From an uncultured bacterium (GTDB lineage Bacteria > Bacillota_I > Bacilli_A > RF39 > UBA660): 47,817 bases of DNA. The translations under genes were made by a program, and so were the position numbers. Positions 1-47,817 of this stretch are shown in pieces. The notes under the pieces were generated by a model. The model saw only the letters and a list, made by a program, of their open reading frames with translations, made no database searches and was not told where the DNA came from. The stretch's first letter is position 1. Every line of letters starts with the position of its first letter. The stretch spans positions 1 through 47,817 of the forward strand of contig CASDZZ010000006.1 of the NCBI GenBank assembly GCA_949285875.1. The letters run 5' to 3'.

Positions 1-1625
1 AAACTAGTTAAGGATGAGCATTCATTAAACATCCAAGCCAACGTAGTTACATTAGAAGTATCAAATTTACTTACATTTAAACTTGTTAGTGATGAACAAC
101 CAGAAAACATATACGTCATATTAGTTACATTGCTTGTATCAAATTTACTTACATCTAAGTTAGTTAAGGATGAGCAACCATGAAACATAGCATTCATATT
201 TGTCACTTTAGAAGTATCAATATCTCCAAAATTTATGTTTTGCAAAGAAGAACAACCATAAAACATTTTTCCCATTATCGTAACTTTACTTGTATCAAAA
301 TTACTTATATCTAGACTTATTAAAGCAGAACAACCTTGAAACATACCACCGTAACTATATCCATAATCATCACCCATAATAGTTACGTTTGAAGTATCAA
401 AATTACTTAAATCCAGTTTAATTAAAGAAGAACAATATTCAAACATGCTTTTCATATTTGTCACTTTACTTGTAACAAAATTACTTACGTTAAGTTCTTT
501 TAATTTAGAACAAGCTTTAAACATGTTGTCCATCGTTGTTACATTTGTTGTATTGAAATTATTTAAATCTAAATCCGTTAAAGAAGAGCAGCCATAAAAC
601 ATATAACTCATATTTGTCACTTTAGTCGTGTTAAAGTTACCTACATCTAAATTAGTTAAGGATGAGCAACCACGAAACATAAGACTCATATTTGTTATTT
701 CTAAGGTGCTAAAACCACTTACATCCAAGCTAGTTAAGGAATAACACTCACGAAACATACCACCCATGTTTGTTACATTTACAGTATTAAAATACTCTCC
801 AAAATCTATGCTTTTTGCATTTTTAAAATAATAAAATAGATTTGATGAATTAACTGGTGCATATATTTCCCCTATACCACCTATATTTAATTCATATAAA
901 TTATTATTGTCATTATCAGTATACCAAGCTATTACTGTCATATCTTTATTATATGAAGCATCCCAGAAACCCAAAGCATCTTCTCCCACTTCTAATGTAG
1001 GTTGAAAAGTAATTGTTTCCACACTTTCCTTTGTTATTGGTCCTTCATTAAAGAAGTGTGCAGTTTCATTACCACTTGTTCCTTGTGCAAGTATTGAAGT
1101 TGGTTTTACAAAATTAAATTTTATCATGGTATCTAAATTTGTATTACTAGGTAAAGTTATATCATCTTTATATTTTATTGTTAAATAAAATTCTTTTGTT
1201 TCTCCATGTTTTATTAATTCTTTTATACCTATTCCTTCTAGTTCATACGTCATGTTAGTATTATTATTTATTTTCTGTGTTATACTATCAATCCACATTG
1301 AAACTGTTCCACTATTTACTACTGTTACTTTATACTTTACTACCGAATCTAAATTTGGTAAATTAACCCCTAAAGTTACCGTATTCTTACTAAATTTACT
1401 AGTATAATTTTCTACCCCAAGATTTGTTGTTTCATATAATTCTAAGTTTGTTATTCTTATTTCTTCTTGTACCCTAAATGTTGCTTCACCACTTATTTTT
1501 AACTCCTCATTTAATGCTGCATATCCTACTGATAATGATAATGTAAATACACAAAAAAGTAAGAATAATATTAAATTTGTTCTTTCTTTTTTTGTTTTCT
1601 TTATCTTTAACTTTCCTAATTTCAT
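1..1625 (-). CDS. BspA-like surface protein with DUF285 repeats and SipW-type leader (3' end outside window)
   Basis: The frame is open from an ATG at 1625 (AGGTG upstream) to the left edge, giving about 541 residues. The N-terminus has lysines, a hydrophobic core and a LSVGYAALNEELKISG ending, which is the SipW/TasA-type leader and first strand. Residues about 40-250 look like one or two beta-sandwich domains. From about residue 262 onward come roughly nine 26-residue repeats with the pattern L-D-V-S-x-F-(D/N)-T-S-x-V-T-N-M-x-x-M-F-x-x-C-S-S-L, typical of DUF285/BspA-like LRR proteins of Mollicutes and gut Bacillota. One repeat carries an 8-residue Gly/Tyr-rich insertion. The gene is last in the visible SipW cluster, 43 nt after the DUF5305-like gene. 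A surface adhesin or binding role is inferred from the family. The C-terminus, and so any anchor, is not visible. Confidence 0.88.
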   Translation of the reverse strand, partial: MKLGKLKIKKTKKERTNLILFLLFCVFTLSLSVGYAALNEELKISGEATFRVQEEIRITNLELYETTNLGVENYTSKFSKNTVTLGVNLPNLDSVVKYKVTVVNSGTVSMWIDSITQKINNNTNMTYELEGIGIKELIKHGETKEFYLTIKYKDDITLPSNTNLDTMIKFNFVKPTSILAQGTSGNETAHFFNEGPITKESVETITFQPTLEVGEDALGFWDASYNKDMTVIAWYTDNDNNNLYELNIGGIGEIYAPVNSSNLFYYFKNAKSIDFGEYFNTVNVTNMGGMFRECYSLTSLDVSGFSTLEITNMSLMFRGCSSLTNLDVGNFNTTKVTNMSYMFYGCSSLTDLDLNNFNTTNVTTMDNMFKACSKLKELNVSNFVTSKVTNMKSMFEYCSSLIKLDLSNFDTSNVTIMGDDYGYSYGGMFQGCSALISLDISNFDTSKVTIMGKMFYGCSSLQNINFGDIDTSKVTNMNAMFHGCSSLTNLDVSKFDTSNVTNMTYMFSGCSSLTSLNVSKFDTSNVTTLAWMFNECSSLTS

Positions 1626-1668
1626 ATATCAGCACCTACTTTATATTTTTATAGAATCTTTATTTATT

Positions 1669-2865
1669 TTACTTATTTTCTAAATCTGCTAATTTTAATA
1701 TATATCTATATGTTTCATTTGCTGTCTTAACTATAAATATACTTTTTTGTCCTTTATGAATTTCTGAGAATATTATAGGTTTTTCTATATTATCTCTTAC
1801 ATCCAATAATTCATTAAAACTATTTACATCTATCACTTCACTATTTAAATCAACTACTCTTTTAGAATTTACAATAACCCTATCATATTCTCTTAATATT
1901 TTAGCTAATGTTATATCATATATAGTTTTTTTAGCCTTAGTTTTGTTAAGAAATAACAATAATCTTACAATAAATACTAATGATATTACTAAGCTTATAA
2001 TTGATAAACTAAAAACTATTTTATTTGATATATTAAAATCTTTATAAACACTAACATTATCACTATTATTTATTCCTTTTAAACTTGTTTTAATATCTAT
2101 TATTTGCTGTGCTAACGGAATTATTAATTTCATATCATCTTTATCTAAAGATTTAATTATATTTCCTTTTTCATCTTCTATATTAATTATTAAACTAAGT
2201 TCTAAATTACTATCTGCATTAATTGCGTATGAACTTTTAAATTGTTTTGCTAAATTATTATATTTTTCATAATCTACTTTAACTTTTTCATTAATAGCAA
2301 AACCATTTGATGAAGTTTTTGTTATAGTTTTAGGAGAACTTAATTTTTCTGTTTTTGAATATATTATTTTAGATTTATCTTCATCGTTAGCTACTACTAA
2401 ATTTCCTTGAACATAGTACGTATATTTATAATTAATATTTTCATTTGCATTGAAATTATATTTAAAATCAACATCTACATCATCAATTAAACTTGATATA
2501 TATTGCATATTCTCTTCTAAATAAGATTCCGTATAATAATCATTTTCTTTTAGGTATACTTTATAATCTAAATTTCCCGTTTGACTATATGCTATATTGC
2601 TTTTTGTTTTTACCGAAACACTTGATATAAATAAAATTATACCTAATATCATAAGTACAAGAATTATAGATATATTCATTAATAATCTTTCGTTGTATCC
2701 TAAATAGATCTTATTAAACTTATTATCTTGCTCTTCAGTAGAATTATTAAATATTTCACTTGGCATATTAATTTCTTTATTAGTAAAATTTTCTTTACTA
2801 ACTTGCTTTTCTAAATTATCTCCTTTTTTAAATTCATAAAACTTTCTATTATTCATTTTTTTCAT
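1669..2865 (-). CDS. DUF5305-like two-span membrane protein of the SipW cluster
   Basis: 398 residues. A basic, Asn-rich cytoplasmic N-terminus (1-60) is followed by a membrane span at about 62-83, an extracytoplasmic beta-rich domain (about 85-280), a second span at about 283-305, and a cytoplasmic C-terminal domain of about 90 residues. The architecture and the Y-T-Y-Y-V-Q-G-type strands resemble DUF5305 proteins, which from memory occur beside SipW-type peptidases; a domain search should confirm this. ATG at 2865 has AAGGTGG 7 nt upstream and starts 12 nt after the signal peptidase stop, so the two are probably cotranscribed. A helper or assembly role for exported SipW substrates is inference only; no catalytic motif is visible. 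Confidence 0.7.
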   Translation of the reverse strand: MKKMNNRKFYEFKKGDNLEKQVSKENFTNKEINMPSEIFNNSTEEQDNKFNKIYLGYNERLLMNISIILVLMILGIILFISSVSVKTKSNIAYSQTGNLDYKVYLKENDYYTESYLEENMQYISSLIDDVDVDFKYNFNANENINYKYTYYVQGNLVVANDEDKSKIIYSKTEKLSSPKTITKTSSNGFAINEKVKVDYEKYNNLAKQFKSSYAINADSNLELSLIINIEDEKGNIIKSLDKDDMKLIIPLAQQIIDIKTSLKGINNSDNVSVYKDFNISNKIVFSLSIISLVISLVFIVRLLLFLNKTKAKKTIYDITLAKILREYDRVIVNSKRVVDLNSEVIDVNSFNELLDVRDNIEKPIIFSEIHKGQKSIFIVKTANETYRYILKLADLENK

Positions 2866-2877
2866 TTTTACACCACC

Positions 2878-4020
2878 TTATTTATTTAATAGTTCATTTA
2901 AAGCAACCGTTGGCATACCAAGATACTTTATTCTTAATTTAACAGTACCAATAATATCTTCTTCTTTAATAATCCAAGAATCTTTAGTATTATTATTATC
3001 ACCCTTAGTAATAAAATTAATTTTTCCTTCAATCATTAAGATATCTACTACACGGTGAACAATTATCTTATTATCATGATTATATACTAAAATATCCCCT
3101 TTTTTTATTGTTTTAATTTCTGATGTTTTAGTCTTCTTTAAAATTACTATATCACCTTTTTCTATTTTAGGTGACATAGAGCTAGACCCTATGGTTACCG
3201 CTTGATATGTAAACATCCCACTAGTTAATATTACAATTATAAATAACACTATCGTTATAAAAGAATATAATATTAACTTTCTATTATTATATCTAGAATC
3301 TTTTATTTTCCTCATTTCAAAATAACTAAACATATTATTAAGTCTTACCATAATTATAATAGGTAAAACTGTTTTTAATATTACGTTTAAATATTCTCCA
3401 AAATCTGGAAATATAGGAAGCAAATAAGTAGATAAATCTGTTAATAAACGATAAATTATTGCGTTTGAATAACCTACTTTTTGAACCAAATATATTAATA
3501 AAATGTTTTTGGTAATACTTGGAAATACAACCAAACATATCATTTTAGTTAAACCTAAATAGCTAGTAACATCATATAAATGAACCGATATATTAATATC
3601 TATTAATACAAAAACAATAAGACCTATAATTAAACTTGCAATATTACCTTTGGATTTAGTAAATATTTCATATCTTAATAATTCACTAATCACTATAAGT
3701 AATATTACTGGAAATATATTTTTTATAATATTTATAATACTTAAACTATAACTAGTCTTTATAAATCCGGTAAAAAGACCCAAAACATAAGTTATAAAGT
3801 AATATATTAATAAATTTATTATTATGTTTAATAATACATCTTTTTTACTTCTATAGTTTTCTTTTTCAAAACCAAAAAAAATAATACTTAATATAAGAAA
3901 TGACGTAAGTAATGCACTTATAACATACATATTTGCTATTTTAAATACAAAACTACTAAACAGCAAAAAAATCAAAAGAATAATTTGTAAAATAATTACT
4001 TTATTATATCCCTTTCTCAT
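2878..4020 (-). CDS. sipW: SipW/ER-type signal peptidase I with multi-span N-terminal membrane domain
   Basis: 380 residues. The C-terminal about 115 residues form an S26 signal peptidase domain: Ser-Met box (G-S-S-S-M-S-P, catalytic Ser about 281), an H-R-V motif (His about 322) where bacterial type I enzymes have Lys, and the G-D-N-N...D box (about 340-347). Ser/His in place of Ser/Lys marks the ER-type group to which Bacillus SipW belongs. Unlike ordinary SipW (one or two spans, about 190 residues), about 250 N-terminal residues form roughly eight hydrophobic segments. Genes on both sides encode proteins with SipW-type leaders or cluster partners, so the likely role is processing of the camelysin-like and LRR proteins. 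It lies 70 nt after the camelysin-like gene, behind a weak hairpin. Confidence 0.85.
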   Translation of the reverse strand: MRKGYNKVIILQIILLIFLLFSSFVFKIANMYVISALLTSFLILSIIFFGFEKENYRSKKDVLLNIIINLLIYYFITYVLGLFTGFIKTSYSLSIINIIKNIFPVILLIVISELLRYEIFTKSKGNIASLIIGLIVFVLIDINISVHLYDVTSYLGLTKMICLVVFPSITKNILLIYLVQKVGYSNAIIYRLLTDLSTYLLPIFPDFGEYLNVILKTVLPIIIMVRLNNMFSYFEMRKIKDSRYNNRKLILYSFITIVLFIIVILTSGMFTYQAVTIGSSSMSPKIEKGDIVILKKTKTSEIKTIKKGDILVYNHDNKIIVHRVVDILMIEGKINFITKGDNNNTKDSWIIKEEDIIGTVKLRIKYLGMPTVALNELLNK

Positions 4021-4065
4021 AAAACCACCACTTTTTAATAGTTTTGTATTTAAATAACAACATAA

Positions 4066-4086
4066 AGAAGAGAAAAAATCTCTTCT
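4066..4086 (-). terminator. Hairpin between camelysin-like gene and signal peptidase gene (probable attenuator)
   Basis: Arms AGAAGAGA and TCTCTTCT (8 bp, 5-nt A/T loop) lie 5 nt after the camelysin-like stop. On the transcribed strand the tail is TTATGTTGTTATTT rather than a clean T-run, so partial termination with read-through into the peptidase gene is likely. This is inference from structure. Confidence 0.6.
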
Positions 4087-4090
4087 AACG

Positions 4091-4672
4091 TTATTTTTGT
4101 ACGTATTGTAGTGTTATTCCTAAATCAGAAATTTCAACATCATCACTTGGAACTTTGTCACTATCAAAAGCTAATTTTAAAGATAAATTCTTTGTTTCAC
4201 CTTGATTTAAAGTATCACTTTTGGCAACTGGCAAATCATTATCTGTGTATGTTAAAGTATAAGTTAACCCATCACAAACGATTGTTTCATCTTCACTTAT
4301 ACCAGAATTTGAAGTACAAACTGGTTTTAAAGATTTTGTAAGTTCAGATAAGCTCGCGTCAATAGTTCCAGCATTTTTAACATCAAACGTAAATAAAACT
4401 GAGTCTCCTGGTTTGGTTATAGTAACATCATAATCACCTATAGTAGTACTTTTTTCACCACCAATTTCAGGTTCTTGATTAATTACTGCACTTCCTGTTA
4501 CTTGTCCTGGATTCAAATTTTCAAAATGAATATCCCATGTTGCTGCATTAACTCCTGCTGTTCCATTTATTTTTAACGTTGTACTTAAAGCAGCAAAAGC
4601 TACTGTTAATCCTAGGATGGCAACTATTAATGCAATAACTGATAATGTTTTTATTTTTCTTTCTTTTTCCAT
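4091..4672 (-). CDS. TasA/camelysin-like secreted protein with SipW-type leader
   Basis: 193 residues. Basic start (MEKERKIK), hydrophobic segment at about 9-28, then A-F-A-A-L-S-T-T-L-K-I-N-G-T-A, the characteristic SipW-dependent leader and first strand of TasA/camelysin-type proteins. The rest is beta-rich and Asp/Thr-rich, with two cysteines about 15 residues apart that could form a disulfide. It is the first gene of the cluster, with a very strong ribosome site (AGGAGGTAGGG, 5 nt from ATG) and its own promoter, and a hairpin follows it, all fitting a highly expressed structural subunit. Family membership is by leader pattern and size. A fibre or matrix role is inference; it could also be a metallo-endopeptidase-like camelysin relative. 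Confidence 0.8.
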   Translation of the reverse strand: MEKERKIKTLSVIALIVAILGLTVAFAALSTTLKINGTAGVNAATWDIHFENLNPGQVTGSAVINQEPEIGGEKSTTIGDYDVTITKPGDSVLFTFDVKNAGTIDASLSELTKSLKPVCTSNSGISEDETIVCDGLTYTLTYTDNDLPVAKSDTLNQGETKNLSLKLAFDSDKVPSDDVEISDLGITLQYVQK

Positions 4673-4699
4673 ATTCCCTACCTCCTATTACCATAATTA

Positions 4700-4728
4700 A
4701 TAGTATCATATACCCTTAAAATAGTCAA
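4700..4728 (-). promoter_or_regulatory. Sigma-A-type promoter of the SipW cluster
   Basis: Read on the minus strand: TTGACT, 17-nt spacer, TACTAT, with TGA immediately before the -10 (extended -10). It lies 28 nt upstream of the camelysin-like ATG. Confidence 0.7.
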
Positions 4729-4745
4729 TCTATTCACCATCTACT

Positions 4746-5276
4746 TTAAGGTGATATTTTTTTATCATTAGTCTTATCTTCATCAACGTAATTAAAGTTG
4801 ACTAACTGGTACATATTCCAGTTAACCCCTATTTCTTCTAACATTGTTATTTGTTTTTTTGTAAGTTCTCCTAGAGCATAAGAAAAAATACATTTTTTAA
4901 GCCAAGCTCCTAATTTAACCACATTACCTTTTAAGTCCGAAACCATATAGTCTTCACTTATATCCAAGCTTTTATGTTCTTCATAATACTTTTTAGCAAG
5001 TTCATATTTTCTTAACCATTTTTTATCGATATACTGCTCTTTAAATTCAGAAGCAGTCCAAACCATACCTATTTTATTTAACATCTTAATTTGCTCTTCA
5101 TCTAGCTTTCCTAAAGAATATAAATCCCTAATATTAGTAATCCATTTTCCTAATTTTATTACCCTATTATTGTCTTTTATTTTGTAGTTTCTAGGGATTA
5201 TTAAATTATTGTTTTTCTCGTAATATTCATTTGCAAGTCCGTAATAAAAGTCAAACTTATCATAATCATATTTCAT
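4746..5276 (-). CDS. Small protein of two helicase-associated (HA) domains
   Basis: 176 residues with two tandem modules of about 75 residues, each following the HA-domain pattern (A-x-x-Y-Y-E ... L-x-I-x-x-x-Y ... K-L-G-x-W-(L/I) ... Y-x-L-G-x-L-(D/T)-x-x-Q-I-x-x-L-x-x-I-G-(M/V)-x-W). HA domains usually sit at the C-terminus of large superfamily-2 helicases and probably bind nucleic acid. Here they stand alone with no ATPase. An upstream in-frame GTG (5288) lies inside the Shine-Dalgarno AAAGGTGG, so ATG 5276 is preferred. The gene follows fmt by 16 nt and ends the cdsA-rseP-fmt operon. Function unknown; nucleic-acid binding is inferred. Confidence 0.8.
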   Translation of the reverse strand: MKYDYDKFDFYYGLANEYYEKNNNLIIPRNYKIKDNNRVIKLGKWITNIRDLYSLGKLDEEQIKMLNKIGMVWTASEFKEQYIDKKWLRKYELAKKYYEEHKSLDISEDYMVSDLKGNVVKLGAWLKKCIFSYALGELTKKQITMLEEIGVNWNMYQLVNFNYVDEDKTNDKKISP

Positions 5277-5292
5277 TTTAATAACCACCTTT

Positions 5293-6228
5293 TTACTTAA
5301 ATATTTTTTTAATAAAATCTTCTTTTTTTATTCCATTAATAAAATCTTTAACTAATACCTTCTTTTTACCTGGCATTTGTAATTCTGTTATTAAAATAAC
5401 ATTATCCTTTGTAGCTACTTCAATACCTTCTTTAGAAATATCTAATATTGTTCCCGGCATTTCAACACATTTTTTATCACTTATTTTGCTGGACCATAAT
5501 TTGATATTTTTCTCATCTAAAATTGCGTATGCTCCAGGCCATGAATTTAAACCTCTTATTTGATTAAAAATTTCTCTGGCACTTTTATTAAAATAAACAT
5601 GTTCCTCTTCTCTTGATACATTATAAGCATAAGTTGCTTTACTATCATCTTGCTTTATTCTCTCGTTAGTTCCAGCTACTATCTTATCTATCGTATTTTT
5701 TAAAAGAGGTACAGATATTTTTTGTAATTTATCGTGTAGTGTTTCAGCAGTATCAGATTCTTCTATCTTTATTTCTTCTTTAGATATCATATCTCCAGTA
5801 TCCATTCCTTTATCCATATACATAATAGTTATCCCAGTTTTATCATATCCATAAATAATAGCCTTATGAATAGGAGCGCCACCCCTTAACTTAGGAAGTA
5901 AAGATGCATGAACATTAATACAACCATATTTTGGATTATCTAAAATAACTGGTGGAATAATTTGGCCATAAGCACATGTTACAATAAGATCAGCTTTCTT
6001 ATCTATAATTTTTTCATAATCTTCTTTTATCTTAACCGGCTGAAAAACATCAAGCCCTAATTTCAAAGCAAGTTCCTTTATAGGAGAATATGTAATTTCT
6101 TTTTTTCTTCCTACTTCTTTATCCGGCTGCGTAACAACTAACACCACTTCATATTCTTTATTTAACATTTCTAAAATAGGCACACAAAAAACTGGAGTTC
6201 CCATAAAAATTACTTTTAATTTTTCCAT
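5293..6228 (-). CDS. fmt: Methionyl-tRNA formyltransferase
   Basis: 311 residues, normal length. It formylates Met-tRNAfMet using 10-formyl-tetrahydrofolate. Visible signatures: N-terminal F-M-G-T-P-x-F, the I-N-V-H-A-S-L-L-P-K-L-R-G-G-A-P-I segment with catalytic Asn and His, the M-D-x-G-M-D-T-G-D loop with the catalytic Asp, and a C-terminal OB-like domain from about residue 205. An upstream in-frame ATG at 6249 was rejected because AGAAGG lies 7 nt before ATG 6228. No def gene is adjacent. The folD gene elsewhere in the window feeds the same formyl-folate pool. Confidence 0.95.
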   Translation of the reverse strand: MEKLKVIFMGTPVFCVPILEMLNKEYEVVLVVTQPDKEVGRKKEITYSPIKELALKLGLDVFQPVKIKEDYEKIIDKKADLIVTCAYGQIIPPVILDNPKYGCINVHASLLPKLRGGAPIHKAIIYGYDKTGITIMYMDKGMDTGDMISKEEIKIEESDTAETLHDKLQKISVPLLKNTIDKIVAGTNERIKQDDSKATYAYNVSREEEHVYFNKSAREIFNQIRGLNSWPGAYAILDEKNIKLWSSKISDKKCVEMPGTILDISKEGIEVATKDNVILITELQMPGKKKVLVKDFINGIKKEDFIKKIFK

Positions 6229-6262
6229 AAACAACCTTCTTTCTTGCAAAAAAGACTTTTAC

Positions 6263-7306
6263 CTAAAAAAGTCTCGTAATATCTTTAATCGTAATAAATA
6301 TCATAAGTGCAAAAAGCAAAAATAATCCAATTTGATTTACAATAGCATCTACCTTGGCATTTACTTTTTTACCTATTATTTTTTCTATTATAATTATTAA
6401 AGCCCTATATCCATCAAATGCTGGGAATGGAATTAAATTAATAAATCCAACATTTATTGAAAGGTATGCTAAAAGGTAAAGTAAACCTTGTAAGCCTGCC
6501 TTGCTTTGCATTCCCACTATAGAATAAATTCCTACTGGTCCTGATAAAGCATTAACACCTATTTTACCAGTAACCAAAGCTTTAATGGTTACAATCATAG
6601 AATCAAAAATAGAACAAAATTTTGATGAAGCATAACTTAAAGCATTAGTAAAGCCATAATATTTCTTATCATATAATCCAAAACCATAAGAGTAAGAAAC
6701 ATTACCTTCTTTATCTTCTATCTTTTGAGGTTTTACCTTTAATTCTTTTTCTTTTCCATCACTATCTACAACCGTAAAGGTTTGTGTCTTCGAATTATCA
6801 GCAAGAGTTAATGTCATCGTAACATCATCCCAAGTTTTCATCTTTTTTCCGTTTATTTCAGTTATTTTATCTTTAGTTTGAAGCCCAGCTTCATAAGCTG
6901 CCGAATCTTTAGCTACCACACCAACAATTGGTTTTGTTGTGTATGAGCCATATATTAAAGCAGTAATAAACAAAACAAAAAAACCTAATATAAAATTATT
7001 TATAACTCCAGCAAGGATTATTATTAATTTATTTTTCCAAGGTTTATTATACATTTTTTTATCTTTTGGTACTTTTTCATCATCATCTATTTCTTCACCA
7101 GCCATAGCAACATAGCCACCTACTGGAATTAGTCTAACGCAATAAAGCGTCTCATCGTTTTTTCTATGGAAAGAAAATAACTTTGGCCCAAAACCTATAG
7201 AGAATTCATAACAATAAACTCCTGACTTTTTAGCCCAGAAAAAATGGCCTAATTCATGAATTAAGACGATTATTCCAAGCATTAAAATAAAATATATTAA
7301 AGTCAT
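6263..7306 (-). CDS. rseP: RIP metalloprotease RseP/RasP (site-2 protease family)
   Basis: 347 residues. The first span contains the zinc motif H-E-L-G-H (17-21). A PDZ domain occupies about 125-195 (V-A-K-D-S-A-A-Y-E-A-G-L). The second conserved membrane motif is N-L-I-P-F-P-A-F-D-G-Y-R (third zinc ligand Asp 298), where the family normally reads N-x-x-P-x-P-x-L-D-G-G, so this variant has Phe and Tyr. Four membrane segments. It acts in intramembrane cleavage of anti-sigma factors or leader remnants. It sits 9 nt after cdsA and 34 nt before fmt, a common Bacillota arrangement. Confidence 0.93.
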   Translation of the reverse strand: MTLIYFILMLGIIVLIHELGHFFWAKKSGVYCYEFSIGFGPKLFSFHRKNDETLYCVRLIPVGGYVAMAGEEIDDDEKVPKDKKMYNKPWKNKLIIILAGVINNFILGFFVLFITALIYGSYTTKPIVGVVAKDSAAYEAGLQTKDKITEINGKKMKTWDDVTMTLTLADNSKTQTFTVVDSDGKEKELKVKPQKIEDKEGNVSYSYGFGLYDKKYYGFTNALSYASSKFCSIFDSMIVTIKALVTGKIGVNALSGPVGIYSIVGMQSKAGLQGLLYLLAYLSINVGFINLIPFPAFDGYRALIIIIEKIIGKKVNAKVDAIVNQIGLFLLFALMIFITIKDITRLF

Positions 7307-7315
7307 CTAAGCCTC

Positions 7316-8089
7316 CTAAATAATACCTATCAATAAAATATATCCAATAATCACAAAAATAATACTATCAAGCCTATCTAACACCCCACCATGACCTGGC
7401 ATAATGTTAGAAAAATCTTTAATTTTATGATTTCTTTTTACAGCACTGAAAAACAAATCACCTAATTGTCCTAATGAGGATAAAACTAGTGTAACTAATA
7501 ATAAACCAAAAACACTTACATTAGAACTAATTGCAATATAATAGAAAGTAGCTGCTATTAAAGTACCAAAAATACCACCTATAATGCTTCCTTCCCAAGT
7601 TTTATTAGGAGAGATTTTAGGAGCTAATTTATGCTTACCTATCAAGGTTCCTCCTAAATGAGCATAAGTATCTGTAAATATTGTTATTAAAAATAAATAT
7701 ATGAACAAATATAAACTTTTTTCTCTTATTAAATAAAATTCATGAAAAACAACTCCCAATAACAAAGTCATCCCTGTTAATTTAAAAGATTCATCAGCAT
7801 TATACTTTTTATTATCATTACAATATATAACTAATAGCATTGGAGCTAAAAAAGTTAAAAAATAATAAATATACCTTTTTTCATCCATAAATACTAAAAG
7901 TAATATAAGAGCATAAAAAACACTGTCTACATACTTTGGTCTTTTTGCTTCAGTAGGTAAATTAAGAAACTCTTTCATTCCTAAAACCGCAACAATGCAT
8001 AATGCTATCTTAAACCAAATTCCTCCAATTATAACTAATGGTAAAAAAATCGCTATAGCAATTATCGCACTAATTACTCTTTTTTTCAT
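7316..8089 (-). CDS. cdsA: Phosphatidate cytidylyltransferase
   Basis: 257 residues with about eight membrane segments. It makes CDP-diacylglycerol from phosphatidic acid and CTP for phospholipid synthesis. The CDS signature is clear near the C-terminus: S-A-V-K-R-N-H-K-I-K-D-F ... P-G-H-G-G-V-L-D-R-L-D-S. The open frame runs 35 codons further upstream, but that part covers the promoter and carries no ribosome site, whereas AGAGGATG lies 6-8 nt before ATG 8089. First gene of the cdsA-rseP-fmt-HA operon. Confidence 0.95.
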   Translation of the reverse strand: MKKRVISAIIAIAIFLPLVIIGGIWFKIALCIVAVLGMKEFLNLPTEAKRPKYVDSVFYALILLLVFMDEKRYIYYFLTFLAPMLLVIYCNDNKKYNADESFKLTGMTLLLGVVFHEFYLIREKSLYLFIYLFLITIFTDTYAHLGGTLIGKHKLAPKISPNKTWEGSIIGGIFGTLIAATFYYIAISSNVSVFGLLLVTLVLSSLGQLGDLFFSAVKRNHKIKDFSNIMPGHGGVLDRLDSIIFVIIGYILLIGII

Positions 8090-8111
8090 ATCATCACATC
8101 CTCTAAAAAAT

Positions 8112-8140
8112 ATTATAATACAATTGTACCAAATTAACAA
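8112..8140 (-). promoter_or_regulatory. Sigma-A-type promoter of the cdsA operon
   Basis: TTGTTA, 17-nt spacer, TATAAT on the minus strand, 22 nt upstream of the cdsA start codon and just downstream of the fic terminator. Confidence 0.72.
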
Positions 8141-8161
8141 TAAATAATGAAACTCTTTACA

Positions 8162-8205
8162 AAAAAAGATAGACTTCCTATATTTTAAAATCATCTATCT
8201 TTTTT
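8162..8205 (-). terminator. Terminator of the xer-antitoxin-fic operon
   Basis: 12-bp arms AAAAAAGATAGA and TCTATCTTTTTT around a 20-nt loop, ending in seven Ts on the minus strand. The 5' arm overlaps the last codons and stop of fic. Confidence 0.75.
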
Positions 8206-8816
8206 ACTGGTACTAAACATTTTAAAAATTCATATTCTAATAAATTAGGAAAGGCAACTCTTAATTTTAAGGCTATTAAAACTTGATTTTTATCCATATT
8301 CCTATAGTCTAACTCAACTTCAAAAGGTAATAATTCATTTTTTTTATGTACAAATTCCCTTAAAAATTCTCTAATTGTTCTTCCATTTCCTTCCCTAAAA
8401 GGATGAATTTGAACTAATTTAAAATAGGCTTCTGAAAGTAATTTAGCATACTCGTTCTTGTCTTTTATATTAACCACATCATGATTTAAATTTGCCAAAA
8501 CATTTTTTAAAGAATCTTCTATTATTTCCGGATCATAAAAAGTCGTATTTTTCTTAGCTAATGTACATGTTCTATATTCTCCAGCAAAAGGATAAATTTC
8601 TTCAAAAAGTACTTCATGAATTTTTCTTAAATGCTCAGAATCAAAGTCACCTTCGACTGGTTTAAGAATAAGTTCTGACAGTTTTTCCAAGGTTATCAAT
8701 TTTTCTTTTTCTTCTAATTCCTGTTTATCAGTTATATTGAAAAAATTCTTTAATGTACCTTTATCTCCATTTTCGCTAATAGTACTTGGAATAAAATATT
8801 TTTGCCATTCATCCAT
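8178..8816 (-). CDS. fic: Fic-domain AMPylase (toxin)
   Basis: 212 residues. The Fic core motif H-P-F-R-E-G-N-G-R-T-I-R (His 138) is intact, with the upstream I-Y-P-F-A-G-E-Y-R segment (about 74-82) that precedes it in Fic proteins. Family knowledge: Fic enzymes transfer AMP (or other phosphate groups) from nucleotides to target Ser/Thr/Tyr hydroxyls. There is no obvious internal inhibitory helix, and the adjacent VbhA-like gene fits a class I Fic, inhibited in trans. An in-frame GTG at 8828 was rejected: AAGGGTGG is the ribosome site for ATG 8816. The start is one base after the antitoxin stop, indicating translational coupling. Confidence 0.93.
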   Translation of the reverse strand: MDEWQKYFIPSTISENGDKGTLKNFFNITDKQELEEKEKLITLEKLSELILKPVEGDFDSEHLRKIHEVLFEEIYPFAGEYRTCTLAKKNTTFYDPEIIEDSLKNVLANLNHDVVNIKDKNEYAKLLSEAYFKLVQIHPFREGNGRTIREFLREFVHKKNELLPFEVELDYRNMDKNQVLIALKLRVAFPNLLEYEFLKCLVPVKKIDDFKI

Positions 8817-8817
8817 A

Positions 8818-8997
8818 TTATTTACCACCCTTTTTTAAAATAAAAGTATACTCTCCCATAAATTTTTCTTTTAGTTCTTTTTTTATTACTTTTATTTCTT
8901 CTTCTGTAACATTATAACCCTCAAGACAAAGATTAGCTATTGCTTGATCTACCGCTTTCTCTATTTTTATTTGAAATTCAATATCAGCTTTATTCAT
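8818..8997 (-). CDS. VbhA-like Fic antitoxin (59 residues)
   Basis: Starts at ATG 8997 (AAAGGAG 8 nt upstream) and ends at TAA 8818, one base before fic. Residues 17-30 read D-Q-A-I-A-N-L-C-L-E-G-Y-N-V, matching the inhibitory helix of VbhA-type antitoxins, whose consensus is [S/T]-x-x-x-E-[G/N]. Here the Ser/Thr position is Asn 22, while Glu 26 and Gly 27 are kept. By family analogy, Glu 26 would reach into the Fic ATP pocket and block AMP transfer. It follows xer by 12 nt in the same operon. Confidence 0.85.
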   Translation of the reverse strand: MNKADIEFQIKIEKAVDQAIANLCLEGYNVTEEEIKVIKKELKEKFMGEYTFILKKGGK

Positions 8998-9009
8998 ACT
9001 ACTACTCCT

Positions 9010-9900
9010 TTATTTTCTAGGCAAGCAATTACGAATTACTTGTCTTAACTTTTCATTTGAAACATGCGTATAAATTGATGTTGTTTCCAAGGACTCATGC
9101 CCTAATAATTCTTGAACCGTAAGTAAATCACAGCCATTATTTAATAAATGAGTTGCAAAAGAATGTCTTAACATATGTGGCGAAACATGTTTTTTTAAAC
9201 AAGCTTTTTTTACAATACCATCTATGATCAATTCAACACCTCTTACCGTCATTTTTTTACCTTGTTCATTAATTATTAAATAATCACACAATTTATGATG
9301 TTTTTCTAAAATTTTCTTTCTTCCATTCGTAAGAAACAAGTCAATAAAATCAAAACAATATTCTCCAAAAGGAACTAATCTTTCTTTATTACCTTTACCC
9401 AAAATTCTAATTTCTTTACGATAAAAATCTATATCTTCGATTTTAATATTAACAAGCTCACTAGCCCTTATACCCGTTGCATAAAGCACTTCTAAAATAA
9501 GTCTATCTCTTTGACCTAAGGAAGTATTAACATCAGGCGTATTAAACAAAATTTCTAATTCTTCTACACCTAAATATTTTGGTAATTTTTTTTCTTTTTT
9601 AGGAGTTGATACATACTTAAAAGGATTTAGCTCTATTTTATTATTATTAAACAAAAATTTATAGAAACTTCTTAATGAACTAAGTTTTCTAGCCACCGTA
9701 TTTCTAGAAAGTTTTCTGTCATAAAGAAACATTAAATAATTTTTTATAAATTTATAATCTACATCTAAATAATTAATATTTTTCTCATTTATATACTGTT
9801 TAAATTCTAATATATCTATCTCATAATTTTTAGAAGTATTTAAAGAATAATTTTTCTGTTTATTTAAATAATCCAAGAATTTACTTATTTCCAAATCCAT
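9010..9900 (-). CDS. xerC: XerC/XerD-type tyrosine recombinase
   Basis: 296 residues, the usual Xer length. N-terminal SAM-like DNA-binding domain (1-95), then the catalytic domain with all expected residues: Arg 145 (T-G-I-R-A-S-E-L), Lys 169 (G-K-G-N-K-E-R), His 242 and Arg 245 (H-M-L-R-H), His 268 (L-G-H) and nucleophile Tyr 277. Family role: resolution of chromosome dimers at dif with FtsK. XerC and XerD cannot be told apart here. A start at 9939 is possible but adds 13 atypical residues; ATG 9900 has GGGGGA upstream. It overlaps the preceding gene by 20 nt and heads the segment with the antitoxin-fic pair. Confidence 0.9.
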   Translation of the reverse strand: MDLEISKFLDYLNKQKNYSLNTSKNYEIDILEFKQYINEKNINYLDVDYKFIKNYLMFLYDRKLSRNTVARKLSSLRSFYKFLFNNNKIELNPFKYVSTPKKEKKLPKYLGVEELEILFNTPDVNTSLGQRDRLILEVLYATGIRASELVNIKIEDIDFYRKEIRILGKGNKERLVPFGEYCFDFIDLFLTNGRKKILEKHHKLCDYLIINEQGKKMTVRGVELIIDGIVKKACLKKHVSPHMLRHSFATHLLNNGCDLLTVQELLGHESLETTSIYTHVSNEKLRQVIRNCLPRK

Positions 9901-10963
9901 AATCAATAAATCCCCCGTCAGTAAAGTTAACCTCTCCATTTTCTAAACAATAAACTTCATAATTAATTTTTTTAATCTCATTTTCTATTATTTCTTTTTC
10001 TTGCCTTTTAGCAGTTGTAAGTTGCTTGAAAAGTTGTTTTCTTGTTTGTAAAAGATTAATCAATTCTTCTATTTTTCTTTTTTCATACTGATTATTTTCA
10101 GATTGCAATAATTTTCTATAAGAATCAAGTAAAAAATCATCAGTTATTGGTTTTGAATCAACTTTCTTTTCTTCTTTTACTGGTTTTAATTTTATATAAT
10201 GCAAATTATCACTTATTTGATTTAATATTTCACTATAATTCTTCTTTTCTCTATCTAACTTTAAATTTAGTTCAATTAATCTTGAATCTTTTTCGGTTAT
10301 GGTTTTAGTTCCCAACTCAAAATCTTTAACCAAACGAGTTTTACCCATGTCAAATAAAGAAGTATCTTGATTTTCTTTTATAATTAAAGCAAGTTCTTGC
10401 TTACCCCTATAATCTTTACATAATTCATTAACAGCAAATTCTAAATTTTTTTCAAAAAGGCCTAAGACTTGCCATAATTCTGTTATTTTTTCATATCTTT
10501 TATCATAATAACCGTCTAGGTTCAACATACTATTTCTTGCTTCAAAAATTCTATCTTTCAAAGGTTTTGAACGTTTACTTACTAATTGTTTTAAAACTTT
10601 TTTAACGTTCTCATCAATGTTATTATTTAAAACATCAGAAACAGAAATACTATATTTTTCTTTTAATATTTTTAAAAGATCAGCTTCATTACTTAATAAT
10701 ACATCCAAATCTTTTTTGTATAATACTGGAATTTCTTTAGCACGATTTGATAATGAAGTTTTTATAAAAATAGAATCTGATCCTGTATGATGAATTTCTA
10801 AAAAATTTCCAATTTCAGGATACTTTCTTTTTATTATATCTATTAATTCAAAAGAAGAATTACAATAAGATGTATATTTTTCTAAAGCCTCTAAATCTAA
10901 TTCAGCTAATTTTTGATTTATTTTTTTACCATTTACATTTAATTTAATACCTAATACATACAT
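9881..10963 (-). CDS. Unknown 360-residue cytoplasmic protein, coiled-coil rich
   Basis: I do not recognise this protein. It has no signal peptide or membrane span. Residues 1-130 appear alpha/beta, and the rest is strongly helical with many Lys/Glu; heptad-like segments lie at about 215-260 and 270-335. The last 25 residues are Gly- and Phe-rich. It is the first gene of the operon with xer, the antitoxin and fic, with its own promoter (10990-11018). Its stop lies 20 nt inside xer, so the two are probably translationally coupled. ATG 10963 has AGGAG 12 nt upstream. A scaffold or DNA-associated role would be a guess. Confidence 0.75.
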   Translation of the reverse strand: MYVLGIKLNVNGKKINQKLAELDLEALEKYTSYCNSSFELIDIIKRKYPEIGNFLEIHHTGSDSIFIKTSLSNRAKEIPVLYKKDLDVLLSNEADLLKILKEKYSISVSDVLNNNIDENVKKVLKQLVSKRSKPLKDRIFEARNSMLNLDGYYDKRYEKITELWQVLGLFEKNLEFAVNELCKDYRGKQELALIIKENQDTSLFDMGKTRLVKDFELGTKTITEKDSRLIELNLKLDREKKNYSEILNQISDNLHYIKLKPVKEEKKVDSKPITDDFLLDSYRKLLQSENNQYEKRKIEELINLLQTRKQLFKQLTTAKRQEKEIIENEIKKINYEVYCLENGEVNFTDGGFIDYGFGNK

Positions 10964-10989
10964 TTTCTTAACAAACTCCTATCAATTTA

Positions 10990-11018
10990 ATCTTAACATC
11001 AAAAAAATATACTGTCAA
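10990..11018 (-). promoter_or_regulatory. Sigma-A-type promoter of the unknown-xer-antitoxin-fic operon
   Basis: TTGACA, 17-nt spacer, TAAGAT on the minus strand, with TGT before the -10 (extended). Near-consensus, 27 nt upstream of ATG 10963. Confidence 0.8.
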
Positions 11019-11035
11019 ATTAAATCAAATGAATT

Positions 11036-11436
11036 TTAGAGCAACTTATTTTTCTTAAAAACAAATAATTTATTAGTTACATAATTAAACATAAAAGTAA
11101 TTAATGAACTCAAAACTTTAGCAAGCATATGTGGCATTTTAAATTCTTCTATTAATAGCACTAATATAAAAGAATCAGCTAAAAAACCAACTATTCTAAA
11201 TATGATAAAAGTTATTAACTGTTTTAGTCTTTCTTTTTTTCTTACTAACCTAGATTTTTATCCCAAATATAAAGTATTGTAAAAGAAACTATGTATGCTA
11301 CAAGGTTTGCAAATATGTAATTTCCTTTAATTATCCATGTAAGAAAAAAATAAAGTAAATAAAGTACCAAAGTGCAAATAAACGATACCAAACTATATTT
11401 TATAAATTCTTTATTTCTATAATATATTTTTTTCAA
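11036..11436 (-). pseudogene. Frameshifted GtrA-family membrane protein
   Basis: The first part (11436-11245) encodes K-Y-S-L-V-S-F-I-C-T-L ... Y-I-V-S-F-T-I-L-Y-I-W-D-K-N and then stops. In another frame the segment 11264-11036 continues with R-K-K-E-R-L-K-Q-L-I-T-F ... L-A-K-V-L-S-S-L-I-T-F-M-F-N-Y-V-T-N-K-L-F-V-F-K-K, the second half of a four-span GtrA protein. One extra A in the 5-A run at 11255-11259 (T run on +) would restore one frame of about 133 residues. GtrA proteins are thought to move polyprenyl-phosphate sugars across the membrane. The only start is TTG with a poor ribosome site. Either a real pseudogene or a homopolymer sequencing error. Confidence 0.75.
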
Positions 11437-11527
11437 AAAAATTTCTTTTTCTAAATAATTTCATACTACCACCAAAATTAAATTTTTTTTACATTTAATA
11501 TTTATTTTATTATAACATGAAAATAAA

Positions 11528-11547
11528 AAAGCACAACCGTGCTTTTC
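11528..11547 (-). terminator. spoVS terminator
   Basis: 8-bp arms AAAAGCAC and GTGCTTTT, loop of 4, followed on the minus strand by TTATTTT. It directly abuts the spoVS stop codon. Confidence 0.85.
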
Positions 11548-11808
11548 TTATCTAGCTTCTACAATTAATTTGATTGCAGTACGCTCTTCTCCTTCTATTA
11601 CAATATCTGTAAAAGCAGGAATACATACTAAATTTTTACCTGATGGAGCAACAAACCCCCTTGCTATTGCAATAGCTTTTATCGCTTGATTTAAAGCTCC
11701 TGCTCCTATTGCCTGTATTTCTACAGACCCCTTTTCTCTAAATACATTAGCAAGCGCACCTGCTACACTGCTTGGATTTGACTTTGATGAAACTTTAAGT
11801 GTTTCCAT
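11548..11808 (-). CDS. spoVS: SpoVS-family nucleic-acid-binding protein
   Basis: 86 residues, essentially full length for SpoVS, and very well conserved: V-S-S-K-S-N-P-S-S-V-A-G-A-L-A ... A-I-G-A-G-A-L-N-Q-A-I-K-A-I-A-I-A-R-G. The fold is Alba-like. In Bacillus it affects septation and spore coat assembly, but homologues also occur in non-sporulators, so its presence alone does not prove sporulation. Monocistronic: AAGGAGG 6-7 nt before ATG and a terminator straight after the stop. The basis is strong sequence similarity; the cellular role in this organism is open. Confidence 0.95.
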   Translation of the reverse strand: METLKVSSKSNPSSVAGALANVFREKGSVEIQAIGAGALNQAIKAIAIARGFVAPSGKNLVCIPAFTDIVIEGEERTAIKLIVEAR

Positions 11809-11835
11809 GTTTATTTCCTCCTTAATATTTAAGTC

Positions 11836-11841
11836 ATTATA
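11836..11841 (-). promoter_or_regulatory. Probable -10 element of spoVS
   Basis: TATAAT on the minus strand, 27 nt upstream of the spoVS ATG. The -35 region is T-rich (TTTTTG at 17-nt spacing) and not convincing. Confidence 0.5.
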
Positions 11842-11873
11842 AATATATTAAGAAAAAACAAAAATATGAAAAA

Positions 11874-11896
11874 AAAGAGAAACTTTTTTTCTCTTT
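11874..11896 (-). terminator. Terminator of the methyltransferase-rluA-HAD operon
   Basis: 9-bp arms AAAGAGAAA and TTTCTCTTT, 5-nt loop, then a T-run on the minus strand. The 5' arm includes part of the HAD gene stop codon. Confidence 0.75.
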
Positions 11897-12395
11897 ACTG
11901 GTTAAACATATCAATTACTTCAGATAAATGGGTTATTTCAGGATAATCACTATTTTCATGTTCTTTTACAAATTTTATCCCAATCCCAAGTTTCTTTTGC
12001 CACTCTTTAATATTTCCAGAATAGTCATCTATCAAAATAGCTGCTGAAGGATTAACAACCTCAGTTTTAGGAAGTTCTTTAGGTACACTTACCACGGTAA
12101 CTTGGGGTAATTCTTTGTGCAAAAATTTAATTTTTTCTATCATTTCTTTTGTAGAATTAATATGAGTTAAAATATATACATTAAATTTTTTTGAATCACA
12201 AATCTTTTTTATTTCATTAATGCTATCATTAATAACATCTGTTTCCTCTATTAATTTTTTCCAGTCAACATTTCTATAAAAATCTTTTACTTTTTCCTGA
12301 TCTTTTATATCAATACCTTTATCTTCCATAACTTTATATGTTTTAGCTATCGTGTCTAAAATTACTCCATCAAAGTCTATGTATAATTGTTTCAT
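11895..12395 (-). CDS. HAD-superfamily hydrolase (5'-nucleotidase-like)
   Basis: 166 residues. The N-terminal motif Y-I-D-F-D-G-V (Asp 7 nucleophile, Asp 9) is HAD motif I. A small helical cap follows (about 18-62), then Y-I-L-T-H (motif II-like Thr) and L-I-D-D-Y (motif IV, Asp-Asp) with a short C-terminal helix. Length and layout resemble the 5'(3')-deoxyribonucleotidase branch, but substrate cannot be read from sequence. It overlaps the upstream rluA-like gene by 26 nt; GGAAGGAG lies 7 nt before ATG. A terminator begins at its stop. Confidence 0.85.
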   Translation of the reverse strand: MKQLYIDFDGVILDTIAKTYKVMEDKGIDIKDQEKVKDFYRNVDWKKLIEETDVINDSINEIKKICDSKKFNVYILTHINSTKEMIEKIKFLHKELPQVTVVSVPKELPKTEVVNPSAAILIDDYSGNIKEWQKKLGIGIKFVKEHENSDYPEITHLSEVIDMFNQ

Positions 12396-13047
12396 CTTCT
12401 ATCTCCTTCCATTTTGGTAATAATTTAAATGCTAATTTTTCTTTTGTAACAGGATGGTTAAATTCTAACTTATATGCATAAAGATGTATTTTTTCACTAT
12501 TTTTCTTACCATATCTTTGATCACCATAAATAGGATGATTTATGTTAGCAAACTGAAGTCTTATTTGGTGATGTCTACCCGTTATTAAATTAACTTTTAA
12601 TAGAGATTTATCTTCAATATAACAAACTACCTCATACTCTAACTTCGATAACTTGCCTCCTTTAAAACTTTCATCAACAACCCTACTTTTACCTGTTTTC
12701 TCATCCTTAAACAAATAATTAACTAATAATCCTTTTTTGTTTTCTATTATACCATCTACCAAAACCAAATAAGTTTTTTTTATAATATTATTTTTTATTT
12801 GTTCATTAAGTCTTTTTGCAGCTTTACTAGTTCTTGCAAAGACCATTATTCCGCCTACTACTCTATCTAACCTATGAACAAGACCTATATATACATTACC
12901 AGGTTTATTATACTTTTCTTTAATATATTCTTTTACCATGGTAAGTAAATCCTTATCACCAGTTATATCACTTTGGGATAATATATCAGGCTTTTTCTCT
13001 ACTACAATCACATGATTATCTTCATATAATACGTTCAACTTATTCAT
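12370..13047 (-). CDS. RluA-family pseudouridine synthase, no S4 domain
   Basis: 225 residues. The catalytic motif H-R-L-D-R-V-V-G-G-I-M-V-F-A (catalytic Asp) and C-terminal G-R-H-H-Q-I-R-L-Q motif are clear. It isomerises uridine to pseudouridine in rRNA or tRNA; the exact target is not predictable. There is no N-terminal S4 RNA-binding domain. ATG 13047 overlaps the stop of the upstream methyltransferase (8 nt), so this start is preferred over 13071. A second RluA paralogue lies at 15077-15748. Confidence 0.92.
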   Translation of the reverse strand: MNKLNVLYEDNHVIVVEKKPDILSQSDITGDKDLLTMVKEYIKEKYNKPGNVYIGLVHRLDRVVGGIMVFARTSKAAKRLNEQIKNNIIKKTYLVLVDGIIENKKGLLVNYLFKDEKTGKSRVVDESFKGGKLSKLEYEVVCYIEDKSLLKVNLITGRHHQIRLQFANINHPIYGDQRYGKKNSEKIHLYAYKLEFNHPVTKEKLAFKLLPKWKEIEDETIIHRL

Positions 13048-13906
13048 TTTCCCATCTACCATAAATGCCACAAGGTAAAACTAATTTACTATCAGTCATT
13101 GGAAGCCCTACTTCACCACTAGTTATTTTTCCCTCACATTTTTTATTAACCGTTAAATATAGTATATTTTCAAGTACCTTTGGAGATAAACCAGTAGTAT
13201 AAGAATTAATTAAGAAGAATAACGGATTATCACTTAATACATCAACGCATAACTTAACTAATTTATATAAACTTTCTTCAATGTTCCAAACTTCACCATT
13301 AGCACCTCTACCAAATGAAGGGGGATCCATTATAATAACATCATATTTATTTCCCCTTCTTATTTCTCTTTCAACAAATTTTATACAATCATCTACAATA
13401 AACCTAACATACCTATCTTCTAAGCCAGATGAAACTATATTTTCTTTTGCCCAGGAAACCATTCCTTTTGAGGCATCAACATGTACCACATCTGCCCCTG
13501 CATAAGCACAAGCGACCGTAGCTCCTCCAGTATAAGCAAATAAATTTAATACTTTTATTTTTCGGTTACTATTTTTTATCTTATCAATCATGTAATCCCA
13601 GTTTACTGCTTGTTCTGGAAATAAACCAGTATGTTTAAATCCCATTTGCTTAATATTAAAAGTTAAATCTTTATACTTTATCTGCCACGAAGCTGGAACA
13701 TCAGTTATATTTTCCCAGTGTCCTCCACCAGTTTTACTTCTTATATATTTAGCATTACTATCCTTCCACTTATATGGAAAAGATTTTTCATTCCATGCTA
13801 TTTGTGGATCAGGTCTATCAAGAATATATTTTCCCCAACGCTCTAACTTTCTTCCGCTTGCCATATCAAGTATTTCATAATCTTTCCAATTATCAGCTAT
13901 TTTCAC
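13040..13906 (-). CDS. Class I SAM-dependent methyltransferase (RlmI/RlmK-related)
   Basis: 288 residues. The SAM-binding motif V-L-N-L-F-A-Y-T-G-G-A-T (about 125), acidic D-A-S-K-G loop, and catalytic-type D-P-P-S-F-G motif (about 200) match the RlmI-like group of rRNA cytosine methyltransferases or relatives. An N-terminal beta-rich region (1-110) precedes the Rossmann domain; no PUA domain is obvious. The start is GTG 13906, with AGAAGGTG placed 6 nt upstream; an in-frame GTG at 13915 lies within that ribosome site. It is the first gene of an operon with rluA and the HAD gene. An RNA-modification role is supported by the partner; the exact base is inferred. Confidence 0.88.
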   Translation of the reverse strand: MKIADNWKDYEILDMASGRKLERWGKYILDRPDPQIAWNEKSFPYKWKDSNAKYIRSKTGGGHWENITDVPASWQIKYKDLTFNIKQMGFKHTGLFPEQAVNWDYMIDKIKNSNRKIKVLNLFAYTGGATVACAYAGADVVHVDASKGMVSWAKENIVSSGLEDRYVRFIVDDCIKFVEREIRRGNKYDVIIMDPPSFGRGANGEVWNIEESLYKLVKLCVDVLSDNPLFFLINSYTTGLSPKVLENILYLTVNKKCEGKITSGEVGLPMTDSKLVLPCGIYGRWENE

Positions 13907-13925
13907 TAAAATCACCTTCTTACTA

Positions 13926-13934
13926 ATTTTAACA
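13926..13934 (-). promoter_or_regulatory. Extended -10 promoter of the methyltransferase operon
   Basis: TGTTAAAAT on the minus strand, 19 nt upstream of the GTG start. The -35 region is weak. Confidence 0.5.
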
Positions 13935-13958
13935 TTATTCTAATATAATTAAAATATT

Positions 13959-14711
13959 TTAGTATCTTTTTATTATATAATTACTCATATTTTCACATAT
14001 TAAATTATCACAATATTTTAACCCTTTTTCATATTCTTTGTTGCTACGAACTGTCCAGCCTAATATGTTCTTTTTTTTCCTTAAGTTTTTTATATAAGTA
14101 CTAGGTAACGATTTAACATCAACAGACACAAAATCTGTTTTAAGAAAGATATCTAGTATTAAACTATTACGTATAAAAGTTTTTAAGTTACTAGTTCTTA
14201 AACTTTTAAAACCCATTATTATTAAACCCTTAGGACATTTTTTATTTTTTAATTTAAACCAATAAATAGACATTGGGTTAAAACTTTGGATAGCAAATTC
14301 ACCTTCATAGTTCTGTAAAATTTTTGCTAACGCTTTTTCAAATTTACCGTTTAATTTATTATTTTTTATTTCTATTAATAAAGGTACTTTTCCATTAATT
14401 AAATTTAATACATCAGTAAATAAAGGAATCCTTTCATTTGTACCCAATAACTTATATTCTTTTAGTTCTTCATAAGTAGAATTTTCTACCACTTTATTAA
14501 CATTACACATTCTCTTTAAATTCGAATCATGAAAAACTATTATTTTTCCATCTTTTAACAAGTGAACATCAAGTTCTATAATATAATTATATTTAATAGC
14601 TCTTTTAAAAGATAAAATAGAGTTTTCTGGTACTTTTAAACGCATATCATGATATCCTCTATGAGCTATTAAATGTTTTGTTAAGAAATTTAATTCTTTC
14701 AATTTAAACAC
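13959..14711 (-). CDS. Glycerophosphodiester phosphodiesterase
   Basis: 250 residues, the usual size of cytosolic GDPDs. It hydrolyses deacylated phospholipids to glycerol-3-phosphate and an alcohol. Catalytic and metal residues are all present: His 17-Arg-Gly, Glu 29-Asn, Glu 46-x-Asp 48, His 61-Asp 62. A TIM-barrel layout is expected, and C-terminal G-W-T-V-R is also typical. No signal peptide. Last gene of an operon with the arsC-like and rluA genes (9-nt and 2-nt gaps). No convincing terminator is seen after it. Confidence 0.93.
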   Translation of the reverse strand: MFKLKELNFLTKHLIAHRGYHDMRLKVPENSILSFKRAIKYNYIIELDVHLLKDGKIIVFHDSNLKRMCNVNKVVENSTYEELKEYKLLGTNERIPLFTDVLNLINGKVPLLIEIKNNKLNGKFEKALAKILQNYEGEFAIQSFNPMSIYWFKLKNKKCPKGLIIMGFKSLRTSNLKTFIRNSLILDIFLKTDFVSVDVKSLPSTYIKNLRKKKNILGWTVRSNKEYEKGLKYCDNLICENMSNYIIKRY

Positions 14712-14720
14712 TTCCTAATA

Positions 14721-15074
14721 TTACTTTATTAATTTAATCCATTCTTGCTCCTTAAAACCTATTAAAACCTCGTCATCTGTTACAAATAAAGGTCTTTTAA
14801 CAAGCATTCCGTCACTTGATAATACTTCTAGTTTTTCTTCATAAGTCATGCTTTTTATTTTTTCTTTTAAATTTAAACTTCTATAAATAAGACCACTAGT
14901 ATTAAAAAATTTATTAATATCTTTTTTTGATTTATTAACTAATTCTTCAAGTTCTTTTTTATCTAATTTTTCCTCTTTAATATCCCTAAAACTATATTTA
15001 ATGTTATTATCTTTTAAAAACTTTTCAGCCTTTTTACAAGTAGAGCATTTCGGATAACATATAAATAAATTCAT
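14721..15074 (-). CDS. ArsC/Spx-family thioredoxin-fold protein
   Basis: 117 residues. The N-terminal C-S-T-C-K-K-A motif (Cys 10 and Cys 13) and the C-terminal D-G-M-L-V-K-R-P-L ... V-L-I-G-F-K-E-Q-E-W block are typical of the ArsC/YffB/MgsR group. Spx and MgsR of Bacillus bind RNA polymerase as redox-sensing regulators, while ArsC proper reduces arsenate. The C-x-x-C arrangement favours the regulator/YffB side, but no arsenic genes or other clues are nearby, so the role stays open. Confidence 0.85.
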   Translation of the reverse strand: MNLFICYPKCSTCKKAEKFLKDNNIKYSFRDIKEEKLDKKELEELVNKSKKDINKFFNTSGLIYRSLNLKEKIKSMTYEEKLEVLSSDGMLVKRPLFVTDDEVLIGFKEQEWIKLIK

Positions 15075-15076
15075 AA

Positions 15077-15748
15077 CTAATCTTCCTTTCCAAATAATTC
15101 TTCAAAACTTTTTGGGATTTTACAGCTAAATTCCATAACCTTATTAGTTACAGGATTTTTTATAACTAATAAATTAGCGTGAAGCCCAAGCCTACCTAAT
15201 ATACTCTTTTTATTTCCATATTTACTATCTCCTAAAATAGGATGTTTAATATCTTTCATGTGAACCCTTATTTGATTTTTTCTTCCTGTTTTGATTTCAA
15301 CTTCAAGCATAGAATACTTCTTCTTACTTTTAATAACTTTATATTTTGTGATAGCAAGCTTACCATTTTTAGAGTCATTAGTAGAATACGTCATAAACGT
15401 TTTAGTTTCTTTAAGATAAGATTTTATTGTTCCACTTTCCTTTTCTAACTTACCTTCCACTACTGCAACATATCCCCTTTTTAAAACTAGACTATCCCAG
15501 TTATTTTGGTACATATATTTTAAATTTTGATTTTTAGCAAATAAAACAATTCCTGATGTATCTTTATCAAGTCTATGTACAATAAATACTTTCATTTTGG
15601 GATTGCTCTTTTTTAAATAGTCAGAAACTTCATGATAAAGGGTTCTTATCTTTTCTTTTGGTGTTGATATTGTTAATAATCCTGATGGTTTATTAACCAC
15701 TATTATATTTTTATCTTCATAAATAATATCTAATTTCTTCTTTTTCAT
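15077..15748 (-). CDS. RluA-family pseudouridine synthase
   Basis: 223 residues with the H-R-L-D-K-D-T-S-G-I-V-L-F-A catalytic motif (about 67-80) and G-R-K-N-Q-I-R-V-H-M near the C-terminus. As in the paralogue at 12370-13047, no S4 domain is present, so the protein is shorter than RluD. First gene of the operon with the arsC-like and GDPD genes. The extended -10 TGTTATAAT lies 18 nt upstream. The RNA target is not predictable. Confidence 0.92.
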   Translation of the reverse strand: MKKKKLDIIYEDKNIIVVNKPSGLLTISTPKEKIRTLYHEVSDYLKKSNPKMKVFIVHRLDKDTSGIVLFAKNQNLKYMYQNNWDSLVLKRGYVAVVEGKLEKESGTIKSYLKETKTFMTYSTNDSKNGKLAITKYKVIKSKKKYSMLEVEIKTGRKNQIRVHMKDIKHPILGDSKYGNKKSILGRLGLHANLLVIKNPVTNKVMEFSCKIPKSFEELFGKED

Positions 15749-15765
15749 AAAATACCTCTTAACTA

Positions 15766-15774
15766 ATTATAACA
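15766..15774 (-). promoter_or_regulatory. Extended -10 promoter of the rluA-arsC-GDPD operon
   Basis: TGTTATAAT on the minus strand, directly after the T-run of the LRR gene terminator. No clear -35. Confidence 0.6.
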
Positions 15775-15777
15775 TAA

Positions 15778-15808
15778 AAAAACATCTTATTATTTTTAAG
15801 ATGTTTTT
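15778..15808 (-). terminator. Terminator of the LRR surface protein gene
   Basis: 12-bp perfect arms AAAAACATCTTA and TAAGATGTTTTT with a 7-nt loop, 3 nt after the LRR gene stop, and a T-run on the minus strand. Confidence 0.9.
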
Positions 15809-15811
15809 AAA

Positions 15812-17329
15812 TTAACGCTTATTAATTTGAATATTTGACGAAAATGAAGGATGTCCAAATTCATCTTCAGCTTCTTTATAAGTTGTACTTGTTGGTATTG
15901 ATACCGACGATATATTATCACAATCCCAAAAAGCACCATAACCTATATCTGTTATATTATCTGGTATATATAGTTCCCCAGTAAAATTATCTCCTTCAAA
16001 ACAAGAATCAGAAATATTAGTTAAATTTTCGGACAAAGTTAGAATCCCAGTAAAACCAGATTCGGCAAAAGCTGAATTTTCTATATTGCTAATACTATTT
16101 GGTATTATTAAATCACCAGTAAAATCATTTAAAGAAAACGCAAGCTTTTTTATTGTATTTATACCATTATTTAAAGTCAAGTTCCCATTAAAACCATTGG
16201 CAAAAAAAGCTGCATAACTAATTTCATTTAGACTACCTGGAATAACTAAATTTCCAGTGAAACCAGTTCCATAAAAACATGCAGCACCTATTCTTTGAAG
16301 ACTGTTAGACAATACTAAATTCCCCTTTGTATGTTCTGGCGCTATTAATCCAGTATCAAATGAAGCTGCAAAAGCGCCTAAAGCTAAGTCAGTTACACTA
16401 TTCGGTATTGTTAAATCACCTGAAAATTGAATGGTAGCAAATGATATTACCCCTATTTTATTTAAAGTGTTAGGTAATTTTATACTAACATTTTTTAATC
16501 TACTAGAATCTTTATTATAAGTTTCTATTGCCAGTGCTTTAGCCATTTCTGATTCAAAAATTAAATTTGTTTCATCATCCAATCTTTTTTCTAAATAATC
16601 TTCTAAATAGTTGGAAATAACATCAAAATCAGGAACTTCACCTTCATATCCATAAGGAATTAAAAATGCCCCATCTGCTATCTCTGTTGTTCCTTCTGGA
16701 ATAATTAGTTCTTTATTTCCTGGTTGTTTAAAATATTCCTCTCCTTCTGCTGATAAACTTATTAGCTTTGTTCCTTCGTATATAAATCTACTATCTACTA
16801 CTGGAGTAGTTGTTGTTACACTACCGCTTGCGACTTGTTCATATACTATTTCTATACTGAAGCTTGATTCTACACTTGTACTTGTTGAAGAAGCATCCCA
16901 AACTACCTTTATATTTACTTCTTTTTCGTCATTTGGATTAAAAATATCTTCTTTAGCTAGTCCCTCGTAAGTTACCTTTATATCTGTTGTATCAAGTCCT
17001 TCTACTTTTATTTCTTTTACCTTTGCTGTTATATCTCCATTATTTTTTATCGTAACAGGAATTACTGCATATGCTGTTGGCATAGAAAGTCCTGGTACGT
17101 TTATCTCAAGCTTCTTACCATTTTCTTTTATCTCTGCTGTTGTATTACTTGCTTCTACTTCTCTTATAACTCCAACCCTATCAAACACGATATTAAAGTT
17201 AGTGCTTCCTGTTGAGGCAGTTCCGTTTATATTTAATGTATTACTAAATATTGCATAACCTACTGATAACGTAAGTATTACAGCTAGTACTATTATTATT
17301 GTTCTCTTGTCTTTTATTTTCTCTTTCAT
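15812..17329 (-). CDS. BspA-like LRR_5 surface protein with SipW-type leader
   Basis: 505 residues. A basic start and hydrophobic segment (about 9-27) end in L-S-V-G-Y-A-I-F-S-N-T-L-N-I-N-G-T-A, the SipW-dependent leader. Residues about 28-165 form a beta-sandwich-like domain. A Ser/Thr-rich linker (about 166-180) leads to 23-residue LRR_5 repeats (about 190-495) of the form F-x-G-(N/D)-L-x-(I/L)-(P/S)-x-x-(I/L)-x-x-I-x-x-x-A-F. Repeats alternate between I-P-N/D and L-S/N-N versions, so the true period is 46. No LPXTG motif or C-terminal membrane span. It has its own promoter and terminator, and is a close paralogue of the partial gene at 46805. An adhesion or matrix role is inferred. Confidence 0.9.
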   Translation of the reverse strand: MKEKIKDKRTIIIVLAVILTLSVGYAIFSNTLNINGTASTGSTNFNIVFDRVGVIREVEASNTTAEIKENGKKLEINVPGLSMPTAYAVIPVTIKNNGDITAKVKEIKVEGLDTTDIKVTYEGLAKEDIFNPNDEKEVNIKVVWDASSTSTSVESSFSIEIVYEQVASGSVTTTTPVVDSRFIYEGTKLISLSAEGEEYFKQPGNKELIIPEGTTEIADGAFLIPYGYEGEVPDFDVISNYLEDYLEKRLDDETNLIFESEMAKALAIETYNKDSSRLKNVSIKLPNTLNKIGVISFATIQFSGDLTIPNSVTDLALGAFAASFDTGLIAPEHTKGNLVLSNSLQRIGAACFYGTGFTGNLVIPGSLNEISYAAFFANGFNGNLTLNNGINTIKKLAFSLNDFTGDLIIPNSISNIENSAFAESGFTGILTLSENLTNISDSCFEGDNFTGELYIPDNITDIGYGAFWDCDNISSVSIPTSTTYKEAEDEFGHPSFSSNIQINKR

Positions 17330-17351
17330 ACTACCTATCCTTTCTAATTAA

Positions 17352-17380
17352 ATAATAACATAAATGATATTTTTATTCAA
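17352..17380 (-). promoter_or_regulatory. Promoter of the LRR gene at 15812-17329
   Basis: TTGAAT, 17-nt spacer, TATTAT with a TGT extension on the minus strand, 22 nt upstream of the ATG and just downstream of the rbr terminator. Confidence 0.7.
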
Positions 17381-17385
17381 TAAAA

Positions 17386-17404
17386 AAACACCATATAGGT
17401 GCTT
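17386..17404 (-). terminator. rbr terminator
   Basis: Arms AAGCACC and GGTGTTT (one G-T pair), loop of 5, then seven Ts on the minus strand, 12 nt after the rbr stop. Confidence 0.8.
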
Positions 17405-17415
17405 TAAAATTCAAA

Positions 17416-17955
17416 TTAATAATTTTGACATCTTTTTTCAAAATAACTTTGAGGGTGTGCACATACTGGGCATACTTTTGGAGCTTCTTCTCCAACATAA
17501 ACATGTCCACAGTTACGGCAAATCCAAACTGTTTCTTCTCCCTTTTTAAATACTAAATTATCATTAACGTTTCCTAATAATTTTAAATATCTTTCTTCAT
17601 GTTCTTTTTCAATTTTAGCTACTTCTTCAAAAAGGTAAGCGATATGATCAAATCCTTCTTCTCTAGCAGTTTCTGCAAATCCTTTATACATATCTGTCCA
17701 TTCATAGTTTTCACCTTCAGCAGCTGCTTTTAAATTCTCACTAGTAGTTCCAATTTCACCACCATTAAGTAATTTAAACCAAATTTTAGCATGTTCTTTT
17801 TCGTTATTAGCTGTTTCAGTAAATATTGCTGAAATTTGTTCATAACCTTCCTTTTTTGCTTTACTTGCAAAGTAAGTATACTTATTTCTAGCTTGACTTT
17901 CTCCAGAAAAAGCAGTCATTAAATTACTTTCTGTTTTTGATCCTTTTAATTCCAT
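17416..17955 (-). CDS. rbr: Rubrerythrin
   Basis: 179 residues. The N-terminal ferritin-like di-iron domain has G-E-S-Q-A-R-N-K-Y (Glu 19) and N-N-E-K-E-H-A (Glu 52, His 55) plus the second helix pair around 95-130. The C-terminal rubredoxin-like domain (about 145-179) carries C-R-N-C ... C-P-V-C iron ligands. It reduces hydrogen peroxide to water, a typical anaerobe defence. The start is ATG 17955, one base after the perR stop, with AAGGAAGG as ribosome site. An upstream in-frame start inside perR was rejected. Cotranscribed with perR and thus expected to be peroxide-inducible. Confidence 0.95.
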
Positions 17956-17956
17956 G

Positions 17957-18343
17957 TTAATCCTTCCTTTCTTCTTTACATGACTTACATAGTCCATCTA
18001 TTTTAAAATTACAATTTGTAATTTTAAATCCTGTTATTCTTTCTATTTCTTTTATTTTTTCTAATTCGATATTAAGATCAATATCTACTACTTTATCACA
18101 TTTTTTACAATGGATATGATTGTGTTCATAAGGTGTTTTATCAAATCTATCATTACCATCTTTAATAGGTATTCTTCTTATGTAACCTTCGTTTGATAAA
18201 ACATTCAAATTTCTATAAACAGTTCCTAAACTTATGTTATGGATAATTTTTTTTACTCTTTCATATACTAAACTTGCATCAGGGTGATCAAACGAATTTC
18301 TAACAACATTTAATATCATTTCTCTTTGATTTGAATACCTCAT
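17957..18343 (-). CDS. perR: PerR-type Fur-family peroxide sensor
   Basis: 128 residues. Winged-helix N-domain with [10 protein letters not shown] recognition helix. The five regulatory metal ligands of Bacillus PerR (His37, Asp85, His91, His93, Asp104) align with His 20, Asp 68, His 74, His 76 and Asp 87; structural zinc cysteines are Cys 79, 82, 119 and 122. The Asp in R-F-D separates PerR from Fur. In PerR, iron-catalysed oxidation of the histidines releases DNA. The N-terminus is about 15 residues shorter than Bacillus PerR. It sits in one operon with rbr, with a perfect palindrome over its own transcription start. Confidence 0.93.
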
Positions 18344-18354
18344 TTTTTCACCTC

Positions 18355-18375
18355 AAGTAGTAATCATTACTACTT
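18355..18375. promoter_or_regulatory. 21-bp palindromic PerR operator
   Basis: Half sites AAGTAGTAAT and ATTACTACTT flank one central base: a perfect 10-1-10 inverted repeat. The inner 15 bp have the 7-1-7 shape of the Bacillus Per box (TTATAAT-N-ATTATAA) and match it at 10 of 14 positions. It starts 6 nt downstream of the -10 and ends 11 nt before the perR ATG, so bound repressor would cover the transcription start. Confidence 0.8.
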
Positions 18376-18381
18376 ATTAAT

Positions 18382-18411
18382 ATTATATAAAATAATTTAT
18401 TTTGAAGTCAA
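18382..18411 (-). promoter_or_regulatory. perR-rbr promoter
   Basis: TATAAT (18382-18387) with TTGACT (18406-18411) at 18-nt spacing on the minus strand. It lies in the 3' end of the upstream permease gene. Confidence 0.7.
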
Positions 18412-19521
18412 GTTATTTTTTTCTTCTAATCTTTCATTTACATAGTCCTTTAAAATTGAGTATAAAATAGATGAGATAGGAATACTTATTATCATTCCAA
18501 TAAAACCAAATATACTACCTCCTATTAAAGCTGCAACAAGTGCCCATAAAGCTGGTAACCCTACTGATTTTCCAACAATTTTAGGATACATAAAGTTACC
18601 TTCTACTTGCTGTAAAACTAAGAATAAGATAACATACCAAAGTGCTTTAATAGGACTTGTAACCGCTATTAAAATAGCTCCCACAACAAGTGTTATAAAT
18701 GCTCCTATATAAGGAATTAAAGCAGTAACAGATAAAAGTACTGAAATAATTAAAGCATAAGGTAATTTTAATATTGTCATGCAAACAAAGAAAATTATTC
18801 CAAATAAAGCAGCATCTAGACACTGACCAGTTAGAAATGATGTAAATGTACTATTAGCTAATTCAAATACTCTTATTATCTTATTAGTTACTTTATCATC
18901 TAAGAAAGCTGTCATAATTTTCTTAGCTTGCCTAGATAAATTTTCTTTATCAAATAAAATATATATTGCGATTATAAAACCAATACAGAAGATAACTAAC
19001 CTAGAAATAAAACTTGATAAAAAGTTTATAAGCATCGTAACTATTACTTTAGAAGAACCTATAGAAATATTAATTATACTTTTAAGATCTAATTCTTTTA
19101 AATATTCTTCAAATCCAGGATAAATCTTAACTAAGTCGTCTCCTATTTTATTTAACCATTCGGTATTTTTTGGTAAATTTTTTCCTATTGTTGAAACAGC
19201 TTCTATAAATTCTGGAATTATTAAGAACATAATTAATCCTATAATACCAAAAATTAATATCATAGATAATATTAAAGATATCGTTCTAATTATCTTTTTA
19301 TGTTTTCTTTTTTCTATTTTAAATACTTTGGTTTCAATTAATTTCATCGGAACATTTAAAATAAATGCAATACATATTCCAACTATAACAGGCATTAATA
19401 ATTTAACTGAAAATTTAATTAAAGAAATAAATATACCATAATTAAATACAAGCCATAGCATAATTGCAGCAAAAATAATTAAAACCATTATTTGTCTCAT
19501 ATTTTTTTTGTTTAAATTCAT
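18397..19521 (-). CDS. AI-2E-family (PF01594-type) membrane permease
   Basis: 374 residues with seven to eight membrane segments and the conserved C-terminal block L-P-Y-A-L-I-I-S-V ... P-Y-I-G-A-F-I ... G-L-P-A-L-W-A-L-V-A-A-L-I-G-G, typical of the AI-2E/PerM/YtvI family. Members have been linked to AI-2 export, Na+/H+ antiport or sporulation, so the substrate cannot be set. Monocistronic or read through into perR. The start MNLNKKN follows GAGGTG. Confidence 0.88.
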   Translation of the reverse strand: MNLNKKNMRQIMVLIIFAAIMLWLVFNYGIFISLIKFSVKLLMPVIVGICIAFILNVPMKLIETKVFKIEKRKHKKIIRTISLILSMILIFGIIGLIMFLIIPEFIEAVSTIGKNLPKNTEWLNKIGDDLVKIYPGFEEYLKELDLKSIINISIGSSKVIVTMLINFLSSFISRLVIFCIGFIIAIYILFDKENLSRQAKKIMTAFLDDKVTNKIIRVFELANSTFTSFLTGQCLDAALFGIIFFVCMTILKLPYALIISVLLSVTALIPYIGAFITLVVGAILIAVTSPIKALWYVILFLVLQQVEGNFMYPKIVGKSVGLPALWALVAALIGGSIFGFIGMIISIPISSILYSILKDYVNERLEEKNNLTSK

Positions 19522-19548
19522 TTTTACACCTCAAATCCTTACATATGT

Positions 19549-19577
19549 ATTATACCCCAAAGAGGAAATTATTTCCA
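19549..19577 (-). promoter_or_regulatory. Promoter of the AI-2E-family gene
   Basis: TATAAT at 19549-19554 with weak TGGAAA at 17-nt spacing on the minus strand, 27 nt before the ATG. Confidence 0.5.
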
Positions 19578-19616
19578 CTTGATAATAATATTTTTTATTT
19601 ATTTTAAAATAAATAA

Positions 19617-19649
19617 AAATACTAAGTAATTAATTATTACCTAGTATTT
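19617..19649 (-). terminator. Terminator of the marR-ABC exporter operon
   Basis: 14-nt arms (13 of 14 matched: AAATACTAGGTAAT against AAATACTAAGTAAT in complement), 5-nt loop, followed on the minus strand by TTTTATTTATTTT. It lies 8 nt after the ABC gene stop. Confidence 0.8.
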
Positions 19650-19656
19650 AATTTAA

Positions 19657-22032
19657 TTATTTTTGAAACTGAGAATTATATAACTCTGCATAAAAACCAT
19701 TTTGTTTCATTAATTCATCATGATTACCTTGTTCAATTATATTTCCATCTTTCATAACAAGAATTAAATCAGCATTCTTAATGGTTGATAGCCTATGAGC
19801 GATAATAAATGAGGTTCTTCCTTCGGTTAATTTATCCATCGCTTTTTGAACTAATTCTTCTGTTCTTGTATCAACTGATGAAGTAGCTTCATCTAGAATT
19901 AAGAATGGTGCATTTTTAATCATACCTCTAGCAATTGTTAGAAGCTGTTTTTGCCCTGCTGATATTGATTCATTATCAGTTATTTCAAAATCTAGGGAAC
20001 CTGGTAATGATTTAATAAAATGATCTACCCCAACAGTTTTACAAGCATTCATAATTTCTTCATCCGTTACTTTAGCTTTGTTATATTTAATATTATCTCT
20101 TATGGTTCCATTAAATAACCAAGTATCCTGAAGAACCATAATAAATAATTTATGAATATTTTCTCTTGTTAATTCTTTAATTGATATTCCATCAATTAAA
20201 ATATCTCCATCATTTATATTATAGAACTTCATAAGTAAGTTAACCATGGTAGTTTTACCAGCTCCAGTAGGACCTACAATAGCTATTTTTTCTCCAGGTT
20301 TAACTTTACAGTTAAAGTCCTTAATAACTATTTTATCTTCATTATAGCCAAATTTAACGTGTTTGAATTCAATATTTCCTTTAACATTTTTAGGATTTAA
20401 TTTTTTCTTTAATGAAGATTCATCTTCCATTTCAGGCTCTTCAACAAATTCAAATACCCTTTCACAAGCAGCTGCTGTTGATTGAAGTGATGTCATACCT
20501 TGCGCTATTTGTGATAATGGTCCAGTAAATAATCTAACATATATCATAAATGCTACAATAACTCCAAATGATATATGATTATTCATAACTAGTAATGCTC
20601 CTACTATACATACCGCAACATATCCAAAGTTACCAATAAATTGCATCATAGAAGGCATTAATCCAGATAAAAACTGACTCATACGGTTACAAACAAATAC
20701 GTTATCATTTAATTCATCAAAAGTTTTACTAGCATCTTCATTACCATTATAAGCTTTAACTACGTTGTGTGAAGAATAAATCTCTTCTATATGACCATTT
20801 AACTTACCTAACTCTATTTGTCTTGTTAAGAAATATTTTTGTGATTTAGCTAAGATAAAGAACATGAATAAAAATCCTAACATAGAAGCTAAGATAGCAG
20901 TTATAGCAAGTATCCAGTTAGTTACAAACATCATTATTATAGAACCTAAAAATAAAGTTATAGCACTTACTAAAGAGCCTAAACTTTGTGACATTGTTGT
21001 TCCAATCGTATCAACATCATTAGTAACCCTTGATAATATGTCACCGTAACTATTAGAATCAAAATATTTTAAAGCTAATTTATTAATTTTAACTGATATT
21101 TTAGTTCTTAAATTTCTTGCAAAATTATTTGATACCGTAGCCATTATAAAGCTTTGTAAAAAGTTAAATAAAGCACTAGTTAAATATATTGTAAGAAGGA
21201 AAATTACAATCGCTTTTATGGCATCAAAATCAAGTTTTGGTTTTATAAGCTCTCTAATTTCTTTAGGTAGTTCGTCAATTAAAGTATAAATTTCTTCAGT
21301 AGAACTATCCTTACTTATATTTCCCATCTTACTTAAGAAAGAAACTTTTTCTTTTGTAGTAAGTAAAACACCATCTACTTTACTTTCTGGTAATAATATA
21401 GACTGAATAGAGCTAGGCATAGAAACCAAAGCTTTTACCATTTCTTTTTGGTCTTTATTATTCATACCAGATAAAAGTTTAATATAACTTACCCTATCAC
21501 CAGAAGTTACTTTAACACCGTTAATAGTAATCTCTGGTAATATTATATCAGTAATAGAAGCTGATAATTTTAAAGCTTCAGTAACGATTTTTTCTTGATC
21601 ACCAATTTTTAAGATTTCCGTAAAAGAAGTAAATAGCATTTTATCTTCTGGTGAAATACTACTTGATGCATAAATACTTCCTACCCTTTGCTCACTTAAA
21701 TCAAAAGCAAGTACTTCTTTAGAGATATTTCCAATATTTTCTTCACTTAAAGAACCAGTAATTTCCTTAGTAACTTTATCAAATTCTTCTCTGTTAATTA
21801 CTAAACCTTTAGTTATTTCATCCGTTAAATCACTTAACCTATTAGGTCCTATTATAGAAAATACAGATGATGCTATAGCAAGAACAAAAGCTATAACTAT
21901 TAAAGGTAAAAAACTTTTTAAATATTTAAATAATTTCTTTATTGTTAATAATAAATCTTTAGGCTTTTCTCCTGGAGCTCCCCCTCTTGCACCAGGTCCT
22001 CTTCTTACTTGAGTAACATTTCTATTCTGCAT
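19657..22032 (-). CDS. ABC exporter half-transporter with large extracytoplasmic insertion
   Basis: 791 residues, about 200 longer than usual. After a Gly/Arg-rich start, TM1 (about 40-62) is followed by a hydrophilic insertion (about 65-265) before TM2, then the rest of the six-span domain. The nucleotide-binding domain (about 550-791) has Walker A G-P-T-G-A-G-K-T-T (587), a degenerate signature I-S-A-G-Q (690-694), Walker B L-I-L-D-E (Asp 714, catalytic Glu 715) and H-loop His 746. It overlaps its partner by 11 nt. With the partner it forms a BmrCD/TM287-288-type heterodimer, with the catalytic site here. MarR context suggests drug or toxic-compound efflux; the substrate is unknown. Confidence 0.9.
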   Translation of the reverse strand: MQNRNVTQVRRGPGARGGAPGEKPKDLLLTIKKLFKYLKSFLPLIVIAFVLAIASSVFSIIGPNRLSDLTDEITKGLVINREEFDKVTKEITGSLSEENIGNISKEVLAFDLSEQRVGSIYASSSISPEDKMLFTSFTEILKIGDQEKIVTEALKLSASITDIILPEITINGVKVTSGDRVSYIKLLSGMNNKDQKEMVKALVSMPSSIQSILLPESKVDGVLLTTKEKVSFLSKMGNISKDSSTEEIYTLIDELPKEIRELIKPKLDFDAIKAIVIFLLTIYLTSALFNFLQSFIMATVSNNFARNLRTKISVKINKLALKYFDSNSYGDILSRVTNDVDTIGTTMSQSLGSLVSAITLFLGSIIMMFVTNWILAITAILASMLGFLFMFFILAKSQKYFLTRQIELGKLNGHIEEIYSSHNVVKAYNGNEDASKTFDELNDNVFVCNRMSQFLSGLMPSMMQFIGNFGYVAVCIVGALLVMNNHISFGVIVAFMIYVRLFTGPLSQIAQGMTSLQSTAAACERVFEFVEEPEMEDESSLKKKLNPKNVKGNIEFKHVKFGYNEDKIVIKDFNCKVKPGEKIAIVGPTGAGKTTMVNLLMKFYNINDGDILIDGISIKELTRENIHKLFIMVLQDTWLFNGTIRDNIKYNKAKVTDEEIMNACKTVGVDHFIKSLPGSLDFEITDNESISAGQKQLLTIARGMIKNAPFLILDEATSSVDTRTEELVQKAMDKLTEGRTSFIIAHRLSTIKNADLILVMKDGNIIEQGNHDELMKQNGFYAELYNSQFQK

Positions 22033-23776
22033 TTAAAAGTTCCTCCTTTGAAAGCTGAGAATAAGCTATTTCCTTATAAACTTCACATTTATCTAATAGT
22101 TCTTGATGCGTTCCTATACCAACACTTTCACCACTATCTAAAACAATTATTTTATCAGCATTTATAATTGTTCCAATTCTTTGGGCAACAATAATATTAG
22201 TAGCATCTTTTGTATTTTTCTTTAACTCTTTTCTAAGTACGTAATCAGTTTTGTAGTCAAGAGCACTAAACGAATCGTCAAATACGTATATTTCTGGTTC
22301 TTTAGCAATAGCTCTTGCAATAGCAAGTCTTTGTTTTTGACCACCAGATATATTAGTTCCACCTTGAGCTATCTCTGATTCATACTTATCTTCCATTTTA
22401 GCAATAAATTCATCAGCTTGAGCTATCTTAGTAGCTTTCTTAATCATATCTTTAGAAACCTTATGTTTACCATAAGAAACATTATAATTAACAGTTCCCC
22501 TAAACATTACTGCCTTTTGCGGAACATATCCTAACTTTTCATATAAAGCTTCTAAAGTATAGTCTTTTATATTCTTACCATCTATTAATATTTCACCTTC
22601 GGTTACATCATAAAACCTCATGATAAGGTTAACAATCGTTGATTTACCACTACCGGTAGATCCTATTATCGCTACCGTATCACCCTTATTAGCTTTAAAA
22701 GATATATTTCTTAAAACATATTCATCAGCATCAGGGTATTTAAATGATACGTTCTTAAATTCTATTTCACCAGTAACTTTAGTTTTACCACTAAACGTAC
22801 CTTCTTTAATAGTATAACCTTCATCTAAAACTTCTCTTATACGGTCTGCTGATACGCTAGCTCTAGGATACATAATAAATATCATTGCAAGCATTAAAAA
22901 GGACATAATAACTTGCATAGCATAGCTAGAAAATACTACCATATCACTAAATATATTTAATCTATCAAACATACCAGCACCACTAATTAAATTAGCACCA
23001 ATAAAATATATTGATAAAGTAAGTAAGTTCATAATTAAATACATCGTAGGTGACATAATAGACATCATTCTTTGGTTAAACATTTGGGTATCAGTTAACT
23101 TTTTATTACCTTTTTCAAACTTATCTTGTTGGTATTTTTCAGCATTAAAGGCCCTGACAACCCTAATACCAGTTAAATTTTCCCTAGTAAGACTATTTAT
23201 ATTATCAATTAACTTTTGAACAATCTTAAATTTAGGAATAACAGTTATCATTAAAATAGTAATTACACTAAGTAAGAAGATAACCGCAACACCAGTAGCT
23301 AAACTCCACTGCCAACTTTTATTTAAAATCTTAAATACTGCCCATATAGCAGTTATAGGTGCTTTAATAAGAAGTTGAAGACCCATTGATATAAACATTT
23401 GGATATTAGTTATATCATTAGTAGTTCTTGTAATTAAACTACTAGTTTTAAACTTCTTAATTTGTTCCATACTAAATGACTGAACTTTTTCAAATAATGA
23501 TTTTCCAGTTCTTTTTGCAAAAATAGCAGAAATATAAGAAGTTATAAAACCTACTATAAAAGCAGATACTAAAGAACCAAAAGCACAAAGAAGCATATAA
23601 CCACCTTGCGTTAATATCTCAGACATCTTACTTCCTTCGGTTTGTACTAACCTAGTTATTTCAGACATATAATCAGGTATCTTTAAATCAAGCCAAACCT
23701 GAAATACGATTAATAAAACACAAGCACCCATAAGAGCAAAATCTTTTTTATCAAATTCTTTTAATAACTTTAACAT
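22022..23776 (-). CDS. ABC exporter half-transporter with degenerate ATP site
   Basis: 584 residues: six-span domain (about 1-310) and nucleotide-binding domain (about 335-584). Walker A G-S-T-G-S-G-K-S-T (372) and canonical signature I-S-G-G-Q (476-480) are kept, but Walker B reads Y-V-F-D-D (catalytic Glu replaced by Asp 501) and the H-loop His is Gln 532. Paired with the partner's I-S-A-G-Q signature, this makes one degenerate site, while its own good signature completes the partner's active site. This is the known asymmetry of heterodimeric exporters. It follows marR by 20 nt. Confidence 0.92.
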   Translation of the reverse strand: MLKLLKEFDKKDFALMGACVLLIVFQVWLDLKIPDYMSEITRLVQTEGSKMSEILTQGGYMLLCAFGSLVSAFIVGFITSYISAIFAKRTGKSLFEKVQSFSMEQIKKFKTSSLITRTTNDITNIQMFISMGLQLLIKAPITAIWAVFKILNKSWQWSLATGVAVIFLLSVITILMITVIPKFKIVQKLIDNINSLTRENLTGIRVVRAFNAEKYQQDKFEKGNKKLTDTQMFNQRMMSIMSPTMYLIMNLLTLSIYFIGANLISGAGMFDRLNIFSDMVVFSSYAMQVIMSFLMLAMIFIMYPRASVSADRIREVLDEGYTIKEGTFSGKTKVTGEIEFKNVSFKYPDADEYVLRNISFKANKGDTVAIIGSTGSGKSTIVNLIMRFYDVTEGEILIDGKNIKDYTLEALYEKLGYVPQKAVMFRGTVNYNVSYGKHKVSKDMIKKATKIAQADEFIAKMEDKYESEIAQGGTNISGGQKQRLAIARAIAKEPEIYVFDDSFSALDYKTDYVLRKELKKNTKDATNIIVAQRIGTIINADKIIVLDSGESVGIGTHQELLDKCEVYKEIAYSQLSKEELLNAE

Positions 23777-23796
23777 ATTTCATTTCCCTTCCTTAA

Positions 23797-24225
23797 TTAT
23801 TTTATGTTTTCTTTTATCTTATCAATAACCTTAAAAAAAACATTCAACTCTTCATATGATATGCCATTTGCCAAAAGAGTTTCAAACTGAGTTACCTTTT
23901 CATTCATCTCTTTAGATTTTTCTAAACTATAATTAGTAAGAATAATTTCTTTTTTTCTAGCATCATTTTTAGCATCAATTCTTTTTATAAAGTTATTTTT
24001 CTCCATTGTTTTTAATATACCCGATATTGTAGAACGTCTTACATCTAGTAAATTTTCTAACTCATTTTGATAAATAATTCTATTATTATTTTCAAATAAA
24101 TATTTTAATATACTAGCTTGTACATGAGATAATTTCTTATTACCATTTTTACTTTCGATAATCTTTCTACTAATTAAGTTATCAAGTAACTTTACCTCAA
24201 AAGCTATCTTCCTATTATTCTTCAT
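23797..24225 (-). CDS. MarR-family transcriptional regulator
   Basis: 142 residues. The winged helix includes L-S-H-V-Q-A-S-I-L-K-Y-L-F-E, recognition helix R-R-S-T-I-S-G-I-L-K-T-M-E-K-N-N-F-I, and wing R-I-D-A-K-N-D-A-R-K-K-E-I-I-L-T (the D-x-R-x-x-x-I-x-L-T motif of MarR proteins). First gene of the operon with the two ABC genes, so probably a ligand-responsive autorepressor. AAAGGTGGG lies 6 nt before ATG; a candidate operator sits between promoter and start. Confidence 0.9.
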   Translation of the reverse strand: MKNNRKIAFEVKLLDNLISRKIIESKNGNKKLSHVQASILKYLFENNNRIIYQNELENLLDVRRSTISGILKTMEKNNFIKRIDAKNDARKKEIILTNYSLEKSKEMNEKVTQFETLLANGISYEELNVFFKVIDKIKENIK

Positions 24226-24237
24226 CTAATCCCACCT

Positions 24238-24255
24238 TTGTAAGGTAACTAACAA
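24238..24255. promoter_or_regulatory. Candidate MarR operator
   Basis: Imperfect inverted repeat TTGTTAG-ttac-CTTACAA (6 of 7 positions matched), just downstream of the marR -10. Position and size suit a MarR site, but only one copy is seen. Confidence 0.45.
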
Positions 24256-24260
24256 AAGTA

Positions 24261-24289
24261 ATTTTAACAAACATAAGTCTAATAGTCAA
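24261..24289 (-). promoter_or_regulatory. marR-ABC operon promoter
   Basis: TTGACT, 17-nt spacer, TAAAAT with TGT extension on the minus strand, 35 nt upstream of the marR ATG. Confidence 0.78.
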
Positions 24290-24320
24290 TAATAATACTT
24301 ATTAAAAATTATTAAAAAAA

Positions 24321-24357
24321 TCCGGTTACAACCGAACTTTTTTCATCCATAACCGGA
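24321..24357. terminator. Terminator at the end of the polysaccharide locus (two alternative hairpins)
   Basis: 8-bp arms TCCGGTTA and TAACCGGA with a 21-nt loop, followed by seven Ts on the minus strand. A nested hairpin between the left arm and AACCGAA is an alternative. T-rich stretches on both strands make it bidirectional in form; only minus-strand genes flank it. Confidence 0.75.
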
Positions 24358-24407
24358 CTTTTTATTTATAAGTCTTATTTTTCTCTATCATACAGATCTT
24401 TATATTA

Positions 24408-24463
24408 AATTGAATTTATACTTTAATTACTTTTTCTAATATGATTATATATAACTTCCGCAA
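24408..24463. repeat. Copy A of an imperfect repeat at the 3' end of the polysaccharide block
   Basis: Shares with 34899-34948 the ordered blocks TGAA, TTA, TTAATTACTTTT, AAT, ATT and AACTTCCG in the same orientation, with small gaps. By eye only; the match is degenerate. Confidence 0.45.
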
Positions 24464-24540
24464 TTATCTTGTCTAAAATCCTAGGTTTAAACTTTTTTTC
24501 AATCTTTGTTAATTTTTTTATTGCTGAATATATTATAATT
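24423..24540 (-). pseudogene. Out-of-frame coding remnant after the ferredoxin gene
   Basis: In a frame different from the ferredoxin, codons down to TAA at 24423 read as a Lys/Ile-rich helix ending K-P-R-I-L-D-K-I-I-A-E-V-I-Y-N-H-I-R-K-S-N, which looks more protein-like than intergenic DNA. The frame has no start codon with a ribosome site and overlaps the ferredoxin tail. It may be the 3' stump of a lost gene or of an earlier longer ferredoxin tail. Copy B at 34914 would end E-V-N-Y-N-C-K-S-N in its comparable frame. Confidence 0.35.
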
Positions 24541-24729
24541 TACCTTTTTAAAAGAGCAAACTTTAATGCAACGGTGACATTTTATACATTTATCTTTGTT
24601 GATTATTGGATATTCAAATCCTTCAGAATCGGCTTCCATTTTAATAGCTTTCACCGGGCAAACTGAATAACAAGCCGTACATCCGCAACATTCTTTCTTA
24701 TCCTTAAATAAAACTGGAATTTCTTTCAT
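24499..24729 (-). CDS. Small 2[4Fe-4S] ferredoxin of the polysaccharide locus
   Basis: 76 residues with two cluster motifs: C-G-C-T-A-C-Y-S-V-C-P (Cys 14/15-24) and C-I-K-C-H-R-C-I-K-V-C (about 48-58). The sequence around them (E-G-F-E-Y-P-I-I-N-K-D-K-C) is that of the ferredoxin domain normally fused to the N-terminus of FrhB-like proteins in polysaccharide clusters. Here it is a separate gene downstream of the FrhB-like gene, 65 nt after its stop. AAGGAG precedes the ATG. It probably supplies electrons to the FrhB-like protein; the reaction is unknown. The last 15 residues look atypical and may come from a frameshift. Confidence 0.88.
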   Translation of the reverse strand: MKEIPVLFKDKKECCGCTACYSVCPVKAIKMEADSEGFEYPIINKDKCIKCHRCIKVCSFKKVNYNIFSNKKINKD

Positions 24730-24794
24730 AATTTTCTCCTTGCTTATAATTACTATTTTTTAAAATAAAATAATAAAATTCTTCATTTACTTTC

Positions 24795-25745
24795 CTAAAT
24801 AATCTTAAATTTATTTAAAATGTCCTTAATTCTTTGCTTTAAAGTGATTTTTGCATATTTTTTTTGTAAATAATCAAAGGACGTGTTATTCATATCTTCA
24901 AAAAAAGATTCTCTATTTTCTGGTTTGGATACAGATTTATATTCAGCAGAATTATTAACAATTGCCTGTTCATAATCTACTTGCTTATACTTGATTTTCT
25001 TTTTAATTTTAGAAAATAATTCATTCCCTTTTTTTGTTCTAACAATAACCATTGATACACCTTTATTATCATTTATAGATGGCTCAATTAAATCAATACC
25101 CCAAAAATCAGCTATGGTTAAATCAGCATATCTTAATGATTTGGCAGTACATTCATAACAAGAAGGTCTTAAACACAAATTAAATAAAAACATTTTCATA
25201 TACGGATTAATTCTTCTAGAGGTATAAACGGTTTTATTTTTTGAAAAAGTTTCATTAACACCAAATTCATTCCAACCTATCTTTTTACACCTGAAGTTCA
25301 CACTTTTTAATATTGCTTTGCTTTTATGTTCGATATATTCTTTATACATCTTCCATAATTTAGGAGAAGGAACACCATGACAAACTACGTCAACACAAAA
25401 AAGATTTTTATACTCCCTAGATAAATAATTTTTTAAACCGTTTACTTGACAACCTGTACCACTAAAAAGAACAAGTTTATCACTATTAAGATCTTCTTTT
25501 ACATTAAAAAATGTATCGTTAATTCTTGCTTGGATATATTTAGAACCCATAATTTTTGATAAATTTTCAATTTTATCTATTCTAATATATTCAGCACAAT
25601 CACACGAATCATTCATTGCAACCCCATATACCACTCCACCTTCATCTAAAATATAATGTGCCAACAATACAAATATTCCTCCAGAAGAACTCGCTTTTCT
25701 TTCTTCTTCATCAATGTTAAAAGCAGCATAAGTTATTTCCTTCAT
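24795..25745 (-). CDS. Coenzyme F420 hydrogenase/dehydrogenase beta-subunit-like protein
   Basis: 316 residues. Starts at the point where the FrhB N-domain normally begins (Y-A-A-F-N ... S-S-S-G-G-I-F), and continues with F-S-G-T-G-C-Q-V-N-G-L (conserved Cys), D-V-V-C-H-G-V-P-S-P, and a cysteine set R-P-S-C-Y-E-C-T-A-K-S-L-R-Y-A-D-L-T-I-A-D-F-W-G. It lacks the usual N-terminal ferredoxin domain, which is encoded by the next gene. Such flavin/Fe-S proteins occur beside polysaccharide pyruvyl transferases and are thought to perform a redox step in sugar modification; real F420 use is not implied. Confidence 0.88.
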   Translation of the reverse strand: MKEITYAAFNIDEEERKASSSGGIFVLLAHYILDEGGVVYGVAMNDSCDCAEYIRIDKIENLSKIMGSKYIQARINDTFFNVKEDLNSDKLVLFSGTGCQVNGLKNYLSREYKNLFCVDVVCHGVPSPKLWKMYKEYIEHKSKAILKSVNFRCKKIGWNEFGVNETFSKNKTVYTSRRINPYMKMFLFNLCLRPSCYECTAKSLRYADLTIADFWGIDLIEPSINDNKGVSMVIVRTKKGNELFSKIKKKIKYKQVDYEQAIVNNSAEYKSVSKPENRESFFEDMNNTSFDYLQKKYAKITLKQRIKDILNKFKII

Positions 25746-25781
25746 AACTTTAATCTCCTTTCTAAGTTAAAATATATTTTA

Positions 25782-26318
25782 TTACAAATCAAAGCCTATT
25801 CCATTATTTAAAGCTTTTCTAATATCTTCTTTATCTTGATTTGTCATATTATTCCAATACTTATCAAAAATCGGACTTTTAGACATTATTTTTTTATTTT
25901 CATTTACATAGTCATCATAAGATTTTATAATTTTTGCTGGTATCCCGACTACTACTACATTACTTGGAATATCTTTATTTACTAGTGTACCTGCCCCAAT
26001 TATTACATTATCACCAATAGTAACACCAGGAAGAATAATTGCATCCGCTCCTATAAAAACATTATTTCCTATTACCACCTTACCAATCTTACTATATCCT
26101 AAAGGAATTTTAGTACTACCATCATGTAGTAAAATTCTAGCATCACTAATAGTAACATTATTTCCTATTTCCAATAAAAATGCATGATTTTTATCTATTT
26201 TAGAACTCCATATTTGAACATTATTTCCTATTTTAGCGCCTCTTTTTATTAAATCTCTTGGAGATACACCTCCTCGAATAATCTTTAAAATTTTATCTCT
26301 TATCTTTTTTAGTTTCAT
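25782..26318 (-). CDS. Left-handed beta-helix acyltransferase (CatB/NeuD/WcaF-like)
   Basis: 178 residues. Hexapeptide repeats run from about 30 to 140 (I-G-N-N-V-x-[30 protein letters not shown]), ending in [11 protein letters not shown], typical of sugar O- or N-acetyltransferases in capsule loci. The catalytic-type His in L-L-H-D-G-S is present. ATG 26318 (AAGGGTG upstream) is preferred over an in-frame GTG at 26327. The acceptor is unknown. Confidence 0.88.
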
Positions 26319-26334
26319 GTAAATCACCCTTATA

Positions 26335-27861
26335 TTAATTATTAAATTTTTTTTTAAATATATTTCGTATTGGTTTTAATATAATATTTTTTTCTTCTTT
26401 ATTAAAACCAAGAAAAACAACTGATAATATATAGATTGCAGAAAAAACAAATCCGCCTATACATAATTTAAAAAAAGTATCATATGATAACAAACTTTCA
26501 CTTATAAATCCAAATGCAACGGGTATTAATAAACTGGGCAATAACTTAAATATATTTTTCCAATAAAAAATAATATCAATACCTAGTCTAAAATGGTAAT
26601 ACCAATTCATAAATAATACATTCCCAATTATTAAAGAAATAGAAGTTCCTACTGCTGCACCAATAGGTCCATAATAATGTACTAACGGTATACTTACAAA
26701 AATATTAATAATTGCAATTACTAAATATACTATAGATCTAGCTTTATGTTTATTTTTTGCCCTTTGTATTTCTATTCCTAAATTTTGAATTAGTGGTATT
26801 GTTACTGGATAAATTAATAATAAAGCTACATAATAAGAAACTTCATATCCTTTTCCAGACCAAAAATATATAAATTGTTTCCCAAAAAAAGTAAAACCTA
26901 ACAAGATTAATGCCATAATAACAAACTGAATTCGACCAACCTTAGTAAATAAATCTGTTAATTGTTTATTATTATCTGTTTCAGAAACGATCATATTTAC
27001 TTTAGGAACAAAAACGCTTGATACTGATGTTGAAAATTGCATATACAATGTATTAATCTGAGCGCCAATACCATAAACGGCAACCGCTTTAGTTCCTGCA
27101 ATCCTTCCAAGCAAAAATTTATCTACACTCCAATTTATTTGGTCAACAATTTGATTTAAGAAAATAAAAAAAGTAAAAATCCACATTTCTTTAAGTAAAG
27201 ATAGCTTAAATTCTCTGAAATAAAATTTTGTATTTAACTTTTTAAAACAATAAACTAAATTTGTAACAAATACACATACAGTAAGCAATGTTGTGATAAA
27301 TACCATTCCTACAGATCCATATCCCATGATTAATAAAGGTAAAGTTAAAAATGGATTTAATAAATATTGCAATAAAATAACTGTTTTTTGAAAAATAAAT
27401 TTTTCTTGTGAAATAATAATACAATTAAACACGCTATTAGGAAATGTTAAAGCAAGATTAAATATCATAAAAGCCATTAATATTTTAGCAGTATCATATT
27501 CAGAACTTGTCAATCCTGTGCCAAATATGTCTGAAATATTTACTATCATAGCAATTCCGCACATTATACAAATAAAAGATATAACTAAAAACATTATTAA
27601 AAACATACCATTTAGTTTAGATATTTCTAATTCATCATTTTTAACTTTACTTTTTGAATAAAAACGCATATAAGATGAGCTAAAACCCAAACTTAACAAG
27701 CTAAGGTACGAAACCACTGAATAAACAAGTTGATATAAGCCATACTCACTTTGTCCCAACAAACGCAACATAATCGGAGTATATATTAAGCCTGTAAGAA
27801 TATGAACAGCTTGGGACAAATATGATAGAATTATCCCAAGCTTTCTTTGGCTTTTTTTCAT
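26335..27861 (-). CDS. wzx: Wzx-type polysaccharide flippase (MOP superfamily)
   Basis: 508 residues with 12-14 membrane segments and the N-terminal pattern L-S-Y-L-S-Q-A ... [19 protein letters not shown] of repeat-unit flippases. It moves undecaprenyl-linked repeat units to the outer face, before polymerisation by the Wzy-like protein of the same operon. AAGGAGG precedes the ATG. Confidence 0.92.
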
Positions 27862-27899
27862 GTATATTCCTCCTTTTAAATAATATTTACTTTAAAATT

Positions 27900-29042
27900 C
27901 TACTTATTTATCAACTCATATAATTTTTTTGCTGCCTCTTCAGTTTGCATAATATATTTAGGCATAAACTCTTCTAAATGTTTTTTAATTTTAATTTTAT
28001 TTAAATATAGTTTTTTAAAAGTTTCTAATAAAACTTTGTAATTTTTCAAAGTCCTAACATCTACAACATAATCGTCATAAGTTCCAAATATATCTTTAGC
28101 AATTCCTCTTGCTTTAATGGAATAGCCTATCACCAAAGTAGGAACACAAGAAGAATAGGCTGCTATAGTTGAATGAGTTCTAGCTCCTACAAAAAAACTA
28201 CATTTAGAAATTACGAATTTCAATTTATGAGCTGCCATATCATCAAGAACAAAAATTCTATTATTCTTAAATTTTTCCTTAATTTTATTTATGGCAACAC
28301 GATCATCATTATTTCTTTTTACAACGTGAGGTACCAACAATATGTTTGCTTCAGTATTTTTTAAAATAAATTCAATAATACTTTCATATCCTTTTTTTAT
28401 CTGACTTTCTTCATCCTCAAATTTTAAAATCAAAGGACTAATATTAATTCCTATAACTTCTTTATTGAAAATACTTTTTAAAACGTTCGTTTTTTGTGGT
28501 TTCATCGCGAATGCTGGATCTGGATACAAAAAAGTTTTTTCTTCTAAACCATGTTTTATTAGATTTTCATAAGTTAAAGATTCTCTTGCAAAAATATACT
28601 TATATAAAGAAATATCTTCCAAAACTTTTCTTTGATCTAAAACTTCATTTTCTATGGACGTTCCCCACAAAATAGTAGTATTATTTTTTTCTCTAATTCT
28701 CTTATTTGCTTCAAGTATAGGATTTATTAATCTGGGATAACAGTAATTATCACCACCAACAGATAAATAAACTCCTTTTTTATTACCATTTATTAATTTA
28801 AATACTGTATTTTTTTTAAATAAAATATTAAAAAGCCTACCAAAAGCCCATTTAACTGGATGATAATATCTCTTGTAGGTATCTGGGATAACTGTACATA
28901 ACTTATCTAACCCATACATTTTATCAGATTTAGCATTACTTGAATAAATCGTTTTTTCCCCTTTTAAATTTTGGCAGGTACCTCTGACAATAGCTTCACA
29001 GCCATGGTTATCCGATCCGCCGTGAGCATAAAATATAAACAT
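27900..29042 (-). CDS. Polysaccharide pyruvyl transferase family protein
   Basis: 380 residues. N-terminal G-G-S-D-N-H-G-C-E-A-I-V-R-G-T, mid-region S-V-G-G-D-N-Y-C, and C-terminal F-F-V-G-A-R-T-H-S-T-I-A-A-Y-S ... V-P-T-L-V-I-G-Y-S-I-K-A-R-G fit the PssM/CsaB-like family, which uses phosphoenolpyruvate to place ketal pyruvate on sugars. Together with the FrhB-like and ferredoxin genes it forms a common exopolysaccharide module. Confidence 0.9.
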   Translation of the reverse strand: MFIFYAHGGSDNHGCEAIVRGTCQNLKGEKTIYSSNAKSDKMYGLDKLCTVIPDTYKRYYHPVKWAFGRLFNILFKKNTVFKLINGNKKGVYLSVGGDNYCYPRLINPILEANKRIREKNNTTILWGTSIENEVLDQRKVLEDISLYKYIFARESLTYENLIKHGLEEKTFLYPDPAFAMKPQKTNVLKSIFNKEVIGINISPLILKFEDEESQIKKGYESIIEFILKNTEANILLVPHVVKRNNDDRVAINKIKEKFKNNRIFVLDDMAAHKLKFVISKCSFFVGARTHSTIAAYSSCVPTLVIGYSIKARGIAKDIFGTYDDYVVDVRTLKNYKVLLETFKKLYLNKIKIKKHLEEFMPKYIMQTEEAAKKLYELINK

Positions 29043-29044
29043 AA

Positions 29045-30292
29045 TTAATTCCCTCTTTCTATTTTTTTATAATTAATTTTATATAATCCGACTGAAAATC
29101 CACTTAACATAAGATATAATCCATATTGTTCATACGAGTAATGTGGCATTCCTGTCAATGCATATAAAAGTATAAAAATTTGAAAACTATATGAAAACAT
29201 AGTCCATTTTTGTTCAAACGTTCCCTCATACTCTTTTTTCTTAAAGAAATTGAAAACTTTGCTACTATAATACAAACAACATAAATTTCCTATAACTATT
29301 ATAAAAAAACCTATAATACCATTTTCAGCTAATAGCTGAAAATAGTCATTATGAGCACCTTGGAATGTTGTGCCACTCATTTCTTTTAAATAACTACCCC
29401 ATCCATTACCTAAAATAGGACTATTTATAAACATTTTCCAAGCCACGCCCCATAGATAAAACCGACTTGAAGAAATATCTTCTGAGCTATTAGGCTCTAA
29501 AATTCTATTTATCAAGTTGTCTACGCCTGGAACAAATATATATGCTAATATAAATAAAATAACCCCTAACACAATGAATTTAAAGCTTTTAACTAACTTT
29601 TTATTTATATCTGATTCTTTTTTTATCACTATATAAAGTAATGAGATAATCAAAAATAAAGTAGGTCCCCTTTTTGCAACTAAAAATTGTGTACACATCA
29701 AAAAAGCAAGAGTCACAGCTTTAATTTTTTTATATTTTTTATCTGATAACAAAGAACTAAAAAGAAATAATATACCAACAATAATATAATAACTATTTCT
29801 AGAATAATGATTTGTAAAACCATGATACATATTTCTATGAGTAAAACTATATACGAGAGATGATCCTTCCGGAAACATACTTAAAATATTATTTGTATAA
29901 AACGTTGGAAAAAAGAAACTAATCCAAGTAACAATAGAAGTAAACAAAGCAAATCCAATTAAAGGATATTTAATATATTTGATTTCAATATAATTTTTTT
30001 GTATTGAATAAAAATATAAAATACAAATAATTATAAAAAATATATACTTATTAAAATCCGGACTATAAACAAAACAAAGAATAGTTAATCCTATAAAAAT
30101 ATCAGCAGATAAAATTATTCTTAAATAACGCGTATTAAAGAAAAGGGCAAGTATAGTTGTAAGTATCAGCAAAATATACTCTATACCACTATTTTGGTAT
30201 ATAAATAAAGGATTACACCTAAATGCAATACTTATTGATAAAATGATTCCCCAAATAGCTATTAACTTGCTTTTTTTTACCTTTAACCCCAC
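29045..30292 (-). CDS. wzy: Wzy/O-antigen polymerase-like membrane protein
   Basis: 415 residues, about 11 membrane segments. The large periplasm-side loop contains S-S-R-F-Y-L-W-G-V-A-W-K-M-F ... G-N-G-W-G-S-Y ... A-H-N-D-Y-F-Q-L-L-A-E-N-G, the Wzy_C/O-antigen ligase signature. In a locus with a Wzx-like flippase, a polymerase role is most likely. Start is GTG 30292, one base after the GT2 stop, with GGTGGG upstream. Confidence 0.88.
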   Translation of the reverse strand: MGLKVKKSKLIAIWGIILSISIAFRCNPLFIYQNSGIEYILLILTTILALFFNTRYLRIILSADIFIGLTILCFVYSPDFNKYIFFIIICILYFYSIQKNYIEIKYIKYPLIGFALFTSIVTWISFFFPTFYTNNILSMFPEGSSLVYSFTHRNMYHGFTNHYSRNSYYIIVGILFLFSSLLSDKKYKKIKAVTLAFLMCTQFLVAKRGPTLFLIISLLYIVIKKESDINKKLVKSFKFIVLGVILFILAYIFVPGVDNLINRILEPNSSEDISSSRFYLWGVAWKMFINSPILGNGWGSYLKEMSGTTFQGAHNDYFQLLAENGIIGFFIIVIGNLCCLYYSSKVFNFFKKKEYEGTFEQKWTMFSYSFQIFILLYALTGMPHYSYEQYGLYLMLSGFSVGLYKINYKKIERGN

Positions 30293-30293
30293 T

Positions 30294-31346
30294 TTATCCC
30301 ACCTTCCTATTTTTAATCTTTAATCTGATTTTAACAATAAAAATTATAATATCAACAAAATTCATTATACAACATAGATACAATAATTTGTCAAAAAAAC
30401 TAGCGGGTATTATACTTTTCTTATTACTAAAAAATATATCTTTCCATGGAGTAGAATGTAAACAAGAATTAATAAAATTCTTTTTATTTCGATAACTCAG
30501 CTTAGATTCACTATGTAATGGGTATAATAAAAGCATTCCATGAAATTGTTGAATTGCACGAACTTTTAAGTACTTTTCCATTTCCTTATCCTTTTTAAAC
30601 ATATCATTTAATACTATCAACGTTTTTTCGTAAGCAGTTTTAATTTTTGGATTATATAGATTAGTAACTGATTGACTATTTTGTCTATAAAAATACCATA
30701 TAGATTCAACTATACCAATTTTGTTAACACTTTCTAATATTTGTAAATTATAAACCACATCTTCTCCAGTAACCAATGTTTCATTAAACTTATACCTTTT
30801 AACAATATCTGATTTAAATAATTTACAAACAGGCCCACTGGTAAAACAAGAATTTAATCTCTTATCATCAACTTTTCCATTACTCAAAACTTTAGCCTTG
30901 TAATCCATTAACTTTTTATCATAAATTAGTATACCATTCTTAGAATCAACGACATAATCTTTATAACTATTTTTATTAAACTTTCTAGTACCACCCAATA
31001 TAAAATCTAGATTATATTTTTTCACTAAATTTAAAGCTTCTTCTATAAAATTAATTGATATATAATCGTCTCCATCTACAAAAGTAATATATTCCCCCTT
31101 AGCCATCTGCACACCAATGTTCCTAGTCTTAGCAACGCCTTCATTTTTTTTATTAACCAATTTAAATCTTTTATCATGCTTACAAAATTCATTTATTTTC
31201 TGAGCACTTAAATCATTAGAACCATCATTTATTACTATTATTTCCAAATTTGAATAAGTTTGATTTATTAAAGATATTAAACATTCTCTAATATACTTTT
31301 CACAGTTGAAAACAGGAACAATTATACTAATTAAAGGATTATTCAT
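30294..31346 (-). CDS. Family 2 glycosyltransferase
   Basis: 350 residues. GT-A core: I-S-I-I-V-P-V-F-N-C-E-K-Y-I at the start, I-N-D-G-S-N-D-L-S, and F-V-D-G-D-D-Y-I-S (DxD-like). C-terminal hydrophobic stretch near 320-340. ATG 31346 (GGAGAGG upstream) overlaps the previous stop by 8 nt; a frame extension to 31400 was rejected. Donor and acceptor cannot be predicted. Confidence 0.92.
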   Translation of the reverse strand: MNNPLISIIVPVFNCEKYIRECLISLINQTYSNLEIIVINDGSNDLSAQKINEFCKHDKRFKLVNKKNEGVAKTRNIGVQMAKGEYITFVDGDDYISINFIEEALNLVKKYNLDFILGGTRKFNKNSYKDYVVDSKNGILIYDKKLMDYKAKVLSNGKVDDKRLNSCFTSGPVCKLFKSDIVKRYKFNETLVTGEDVVYNLQILESVNKIGIVESIWYFYRQNSQSVTNLYNPKIKTAYEKTLIVLNDMFKKDKEMEKYLKVRAIQQFHGMLLLYPLHSESKLSYRNKKNFINSCLHSTPWKDIFFSNKKSIIPASFFDKLLYLCCIMNFVDIIIFIVKIRLKIKNRKVG

Positions 31347-32448
31347 TATCCTCTCCAAAAAATAATTTTGATAATATATATCTGATATTATTTGAGTCAA
31401 ATTTATTTGCAGTTTCTAAACAATTGGGAATCATTTTCTCTTTTGAATATTTACCAAGAATAAAATTATTCATTTTCAAAGATAAATCTTTATAATTTTT
31501 TACTTCAAATTTAACGCCATTATATCCTTCTCTAATATAATACTTAGGTGCTGCAAAATCACTAGCTATAACAGGAGTACCACAAGCCATTGATTCGATT
31601 GCTACCAATCCTAAGCTTTCTCCTTCTCTTCTTGTAGGGAAAATAAAAGCATCTGAAATATTAAATATTTCTACTAATTTTTCCTGTGGTTGTAATGGTA
31701 AAATTATAAATTTAGTATTGAGTTTTAAATCTTCTATTAATTTAAAACATGATTTTGACTCTTCACCACTTCCAACTAACAAAAAATTTGCCTTTTTATT
31801 TTTTTTAATTAATTCGTTAACCGCTTGAATATAAGTGTCCCAACCTTTATCTGTTGATATTCTTCCAACATACGAAAAAACTGGAAAATCATTGTTGATA
31901 CCTAATTTTTGTTTAATTTTTTTTATAGTTTTAGTATCTAAACATTTAAATATATTAGTGTTTACTCCAGAAGAAGGATAAATTGTTATTTTTTCTTTAC
32001 TTATACCATACTTGTCTGAAACATATTTAGAAAAATATTTTGAAGGAACTATTATCTTTTCACTTATTTTCAAAATTTTCTCTGTGTACTTTTGAAATTT
32101 TCTTTGTCTTGCATTTTCAGGAACGACATCAGAACCATGTACATTTGTATATATAGTTATTTTTTTTAATTTGCAAGCCAATAAAACAGGAATACTACTA
32201 TGAGAAGCATAATGAATATATATTATGTCATATCTTTTAAATAAAATCTTCATAAACGTTAAAAAGTAAAAAGATATGTAATTAATTAGTTTTTTTATTT
32301 TACTTGTACTTTTAAACATAACAGAGGTTTCATAACTAATATTCAAATTTGTCAACTCTTCACAAAAACGCTTTACAAATATTCCGGCACTAGGATTTTT
32401 TTTATTAGGATACATATTAGATACAATTAGCACTTTCACTTTTTTCAC
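31339..32448 (-). CDS. Family 4 (GT-B) glycosyltransferase
   Basis: 369 residues. N-domain begins V-L-I-V-S-N-M-Y-P-N; C-domain has Y-V-G-R-I-S-T-D-K-G-W-D and the donor-binding R-E-G-E-S-L-G-L-V-A-I-E-S-M-A-C-G-T-P-V-I-A-S-D (E-x7-E). Start GTG 32448 forms a GTGA overlap with the Alg13-like stop; GTG codons 3 and 5 codons later are alternatives. Adds one sugar of the repeat unit; specificity unknown. Confidence 0.92.
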   Translation of the reverse strand: MKKVKVLIVSNMYPNKKNPSAGIFVKRFCEELTNLNISYETSVMFKSTSKIKKLINYISFYFLTFMKILFKRYDIIYIHYASHSSIPVLLACKLKKITIYTNVHGSDVVPENARQRKFQKYTEKILKISEKIIVPSKYFSKYVSDKYGISKEKITIYPSSGVNTNIFKCLDTKTIKKIKQKLGINNDFPVFSYVGRISTDKGWDTYIQAVNELIKKNKKANFLLVGSGEESKSCFKLIEDLKLNTKFIILPLQPQEKLVEIFNISDAFIFPTRREGESLGLVAIESMACGTPVIASDFAAPKYYIREGYNGVKFEVKNYKDLSLKMNNFILGKYSKEKMIPNCLETANKFDSNNIRYILSKLFFGEDNE

Positions 32449-32933
32449 ATCCTTGTTTTTATAAATTGATCAATGGAATCAATAATTACATTAGTATTTG
32501 AAATAAAAGGGACTATTTCTTTTGTTTTTGCCAATTCAATAGCATTAGAAATACTTTCACTCGAGCATTCATGACAAGCCACAACTACACCTAGCTTTTC
32601 AAAAGCTTGTACTAATTGAATTTGATGATCATCTACCGCTTCATTAAATTCTTTTAATCTGGGAACTGCAACAATAGATTTTCCTGCCTTTGCAGTATTG
32701 ACTATAACCCCTGTTCCACCATGCGTAATTACAATATCACACTCTTTTATCTTTCGATTAAATTCATCGTGATTCATAAAACTAACATATTTGAAATTTT
32801 TAATTTTATAATTGCTTAACCCTATTTGAGCAAAGACCTCTTCTTTTATTAACCCTTTCTCAATAGCTTCATCTACTGCTTTTAGCAATCTATTAAACTG
32901 AAAACTTCGAGACCCCGTAGTAATAAATATCAT
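32445..32933 (-). CDS. Alg13/PssE-like glycosyltransferase catalytic subunit
   Basis: 162 residues, matching only the C-terminal half of a GT28 enzyme: T-T-G-S-R-S-F-Q-F-N-R-L near the start, D-I-V-I-T-H-G-G-T-G (about 65-74) and V-D-D-H-Q-I-Q-L. Family knowledge: Alg13-type proteins bind the UDP-sugar and need a membrane-anchored Alg14 partner, encoded immediately upstream. It ends with TGA, which argues for the standard bacterial code here. Confidence 0.9.
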   Translation of the reverse strand: MIFITTGSRSFQFNRLLKAVDEAIEKGLIKEEVFAQIGLSNYKIKNFKYVSFMNHDEFNRKIKECDIVITHGGTGVIVNTAKAGKSIVAVPRLKEFNEAVDDHQIQLVQAFEKLGVVVACHECSSESISNAIELAKTKEIVPFISNTNVIIDSIDQFIKTRM

Positions 32934-33410
32934 CTAATATATTCCTCCCTTATATATCGCATTAGGATAATATTCTTTCATACTTTCCCACTGAATATAA
33001 AACTGATCAGCAAATTTATATGCAATTTTTCCAGATATATTTGGAGAATTAATTTTTGCAAAAGACTCTATATATATCACTTTACTTCCAAAAAATTTTG
33101 ACCAAAACATAATAGGTATTGCAGCAAGAGCTCCAGTAGAAATTACCAAATCAGGCTTATCTTTAATTATGATAAAAAAAGATTTTATAAAGTTTGCAAT
33201 AAATTTTATAACAAATGTCTTATCTGTTCTATTAATTGAATTAACGTATTTTACTGGTATATTACCCACTTTTATATCATAATCTATTTTTTCGGTCACT
33301 ATATAACCTTCATATTTTTCAATTAAAGGCTTAAGCATTATTAACTGTTCGAAGTGACCTCCAGATGAAGATGTTAAACATATTCTGACTTTATTTTGGT
33401 TTTTTCCCAT
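32934..33410 (-). CDS. Alg14/PssD-like membrane-anchor glycosyltransferase subunit
   Basis: 158 residues. I-C-L-T-S-S-S-G-G-H-F-E-Q-L near the start, a hydrophobic segment at about 70-85, and D-L-V-I-S-T-G-A-L-A-A-I-P (about 93-105) are typical of Alg14/PssD/EpsD. It recruits the Alg13-like partner to the membrane. Stop and next start are adjacent (no gap). GGAGG overlaps the end of the preceding dehydrogenase gene. Confidence 0.9.
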   Translation of the reverse strand: MGKNQNKVRICLTSSSGGHFEQLIMLKPLIEKYEGYIVTEKIDYDIKVGNIPVKYVNSINRTDKTFVIKFIANFIKSFFIIIKDKPDLVISTGALAAIPIMFWSKFFGSKVIYIESFAKINSPNISGKIAYKFADQFYIQWESMKEYYPNAIYKGGIY

Positions 33411-33411
33411 A

Positions 33412-34734
<1,323 letters not shown>

Positions 34735-34898
34735 AGTTACTTTTCTCCTTACCTTAATTAATAAATCTAATTTTTTAACTAATAAATAGTAATTTTATCT
34801 GCTACCTAACTATCACAATAAACATAGTTATATTTTTTTTAAAACTGACACTTTTATTAATGCATAGTCAATTTTAAATTCTAAAACAAATAAATTAT

Positions 34899-34948
34899 AT
34901 TTTGAACTTAACCTTAATTACTTTTGCAATTATAATTAACTTCCGTAA
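34899..34948. repeat. Copy B of the imperfect repeat near the 5' end of the polysaccharide block
   Basis: Same orientation and ordered sequence blocks as 24408-24463. Lies between the initiating sugar transferase stop (34958) and the dehydrogenase gene, so the two copies bracket the ten glycan genes. Confidence 0.45.
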
Positions 34949-34957
34949 CGCCACTTC

Positions 34958-35641
34958 CTACTTAGCACCTTTTCTAAGTACTACAACTTTAAAAGTATTT
35001 AATATAATTTTTATATCTAATAATAAATTACAATTGTTAGAATAATATTTTTCTAATTTTAATCTTTTCTTAAACGTAGTATTAGATCTACCTGATACTT
35101 GCCATAAACCAGTTAAAGCTGGTTTAGTTTTAATTATATCATCATAATATTTACCCATATCTTTTTTCTCTCTAGGTAAATAAGGTCTATTACCTACTAA
35201 AGACATATTCCCAATTAGAATATTGATCATTTGAGGAAGTTCATCAATCGATGAACCTCTCAAAATTCTTCCCATCTTTGTTATTCTAGGATCCTTATCT
35301 AACTTCATCTTAATCTTATATTCTTTTTCTAATTTTTTATCTTTCTTAAACATTTCTTCTAATACCTTATCAGCATTAGGTACCATAGTTCTAAACTTAA
35401 ATAGCCTAAATTCTTTACCATTCTTACCTATTCTTTTTTGAGAATAAAAAATAGAGTTAAAATCTCCACTTAACATATATGATATTTTTACTATTAATGC
35501 TATAGGTATTAGTACTAAACACCCTATTAAAGAACATACTATATCAAATAATCTTTTAATAAAATTATAACTTATTTTAGATATAGCACTTTTTTCAGTT
35601 ACTTTCTTTACACTTTCTATTCCTTCTAATTCTTCTATCAT
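34958..35641 (-). CDS. Initiating undecaprenyl-phosphate sugar transferase
   Basis: 227 residues, of the short bacterial sugar transferase type with one N-terminal hydrophobic segment (about 35-60). Typical motifs: K-R-L-F-D-I, S-Q-K-R-I-G-K-N-G-K-E-F-R-L-F-K-F-R-T-M, S-S-I-D-E-L-P-Q-M-I-N-I-L-I-G-N-M-S-L-V-G-N-R-P-Y, and K-P-A-L-T-G-L-W-Q-V-S-G-R-S. It loads the first sugar-1-phosphate on undecaprenyl phosphate and so starts the repeat unit. ATG 35641 has GGTTGGAG upstream; TTG 35656 was rejected. A 223-nt gap separates it from the other glycan genes. Confidence 0.93.
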   Translation of the reverse strand: MIEELEGIESVKKVTEKSAISKISYNFIKRLFDIVCSLIGCLVLIPIALIVKISYMLSGDFNSIFYSQKRIGKNGKEFRLFKFRTMVPNADKVLEEMFKKDKKLEKEYKIKMKLDKDPRITKMGRILRGSSIDELPQMINILIGNMSLVGNRPYLPREKKDMGKYYDDIIKTKPALTGLWQVSGRSNTTFKKRLKLEKYYSNNCNLLLDIKIILNTFKVVVLRKGAK

Positions 35642-35802
35642 TCTTATACACTCCAACCTTTAATTATAATCAAGCTTTATAAAACTATATCAATGATGTA
35701 CTATTAATATTTAATCATATTTCGAGTTTTTTTGCAATTAATTAGAAAGATTTATACAATAACATTACAAAAAAATAATTTTTATATTAGTTTTATACAA
35801 AA

Positions 35803-35832
35803 AAACAAAGTTAAATTAACTTAACTTTGTTT
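35803..35832 (-). terminator. Terminator of the 53-residue small ORF
   Basis: 12-bp perfect arms AAACAAAGTTAA and TTAACTTTGTTT, 6-nt loop, followed by a T-run on the minus strand. The stop codon of the small ORF is inside the stem. Confidence 0.85.
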
Positions 35833-35982
35833 CTTTTCTACTGTAAATAAATAGTTTTCATTAACTAAATACTCTATTTTATCTTCATAAATAATATAAG
35901 ATACTCTTCTTATATCTTCTTTATACTCTTTAAAGTATTTGTTAGTAAATTCTTTTATTTCTATTCTGTTTAAATTTTTCAT
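35821..35982 (-). CDS. Small unknown protein (53 residues)
   Basis: ATG 35982 with GGGAGAG 6 nt upstream, TAA at 35821 inside a terminator stem. Charged and probably helical (M-K-N-L-N-R-I-E-I-K-E-F-T-N-K-Y-F-K), then alternating strands rich in Tyr, Glu and Ile. No membrane span or cysteine. Good start signal plus terminator support a real gene; I do not recognise a family. Lies between smr and the polysaccharide locus. The remaining DNA at 35642-35802 and 35983-36058 shows only AT-rich spacer with possible promoters. Confidence 0.65.
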   Translation of the reverse strand: MKNLNRIEIKEFTNKYFKEYKEDIRRVSYIIYEDKIEYLVNENYLFTVEKKQS

Positions 35983-36058
35983 TTTATCTCTCCCATTTTG
36001 GAAGAGTATATTATCATAATTTAATGTCTAAATTTGCCATAATTTATTGTTTTTATAA

Positions 36059-36337
36059 TTACTTTAATATTTTCTTTAAATAAACTAAAGTACACCCAGC
36101 ATTGAAATGATTTAGGTGATACTCATCTACATATTTATTTGTTCTTAAAATAGTATGAACCTCTTCTTTTATTGCTCCTGTCCCTATTCCATGTATTATT
36201 AAAATCTTATAATTTTTTAAACGGTAATTATCTTCTATAAATTCTTTGACCATTACTCTTGCTGAAGATCTTATTTCCCCATGTAAATCTAAAGTAGGAA
36301 GAGAATTTATAAAGATATCATCTAAACTAGTTTTCAT
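36059..36337 (-). CDS. Stand-alone Smr-domain protein
   Basis: 92 residues, only the small MutS-related domain: T-L-D-L-H-G (about 16-21), H-G-I-G-T-G-A-I-K-E-E-V (about 49-60) and C-terminal G-C-T-L-V-Y-L-K. In MutS2 this domain has nuclease or ribosome-splitting functions; single Smr proteins are less understood. No MutS2 ATPase is fused. Starts 2 nt after folD in the same operon. Confidence 0.9.
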   Translation of the reverse strand: MKTSLDDIFINSLPTLDLHGEIRSSARVMVKEFIEDNYRLKNYKILIIHGIGTGAIKEEVHTILRTNKYVDEYHLNHFNAGCTLVYLKKILK

Positions 36338-36339
36338 AT

Positions 36340-37173
36340 CTAATTTTGTATTTTATAAGCTTTAACTACATTTTTTAAAAGACAAGCGATGGTCATTGGT
36401 CCAACTCCACCAGGTACTGGTGTAATTAAAGAAGCTTTTTTACTTACTTCTTTAAAGTCTACATCTCCACATAAAACGTCATTTTCTTTATTTATTCCAA
36501 CATCTATTACTACGGCACCATTTTTAACCATATCTTTAGTAATTAAATTAGTATGCCCTGCTGCAACTACTAATACGTCTGCTAATCTTGTGTAATTTTT
36601 AATATCTAGACTTTTTGAATGACATACACTAACGGTTGCATTTTGCTTTAAGAAAAGCTGAATTAAAGGTTTTCCAACCAGGTTACTTCTTCCTACGATA
36701 CATACGTTTTTTCCCTCTAATTTAACGTTATACATTTTTAGAAGCTCAAGAACACCACTTGGAGTACAAGATACTAAACATTCATTTTCTAATACTAAAT
36801 TACCTACGTTTTCATAGGTTAATCCATCTACATCCTTAGTTGGTTTTATGGTATTAATTACTTTAGCTACGTTAAAATTATTAGGTAAAGGTAATTGTAC
36901 TAAAACACCATTTACTTCCTTTTCATCATTTAATCTTTTTATTTCTTTTATAACTAATTCTTCTGAAATAGTATCATTAAACTTTATTAATTCAAAATCT
37001 ATTCCTACCATCTCACAAGCTAATCTTTTATTTTTTATATATATATTACTAGCCTTATTATCACCAACTTGAATAACTACTAATTTAGGTTTAATATTTA
37101 AAGCTTCTATCTCTTTTCTTATATTATATTTTAATACTTTACTAGCTAATTTACCATCTATAATATTATTCAT
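36340..37173 (-). CDS. folD: FolD bifunctional methylene-THF dehydrogenase/cyclohydrolase
   Basis: 277 residues, normal length. Interconverts 5,10-methylene-THF and 10-formyl-THF. Motifs: S-N-I-Y-I-K-N-K (catalytic Lys region), V-L-V-Q-L-P-L-P, K-D-V-D-G-L-T, C-T-P-S-G-V-L-E-L-L, G-R-S-N-L-V-G-K-P-L and P-G-G-V-G-P-M-T-I-A. ATG shares one base with the upstream glyA-like stop (TAATG). Its formyl-THF product is the substrate of Fmt. Confidence 0.95.
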   Translation of the reverse strand: MNNIIDGKLASKVLKYNIRKEIEALNIKPKLVVIQVGDNKASNIYIKNKRLACEMVGIDFELIKFNDTISEELVIKEIKRLNDEKEVNGVLVQLPLPNNFNVAKVINTIKPTKDVDGLTYENVGNLVLENECLVSCTPSGVLELLKMYNVKLEGKNVCIVGRSNLVGKPLIQLFLKQNATVSVCHSKSLDIKNYTRLADVLVVAAGHTNLITKDMVKNGAVVIDVGINKENDVLCGDVDFKEVSKKASLITPVPGGVGPMTIACLLKNVVKAYKIQN

Positions 37174-38393
37174 TAATTTACCTCCTCCCCAATTGGAAAA
37201 TTCTCACATAAATTAGATACTCTTTTCTTTAAGTCCTCTAATATTTCTTTATTTTCTGAGTTAAAAAGACAAGTTGCTATTATTTTTCCTACTTCTAAAA
37301 ACTCTTTTTCTTTAAAACCTCTAGTAGTCATTGCTGAAGTACTAAATAATAAACCACTAGTTATAAAAGGAGTTGTAGGGTCATATGGAATCATATTCTT
37401 ATTACAAAGTATACCAATATCATTTAGTATTTTTTCTGCTTCTTTACCAGTCATATTAACAGACTTTTTTACATCTAATAAAATTAAATGATTATCAGTT
37501 CCGTTAGTTATTATTTTAAATCCTTCTAATCTTAAAATATCACTTAGTATTTTAGCATTTTTTATCGTTTGTTTTTGATAACTAACAAATTCACTTTTCA
37601 TGGCTTCCTTAAAACAAATTGCTTTTGCTGCTATTACGTTTATTAAGGGTTTTCCTTGAAGAGAATATAATACTGATTGATCTATTTTCTTTATTATCCA
37701 TTCTTTATTTGTTAATATTAAACCGCCCTTAGGTCCTCTTAACGTTTTATTGGTAGTTAACGTAACAACATCTGCATATTTACAAGGATTTTGGTGTAAT
37801 CCTGCCGCAACTAATCCCGCAATATTAGAAATATCAACAAGTAAGTAAGCCCCGCAACTAGTAGCAATATCTTTAAATTCTGAAAAATCAAGTTTTCTTG
37901 TATAAGATCCGTCTACCAATATTAATTTAGGTCTTTCTTTTAGTGCTATCTTTCTTACCATTTCATAGTCAATCTGGTTAGTTTCTTTATCAACAGAAAA
38001 ATAAGTAAAATTATATTGATCAGAATTAAATGCATAATCAAAAGAAGAATGCTTATCTAGTTCTAAATTCAAACTTAAAACTTTATCATCTTTGTTTAAT
38101 AAAGTATTAAAAACCGCCATGTTAGCTACTGTCTTTGAATCAGGCTGTACGTTTGCATATTTAACATCAAAAACCTTTTTTGCATACTCTATGGCAATAT
38201 TTTCAACTTCTCCTAAAAAATCATTTAAAAAGTGACTTTTCCTAGAATGATATATATCATATATACTATTATTTAAAATACTTCCTAAAGTATTTAAAAC
38301 AGATGAAGAAACATAGTTTGAAGAAGAAACAAGATTAATTGTTTCTTCTTGTTTTTTCCTTTCTTTTTCTATCACATTAAATATCAAATCCAT
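37173..38393 (-). CDS. glyA: Serine hydroxymethyltransferase-like protein with altered active site
   Basis: 406 residues aligning along the whole length of GlyA. The PLP Lys is kept (K216 in T-T-N-K-T-L-R-G-P), as is Asp 187. From remembered E. coli GlyA, several hallmark positions differ: His228 is Asn 215, His203 is Asn 190, Glu57 is Asp 46, Tyr55 and Tyr65 are lost, H-S-G-S-Q-A-N is D-S-K-T-V-A-N (85-91), G-G-Q-G-G is S-L-Q-G-K, and carboxylate-binding Arg363 is Leu 349. Position beside folD supports one-carbon metabolism, but substrate or reaction may differ. GGAGGG precedes the ATG. Confidence 0.8.
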   Translation of the reverse strand: MDLIFNVIEKERKKQEETINLVSSSNYVSSSVLNTLGSILNNSIYDIYHSRKSHFLNDFLGEVENIAIEYAKKVFDVKYANVQPDSKTVANMAVFNTLLNKDDKVLSLNLELDKHSSFDYAFNSDQYNFTYFSVDKETNQIDYEMVRKIALKERPKLILVDGSYTRKLDFSEFKDIATSCGAYLLVDISNIAGLVAAGLHQNPCKYADVVTLTTNKTLRGPKGGLILTNKEWIIKKIDQSVLYSLQGKPLINVIAAKAICFKEAMKSEFVSYQKQTIKNAKILSDILRLEGFKIITNGTDNHLILLDVKKSVNMTGKEAEKILNDIGILCNKNMIPYDPTTPFITSGLLFSTSAMTTRGFKEKEFLEVGKIIATCLFNSENKEILEDLKKRVSNLCENFPIGEEVN

Positions 38394-38403
38394 ACTAACC
38401 CTC

Positions 38404-41400
38404 CTAAACTTTTATATATTTATTTAATTTTATAGAATAAATTATTTTAACTACCTTATCTACTTTCATAATATTTTTAATTCCTATTTCGTATAAATCA
38501 AGCTGCACTTTATACCTATCTTTTAACTCATTTAAATCATTAACATCATCTGTTTTATAATCAACGATATAATAAGTATCATCTACTTTAAAAAGAAGGT
38601 CAATTACACCATCAACTAATATACTACCACTTTTTATGTTTTTATCATAGTAATCTCCTGGAACTTTAAATGTAATTTTCTTTTCTCTTGAAATATTATC
38701 TGATGATAAAAGTAGTTCATAAAGTGAAGAAGTTAAATAAGCTAGCACCTTATTTTTATCAATAAAATTAATTTCTTTAATGCTAATAATATTTTGATTT
38801 AAAAGATTATTTAACGCTTCATCAAGACTTTTAACATCATATCTTTTTACTGGTAATTTTTCAAATATTTTATGATATAAAGTACCTAAGTTGGTATAAC
38901 TAATGCTATCATCCATAAAAGAAGGTTTAGAAGGAATAGAAAAAGTATGTTTTAAATCGCTTACACTTAGTAAAAGAGGATAAGAAGCGCATACTTCTTC
39001 TTTAACTTTTTTATCAAGTAAAGAAAAGTCAAAATCTTCTTTTTTTACCACTTCTTTTTCTTTAAACTCATTTTCATTAATTAAATAAGCTTCTTTTATA
39101 AACGTTTTAATCTTAGCTTCACTTGCAAATGTTTTAACGTTAACAGAAGATAAATCATGTAAAGAGCTTGCCCCTTTATACCTTAAAAGACACGCTATAA
39201 TAATATCTAGATAACAATTTACGTTATTTAAATACAAGTTAGAAATATGTTTATTATCTCCTATTTTAGAAGCTACTTTAGTTACCAAATTTTCTAAATT
39301 ATTAGAATATCCAGTAATTATAATTTTTTCTTTAGCACGTGTTAAAGCTACGTATAAAATTCTTAACTCTTCAGATAACATTTTACTTTTTTCATACTCT
39401 TTAAATATTCTTATTGGAATAGCTTCATATTTAACTTTAAATTTAGGATCCTTTAAGTTAAAAGCAATCCCTAAATCATCATTTATCATCAAATCATTTT
39501 TTAAATCCGTAGTATTAAATACCTTACCTGTTTCACAAACAAATACTACCGGGTACTCTAACCCTTTAGATTTATGAATCGTAGTAATTAAAACATTATC
39601 CCCCTCTGACAAAGGGTTTACCCCATCAAAAGATCCCTTATTAAGCATTATCTTTTCTATATAAGATATAAATTCATATAAACTCTTAAATTCATCTTTC
39701 TCAAAATTTATGGCATGATGAAGCATCCTAATTAAATTCTTACCCCTTTGACTACCACTTTTTAAACCTCTTATAATAGGTATAACATTAAACTCTTTAT
39801 ATATTTTATTTACAACTTTATAAATACTATTATTTAAAGAAAATAACTTACTATCATTAATAAACATAACTAATTTTTTAATTTCTTCATTACTACTTTT
39901 TACAATATTTTCATAAAGTGAAATATTTTTATTAATAGCCCTTAAATCAGTTATATCATCAAAACTTATATCTAGCAAATTAGAAGATAAAATACTCATT
40001 AAAGCAACATCATCATACGGATTATCAATTATCTTTAAAAAATTAATAATAAGCTTTATTTCGTAGTTATCAAAATATTCAGAAGTACTTTCAGAATAAA
40101 CACTTACATTACGTTTATTTAAAGCTTCTATATATAAACTACTATTTTTTAAAGACCTAAGAAGAATTACAATATCACTAGGTTTAATCTTTCTCCACTT
40201 ACATAATTTATTATCATAAATATTTTCTTCATTATCTAGTAACATTTTTATTCTATCCGCAACATATATAGCTTCTTTTTGAGCCTTGGTAAGATCATCT
40301 TCTTCATCCTCTGATTTATTTTTCCCGTCTATTATATGAACTTCACTTTCTAGGTTACTTCCTTCTTCAAAATTAGCCCCCAAATATAAACGTTCATCTT
40401 CATTATAATTTACTTCACCAAAATTCTCGGTCATCGTATTTTCAAAGATAAAATTACAAAAATCCAAAACTTCTTTTCTGCTTCTAAAGTTTTTAGAGAG
40501 CGCAATTAGTTTAGGAAATGAATCCTTACTAGCTTCGTTTTTATCATGATTGAAAATCTCCGGACAAGCACTTCTAAACCTATAAATACTTTGTTTTACA
40601 TCCCCTACGATAAATAAATTTTCATTATTAAGAGAAATTGCATTAAAGATAATATTTTGCAAATTATTAGTATCCTGATACTCATCTATTAAAATCTCTT
40701 TATATCTTTTAGAAATTTCACTTGCTAATTTGGTCTTCTTTCCATCTTGCACCAATAATTCAATAACAAAATGAGCGATATCACCAAAAGAAAATTTATT
40801 TTCTAATTTTTTTTCTTCAAGTAAACTTAACCTAAAATCTTTAACTATTTTAAAAAGGGTATTAAGTGAAGCAAAGCATTTTTTCTTTTCATTAAGGTAA
40901 CAATTATCACTAACAAACTTTAATTCATCTAATTTTTTTCTTACTTCATTTTTAAAATCATCCCTAATTACTTTATATTTTATTATTTCAGGATCATCTT
41001 TATGTCCTTTAGGCGTCCTTAAAGTTTCAAATTCTATGGTTCTTAACCGTGATGCTAATTCATCAAAAAGATTAGTATTTATAATATCACTTATATAATT
41101 TCTTTCTTTTTTAACCATGTCTAAAATCTTATCAAAATCAGAAGAAGCATCATATAACTCTTTTATAATATCATCATAAATTAGAAGGTAATCACGCATT
41201 TTCTTTTTTAACTGACTAAAAAATAAATCTTTATAAAAATTATTATCTTCTTCGTAGTAACTAATAGCTTTTGAAATAAACTTATATTCAAAAGGAAGGG
41301 TATCCAAAAAATCACTTACTTTTAATACTTCTTCTTTAATTAAGTTAGTACTGTTAGCTCCAAACATATCAAGTAACTTTTCATAACCTTCTACTCTTTC

Positions 41401-41832
41401 AAAGGAGCCTTCCAAAATTTCACCTAGAACTTTGTCTTTTAAAATTTTTTCTTCTTCTAAAGATAATATGTTAAAATTTCTTTTTATCCCAATTTTTTCA
41501 AAATTATCTTTAACAATATTTCCATAAAAAGCATCCATCGTCGTTATATCAGCTATCTCAATAAGACTCATCTGGTTTTTTAGATGCAAATTACCTTTAT
41601 CTTCCAAAAAAGCTTTTTCTATTTTTTCTTTTATTCTTCCTTTCATTTCCATTGCTGCTGCTTTAGTAAAGGTTACGATTAAAAGATCATTTACATTACC
41701 GCCATCTAAAACATACTTTATAACCCTTTGGGATAAAACCGCGGTTTTTCCAGAACCAGCCGCGGCACTCACGATTATTTTTCCACCTCTTGAGTCAATA
41801 GCAAGCGCTTGATCAGTCGTCCACTTAGGCAT
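38404..41832 (-). CDS. addA: AddA helicase-nuclease subunit
   Basis: 1142 residues. UvrD/Rep-type helicase: Walker A A-G-S-G-K-T (25-30), L-I-D-E-Y-Q-D-T (Walker B), G-D-V-K-Q-S-I-Y-R-F-R, T-I-H-K-S-K-G-L-E-Y-P-V, and late helicase motif L-Y-V-A-L-T-R-A-K-E. The C-terminal RecB-like nuclease has G-V-I-D-L-L-F ... Y-I-V-D-Y-K-T-D. With AddB it processes double-strand breaks for RecA. ATG 41832 lies 6 nt after AGAAGG and overlaps the addB stop by 8 nt; GTG 41841 was rejected. Confidence 0.95.
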   Translation of the reverse strand: MPKWTTDQALAIDSRGGKIIVSAAAGSGKTAVLSQRVIKYVLDGGNVNDLLIVTFTKAAAMEMKGRIKEKIEKAFLEDKGNLHLKNQMSLIEIADITTMDAFYGNIVKDNFEKIGIKRNFNILSLEEEKILKDKVLGEILEGSFERVEGYEKLLDMFGANSTNLIKEEVLKVSDFLDTLPFEYKFISKAISYYEEDNNFYKDLFFSQLKKKMRDYLLIYDDIIKELYDASSDFDKILDMVKKERNYISDIINTNLFDELASRLRTIEFETLRTPKGHKDDPEIIKYKVIRDDFKNEVRKKLDELKFVSDNCYLNEKKKCFASLNTLFKIVKDFRLSLLEEKKLENKFSFGDIAHFVIELLVQDGKKTKLASEISKRYKEILIDEYQDTNNLQNIIFNAISLNNENLFIVGDVKQSIYRFRSACPEIFNHDKNEASKDSFPKLIALSKNFRSRKEVLDFCNFIFENTMTENFGEVNYNEDERLYLGANFEEGSNLESEVHIIDGKNKSEDEEDDLTKAQKEAIYVADRIKMLLDNEENIYDNKLCKWRKIKPSDIVILLRSLKNSSLYIEALNKRNVSVYSESTSEYFDNYEIKLIINFLKIIDNPYDDVALMSILSSNLLDISFDDITDLRAINKNISLYENIVKSSNEEIKKLVMFINDSKLFSLNNSIYKVVNKIYKEFNVIPIIRGLKSGSQRGKNLIRMLHHAINFEKDEFKSLYEFISYIEKIMLNKGSFDGVNPLSEGDNVLITTIHKSKGLEYPVVFVCETGKVFNTTDLKNDLMINDDLGIAFNLKDPKFKVKYEAIPIRIFKEYEKSKMLSEELRILYVALTRAKEKIIITGYSNNLENLVTKVASKIGDNKHISNLYLNNVNCYLDIIIACLLRYKGASSLHDLSSVNVKTFASEAKIKTFIKEAYLINENEFKEKEVVKKEDFDFSLLDKKVKEEVCASYPLLLSVSDLKHTFSIPSKPSFMDDSISYTNLGTLYHKIFEKLPVKRYDVKSLDEALNNLLNQNIISIKEINFIDKNKVLAYLTSSLYELLLSSDNISREKKITFKVPGDYYDKNIKSGSILVDGVIDLLFKVDDTYYIVDYKTDDVNDLNELKDRYKVQLDLYEIGIKNIMKVDKVVKIIYSIKLNKYIKV

Positions 41833-44722
41833 TTTTATCACCTTCTAACATTTTAAATACTTCACTATTTTTATAATTTTTTATTTTTCTTGCTTTATCT
41901 ATATTTTTATCAAATGAGCAAATGGAACTAAATTTACAGTAAGAACAAGAATCAATCCTTCCGCCTACCGGATTTACACTTATATTTCCATCCAAAATAT
42001 TTTCACTAATCTTTTTTAGCTCCTCTTTTATATGGTCAAAAAGCAAAGCAAGATTATCCATACCAAATGTCTTTTCAGGATTTATTTTTCCGTAAGAAAC
42101 TACGTCTATAAACTCTCCTATACTATCTTCACCCATCGCTTCGATGACGTTTTCATCACTACTTATGATACCGGTCATCTTAATTCTATCACCAACTGTT
42201 TTATATAATTCTTCTTCATCTAGTTTCCGACTTACCATTTTTTCTTTTACTAAAGCAGGATAATAAAACAAGCCAGCCGGAACAACATTTTTAGTAGTTA
42301 TATCTTTACCATTTTCTTTTATCGCTAACAAATAAAGTAACATTTGAAGATTTAATCCCTCTAGACAATCATCTAATCTAAATTTCTTTTCTCCAGTTTT
42401 ATAATCTATGATGCGATAATAGAAATTTTCATCATCTTCATAGACATCAACCCTATCTATTACTCCCGTTAATTTTAAACTAGCATTATTCCCTTTAATA
42501 ACAAAAGGTTTTATTACGTTTCCATCTTCCAATCTAAACTCAAAATAAGTAGGTTTAAATTTAGAAATATTTTGTTCTTTAATAATATTTCTTAAAAGTA
42601 AGGTAACATTATCACTTAACTTTTCAATAACAAAGTTAGTACTATTAGTTACTATCTTGTTTTTCTCTTCCAAATAGTTTTTAGAATACTTAATTACCAT
42701 ATCTTTTAAATTATCGGTAGTAATATTATCAAACTCATTTTTTAAAATATTTTCTAATAAGTAATGTACAAACGTACCTACTTCTCTATTATCAAAAATA
42801 AATTTTTCTTTTATTTTTAATTTCAAACCATATAAACAAAAATAGTAAAAAGCACACTTAGAAAACGTTTCTATACTGCTAGGGCTAGAAGTTATCTCAT
42901 CAGAATAAAGTTTCCTTGCACTTTCTTTACTAAGTTTATAATTAAGATTATGACTATTAGAAATATTTATTTTATTAATTAAGCCATCACCCAAATCCTT
43001 TTTATAAACCTTATCATTAGAAAGATTTAAAGCATATTTATTAATTAAAATATTTTCATTATATATTTTTTCTTCTTTCATCTTTAAAAGTTCAATATTC
43101 TCTAAAAGTTTAGACATATTATTAAGTTTTAAATCAGAAGAAAGCTTATGATAAGTTACCGTAACTTCTTTATTATTAAAAAGTTTATTAAATAAATACT
43201 CTTCCTTTAAAGCAAACTCTTCTAGTCTATTAATTAACCATTCTTTTTTTACATCATGACTATTTAATAACGTATTAAACTGGTAAGTCTTAGGAAACTT
43301 ATCCTCACTTGCCCCAAGAAAATAAACATATTTTTTATCATAAAAACAAGCATCATTTAAAGCTACTATTAAAATTTCGTTATTTTTTCTAACTGTTTTT
43401 TCTTTTAATTTAAGAAGGTTATTAATTAAGTTAATAATTTCACCAACGGAAGTTTCTTTTTCATAATAATTACTTATATCTTCCATTACCTTAATTAAAT
43501 TATTGTAACCTTCACTATCCGTTTTATATAGTTTTTGAACCAAATCTTCTTCTTCAAAATAAGTATAAATCCACTTTAAAATACTTTTAGCATCTTTTTC
43601 ATTTAAGACATTTTCTAAAAGATATTTAATAGGGTTAATAATTTTTTCTTTAGCTTCATTTAAAACTTTTAAGTCTTCTTTATCATTCGTACTAAAACTT
43701 TTTTTATTCCCATTAGGATTAAACTTAAAAGGTATATAAAAATCATCATTTTCTAAATTCCAGCTATAAATATAGTTATCTAACTTATCAATTAAAGCTA
43801 AATCTATGTTAAAAATATTTAATTTTAACAAGTTCATAAAGTTTTCATTTGAGAAATTTCCAGCTAAAATTTTACTAAAGCAATTAATAAACCTTGAAGT
43901 AAAAGTATTAGCAAGAGTTTTGCAAGAAAAAGGAATATCAAATAATAATTCCATGTATGGTAAATAGTTTGAAACATCATTAGATACTAAAATAAAATCA
44001 TCATTTTGTGCATTATATTTATATTTTTTTAAAGAAATATCATTTAATACAAATAATATTTCATCTTCTATATCATTAAGAGCTTTAAAATAAGCCTTAG
44101 TTTTATTAACTTCCCCTTCAAATTTTATTTTTTTATCTATTTTCTGTAGCTTATTAATTAAAAGAGAATTTTTCAATTTAGAAACTTTAAAAAAGGCCTC
44201 TCCTTCTTCATTAATCTTTTTTAAAACTTTAAATTCTTCATCATTTAAATCTACAAAGTCCAAAAACAAATATTTTTTATTTAAAGTAAGTTCATTTAAA
44301 ATAGTTTCTGTAAGCATAACCCTATTTAAAAAATTAGAAGATTTTAATTTTTCTTCATATAATTCAAAAATCTTTTTTAAATCTCTTATTTTAGCTGAAT
44401 CATTAAGATCTATATTCTTGAACTTTTTATAGGTATTTAAAAGATCACTTATAAAACTTTGCTCTTTTATATCTTGATAATTTTCTAACTTTTCTTTTAC
44501 TTCCTCATAAGTTTGTAACATAAAAATATAGTCTTCATTATCATTAATAATCTTTTTACCACCATCATAATTTTCTAATAAAAATTTATCAAAAGTAATT
44601 ATATTATAATTTTTATCTATATATTTATTTTTATAGTAAAATTCATAATTAGAAGGAACTATGACATAGTGTGCATAATCTAATAATTTACTTTCTTCTT
44701 CATCTAATATAAGTTTTATCAT
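41825..44722 (-). CDS. addB: AddB nuclease subunit
   Basis: 965 residues, shorter than Bacillus AddB (about 1160). The C-terminal nuclease has G-V-I-D-R-V-D ... I-I-D-Y-K-T-G-E-K-K, and the Fe-S staple cysteines are visible: one in S-K-C-A-F-Y-Y-F-C at about 640 and C-S-Y-C-K-F-S-S-I-C near the C-terminus. The N-terminal G-x-S-G-S-G-K-T Walker A typical of AddB is absent. First gene of the operon; AGAAGGTG precedes ATG 44722. Confidence 0.92.
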   Translation of the reverse strand: MIKLILDEEESKLLDYAHYVIVPSNYEFYYKNKYIDKNYNIITFDKFLLENYDGGKKIINDNEDYIFMLQTYEEVKEKLENYQDIKEQSFISDLLNTYKKFKNIDLNDSAKIRDLKKIFELYEEKLKSSNFLNRVMLTETILNELTLNKKYLFLDFVDLNDEEFKVLKKINEEGEAFFKVSKLKNSLLINKLQKIDKKIKFEGEVNKTKAYFKALNDIEDEILFVLNDISLKKYKYNAQNDDFILVSNDVSNYLPYMELLFDIPFSCKTLANTFTSRFINCFSKILAGNFSNENFMNLLKLNIFNIDLALIDKLDNYIYSWNLENDDFYIPFKFNPNGNKKSFSTNDKEDLKVLNEAKEKIINPIKYLLENVLNEKDAKSILKWIYTYFEEEDLVQKLYKTDSEGYNNLIKVMEDISNYYEKETSVGEIINLINNLLKLKEKTVRKNNEILIVALNDACFYDKKYVYFLGASEDKFPKTYQFNTLLNSHDVKKEWLINRLEEFALKEEYLFNKLFNNKEVTVTYHKLSSDLKLNNMSKLLENIELLKMKEEKIYNENILINKYALNLSNDKVYKKDLGDGLINKINISNSHNLNYKLSKESARKLYSDEITSSPSSIETFSKCAFYYFCLYGLKLKIKEKFIFDNREVGTFVHYLLENILKNEFDNITTDNLKDMVIKYSKNYLEEKNKIVTNSTNFVIEKLSDNVTLLLRNIIKEQNISKFKPTYFEFRLEDGNVIKPFVIKGNNASLKLTGVIDRVDVYEDDENFYYRIIDYKTGEKKFRLDDCLEGLNLQMLLYLLAIKENGKDITTKNVVPAGLFYYPALVKEKMVSRKLDEEELYKTVGDRIKMTGIISSDENVIEAMGEDSIGEFIDVVSYGKINPEKTFGMDNLALLFDHIKEELKKISENILDGNISVNPVGGRIDSCSYCKFSSICSFDKNIDKARKIKNYKNSEVFKMLEGDKNA

Positions 44723-44744
44723 CTAAACACCTTCTTACCATCTA

Positions 44745-44753
44745 ATTATAACA
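44745..44753 (-). promoter_or_regulatory. Extended -10 promoter of the addB operon
   Basis: TGTTATAAT on the minus strand, 22 nt before ATG, just past the T-tail of the khpA terminator. No good -35. Confidence 0.6.
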
Positions 44754-44769
44754 AAATATAAAAAGAAAA

Positions 44770-44793
44770 AGAAGATTTTACAAAAAATCTTCT
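44770..44793 (-). terminator. rpsP-khpA terminator
   Basis: 10-bp arms AGAAGATTTT and AAAATCTTCT, 4-nt loop, then TTTTCTTTTT on the minus strand. Begins within the khpA stop. Confidence 0.88.
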
Positions 44794-45040
44794 AATAAGA
44801 ATCAACATTAATATTTACTCTTTTATTTTCATTAGCATAAGAGCTAGCTTGCACTATTGTTCTTAAAGCTTTAATAGTTAAGCCACCTTTACCAATTACT
44901 TTTCCCATTTGATCTTCTGGAACCATAACCTGAATTATGATTTCAGCATCATCCTCACTAGGAAATTCTTTAACGCTAATACTATCTGGTTCTTTAACAA
45001 GTTCTTTAATTATTGTTTCCGTCAACTTTACTAAATTCAT
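44792..45040 (-). CDS. khpA: KhpA-type KH-domain RNA-binding protein
   Basis: 82 residues, one KH domain with V-I-G-K-G-G-L-T-I-K-A-L-R (G-x-x-G loop). Partners with KhpB/EloR in many Bacillota and affects small-RNA binding and cell elongation. Two bases after rpsP, the normal arrangement; the usual following rimM and trmD are absent here, since a terminator follows directly. Confidence 0.93.
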   Translation of the reverse strand: MNLVKLTETIIKELVKEPDSISVKEFPSEDDAEIIIQVMVPEDQMGKVIGKGGLTIKALRTIVQASSYANENKRVNINVDSY

Positions 45041-45042
45041 AA

Positions 45043-45315
45043 TTACTTACCTTGTTTTTCATTAGCATATTTAGTCATAACCCCAGCCTTAGAAAATAAA
45101 TTTCTAACTGTATCAGTTGGAGTTGCACCATTTTTTAACCATTTAATAGCTAATTCTTCATCTATCTTTGTTTCAGCTGGAGTAACTAAAGGATTATAAG
45201 TTCCTATTGTTTCAATAAATCTTCCGTCTCTTGGACTTCTTGAATCAGCTGCGACAATACGATAATAAGGCTTCTTTTTAGCGCCCATTCTTTTTAATCT
45301 CAATTTAACTGCCAT
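45043..45315 (-). CDS. rpsP: 30S ribosomal protein S16
   Basis: 90 residues. [24 protein letters not shown] and G-T-Y-N-P-L are unmistakable. AGGAGGAAATT lies before ATG 45315; 17 extra upstream codons overlap the promoter and are not translated. Cotranscribed with khpA. Confidence 0.97.
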
Positions 45316-45337
45316 AATTTCCTCCTCATTACTTACA

Positions 45338-45366
45338 ATTTTAACACATAAAAAAACTAGTGTCAA
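45338..45366 (-). promoter_or_regulatory. rpsP promoter
   Basis: Consensus TTGACA, 17-nt spacer, TAAAAT with TGT extension on the minus strand, 22 nt before the rpsP ATG. The -35 and part of the spacer lie inside the 3' arm and T-run of the preceding terminator. Confidence 0.85.
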
Positions 45367-45389
45367 CTATTTTTGTTAACAACTAGTTT
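45354..45389 (-). terminator. Terminator of the 432-residue unknown gene
   Basis: Arms AAACTAGTTGTTAAC and GTTGACACTAGTTT (one bulge and one G-T pair), followed by a T-run. The gene's stop codon is in the 5' arm; the 3' arm carries the rpsP -35. Confidence 0.75.
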
Positions 45390-46681
45390 AACCCCTTCTT
45401 CTTCTGATTTTCTTCATTATCAACATATTTTTTTCCGGCTTCACCATAATTTTTATTATGTTCACATAAGCACATTAAAAACATTTCCATGGTTGTTGTT
45501 TGTTTATTTTTAGCTTTTTCTTTTGGAGGATCAACAATCTTTTTATAATCATTATCAGCTTCCGAGTAATAATCTTTAAATTCTTCCAAATTAATTTCTT
45601 CACCTAAAGCTAATTTCAAATTCTTATCAAATAGCATTAATTCACGTGAATTAATTCCATCTTTATAATCTTGTGAATTTAAATATTCATAAAAATTATC
45701 AAAAGACAATTCTCCATTACTTTTTGTTAAATAAGAAAATAACGTTTTAGCTAAAAAGTCATTATAAGCTCCACCATCATCTAATGTAATTGGAACACCT
45801 TCTACATTAGGCATAAAAGGATGTCTATTAAAATATATATTTTCATTGTTCTTTAACCACTCAACAACTTTGTCCAAAACTTTTATATCTTCAACCCTAA
45901 CAGTTAACATATCATTAGTTTTGTTTGGCCTTGTTTTAGCAAAAGATTTAATTTTATTTTCTACAAGATATGTTCCAAAATCAGACATAACATCAACAAT
46001 TTTACCTTTTTTTATTGATGCATAAATCTTTATGGTTGGTGCAACCTTTTTTCTTATCAAACTTGATGTATTAATAAAAATGAAACCAGACATACTATTA
46101 GATACTTCTATTTCATAAAGATCATTATATCCATCAACTTTTAATTCATTAAATCTATAATCAAATTTGCAATTTTGAACTATTCTCATAATAATTAATA
46201 TAGAATCTCTAGCTTTTTTATTATCCAACAAAAAATTTATAGTAGAATCTAAATGCATTATTTCTTCATCCGTGAATTTAGACTCAGCTAACAAATCACC
46301 AGCTTTAATTTTTTGTTTAAGTCCTTTTAAATAACTTAATAAACATTCATCAGACTCACAAGCTTTTAAAAAGTCTTCATTTCTTTGAAAATATTCGTGA
46401 TATATTTTTTTTGCATACATTTTTGCTGTAACATTTGAAACTACATAGTCAAAAGGATTCTCTTCCTTCTTATAAAAAGACATTTTTAAACTAGTATTAT
46501 AGCAATCATAACTTCCTATTTGTTTTGGAGTTAATTCATCATATATATTGCTATCTTTTTCTACTTCTTCTTTATCAGTATTATAAAAAGTTAAACTATC
46601 ATATAATTCTTCTTCACTACTTATTTTTCTATCTTTTATTTCTTTTAAAAAAACATTTATTTCTTCAACATTTCTTCCCAT
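45383..46681 (-). CDS. Unknown 432-residue cytoplasmic protein
   Basis: I do not recognise this family. No signal peptide or membrane span. Acidic, with a helical N-terminal half (about 1-165), a mixed middle with beta segments (about 180-260), then K-T-R-P-N-K-T-N-D-M-L and R-H-P-F-M-P-N-V-E-G-V-P-I-T-L-D-D-G-G-A-Y-N (about 285-315), which could be a conserved functional patch. Lys/Glu-rich tail. ATG 46681 has GAGGGGG 8 nt upstream; the upstream in-frame ATG at 46744 is at the promoter and was rejected. Single-gene unit with its own promoter and terminator. Confidence 0.78.
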   Translation of the reverse strand: MGRNVEEINVFLKEIKDRKISSEEELYDSLTFYNTDKEEVEKDSNIYDELTPKQIGSYDCYNTSLKMSFYKKEENPFDYVVSNVTAKMYAKKIYHEYFQRNEDFLKACESDECLLSYLKGLKQKIKAGDLLAESKFTDEEIMHLDSTINFLLDNKKARDSILIIMRIVQNCKFDYRFNELKVDGYNDLYEIEVSNSMSGFIFINTSSLIRKKVAPTIKIYASIKKGKIVDVMSDFGTYLVENKIKSFAKTRPNKTNDMLTVRVEDIKVLDKVVEWLKNNENIYFNRHPFMPNVEGVPITLDDGGAYNDFLAKTLFSYLTKSNGELSFDNFYEYLNSQDYKDGINSRELMLFDKNLKLALGEEINLEEFKDYYSEADNDYKKIVDPPKEKAKNKQTTTMEMFLMCLCEHNKNYGEAGKKYVDNEENQKKKGLN

Positions 46682-46712
46682 CACAAAATCCCCCTCAAAT
46701 TTAAATGCCCAT

Positions 46713-46741
46713 ATATTAACATAATAATTAAATTTTGTCAA
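46713..46741 (-). promoter_or_regulatory. Promoter of the 432-residue unknown gene
   Basis: TTGACA, 17-nt spacer, TAATAT with TGT extension on the minus strand, 31 nt before ATG. Confidence 0.78.
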
Positions 46742-46762
46742 CAAGCAATTAAGGCTAATAAA

Positions 46763-46791
46763 AAATAGCTAATGCATAGCATTAACTATTT
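46763..46791 (-). terminator. Terminator of the right-edge LRR gene
   Basis: 13-bp arms AAATAGTTAATGC and GCATTAGCTATTT (one G-T pair), loop of 3, T-run on the minus strand, 14 nt after the LRR stop. Confidence 0.88.
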
Positions 46792-46804
46792 ACAATTAAA
46801 CTTA

Positions 46805-47817
46805 TTATCTTTTTGTAATTGGAATACCAAGAGGAAAAGATGGATTATCATAATCAGTAGGTCCTTCATTGTATATTGTATTAGAAGAAACTGATACTGA
46901 GGTTATGTTTTCACATCCTTTAAAAGCAATATCTCCCACCTCTAATACACTATCAGGTATAAATAATTCTCCCTTAAAACCGGTATATGAAAAGGCGCCT
47001 TCTTTAATATTTTTTAAATTATTAGAAAAAGTAAGATTCCCATTAAAACCAGACACAGCAAAAGAATATCTTCCTATTGAAATTAAGGAATCCGGGAAAT
47101 TTAAGTCTCCTATAAATTTGTTATTACCAAAAGCATAAGCTCCAACATCTAACAAACTATTTCCTAAACTTAAATTTCCATTAAATGTATTACTCATAAA
47201 AGCAGCATATTCAATTTTTTCTACTTTATCAGGAATAACCAGGTCACCAACAAACTGGTTACCACCAAAACTTTGATTTGAAATAACTTTCAAATTATTA
47301 GATAATTTTAAATTTCCGTTAAAGGAATTTGCTGCAAATGCCATATAATCAACCATTTCGACACTATTAGGTATAGTTAAATCGCCAGTTAAATTTATAG
47401 CTGCAAAGGCTGCTTTTCCTATTTTTTTTACAGAATTAGGTATCGTTACTGTTGCATCTTTAAACCTATTATTTGTTTTATTATATTCTTGAATAGGACT
47501 CATCTTGTTTGATTCTTCTTGAACCAAGCTTTCTTCCTCCTCGCTACAAGCATTTTCGCTATTATAACATTTTTCTGTGAGTATATATATTAATTCATAG
47601 TCTGGAATTTCTCCTTCATATCCATAAGGAATCAAAAATGCACCATCTGCTATTTCAGTTGTTCCTTCTGGTATTATTAATTCTTTGTTTGTTTTAAAAT
47701 ACTCTTCTCCTTCAGCCGATAATCCCATTAACTTTGTTCCTTCGTATATAAACCTACTATCTGTTATTGTCTGAGCTGAAGTTGTTGTTACACTACCACT
47801 TGCTACTTGTTCATATA
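46805..47817 (-). CDS. BspA-like LRR_5 surface protein (5' part outside window)
   Basis: The frame stays open to the right edge, so the internal ATG at 47728 is not the start; about 336 residues are visible. It begins Y-E-Q-V-A-S-G-S-V-T-T-T, the linker also found in the gene at 15812-17329, and keeps R-F-I-Y-E-G-T-K-L ... G-L-S-A-E-G-E-E-Y-F-K and the T-E-I-A-D-G-A-F-L-I-P-Y-G-Y-E-G-E block. Then about eight 23-residue LRR_5 repeats alternate I-P and L-S/N-N forms. A Cys- and Glu-rich spacer (about residues 80-105 of the visible part) differs from the paralogue. Presumably also SipW-processed, but its leader is outside the window. Confidence 0.88.
   Translation of the reverse strand, partial: YEQVASGSVTTTSAQTITDSRFIYEGTKLMGLSAEGEEYFKTNKELIIPEGTTEIADGAFLIPYGYEGEIPDYELIYILTEKCYNSENACSEEEESLVQEESNKMSPIQEYNKTNNRFKDATVTIPNSVKKIGKAAFAAINLTGDLTIPNSVEMVDYMAFAANSFNGNLKLSNNLKVISNQSFGGNQFVGDLVIPDKVEKIEYAAFMSNTFNGNLSLGNSLLDVGAYAFGNNKFIGDLNFPDSLISIGRYSFAVSGFNGNLTFSNNLKNIKEGAFSYTGFKGELFIPDSVLEVGDIAFKGCENITSVSVSSNTIYNEGPTDYDNPSFPLGIPITKR

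Follow-up and report, generated by a model that had tools for sequence, protein, structure and literature searches.

What do four consecutive genes at the end of this contig, from an uncultured gut-type bacterium, do together: export secreted proteins, or assemble them into surface fibres? The stretch of DNA analysed (the window, 47,817 nt) was an entire contig. Four consecutive open reading frames were found there, all on the minus strand (Table 1), as claimed in an earlier note on this DNA. Because the window is the whole contig, the fourth gene was truncated at base 1. Its remainder is probably at the end of contig C30 (G000:C30, L245:10862-11260, minus strand).

On the basis of sequence comparisons and predicted models, we regard as the probable answer a SipW-class operon that would make donor-strand-type fibres of the camelysin/TasA/archaeal bundling pilus superfamily. 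These would include an adhesive protein, and the DUF5305 protein would be the assembly partner.

Table 1. Position of the genes, domains and candidate transcription signals in the window
Feature	Position	Strand	Remarks
Extended -10 promoter-like site, TTGACT-17 nt-TG-TACTAT	4700-4728	-	Consensus match only
SUB, 193-aa subunit with SipW-type leader, assigned to the camelysin/TasA/AbpX superfamily	4091-4672	-	
Hairpin with T-rich tail between the SUB and PEP genes	4066-4086	-	z -5.55; possible read-through terminator
PEP, 380-aa fused signal peptidase	2878-4020	-	
PEP residues 1-235, multi-span membrane domain, predicted CPBP/Rce1/SpdC fold	3316-4020	-	E113 and R116 conserved; without conserved His
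PEP residues 246-380, last TM segment and S26B (SEC11-like) catalytic domain	2881-3285	-	S281, H322, D341, D347
DUF5305 protein, 398 aa	1669-2865	-	
LONG, SipW leader, subunit domain and DUF285/PARCEL repeats	3-1625	-	541 aa, without stop, runs off the contig
LONG residues 1-185, comprising the leader and a fibre-subunit domain with homology to SUB	1071-1625	-	

The subunit and the fused signal peptidase

Both outer proteins carried leaders of the SipW type, as previously claimed. The two leaders ended in LTVAFA, followed by ALSTTLKINGTA, and in LSVGYA, followed by ALNEELKISGEA, with the putative cleavage points at these boundaries.

The best PDB match of the SUB profile was the archaeal bundling protein X, AbpX (9sj2, 2.1e-07; 9rhp, 6.8e-06). 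The profile also retrieved a bona fide camelysin at 3.3e-07, which itself matched PF12389 at 7e-55. SUB scored below the Pfam cut-off for this camelysin/TasA family (15.5 versus 22.5 bits), and weak matches to it were seen in 12 of 55 relatives, the best at 0.0011. By its homology to camelysin and AbpX, SUB is a member of the camelysin/TasA superfamily in the wide sense.

PEP possessed seven N-terminal hydrophobic segments and one further segment before the catalytic part. The catalytic part matched SEC11 at 1e-24, and PEP scored 93.6 bits against TIGR02228, the archaeal/ER-type signal peptidase I (cut-off 51.85). Its catalytic residues were nearly invariant among the peptidases (S281, H322 and D347 in 81/82 each, D341 in 82/82). 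These results agreed with the earlier description of a multi-span, ER-type Ser/His peptidase, with two Asp residues to be added.

This might be a plain Bacillus SipW-TasA system with some decoration, and no distinct variant. All 82 peptidases showed some degree of match to the models for SipW and for the archaeal signal peptidase, and the SUB profile retrieved Bacillus camelysins, as would be expected. On the other hand, PEP missed the Bacillus SipW equivalog NF046067 (65.9 bits versus a cut-off of 190) and contained an extra membrane domain of 235 residues, and the solved structure closest to the SUB profile was archaeal AbpX. The tapA-sipW-tasA operon of B. subtilis is alike in placing a dedicated SipW-type peptidase by small, beta-rich secreted subunits whose leaders are of the same type, and in having a minor partner protein. 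It differs in that its peptidase is short and without the membrane domain, TapA takes the place of DUF5305, and no subunit is fused to an adhesin. We considered a decorated SipW-TasA system quite unlikely, and a distinct variant was preferred.

The N-terminal 235 residues of PEP were predicted to take the CPBP/Rce1/SpdC membrane fold. The predicted model gave its closest solved match with SpdC of Staphylococcus aureus (6u0o; Z 14.1, rmsd 4.0, 222 aligned), followed by Rce1 (4cad; Z 12.4, rmsd 3.9, 215 aligned), and the next unrelated helical chain was at Z 6.8; helical bundles can reach Z of about 13-14 by chance. Because the CPBP-like assignment was made with a predicted model, it denotes fold resemblance only. 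Homology to CPBP at the sequence level was not proven: hhalign returned weak probabilities (16.6-38.4%), with the Glu/Arg motif roughly in register. PF02517 was not matched by the window PEP at E 1, nor was it among the 25 families listed, of 38, that the 82 peptidases matched at E 0.1.

In this domain E113 was invariant (82/82) and R116 nearly so, reminiscent of the Glu/Arg motif of CPBP. Together with the match of the predicted fold to Rce1, this raised the possibility that the domain is itself active as an intramembrane protease and removes the leader helices once cleavage has released them, so that one chain would contain two proteases. CPBP proteases, however, rely on conserved His residues, and no column of the membrane domain had a conserved His (17% at the highest). 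Such a second protease appeared highly improbable. The CPBP/Rce1-like fold of PEP and the AbpX match of SUB were both absent from the earlier note.

DUF5305 and the recurring module

The label 'DUF5305-like' given earlier to the third protein was correct. In a six-frame family search the window protein scored 44.7 bits against PF17231 (curated cut-off 29), and 67 of its 70 relatives matched PF17231. When the window protein alone was used in hmmscan, no PF17231 match was obtained; the matches to LRRC37AB_C and similar families were sub-threshold and were rejected as chance. The relatives settled the identity.

The protein consists of a TM helix (57-82), an Ig-like beta-sandwich (89-275), a second TM helix (282-309) and a C-terminal alpha/beta domain (315-398). 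The Ig-like part was matched by many unrelated Ig folds (best Foldseek E 1.1e-03, best VIA Z 7.9), so that the fold gives no indication of function. A match to a TRAP translocon subunit, at Z 7.0, did not stand above the others. A search of the open literature found no paper on DUF5305.

DUF5305 directly followed the long peptidase in 75 of the 84 family loci surveyed, and was within three genes in 80. Each of the 66 genomes encoding the long peptidase also had DUF5305; 10 genomes contained DUF5305 only, and 69 contained neither. Among named genomes it was nearby for 42/46 long peptidases versus 1/38 short SipW peptidases, and within the family for 0/19 short-SipW loci; as the genomes are related, Fisher values overstate independence. 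The contigs were scanned with the peptidase alignment, and the DUF5305 alignments were without a conserved stretch.

The peptidase and DUF5305 occur as a pair in many bacteria and in some archaea, and the first three genes, for the subunit, the long peptidase and DUF5305, form a recurring module. The proposal of a SipW-type logic with a dedicated DUF5305 partner was supported by this adjacency and co-occurrence. Two loci from archaea (L173 and L186) had the long peptidase together with DUF5305 beside subunits. These loci and SUB, with AbpX as the best solved relative of its profile, are what the likeness to archaeal bundling pili (AbpA of Pyrobaculum; ABPx/AbpX of Pyrodictium) is drawn from; the pilus subunits are remote in sequence from SUB.

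DUF5305 might instead be the cell-surface anchor of the fibre or a signalling receptor, and not an assembly factor. In that case the C-terminal alpha/beta domain, which is probably in the cytoplasm, would sense or transmit. The two TM helices, the extracytoplasmic Ig-like domain and the conserved C-terminal domain are consistent with this, and TasA-type fibres would need some base. However, DUF5305 accompanied the long peptidase but hardly ever the short SipW. This distribution suggests a role with the peptidase and not with fibres in general. We considered an anchor or receptor rather unlikely. Assembly partner, the role preferred here, offers DUF5305 a concrete function that is testable.

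These results suggest that TasA/ABP-type fibres may come in two enzymological types, one with the short SipW and the other with the long fused peptidase and DUF5305. A wider view, possible but put forward tentatively, is that the fused CPBP-like peptidase and DUF5305 constitute an undescribed membrane platform for assembly, in effect the counterpart of a chaperone/usher at the cytoplasmic membrane. In Bacillota, in other bacteria and in some archaea it would mature, hand over and polymerise donor-strand fibres, into which adhesins would be plugged by fusion to a subunit domain.

The large protein

LONG matched DUF285 with 194.9 bits (Pfam cut-off 25; 3.8e-58), and its earlier label was right. 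In its C-terminal repeats it resembles the BspA/DUF285 (PARCEL) surface proteins. These differ in having a lipoprotein or standard Sec leader, whereas the N-terminus of LONG is a SipW-type fibre-subunit domain. Without the leader, this domain was homologous to SUB (hhalign 99.1%, 5.7e-19). Because of this homology, a fibre subunit to which an interchangeable adhesin is joined was preferred for LONG over plain exported BspA cargo.

DUF285 was carried by only 2 of 37 long proteins near the modules, and was ruled out as a defining partner, yet it persists in close relatives. The C-termini of the large proteins were interchangeable (DUF285/LRR, Flg_new, CBM_2, fn3 or Gly-rich). Many modules were missing the large protein; where the recurring fourth gene exists, it encodes a large protein with a fibre-subunit domain at its own N-terminus. 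The earlier statement that the locus exports BspA-like repeat proteins was not supported in that form, as DUF285 is not a recurring fourth member. The neighbourhood survey proposed with it was clearly positive for the subunit, long peptidase and DUF5305, and failed for DUF285.

The products might also be exported without forming fibres: monomeric SipW-type proteins would be secreted and displayed, with the DUF285 protein as an ordinary BspA-like adhesin. DUF285 is a known surface-protein class, and fibre assembly is a prediction here. Against this, the studied members of the SUB superfamily polymerise (PMC9674648). The large proteins, moreover, were without an anchor (a C-terminal TM segment or LPxTG was found in 0/26 complete ones) and share the subunit domain, for which a free-standing adhesin would have no use. 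Export without fibres was considered unlikely, and the best reading of the large protein was a minor subunit of the fibre that presents an adhesin. Splicing onto a fibre-subunit domain would offer uncultured gut Bacilli with small genomes a general way to present large adhesins that have neither LPxTG nor a C-terminal anchor.

Proposed assembly and transcription

The gene content, the recurrence of the module, the homologies between domains and the predicted folds were computed; from them we infer the following steps. SUB and the large DUF285 protein would be exported by Sec and remain tethered by the leader helix. The CPBP/Rce1-fold membrane domain of PEP would hold them, as a scaffold and not as a protease. 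SpdC, a CAAX-family membrane protein of the CPBP/Abi fold, similarly binds and tunes the extracytoplasmic enzyme SagB, but there the two are separate proteins and the partner is a glycosidase, whereas here the domain is fused to a signal peptidase (PMC12272431).

The SEC11-like domain would cut after the Ala at the end of the leader and free the conserved strand A-x-L-x-I-x-G as a donor strand; TasA is assembled by donor-strand exchange (PMC9674648). DUF5305, its two TM helices flanking the Ig-like domain outside the cytoplasm, would receive or template the subunits and hand them to the growing fibre. The large protein may join as a minor subunit through its own subunit domain, displaying the DUF285/LRR repeats as an adhesin.

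The sipW-bsaABCRSD operon of C. perfringens is comparable. In the part of its report available (PMC7395162), export and polymerisation of the subunit BsaA need SipW, and the authors compare this subunit with TasA. The operon differs in containing a sensor kinase, a response regulator and putative secreted proteins, and that part names no DUF5305 or long peptidase.

For the one promoter named in the earlier note, the site at 4700-4728 is a candidate, but promoter-like sites were not commoner across the region than expected (38 versus 35.7 in shuffles), and the terminator-like hairpin lies between the first two genes. The hairpin 3' of the SUB gene may let only part of transcription through, and SUB would be made in excess. 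A terminator as a general feature between the subunit and peptidase genes was not established, since among relatives just 8 of the 30 long gaps contained one. A terminator with read-through is also described 3' of C. perfringens bsaA (PMC7395162).

The operon and its truncated fourth gene

The genome measures 1.1 Mb in 46 contigs, and the window is the entire contig C6. Four minus-strand genes, read as an operon, ran to the contig end (table). The nearest named relative found, locus L120, had a peptidase 80% identical to PEP.

Genes of the operon in contig G000:C6
Gene	Position	Strand	Product
SUB	first gene, from 4672	-	193 aa, SipW-type leader
PEP	second gene	-	380-aa peptidase
DUF5305	third gene	-	398 aa, two TM
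LONG	fourth gene, cut at base 1	-	DUF285 protein

The sole other strong DUF285 piece in this genome was a 132-aa open-ended fragment at the end of contig C30 (L245:10862-11260), in an orientation matching LONG. The end of an intact 770-aa LONG relative of the same genus (L253:6737-9049) was similar to it (SLITVKNQTAYDFVIGARSDLTNVQIAGA vs TLITVKSQKEKDYILGIRSDFTNIQLAG). Judged by sequence, the C30 fragment probably completes the LONG gene, and an assembly break inside the DUF285 repeats most likely separates LONG from its tail. The two pieces were treated separately, unjoined. Immediately upstream of the operon, at 4746-5288, a gene coded for a protein of 180 aa containing helicase-associated (HA) repeats; it is probably unrelated.

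Pairing of the long peptidase with DUF5305

Among 145 genomes of the family, 85 contained any peptidase match. At 84 loci of the long peptidase, which carries an extra N-terminal membrane domain, SUB was found upstream in 65, DUF5305 adjacent and downstream in 75 (no more than three genes away in 80), and 33 loci had a LONG protein in the vicinity. When we sorted the long and short (Bacillus-type SipW) matches per genome, 66 genomes had both the long peptidase and DUF5305, none had the long peptidase alone, 10 had DUF5305 alone and 69 had neither. As a control in the same family, DUF5305 was near none of 19 short SipW loci. In the named genomes, DUF5305 was near 42 of 46 long peptidases versus 1 of 38 short ones. 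The p-values for the pairing (6e-31 and 5e-18) are too small, because related genomes were counted as independent.

In a phylum sample of 295 genomes, those listed being all of one class, the full-length peptidase occurred in seven, all of the window's family and all with DUF5305. The module also turned up in records labelled Bacilli, Clostridia, Desulfovirgula, Syntrophomonas and Saccharibacteria, and in the archaea Methanosuratincola and Zestosphaera. One archaeal DUF5305 protein (L173) passed PF17231 at 5e-13; another (L186) did not.

Two further arrangements were seen. In a Bacillus genome (L195:9882-13628), a short SipW locus with camelysins had close by both a DUF5305 protein and a different, 369-aa peptidase whose catalytic part is N-terminal; this may be a further architecture of the partnership. 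Locus L050 had two complete modules in tandem, in one of which DUF5305 preceded the peptidase, a hint of duplication and gene-order shuffling.

The proteins and a proposed assembly

The last 135 residues of PEP matched TIGR02228 at 93.6 bits (cut-off 51.85), and the catalytic part matched human SEC11 at about 1e-24; by sequence, this part is a signal peptidase of the ER/archaeal type. S281, H322, D341 and D347 were kept in 81-82 of 82 relatives. No Pfam family matched residues 1-235 consistently in the 82 members scanned. In the structure model (mean pLDDT 91.8), this domain resembled SpdC (6u0o; Z 14.1, rmsd 4.0 A over 222 residues) and Rce1 (4cad; Z 12.4, rmsd 3.9 A over 215 residues); an unrelated helical chain came next, at Z 6.8. 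We read it from the model as a CPBP-fold scaffold. In the relatives' alignment E113 was invariant and R116 nearly so, and no column held a conserved His; the domain is probably not a protease. A useful analogue is SpdC: this membrane protein of the CAAX family binds SagB and tunes it (PMC12272431).

Over all solved structures, the best match of the SUB profile was archaeal bundling protein X (2.1e-07, 6.8e-06). The profile also recovered Bacillaceae camelysins, such as that of L181 (3.3e-07), itself a PF12389 match at 7e-55. SUB scored below the PF12389 cut-off and is thus a superfamily member outside that family model. The subunit model extended over the first ~208 residues of LONG. With leaders removed, the SUB and LONG N-domain groups were homologous (99.1%, E 5.7e-19), and the window's own pair matched by blastp at 1e-04. 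The C-termini of 37 long proteins varied: 9 proteins had Flg_new, 3 CBM_2 and 2 DUF285, and others had fn3, Gly-rich or lectin-like domains. None of 26 complete LONG proteins had a C-terminal TM segment or LPxTG. The simplest reading is that LONG is a minor fibre subunit bearing an adhesin. A loose A-x-L-x-I-x-G strand pattern was found in 55/55 subunits and 37/37 long proteins.

SipW-class donor-strand fibres are of a kind already known in bacteria and archaea. By analogy with SipW/TasA/BsaA and archaeal bundling pili (PMC9674648, PMC10151520, PMC7395162), the subunits would be exported by Sec and their leader cut by PEP. The freed A-x-L-x-I-x-G strand would then serve as the donor strand in polymerisation. 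DUF5305 may act as a hand-over or nucleation factor, a role suggested by how specifically it pairs with the long peptidase; this is the weakest step.

The DUF5305 protein scored above the PF17231 cut-off, and 67 of 70 relatives matched that family. Its model (mean pLDDT 88.6) placed a beta-sandwich (89-275) between TM segments 57-82 and 282-309, followed by a C-terminal alpha/beta domain. The sandwich resembled many Ig-like folds (best Z 7.9), so function cannot be told from the fold. An anchor or receptor role is a serious rival to the hand-over or nucleation role.

Among relatives, PEP and DUF5305 were nearly contiguous (median gap 8), and the SUB-PEP gap was wider (median 29). In the window this gap held a hairpin of 8 bp followed by a T-rich tail (z -5.55). 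In C. perfringens, bsaA is followed by a terminator that allows read-through (PMC7395162), a precedent that makes an excess of SUB over the PEP/DUF5305 machinery plausible by analogy. Such a hairpin occurred in only 8 of 30 long SUB-PEP gaps of relatives, and is therefore no general feature of the module.

In the open literature searched, we found no description of the fused CPBP-like peptidase, its strict DUF5305 partnership or the subunit-domain adhesin fusions, part of which the 2022 paper on archaeal bundling pili may contain. No paper on DUF5305 was found in the open literature searched.

Variation within the genus

DUF5305 relatives occurred in 17 of 18 genomes of the genus. Among the eight loci closest to the window's module that were compared, a gene joining the subunit domain to DUF285 followed DUF5305 in L253 (complete) and L248 (its start only, cut by the contig end). 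In L250 a DUF285 gene lay ahead of the peptidase, and L249, L251 and L252 had none beside the module. The adhesin part thus comes and goes, even in close relatives.

The genome itself had a second copy of the module, on contig C11, without DUF285. There two subunit genes were separated from the peptidase by an oppositely oriented, inserted transposase-like gene (4736-5953 of L003, G000:C11:8000-24000), IS30-like by eye. Another small subunit gene, the third, stood between the peptidase and DUF5305, and an additional membrane protein gene came after DUF5305. In a near relative (L120 and L247, 972-2330), a gene two places upstream of the module encoded a protein of 452 aa whose N-terminus is type IV pilin-like (KGFTLIELLAVIVVLAIIMVIATMAV).
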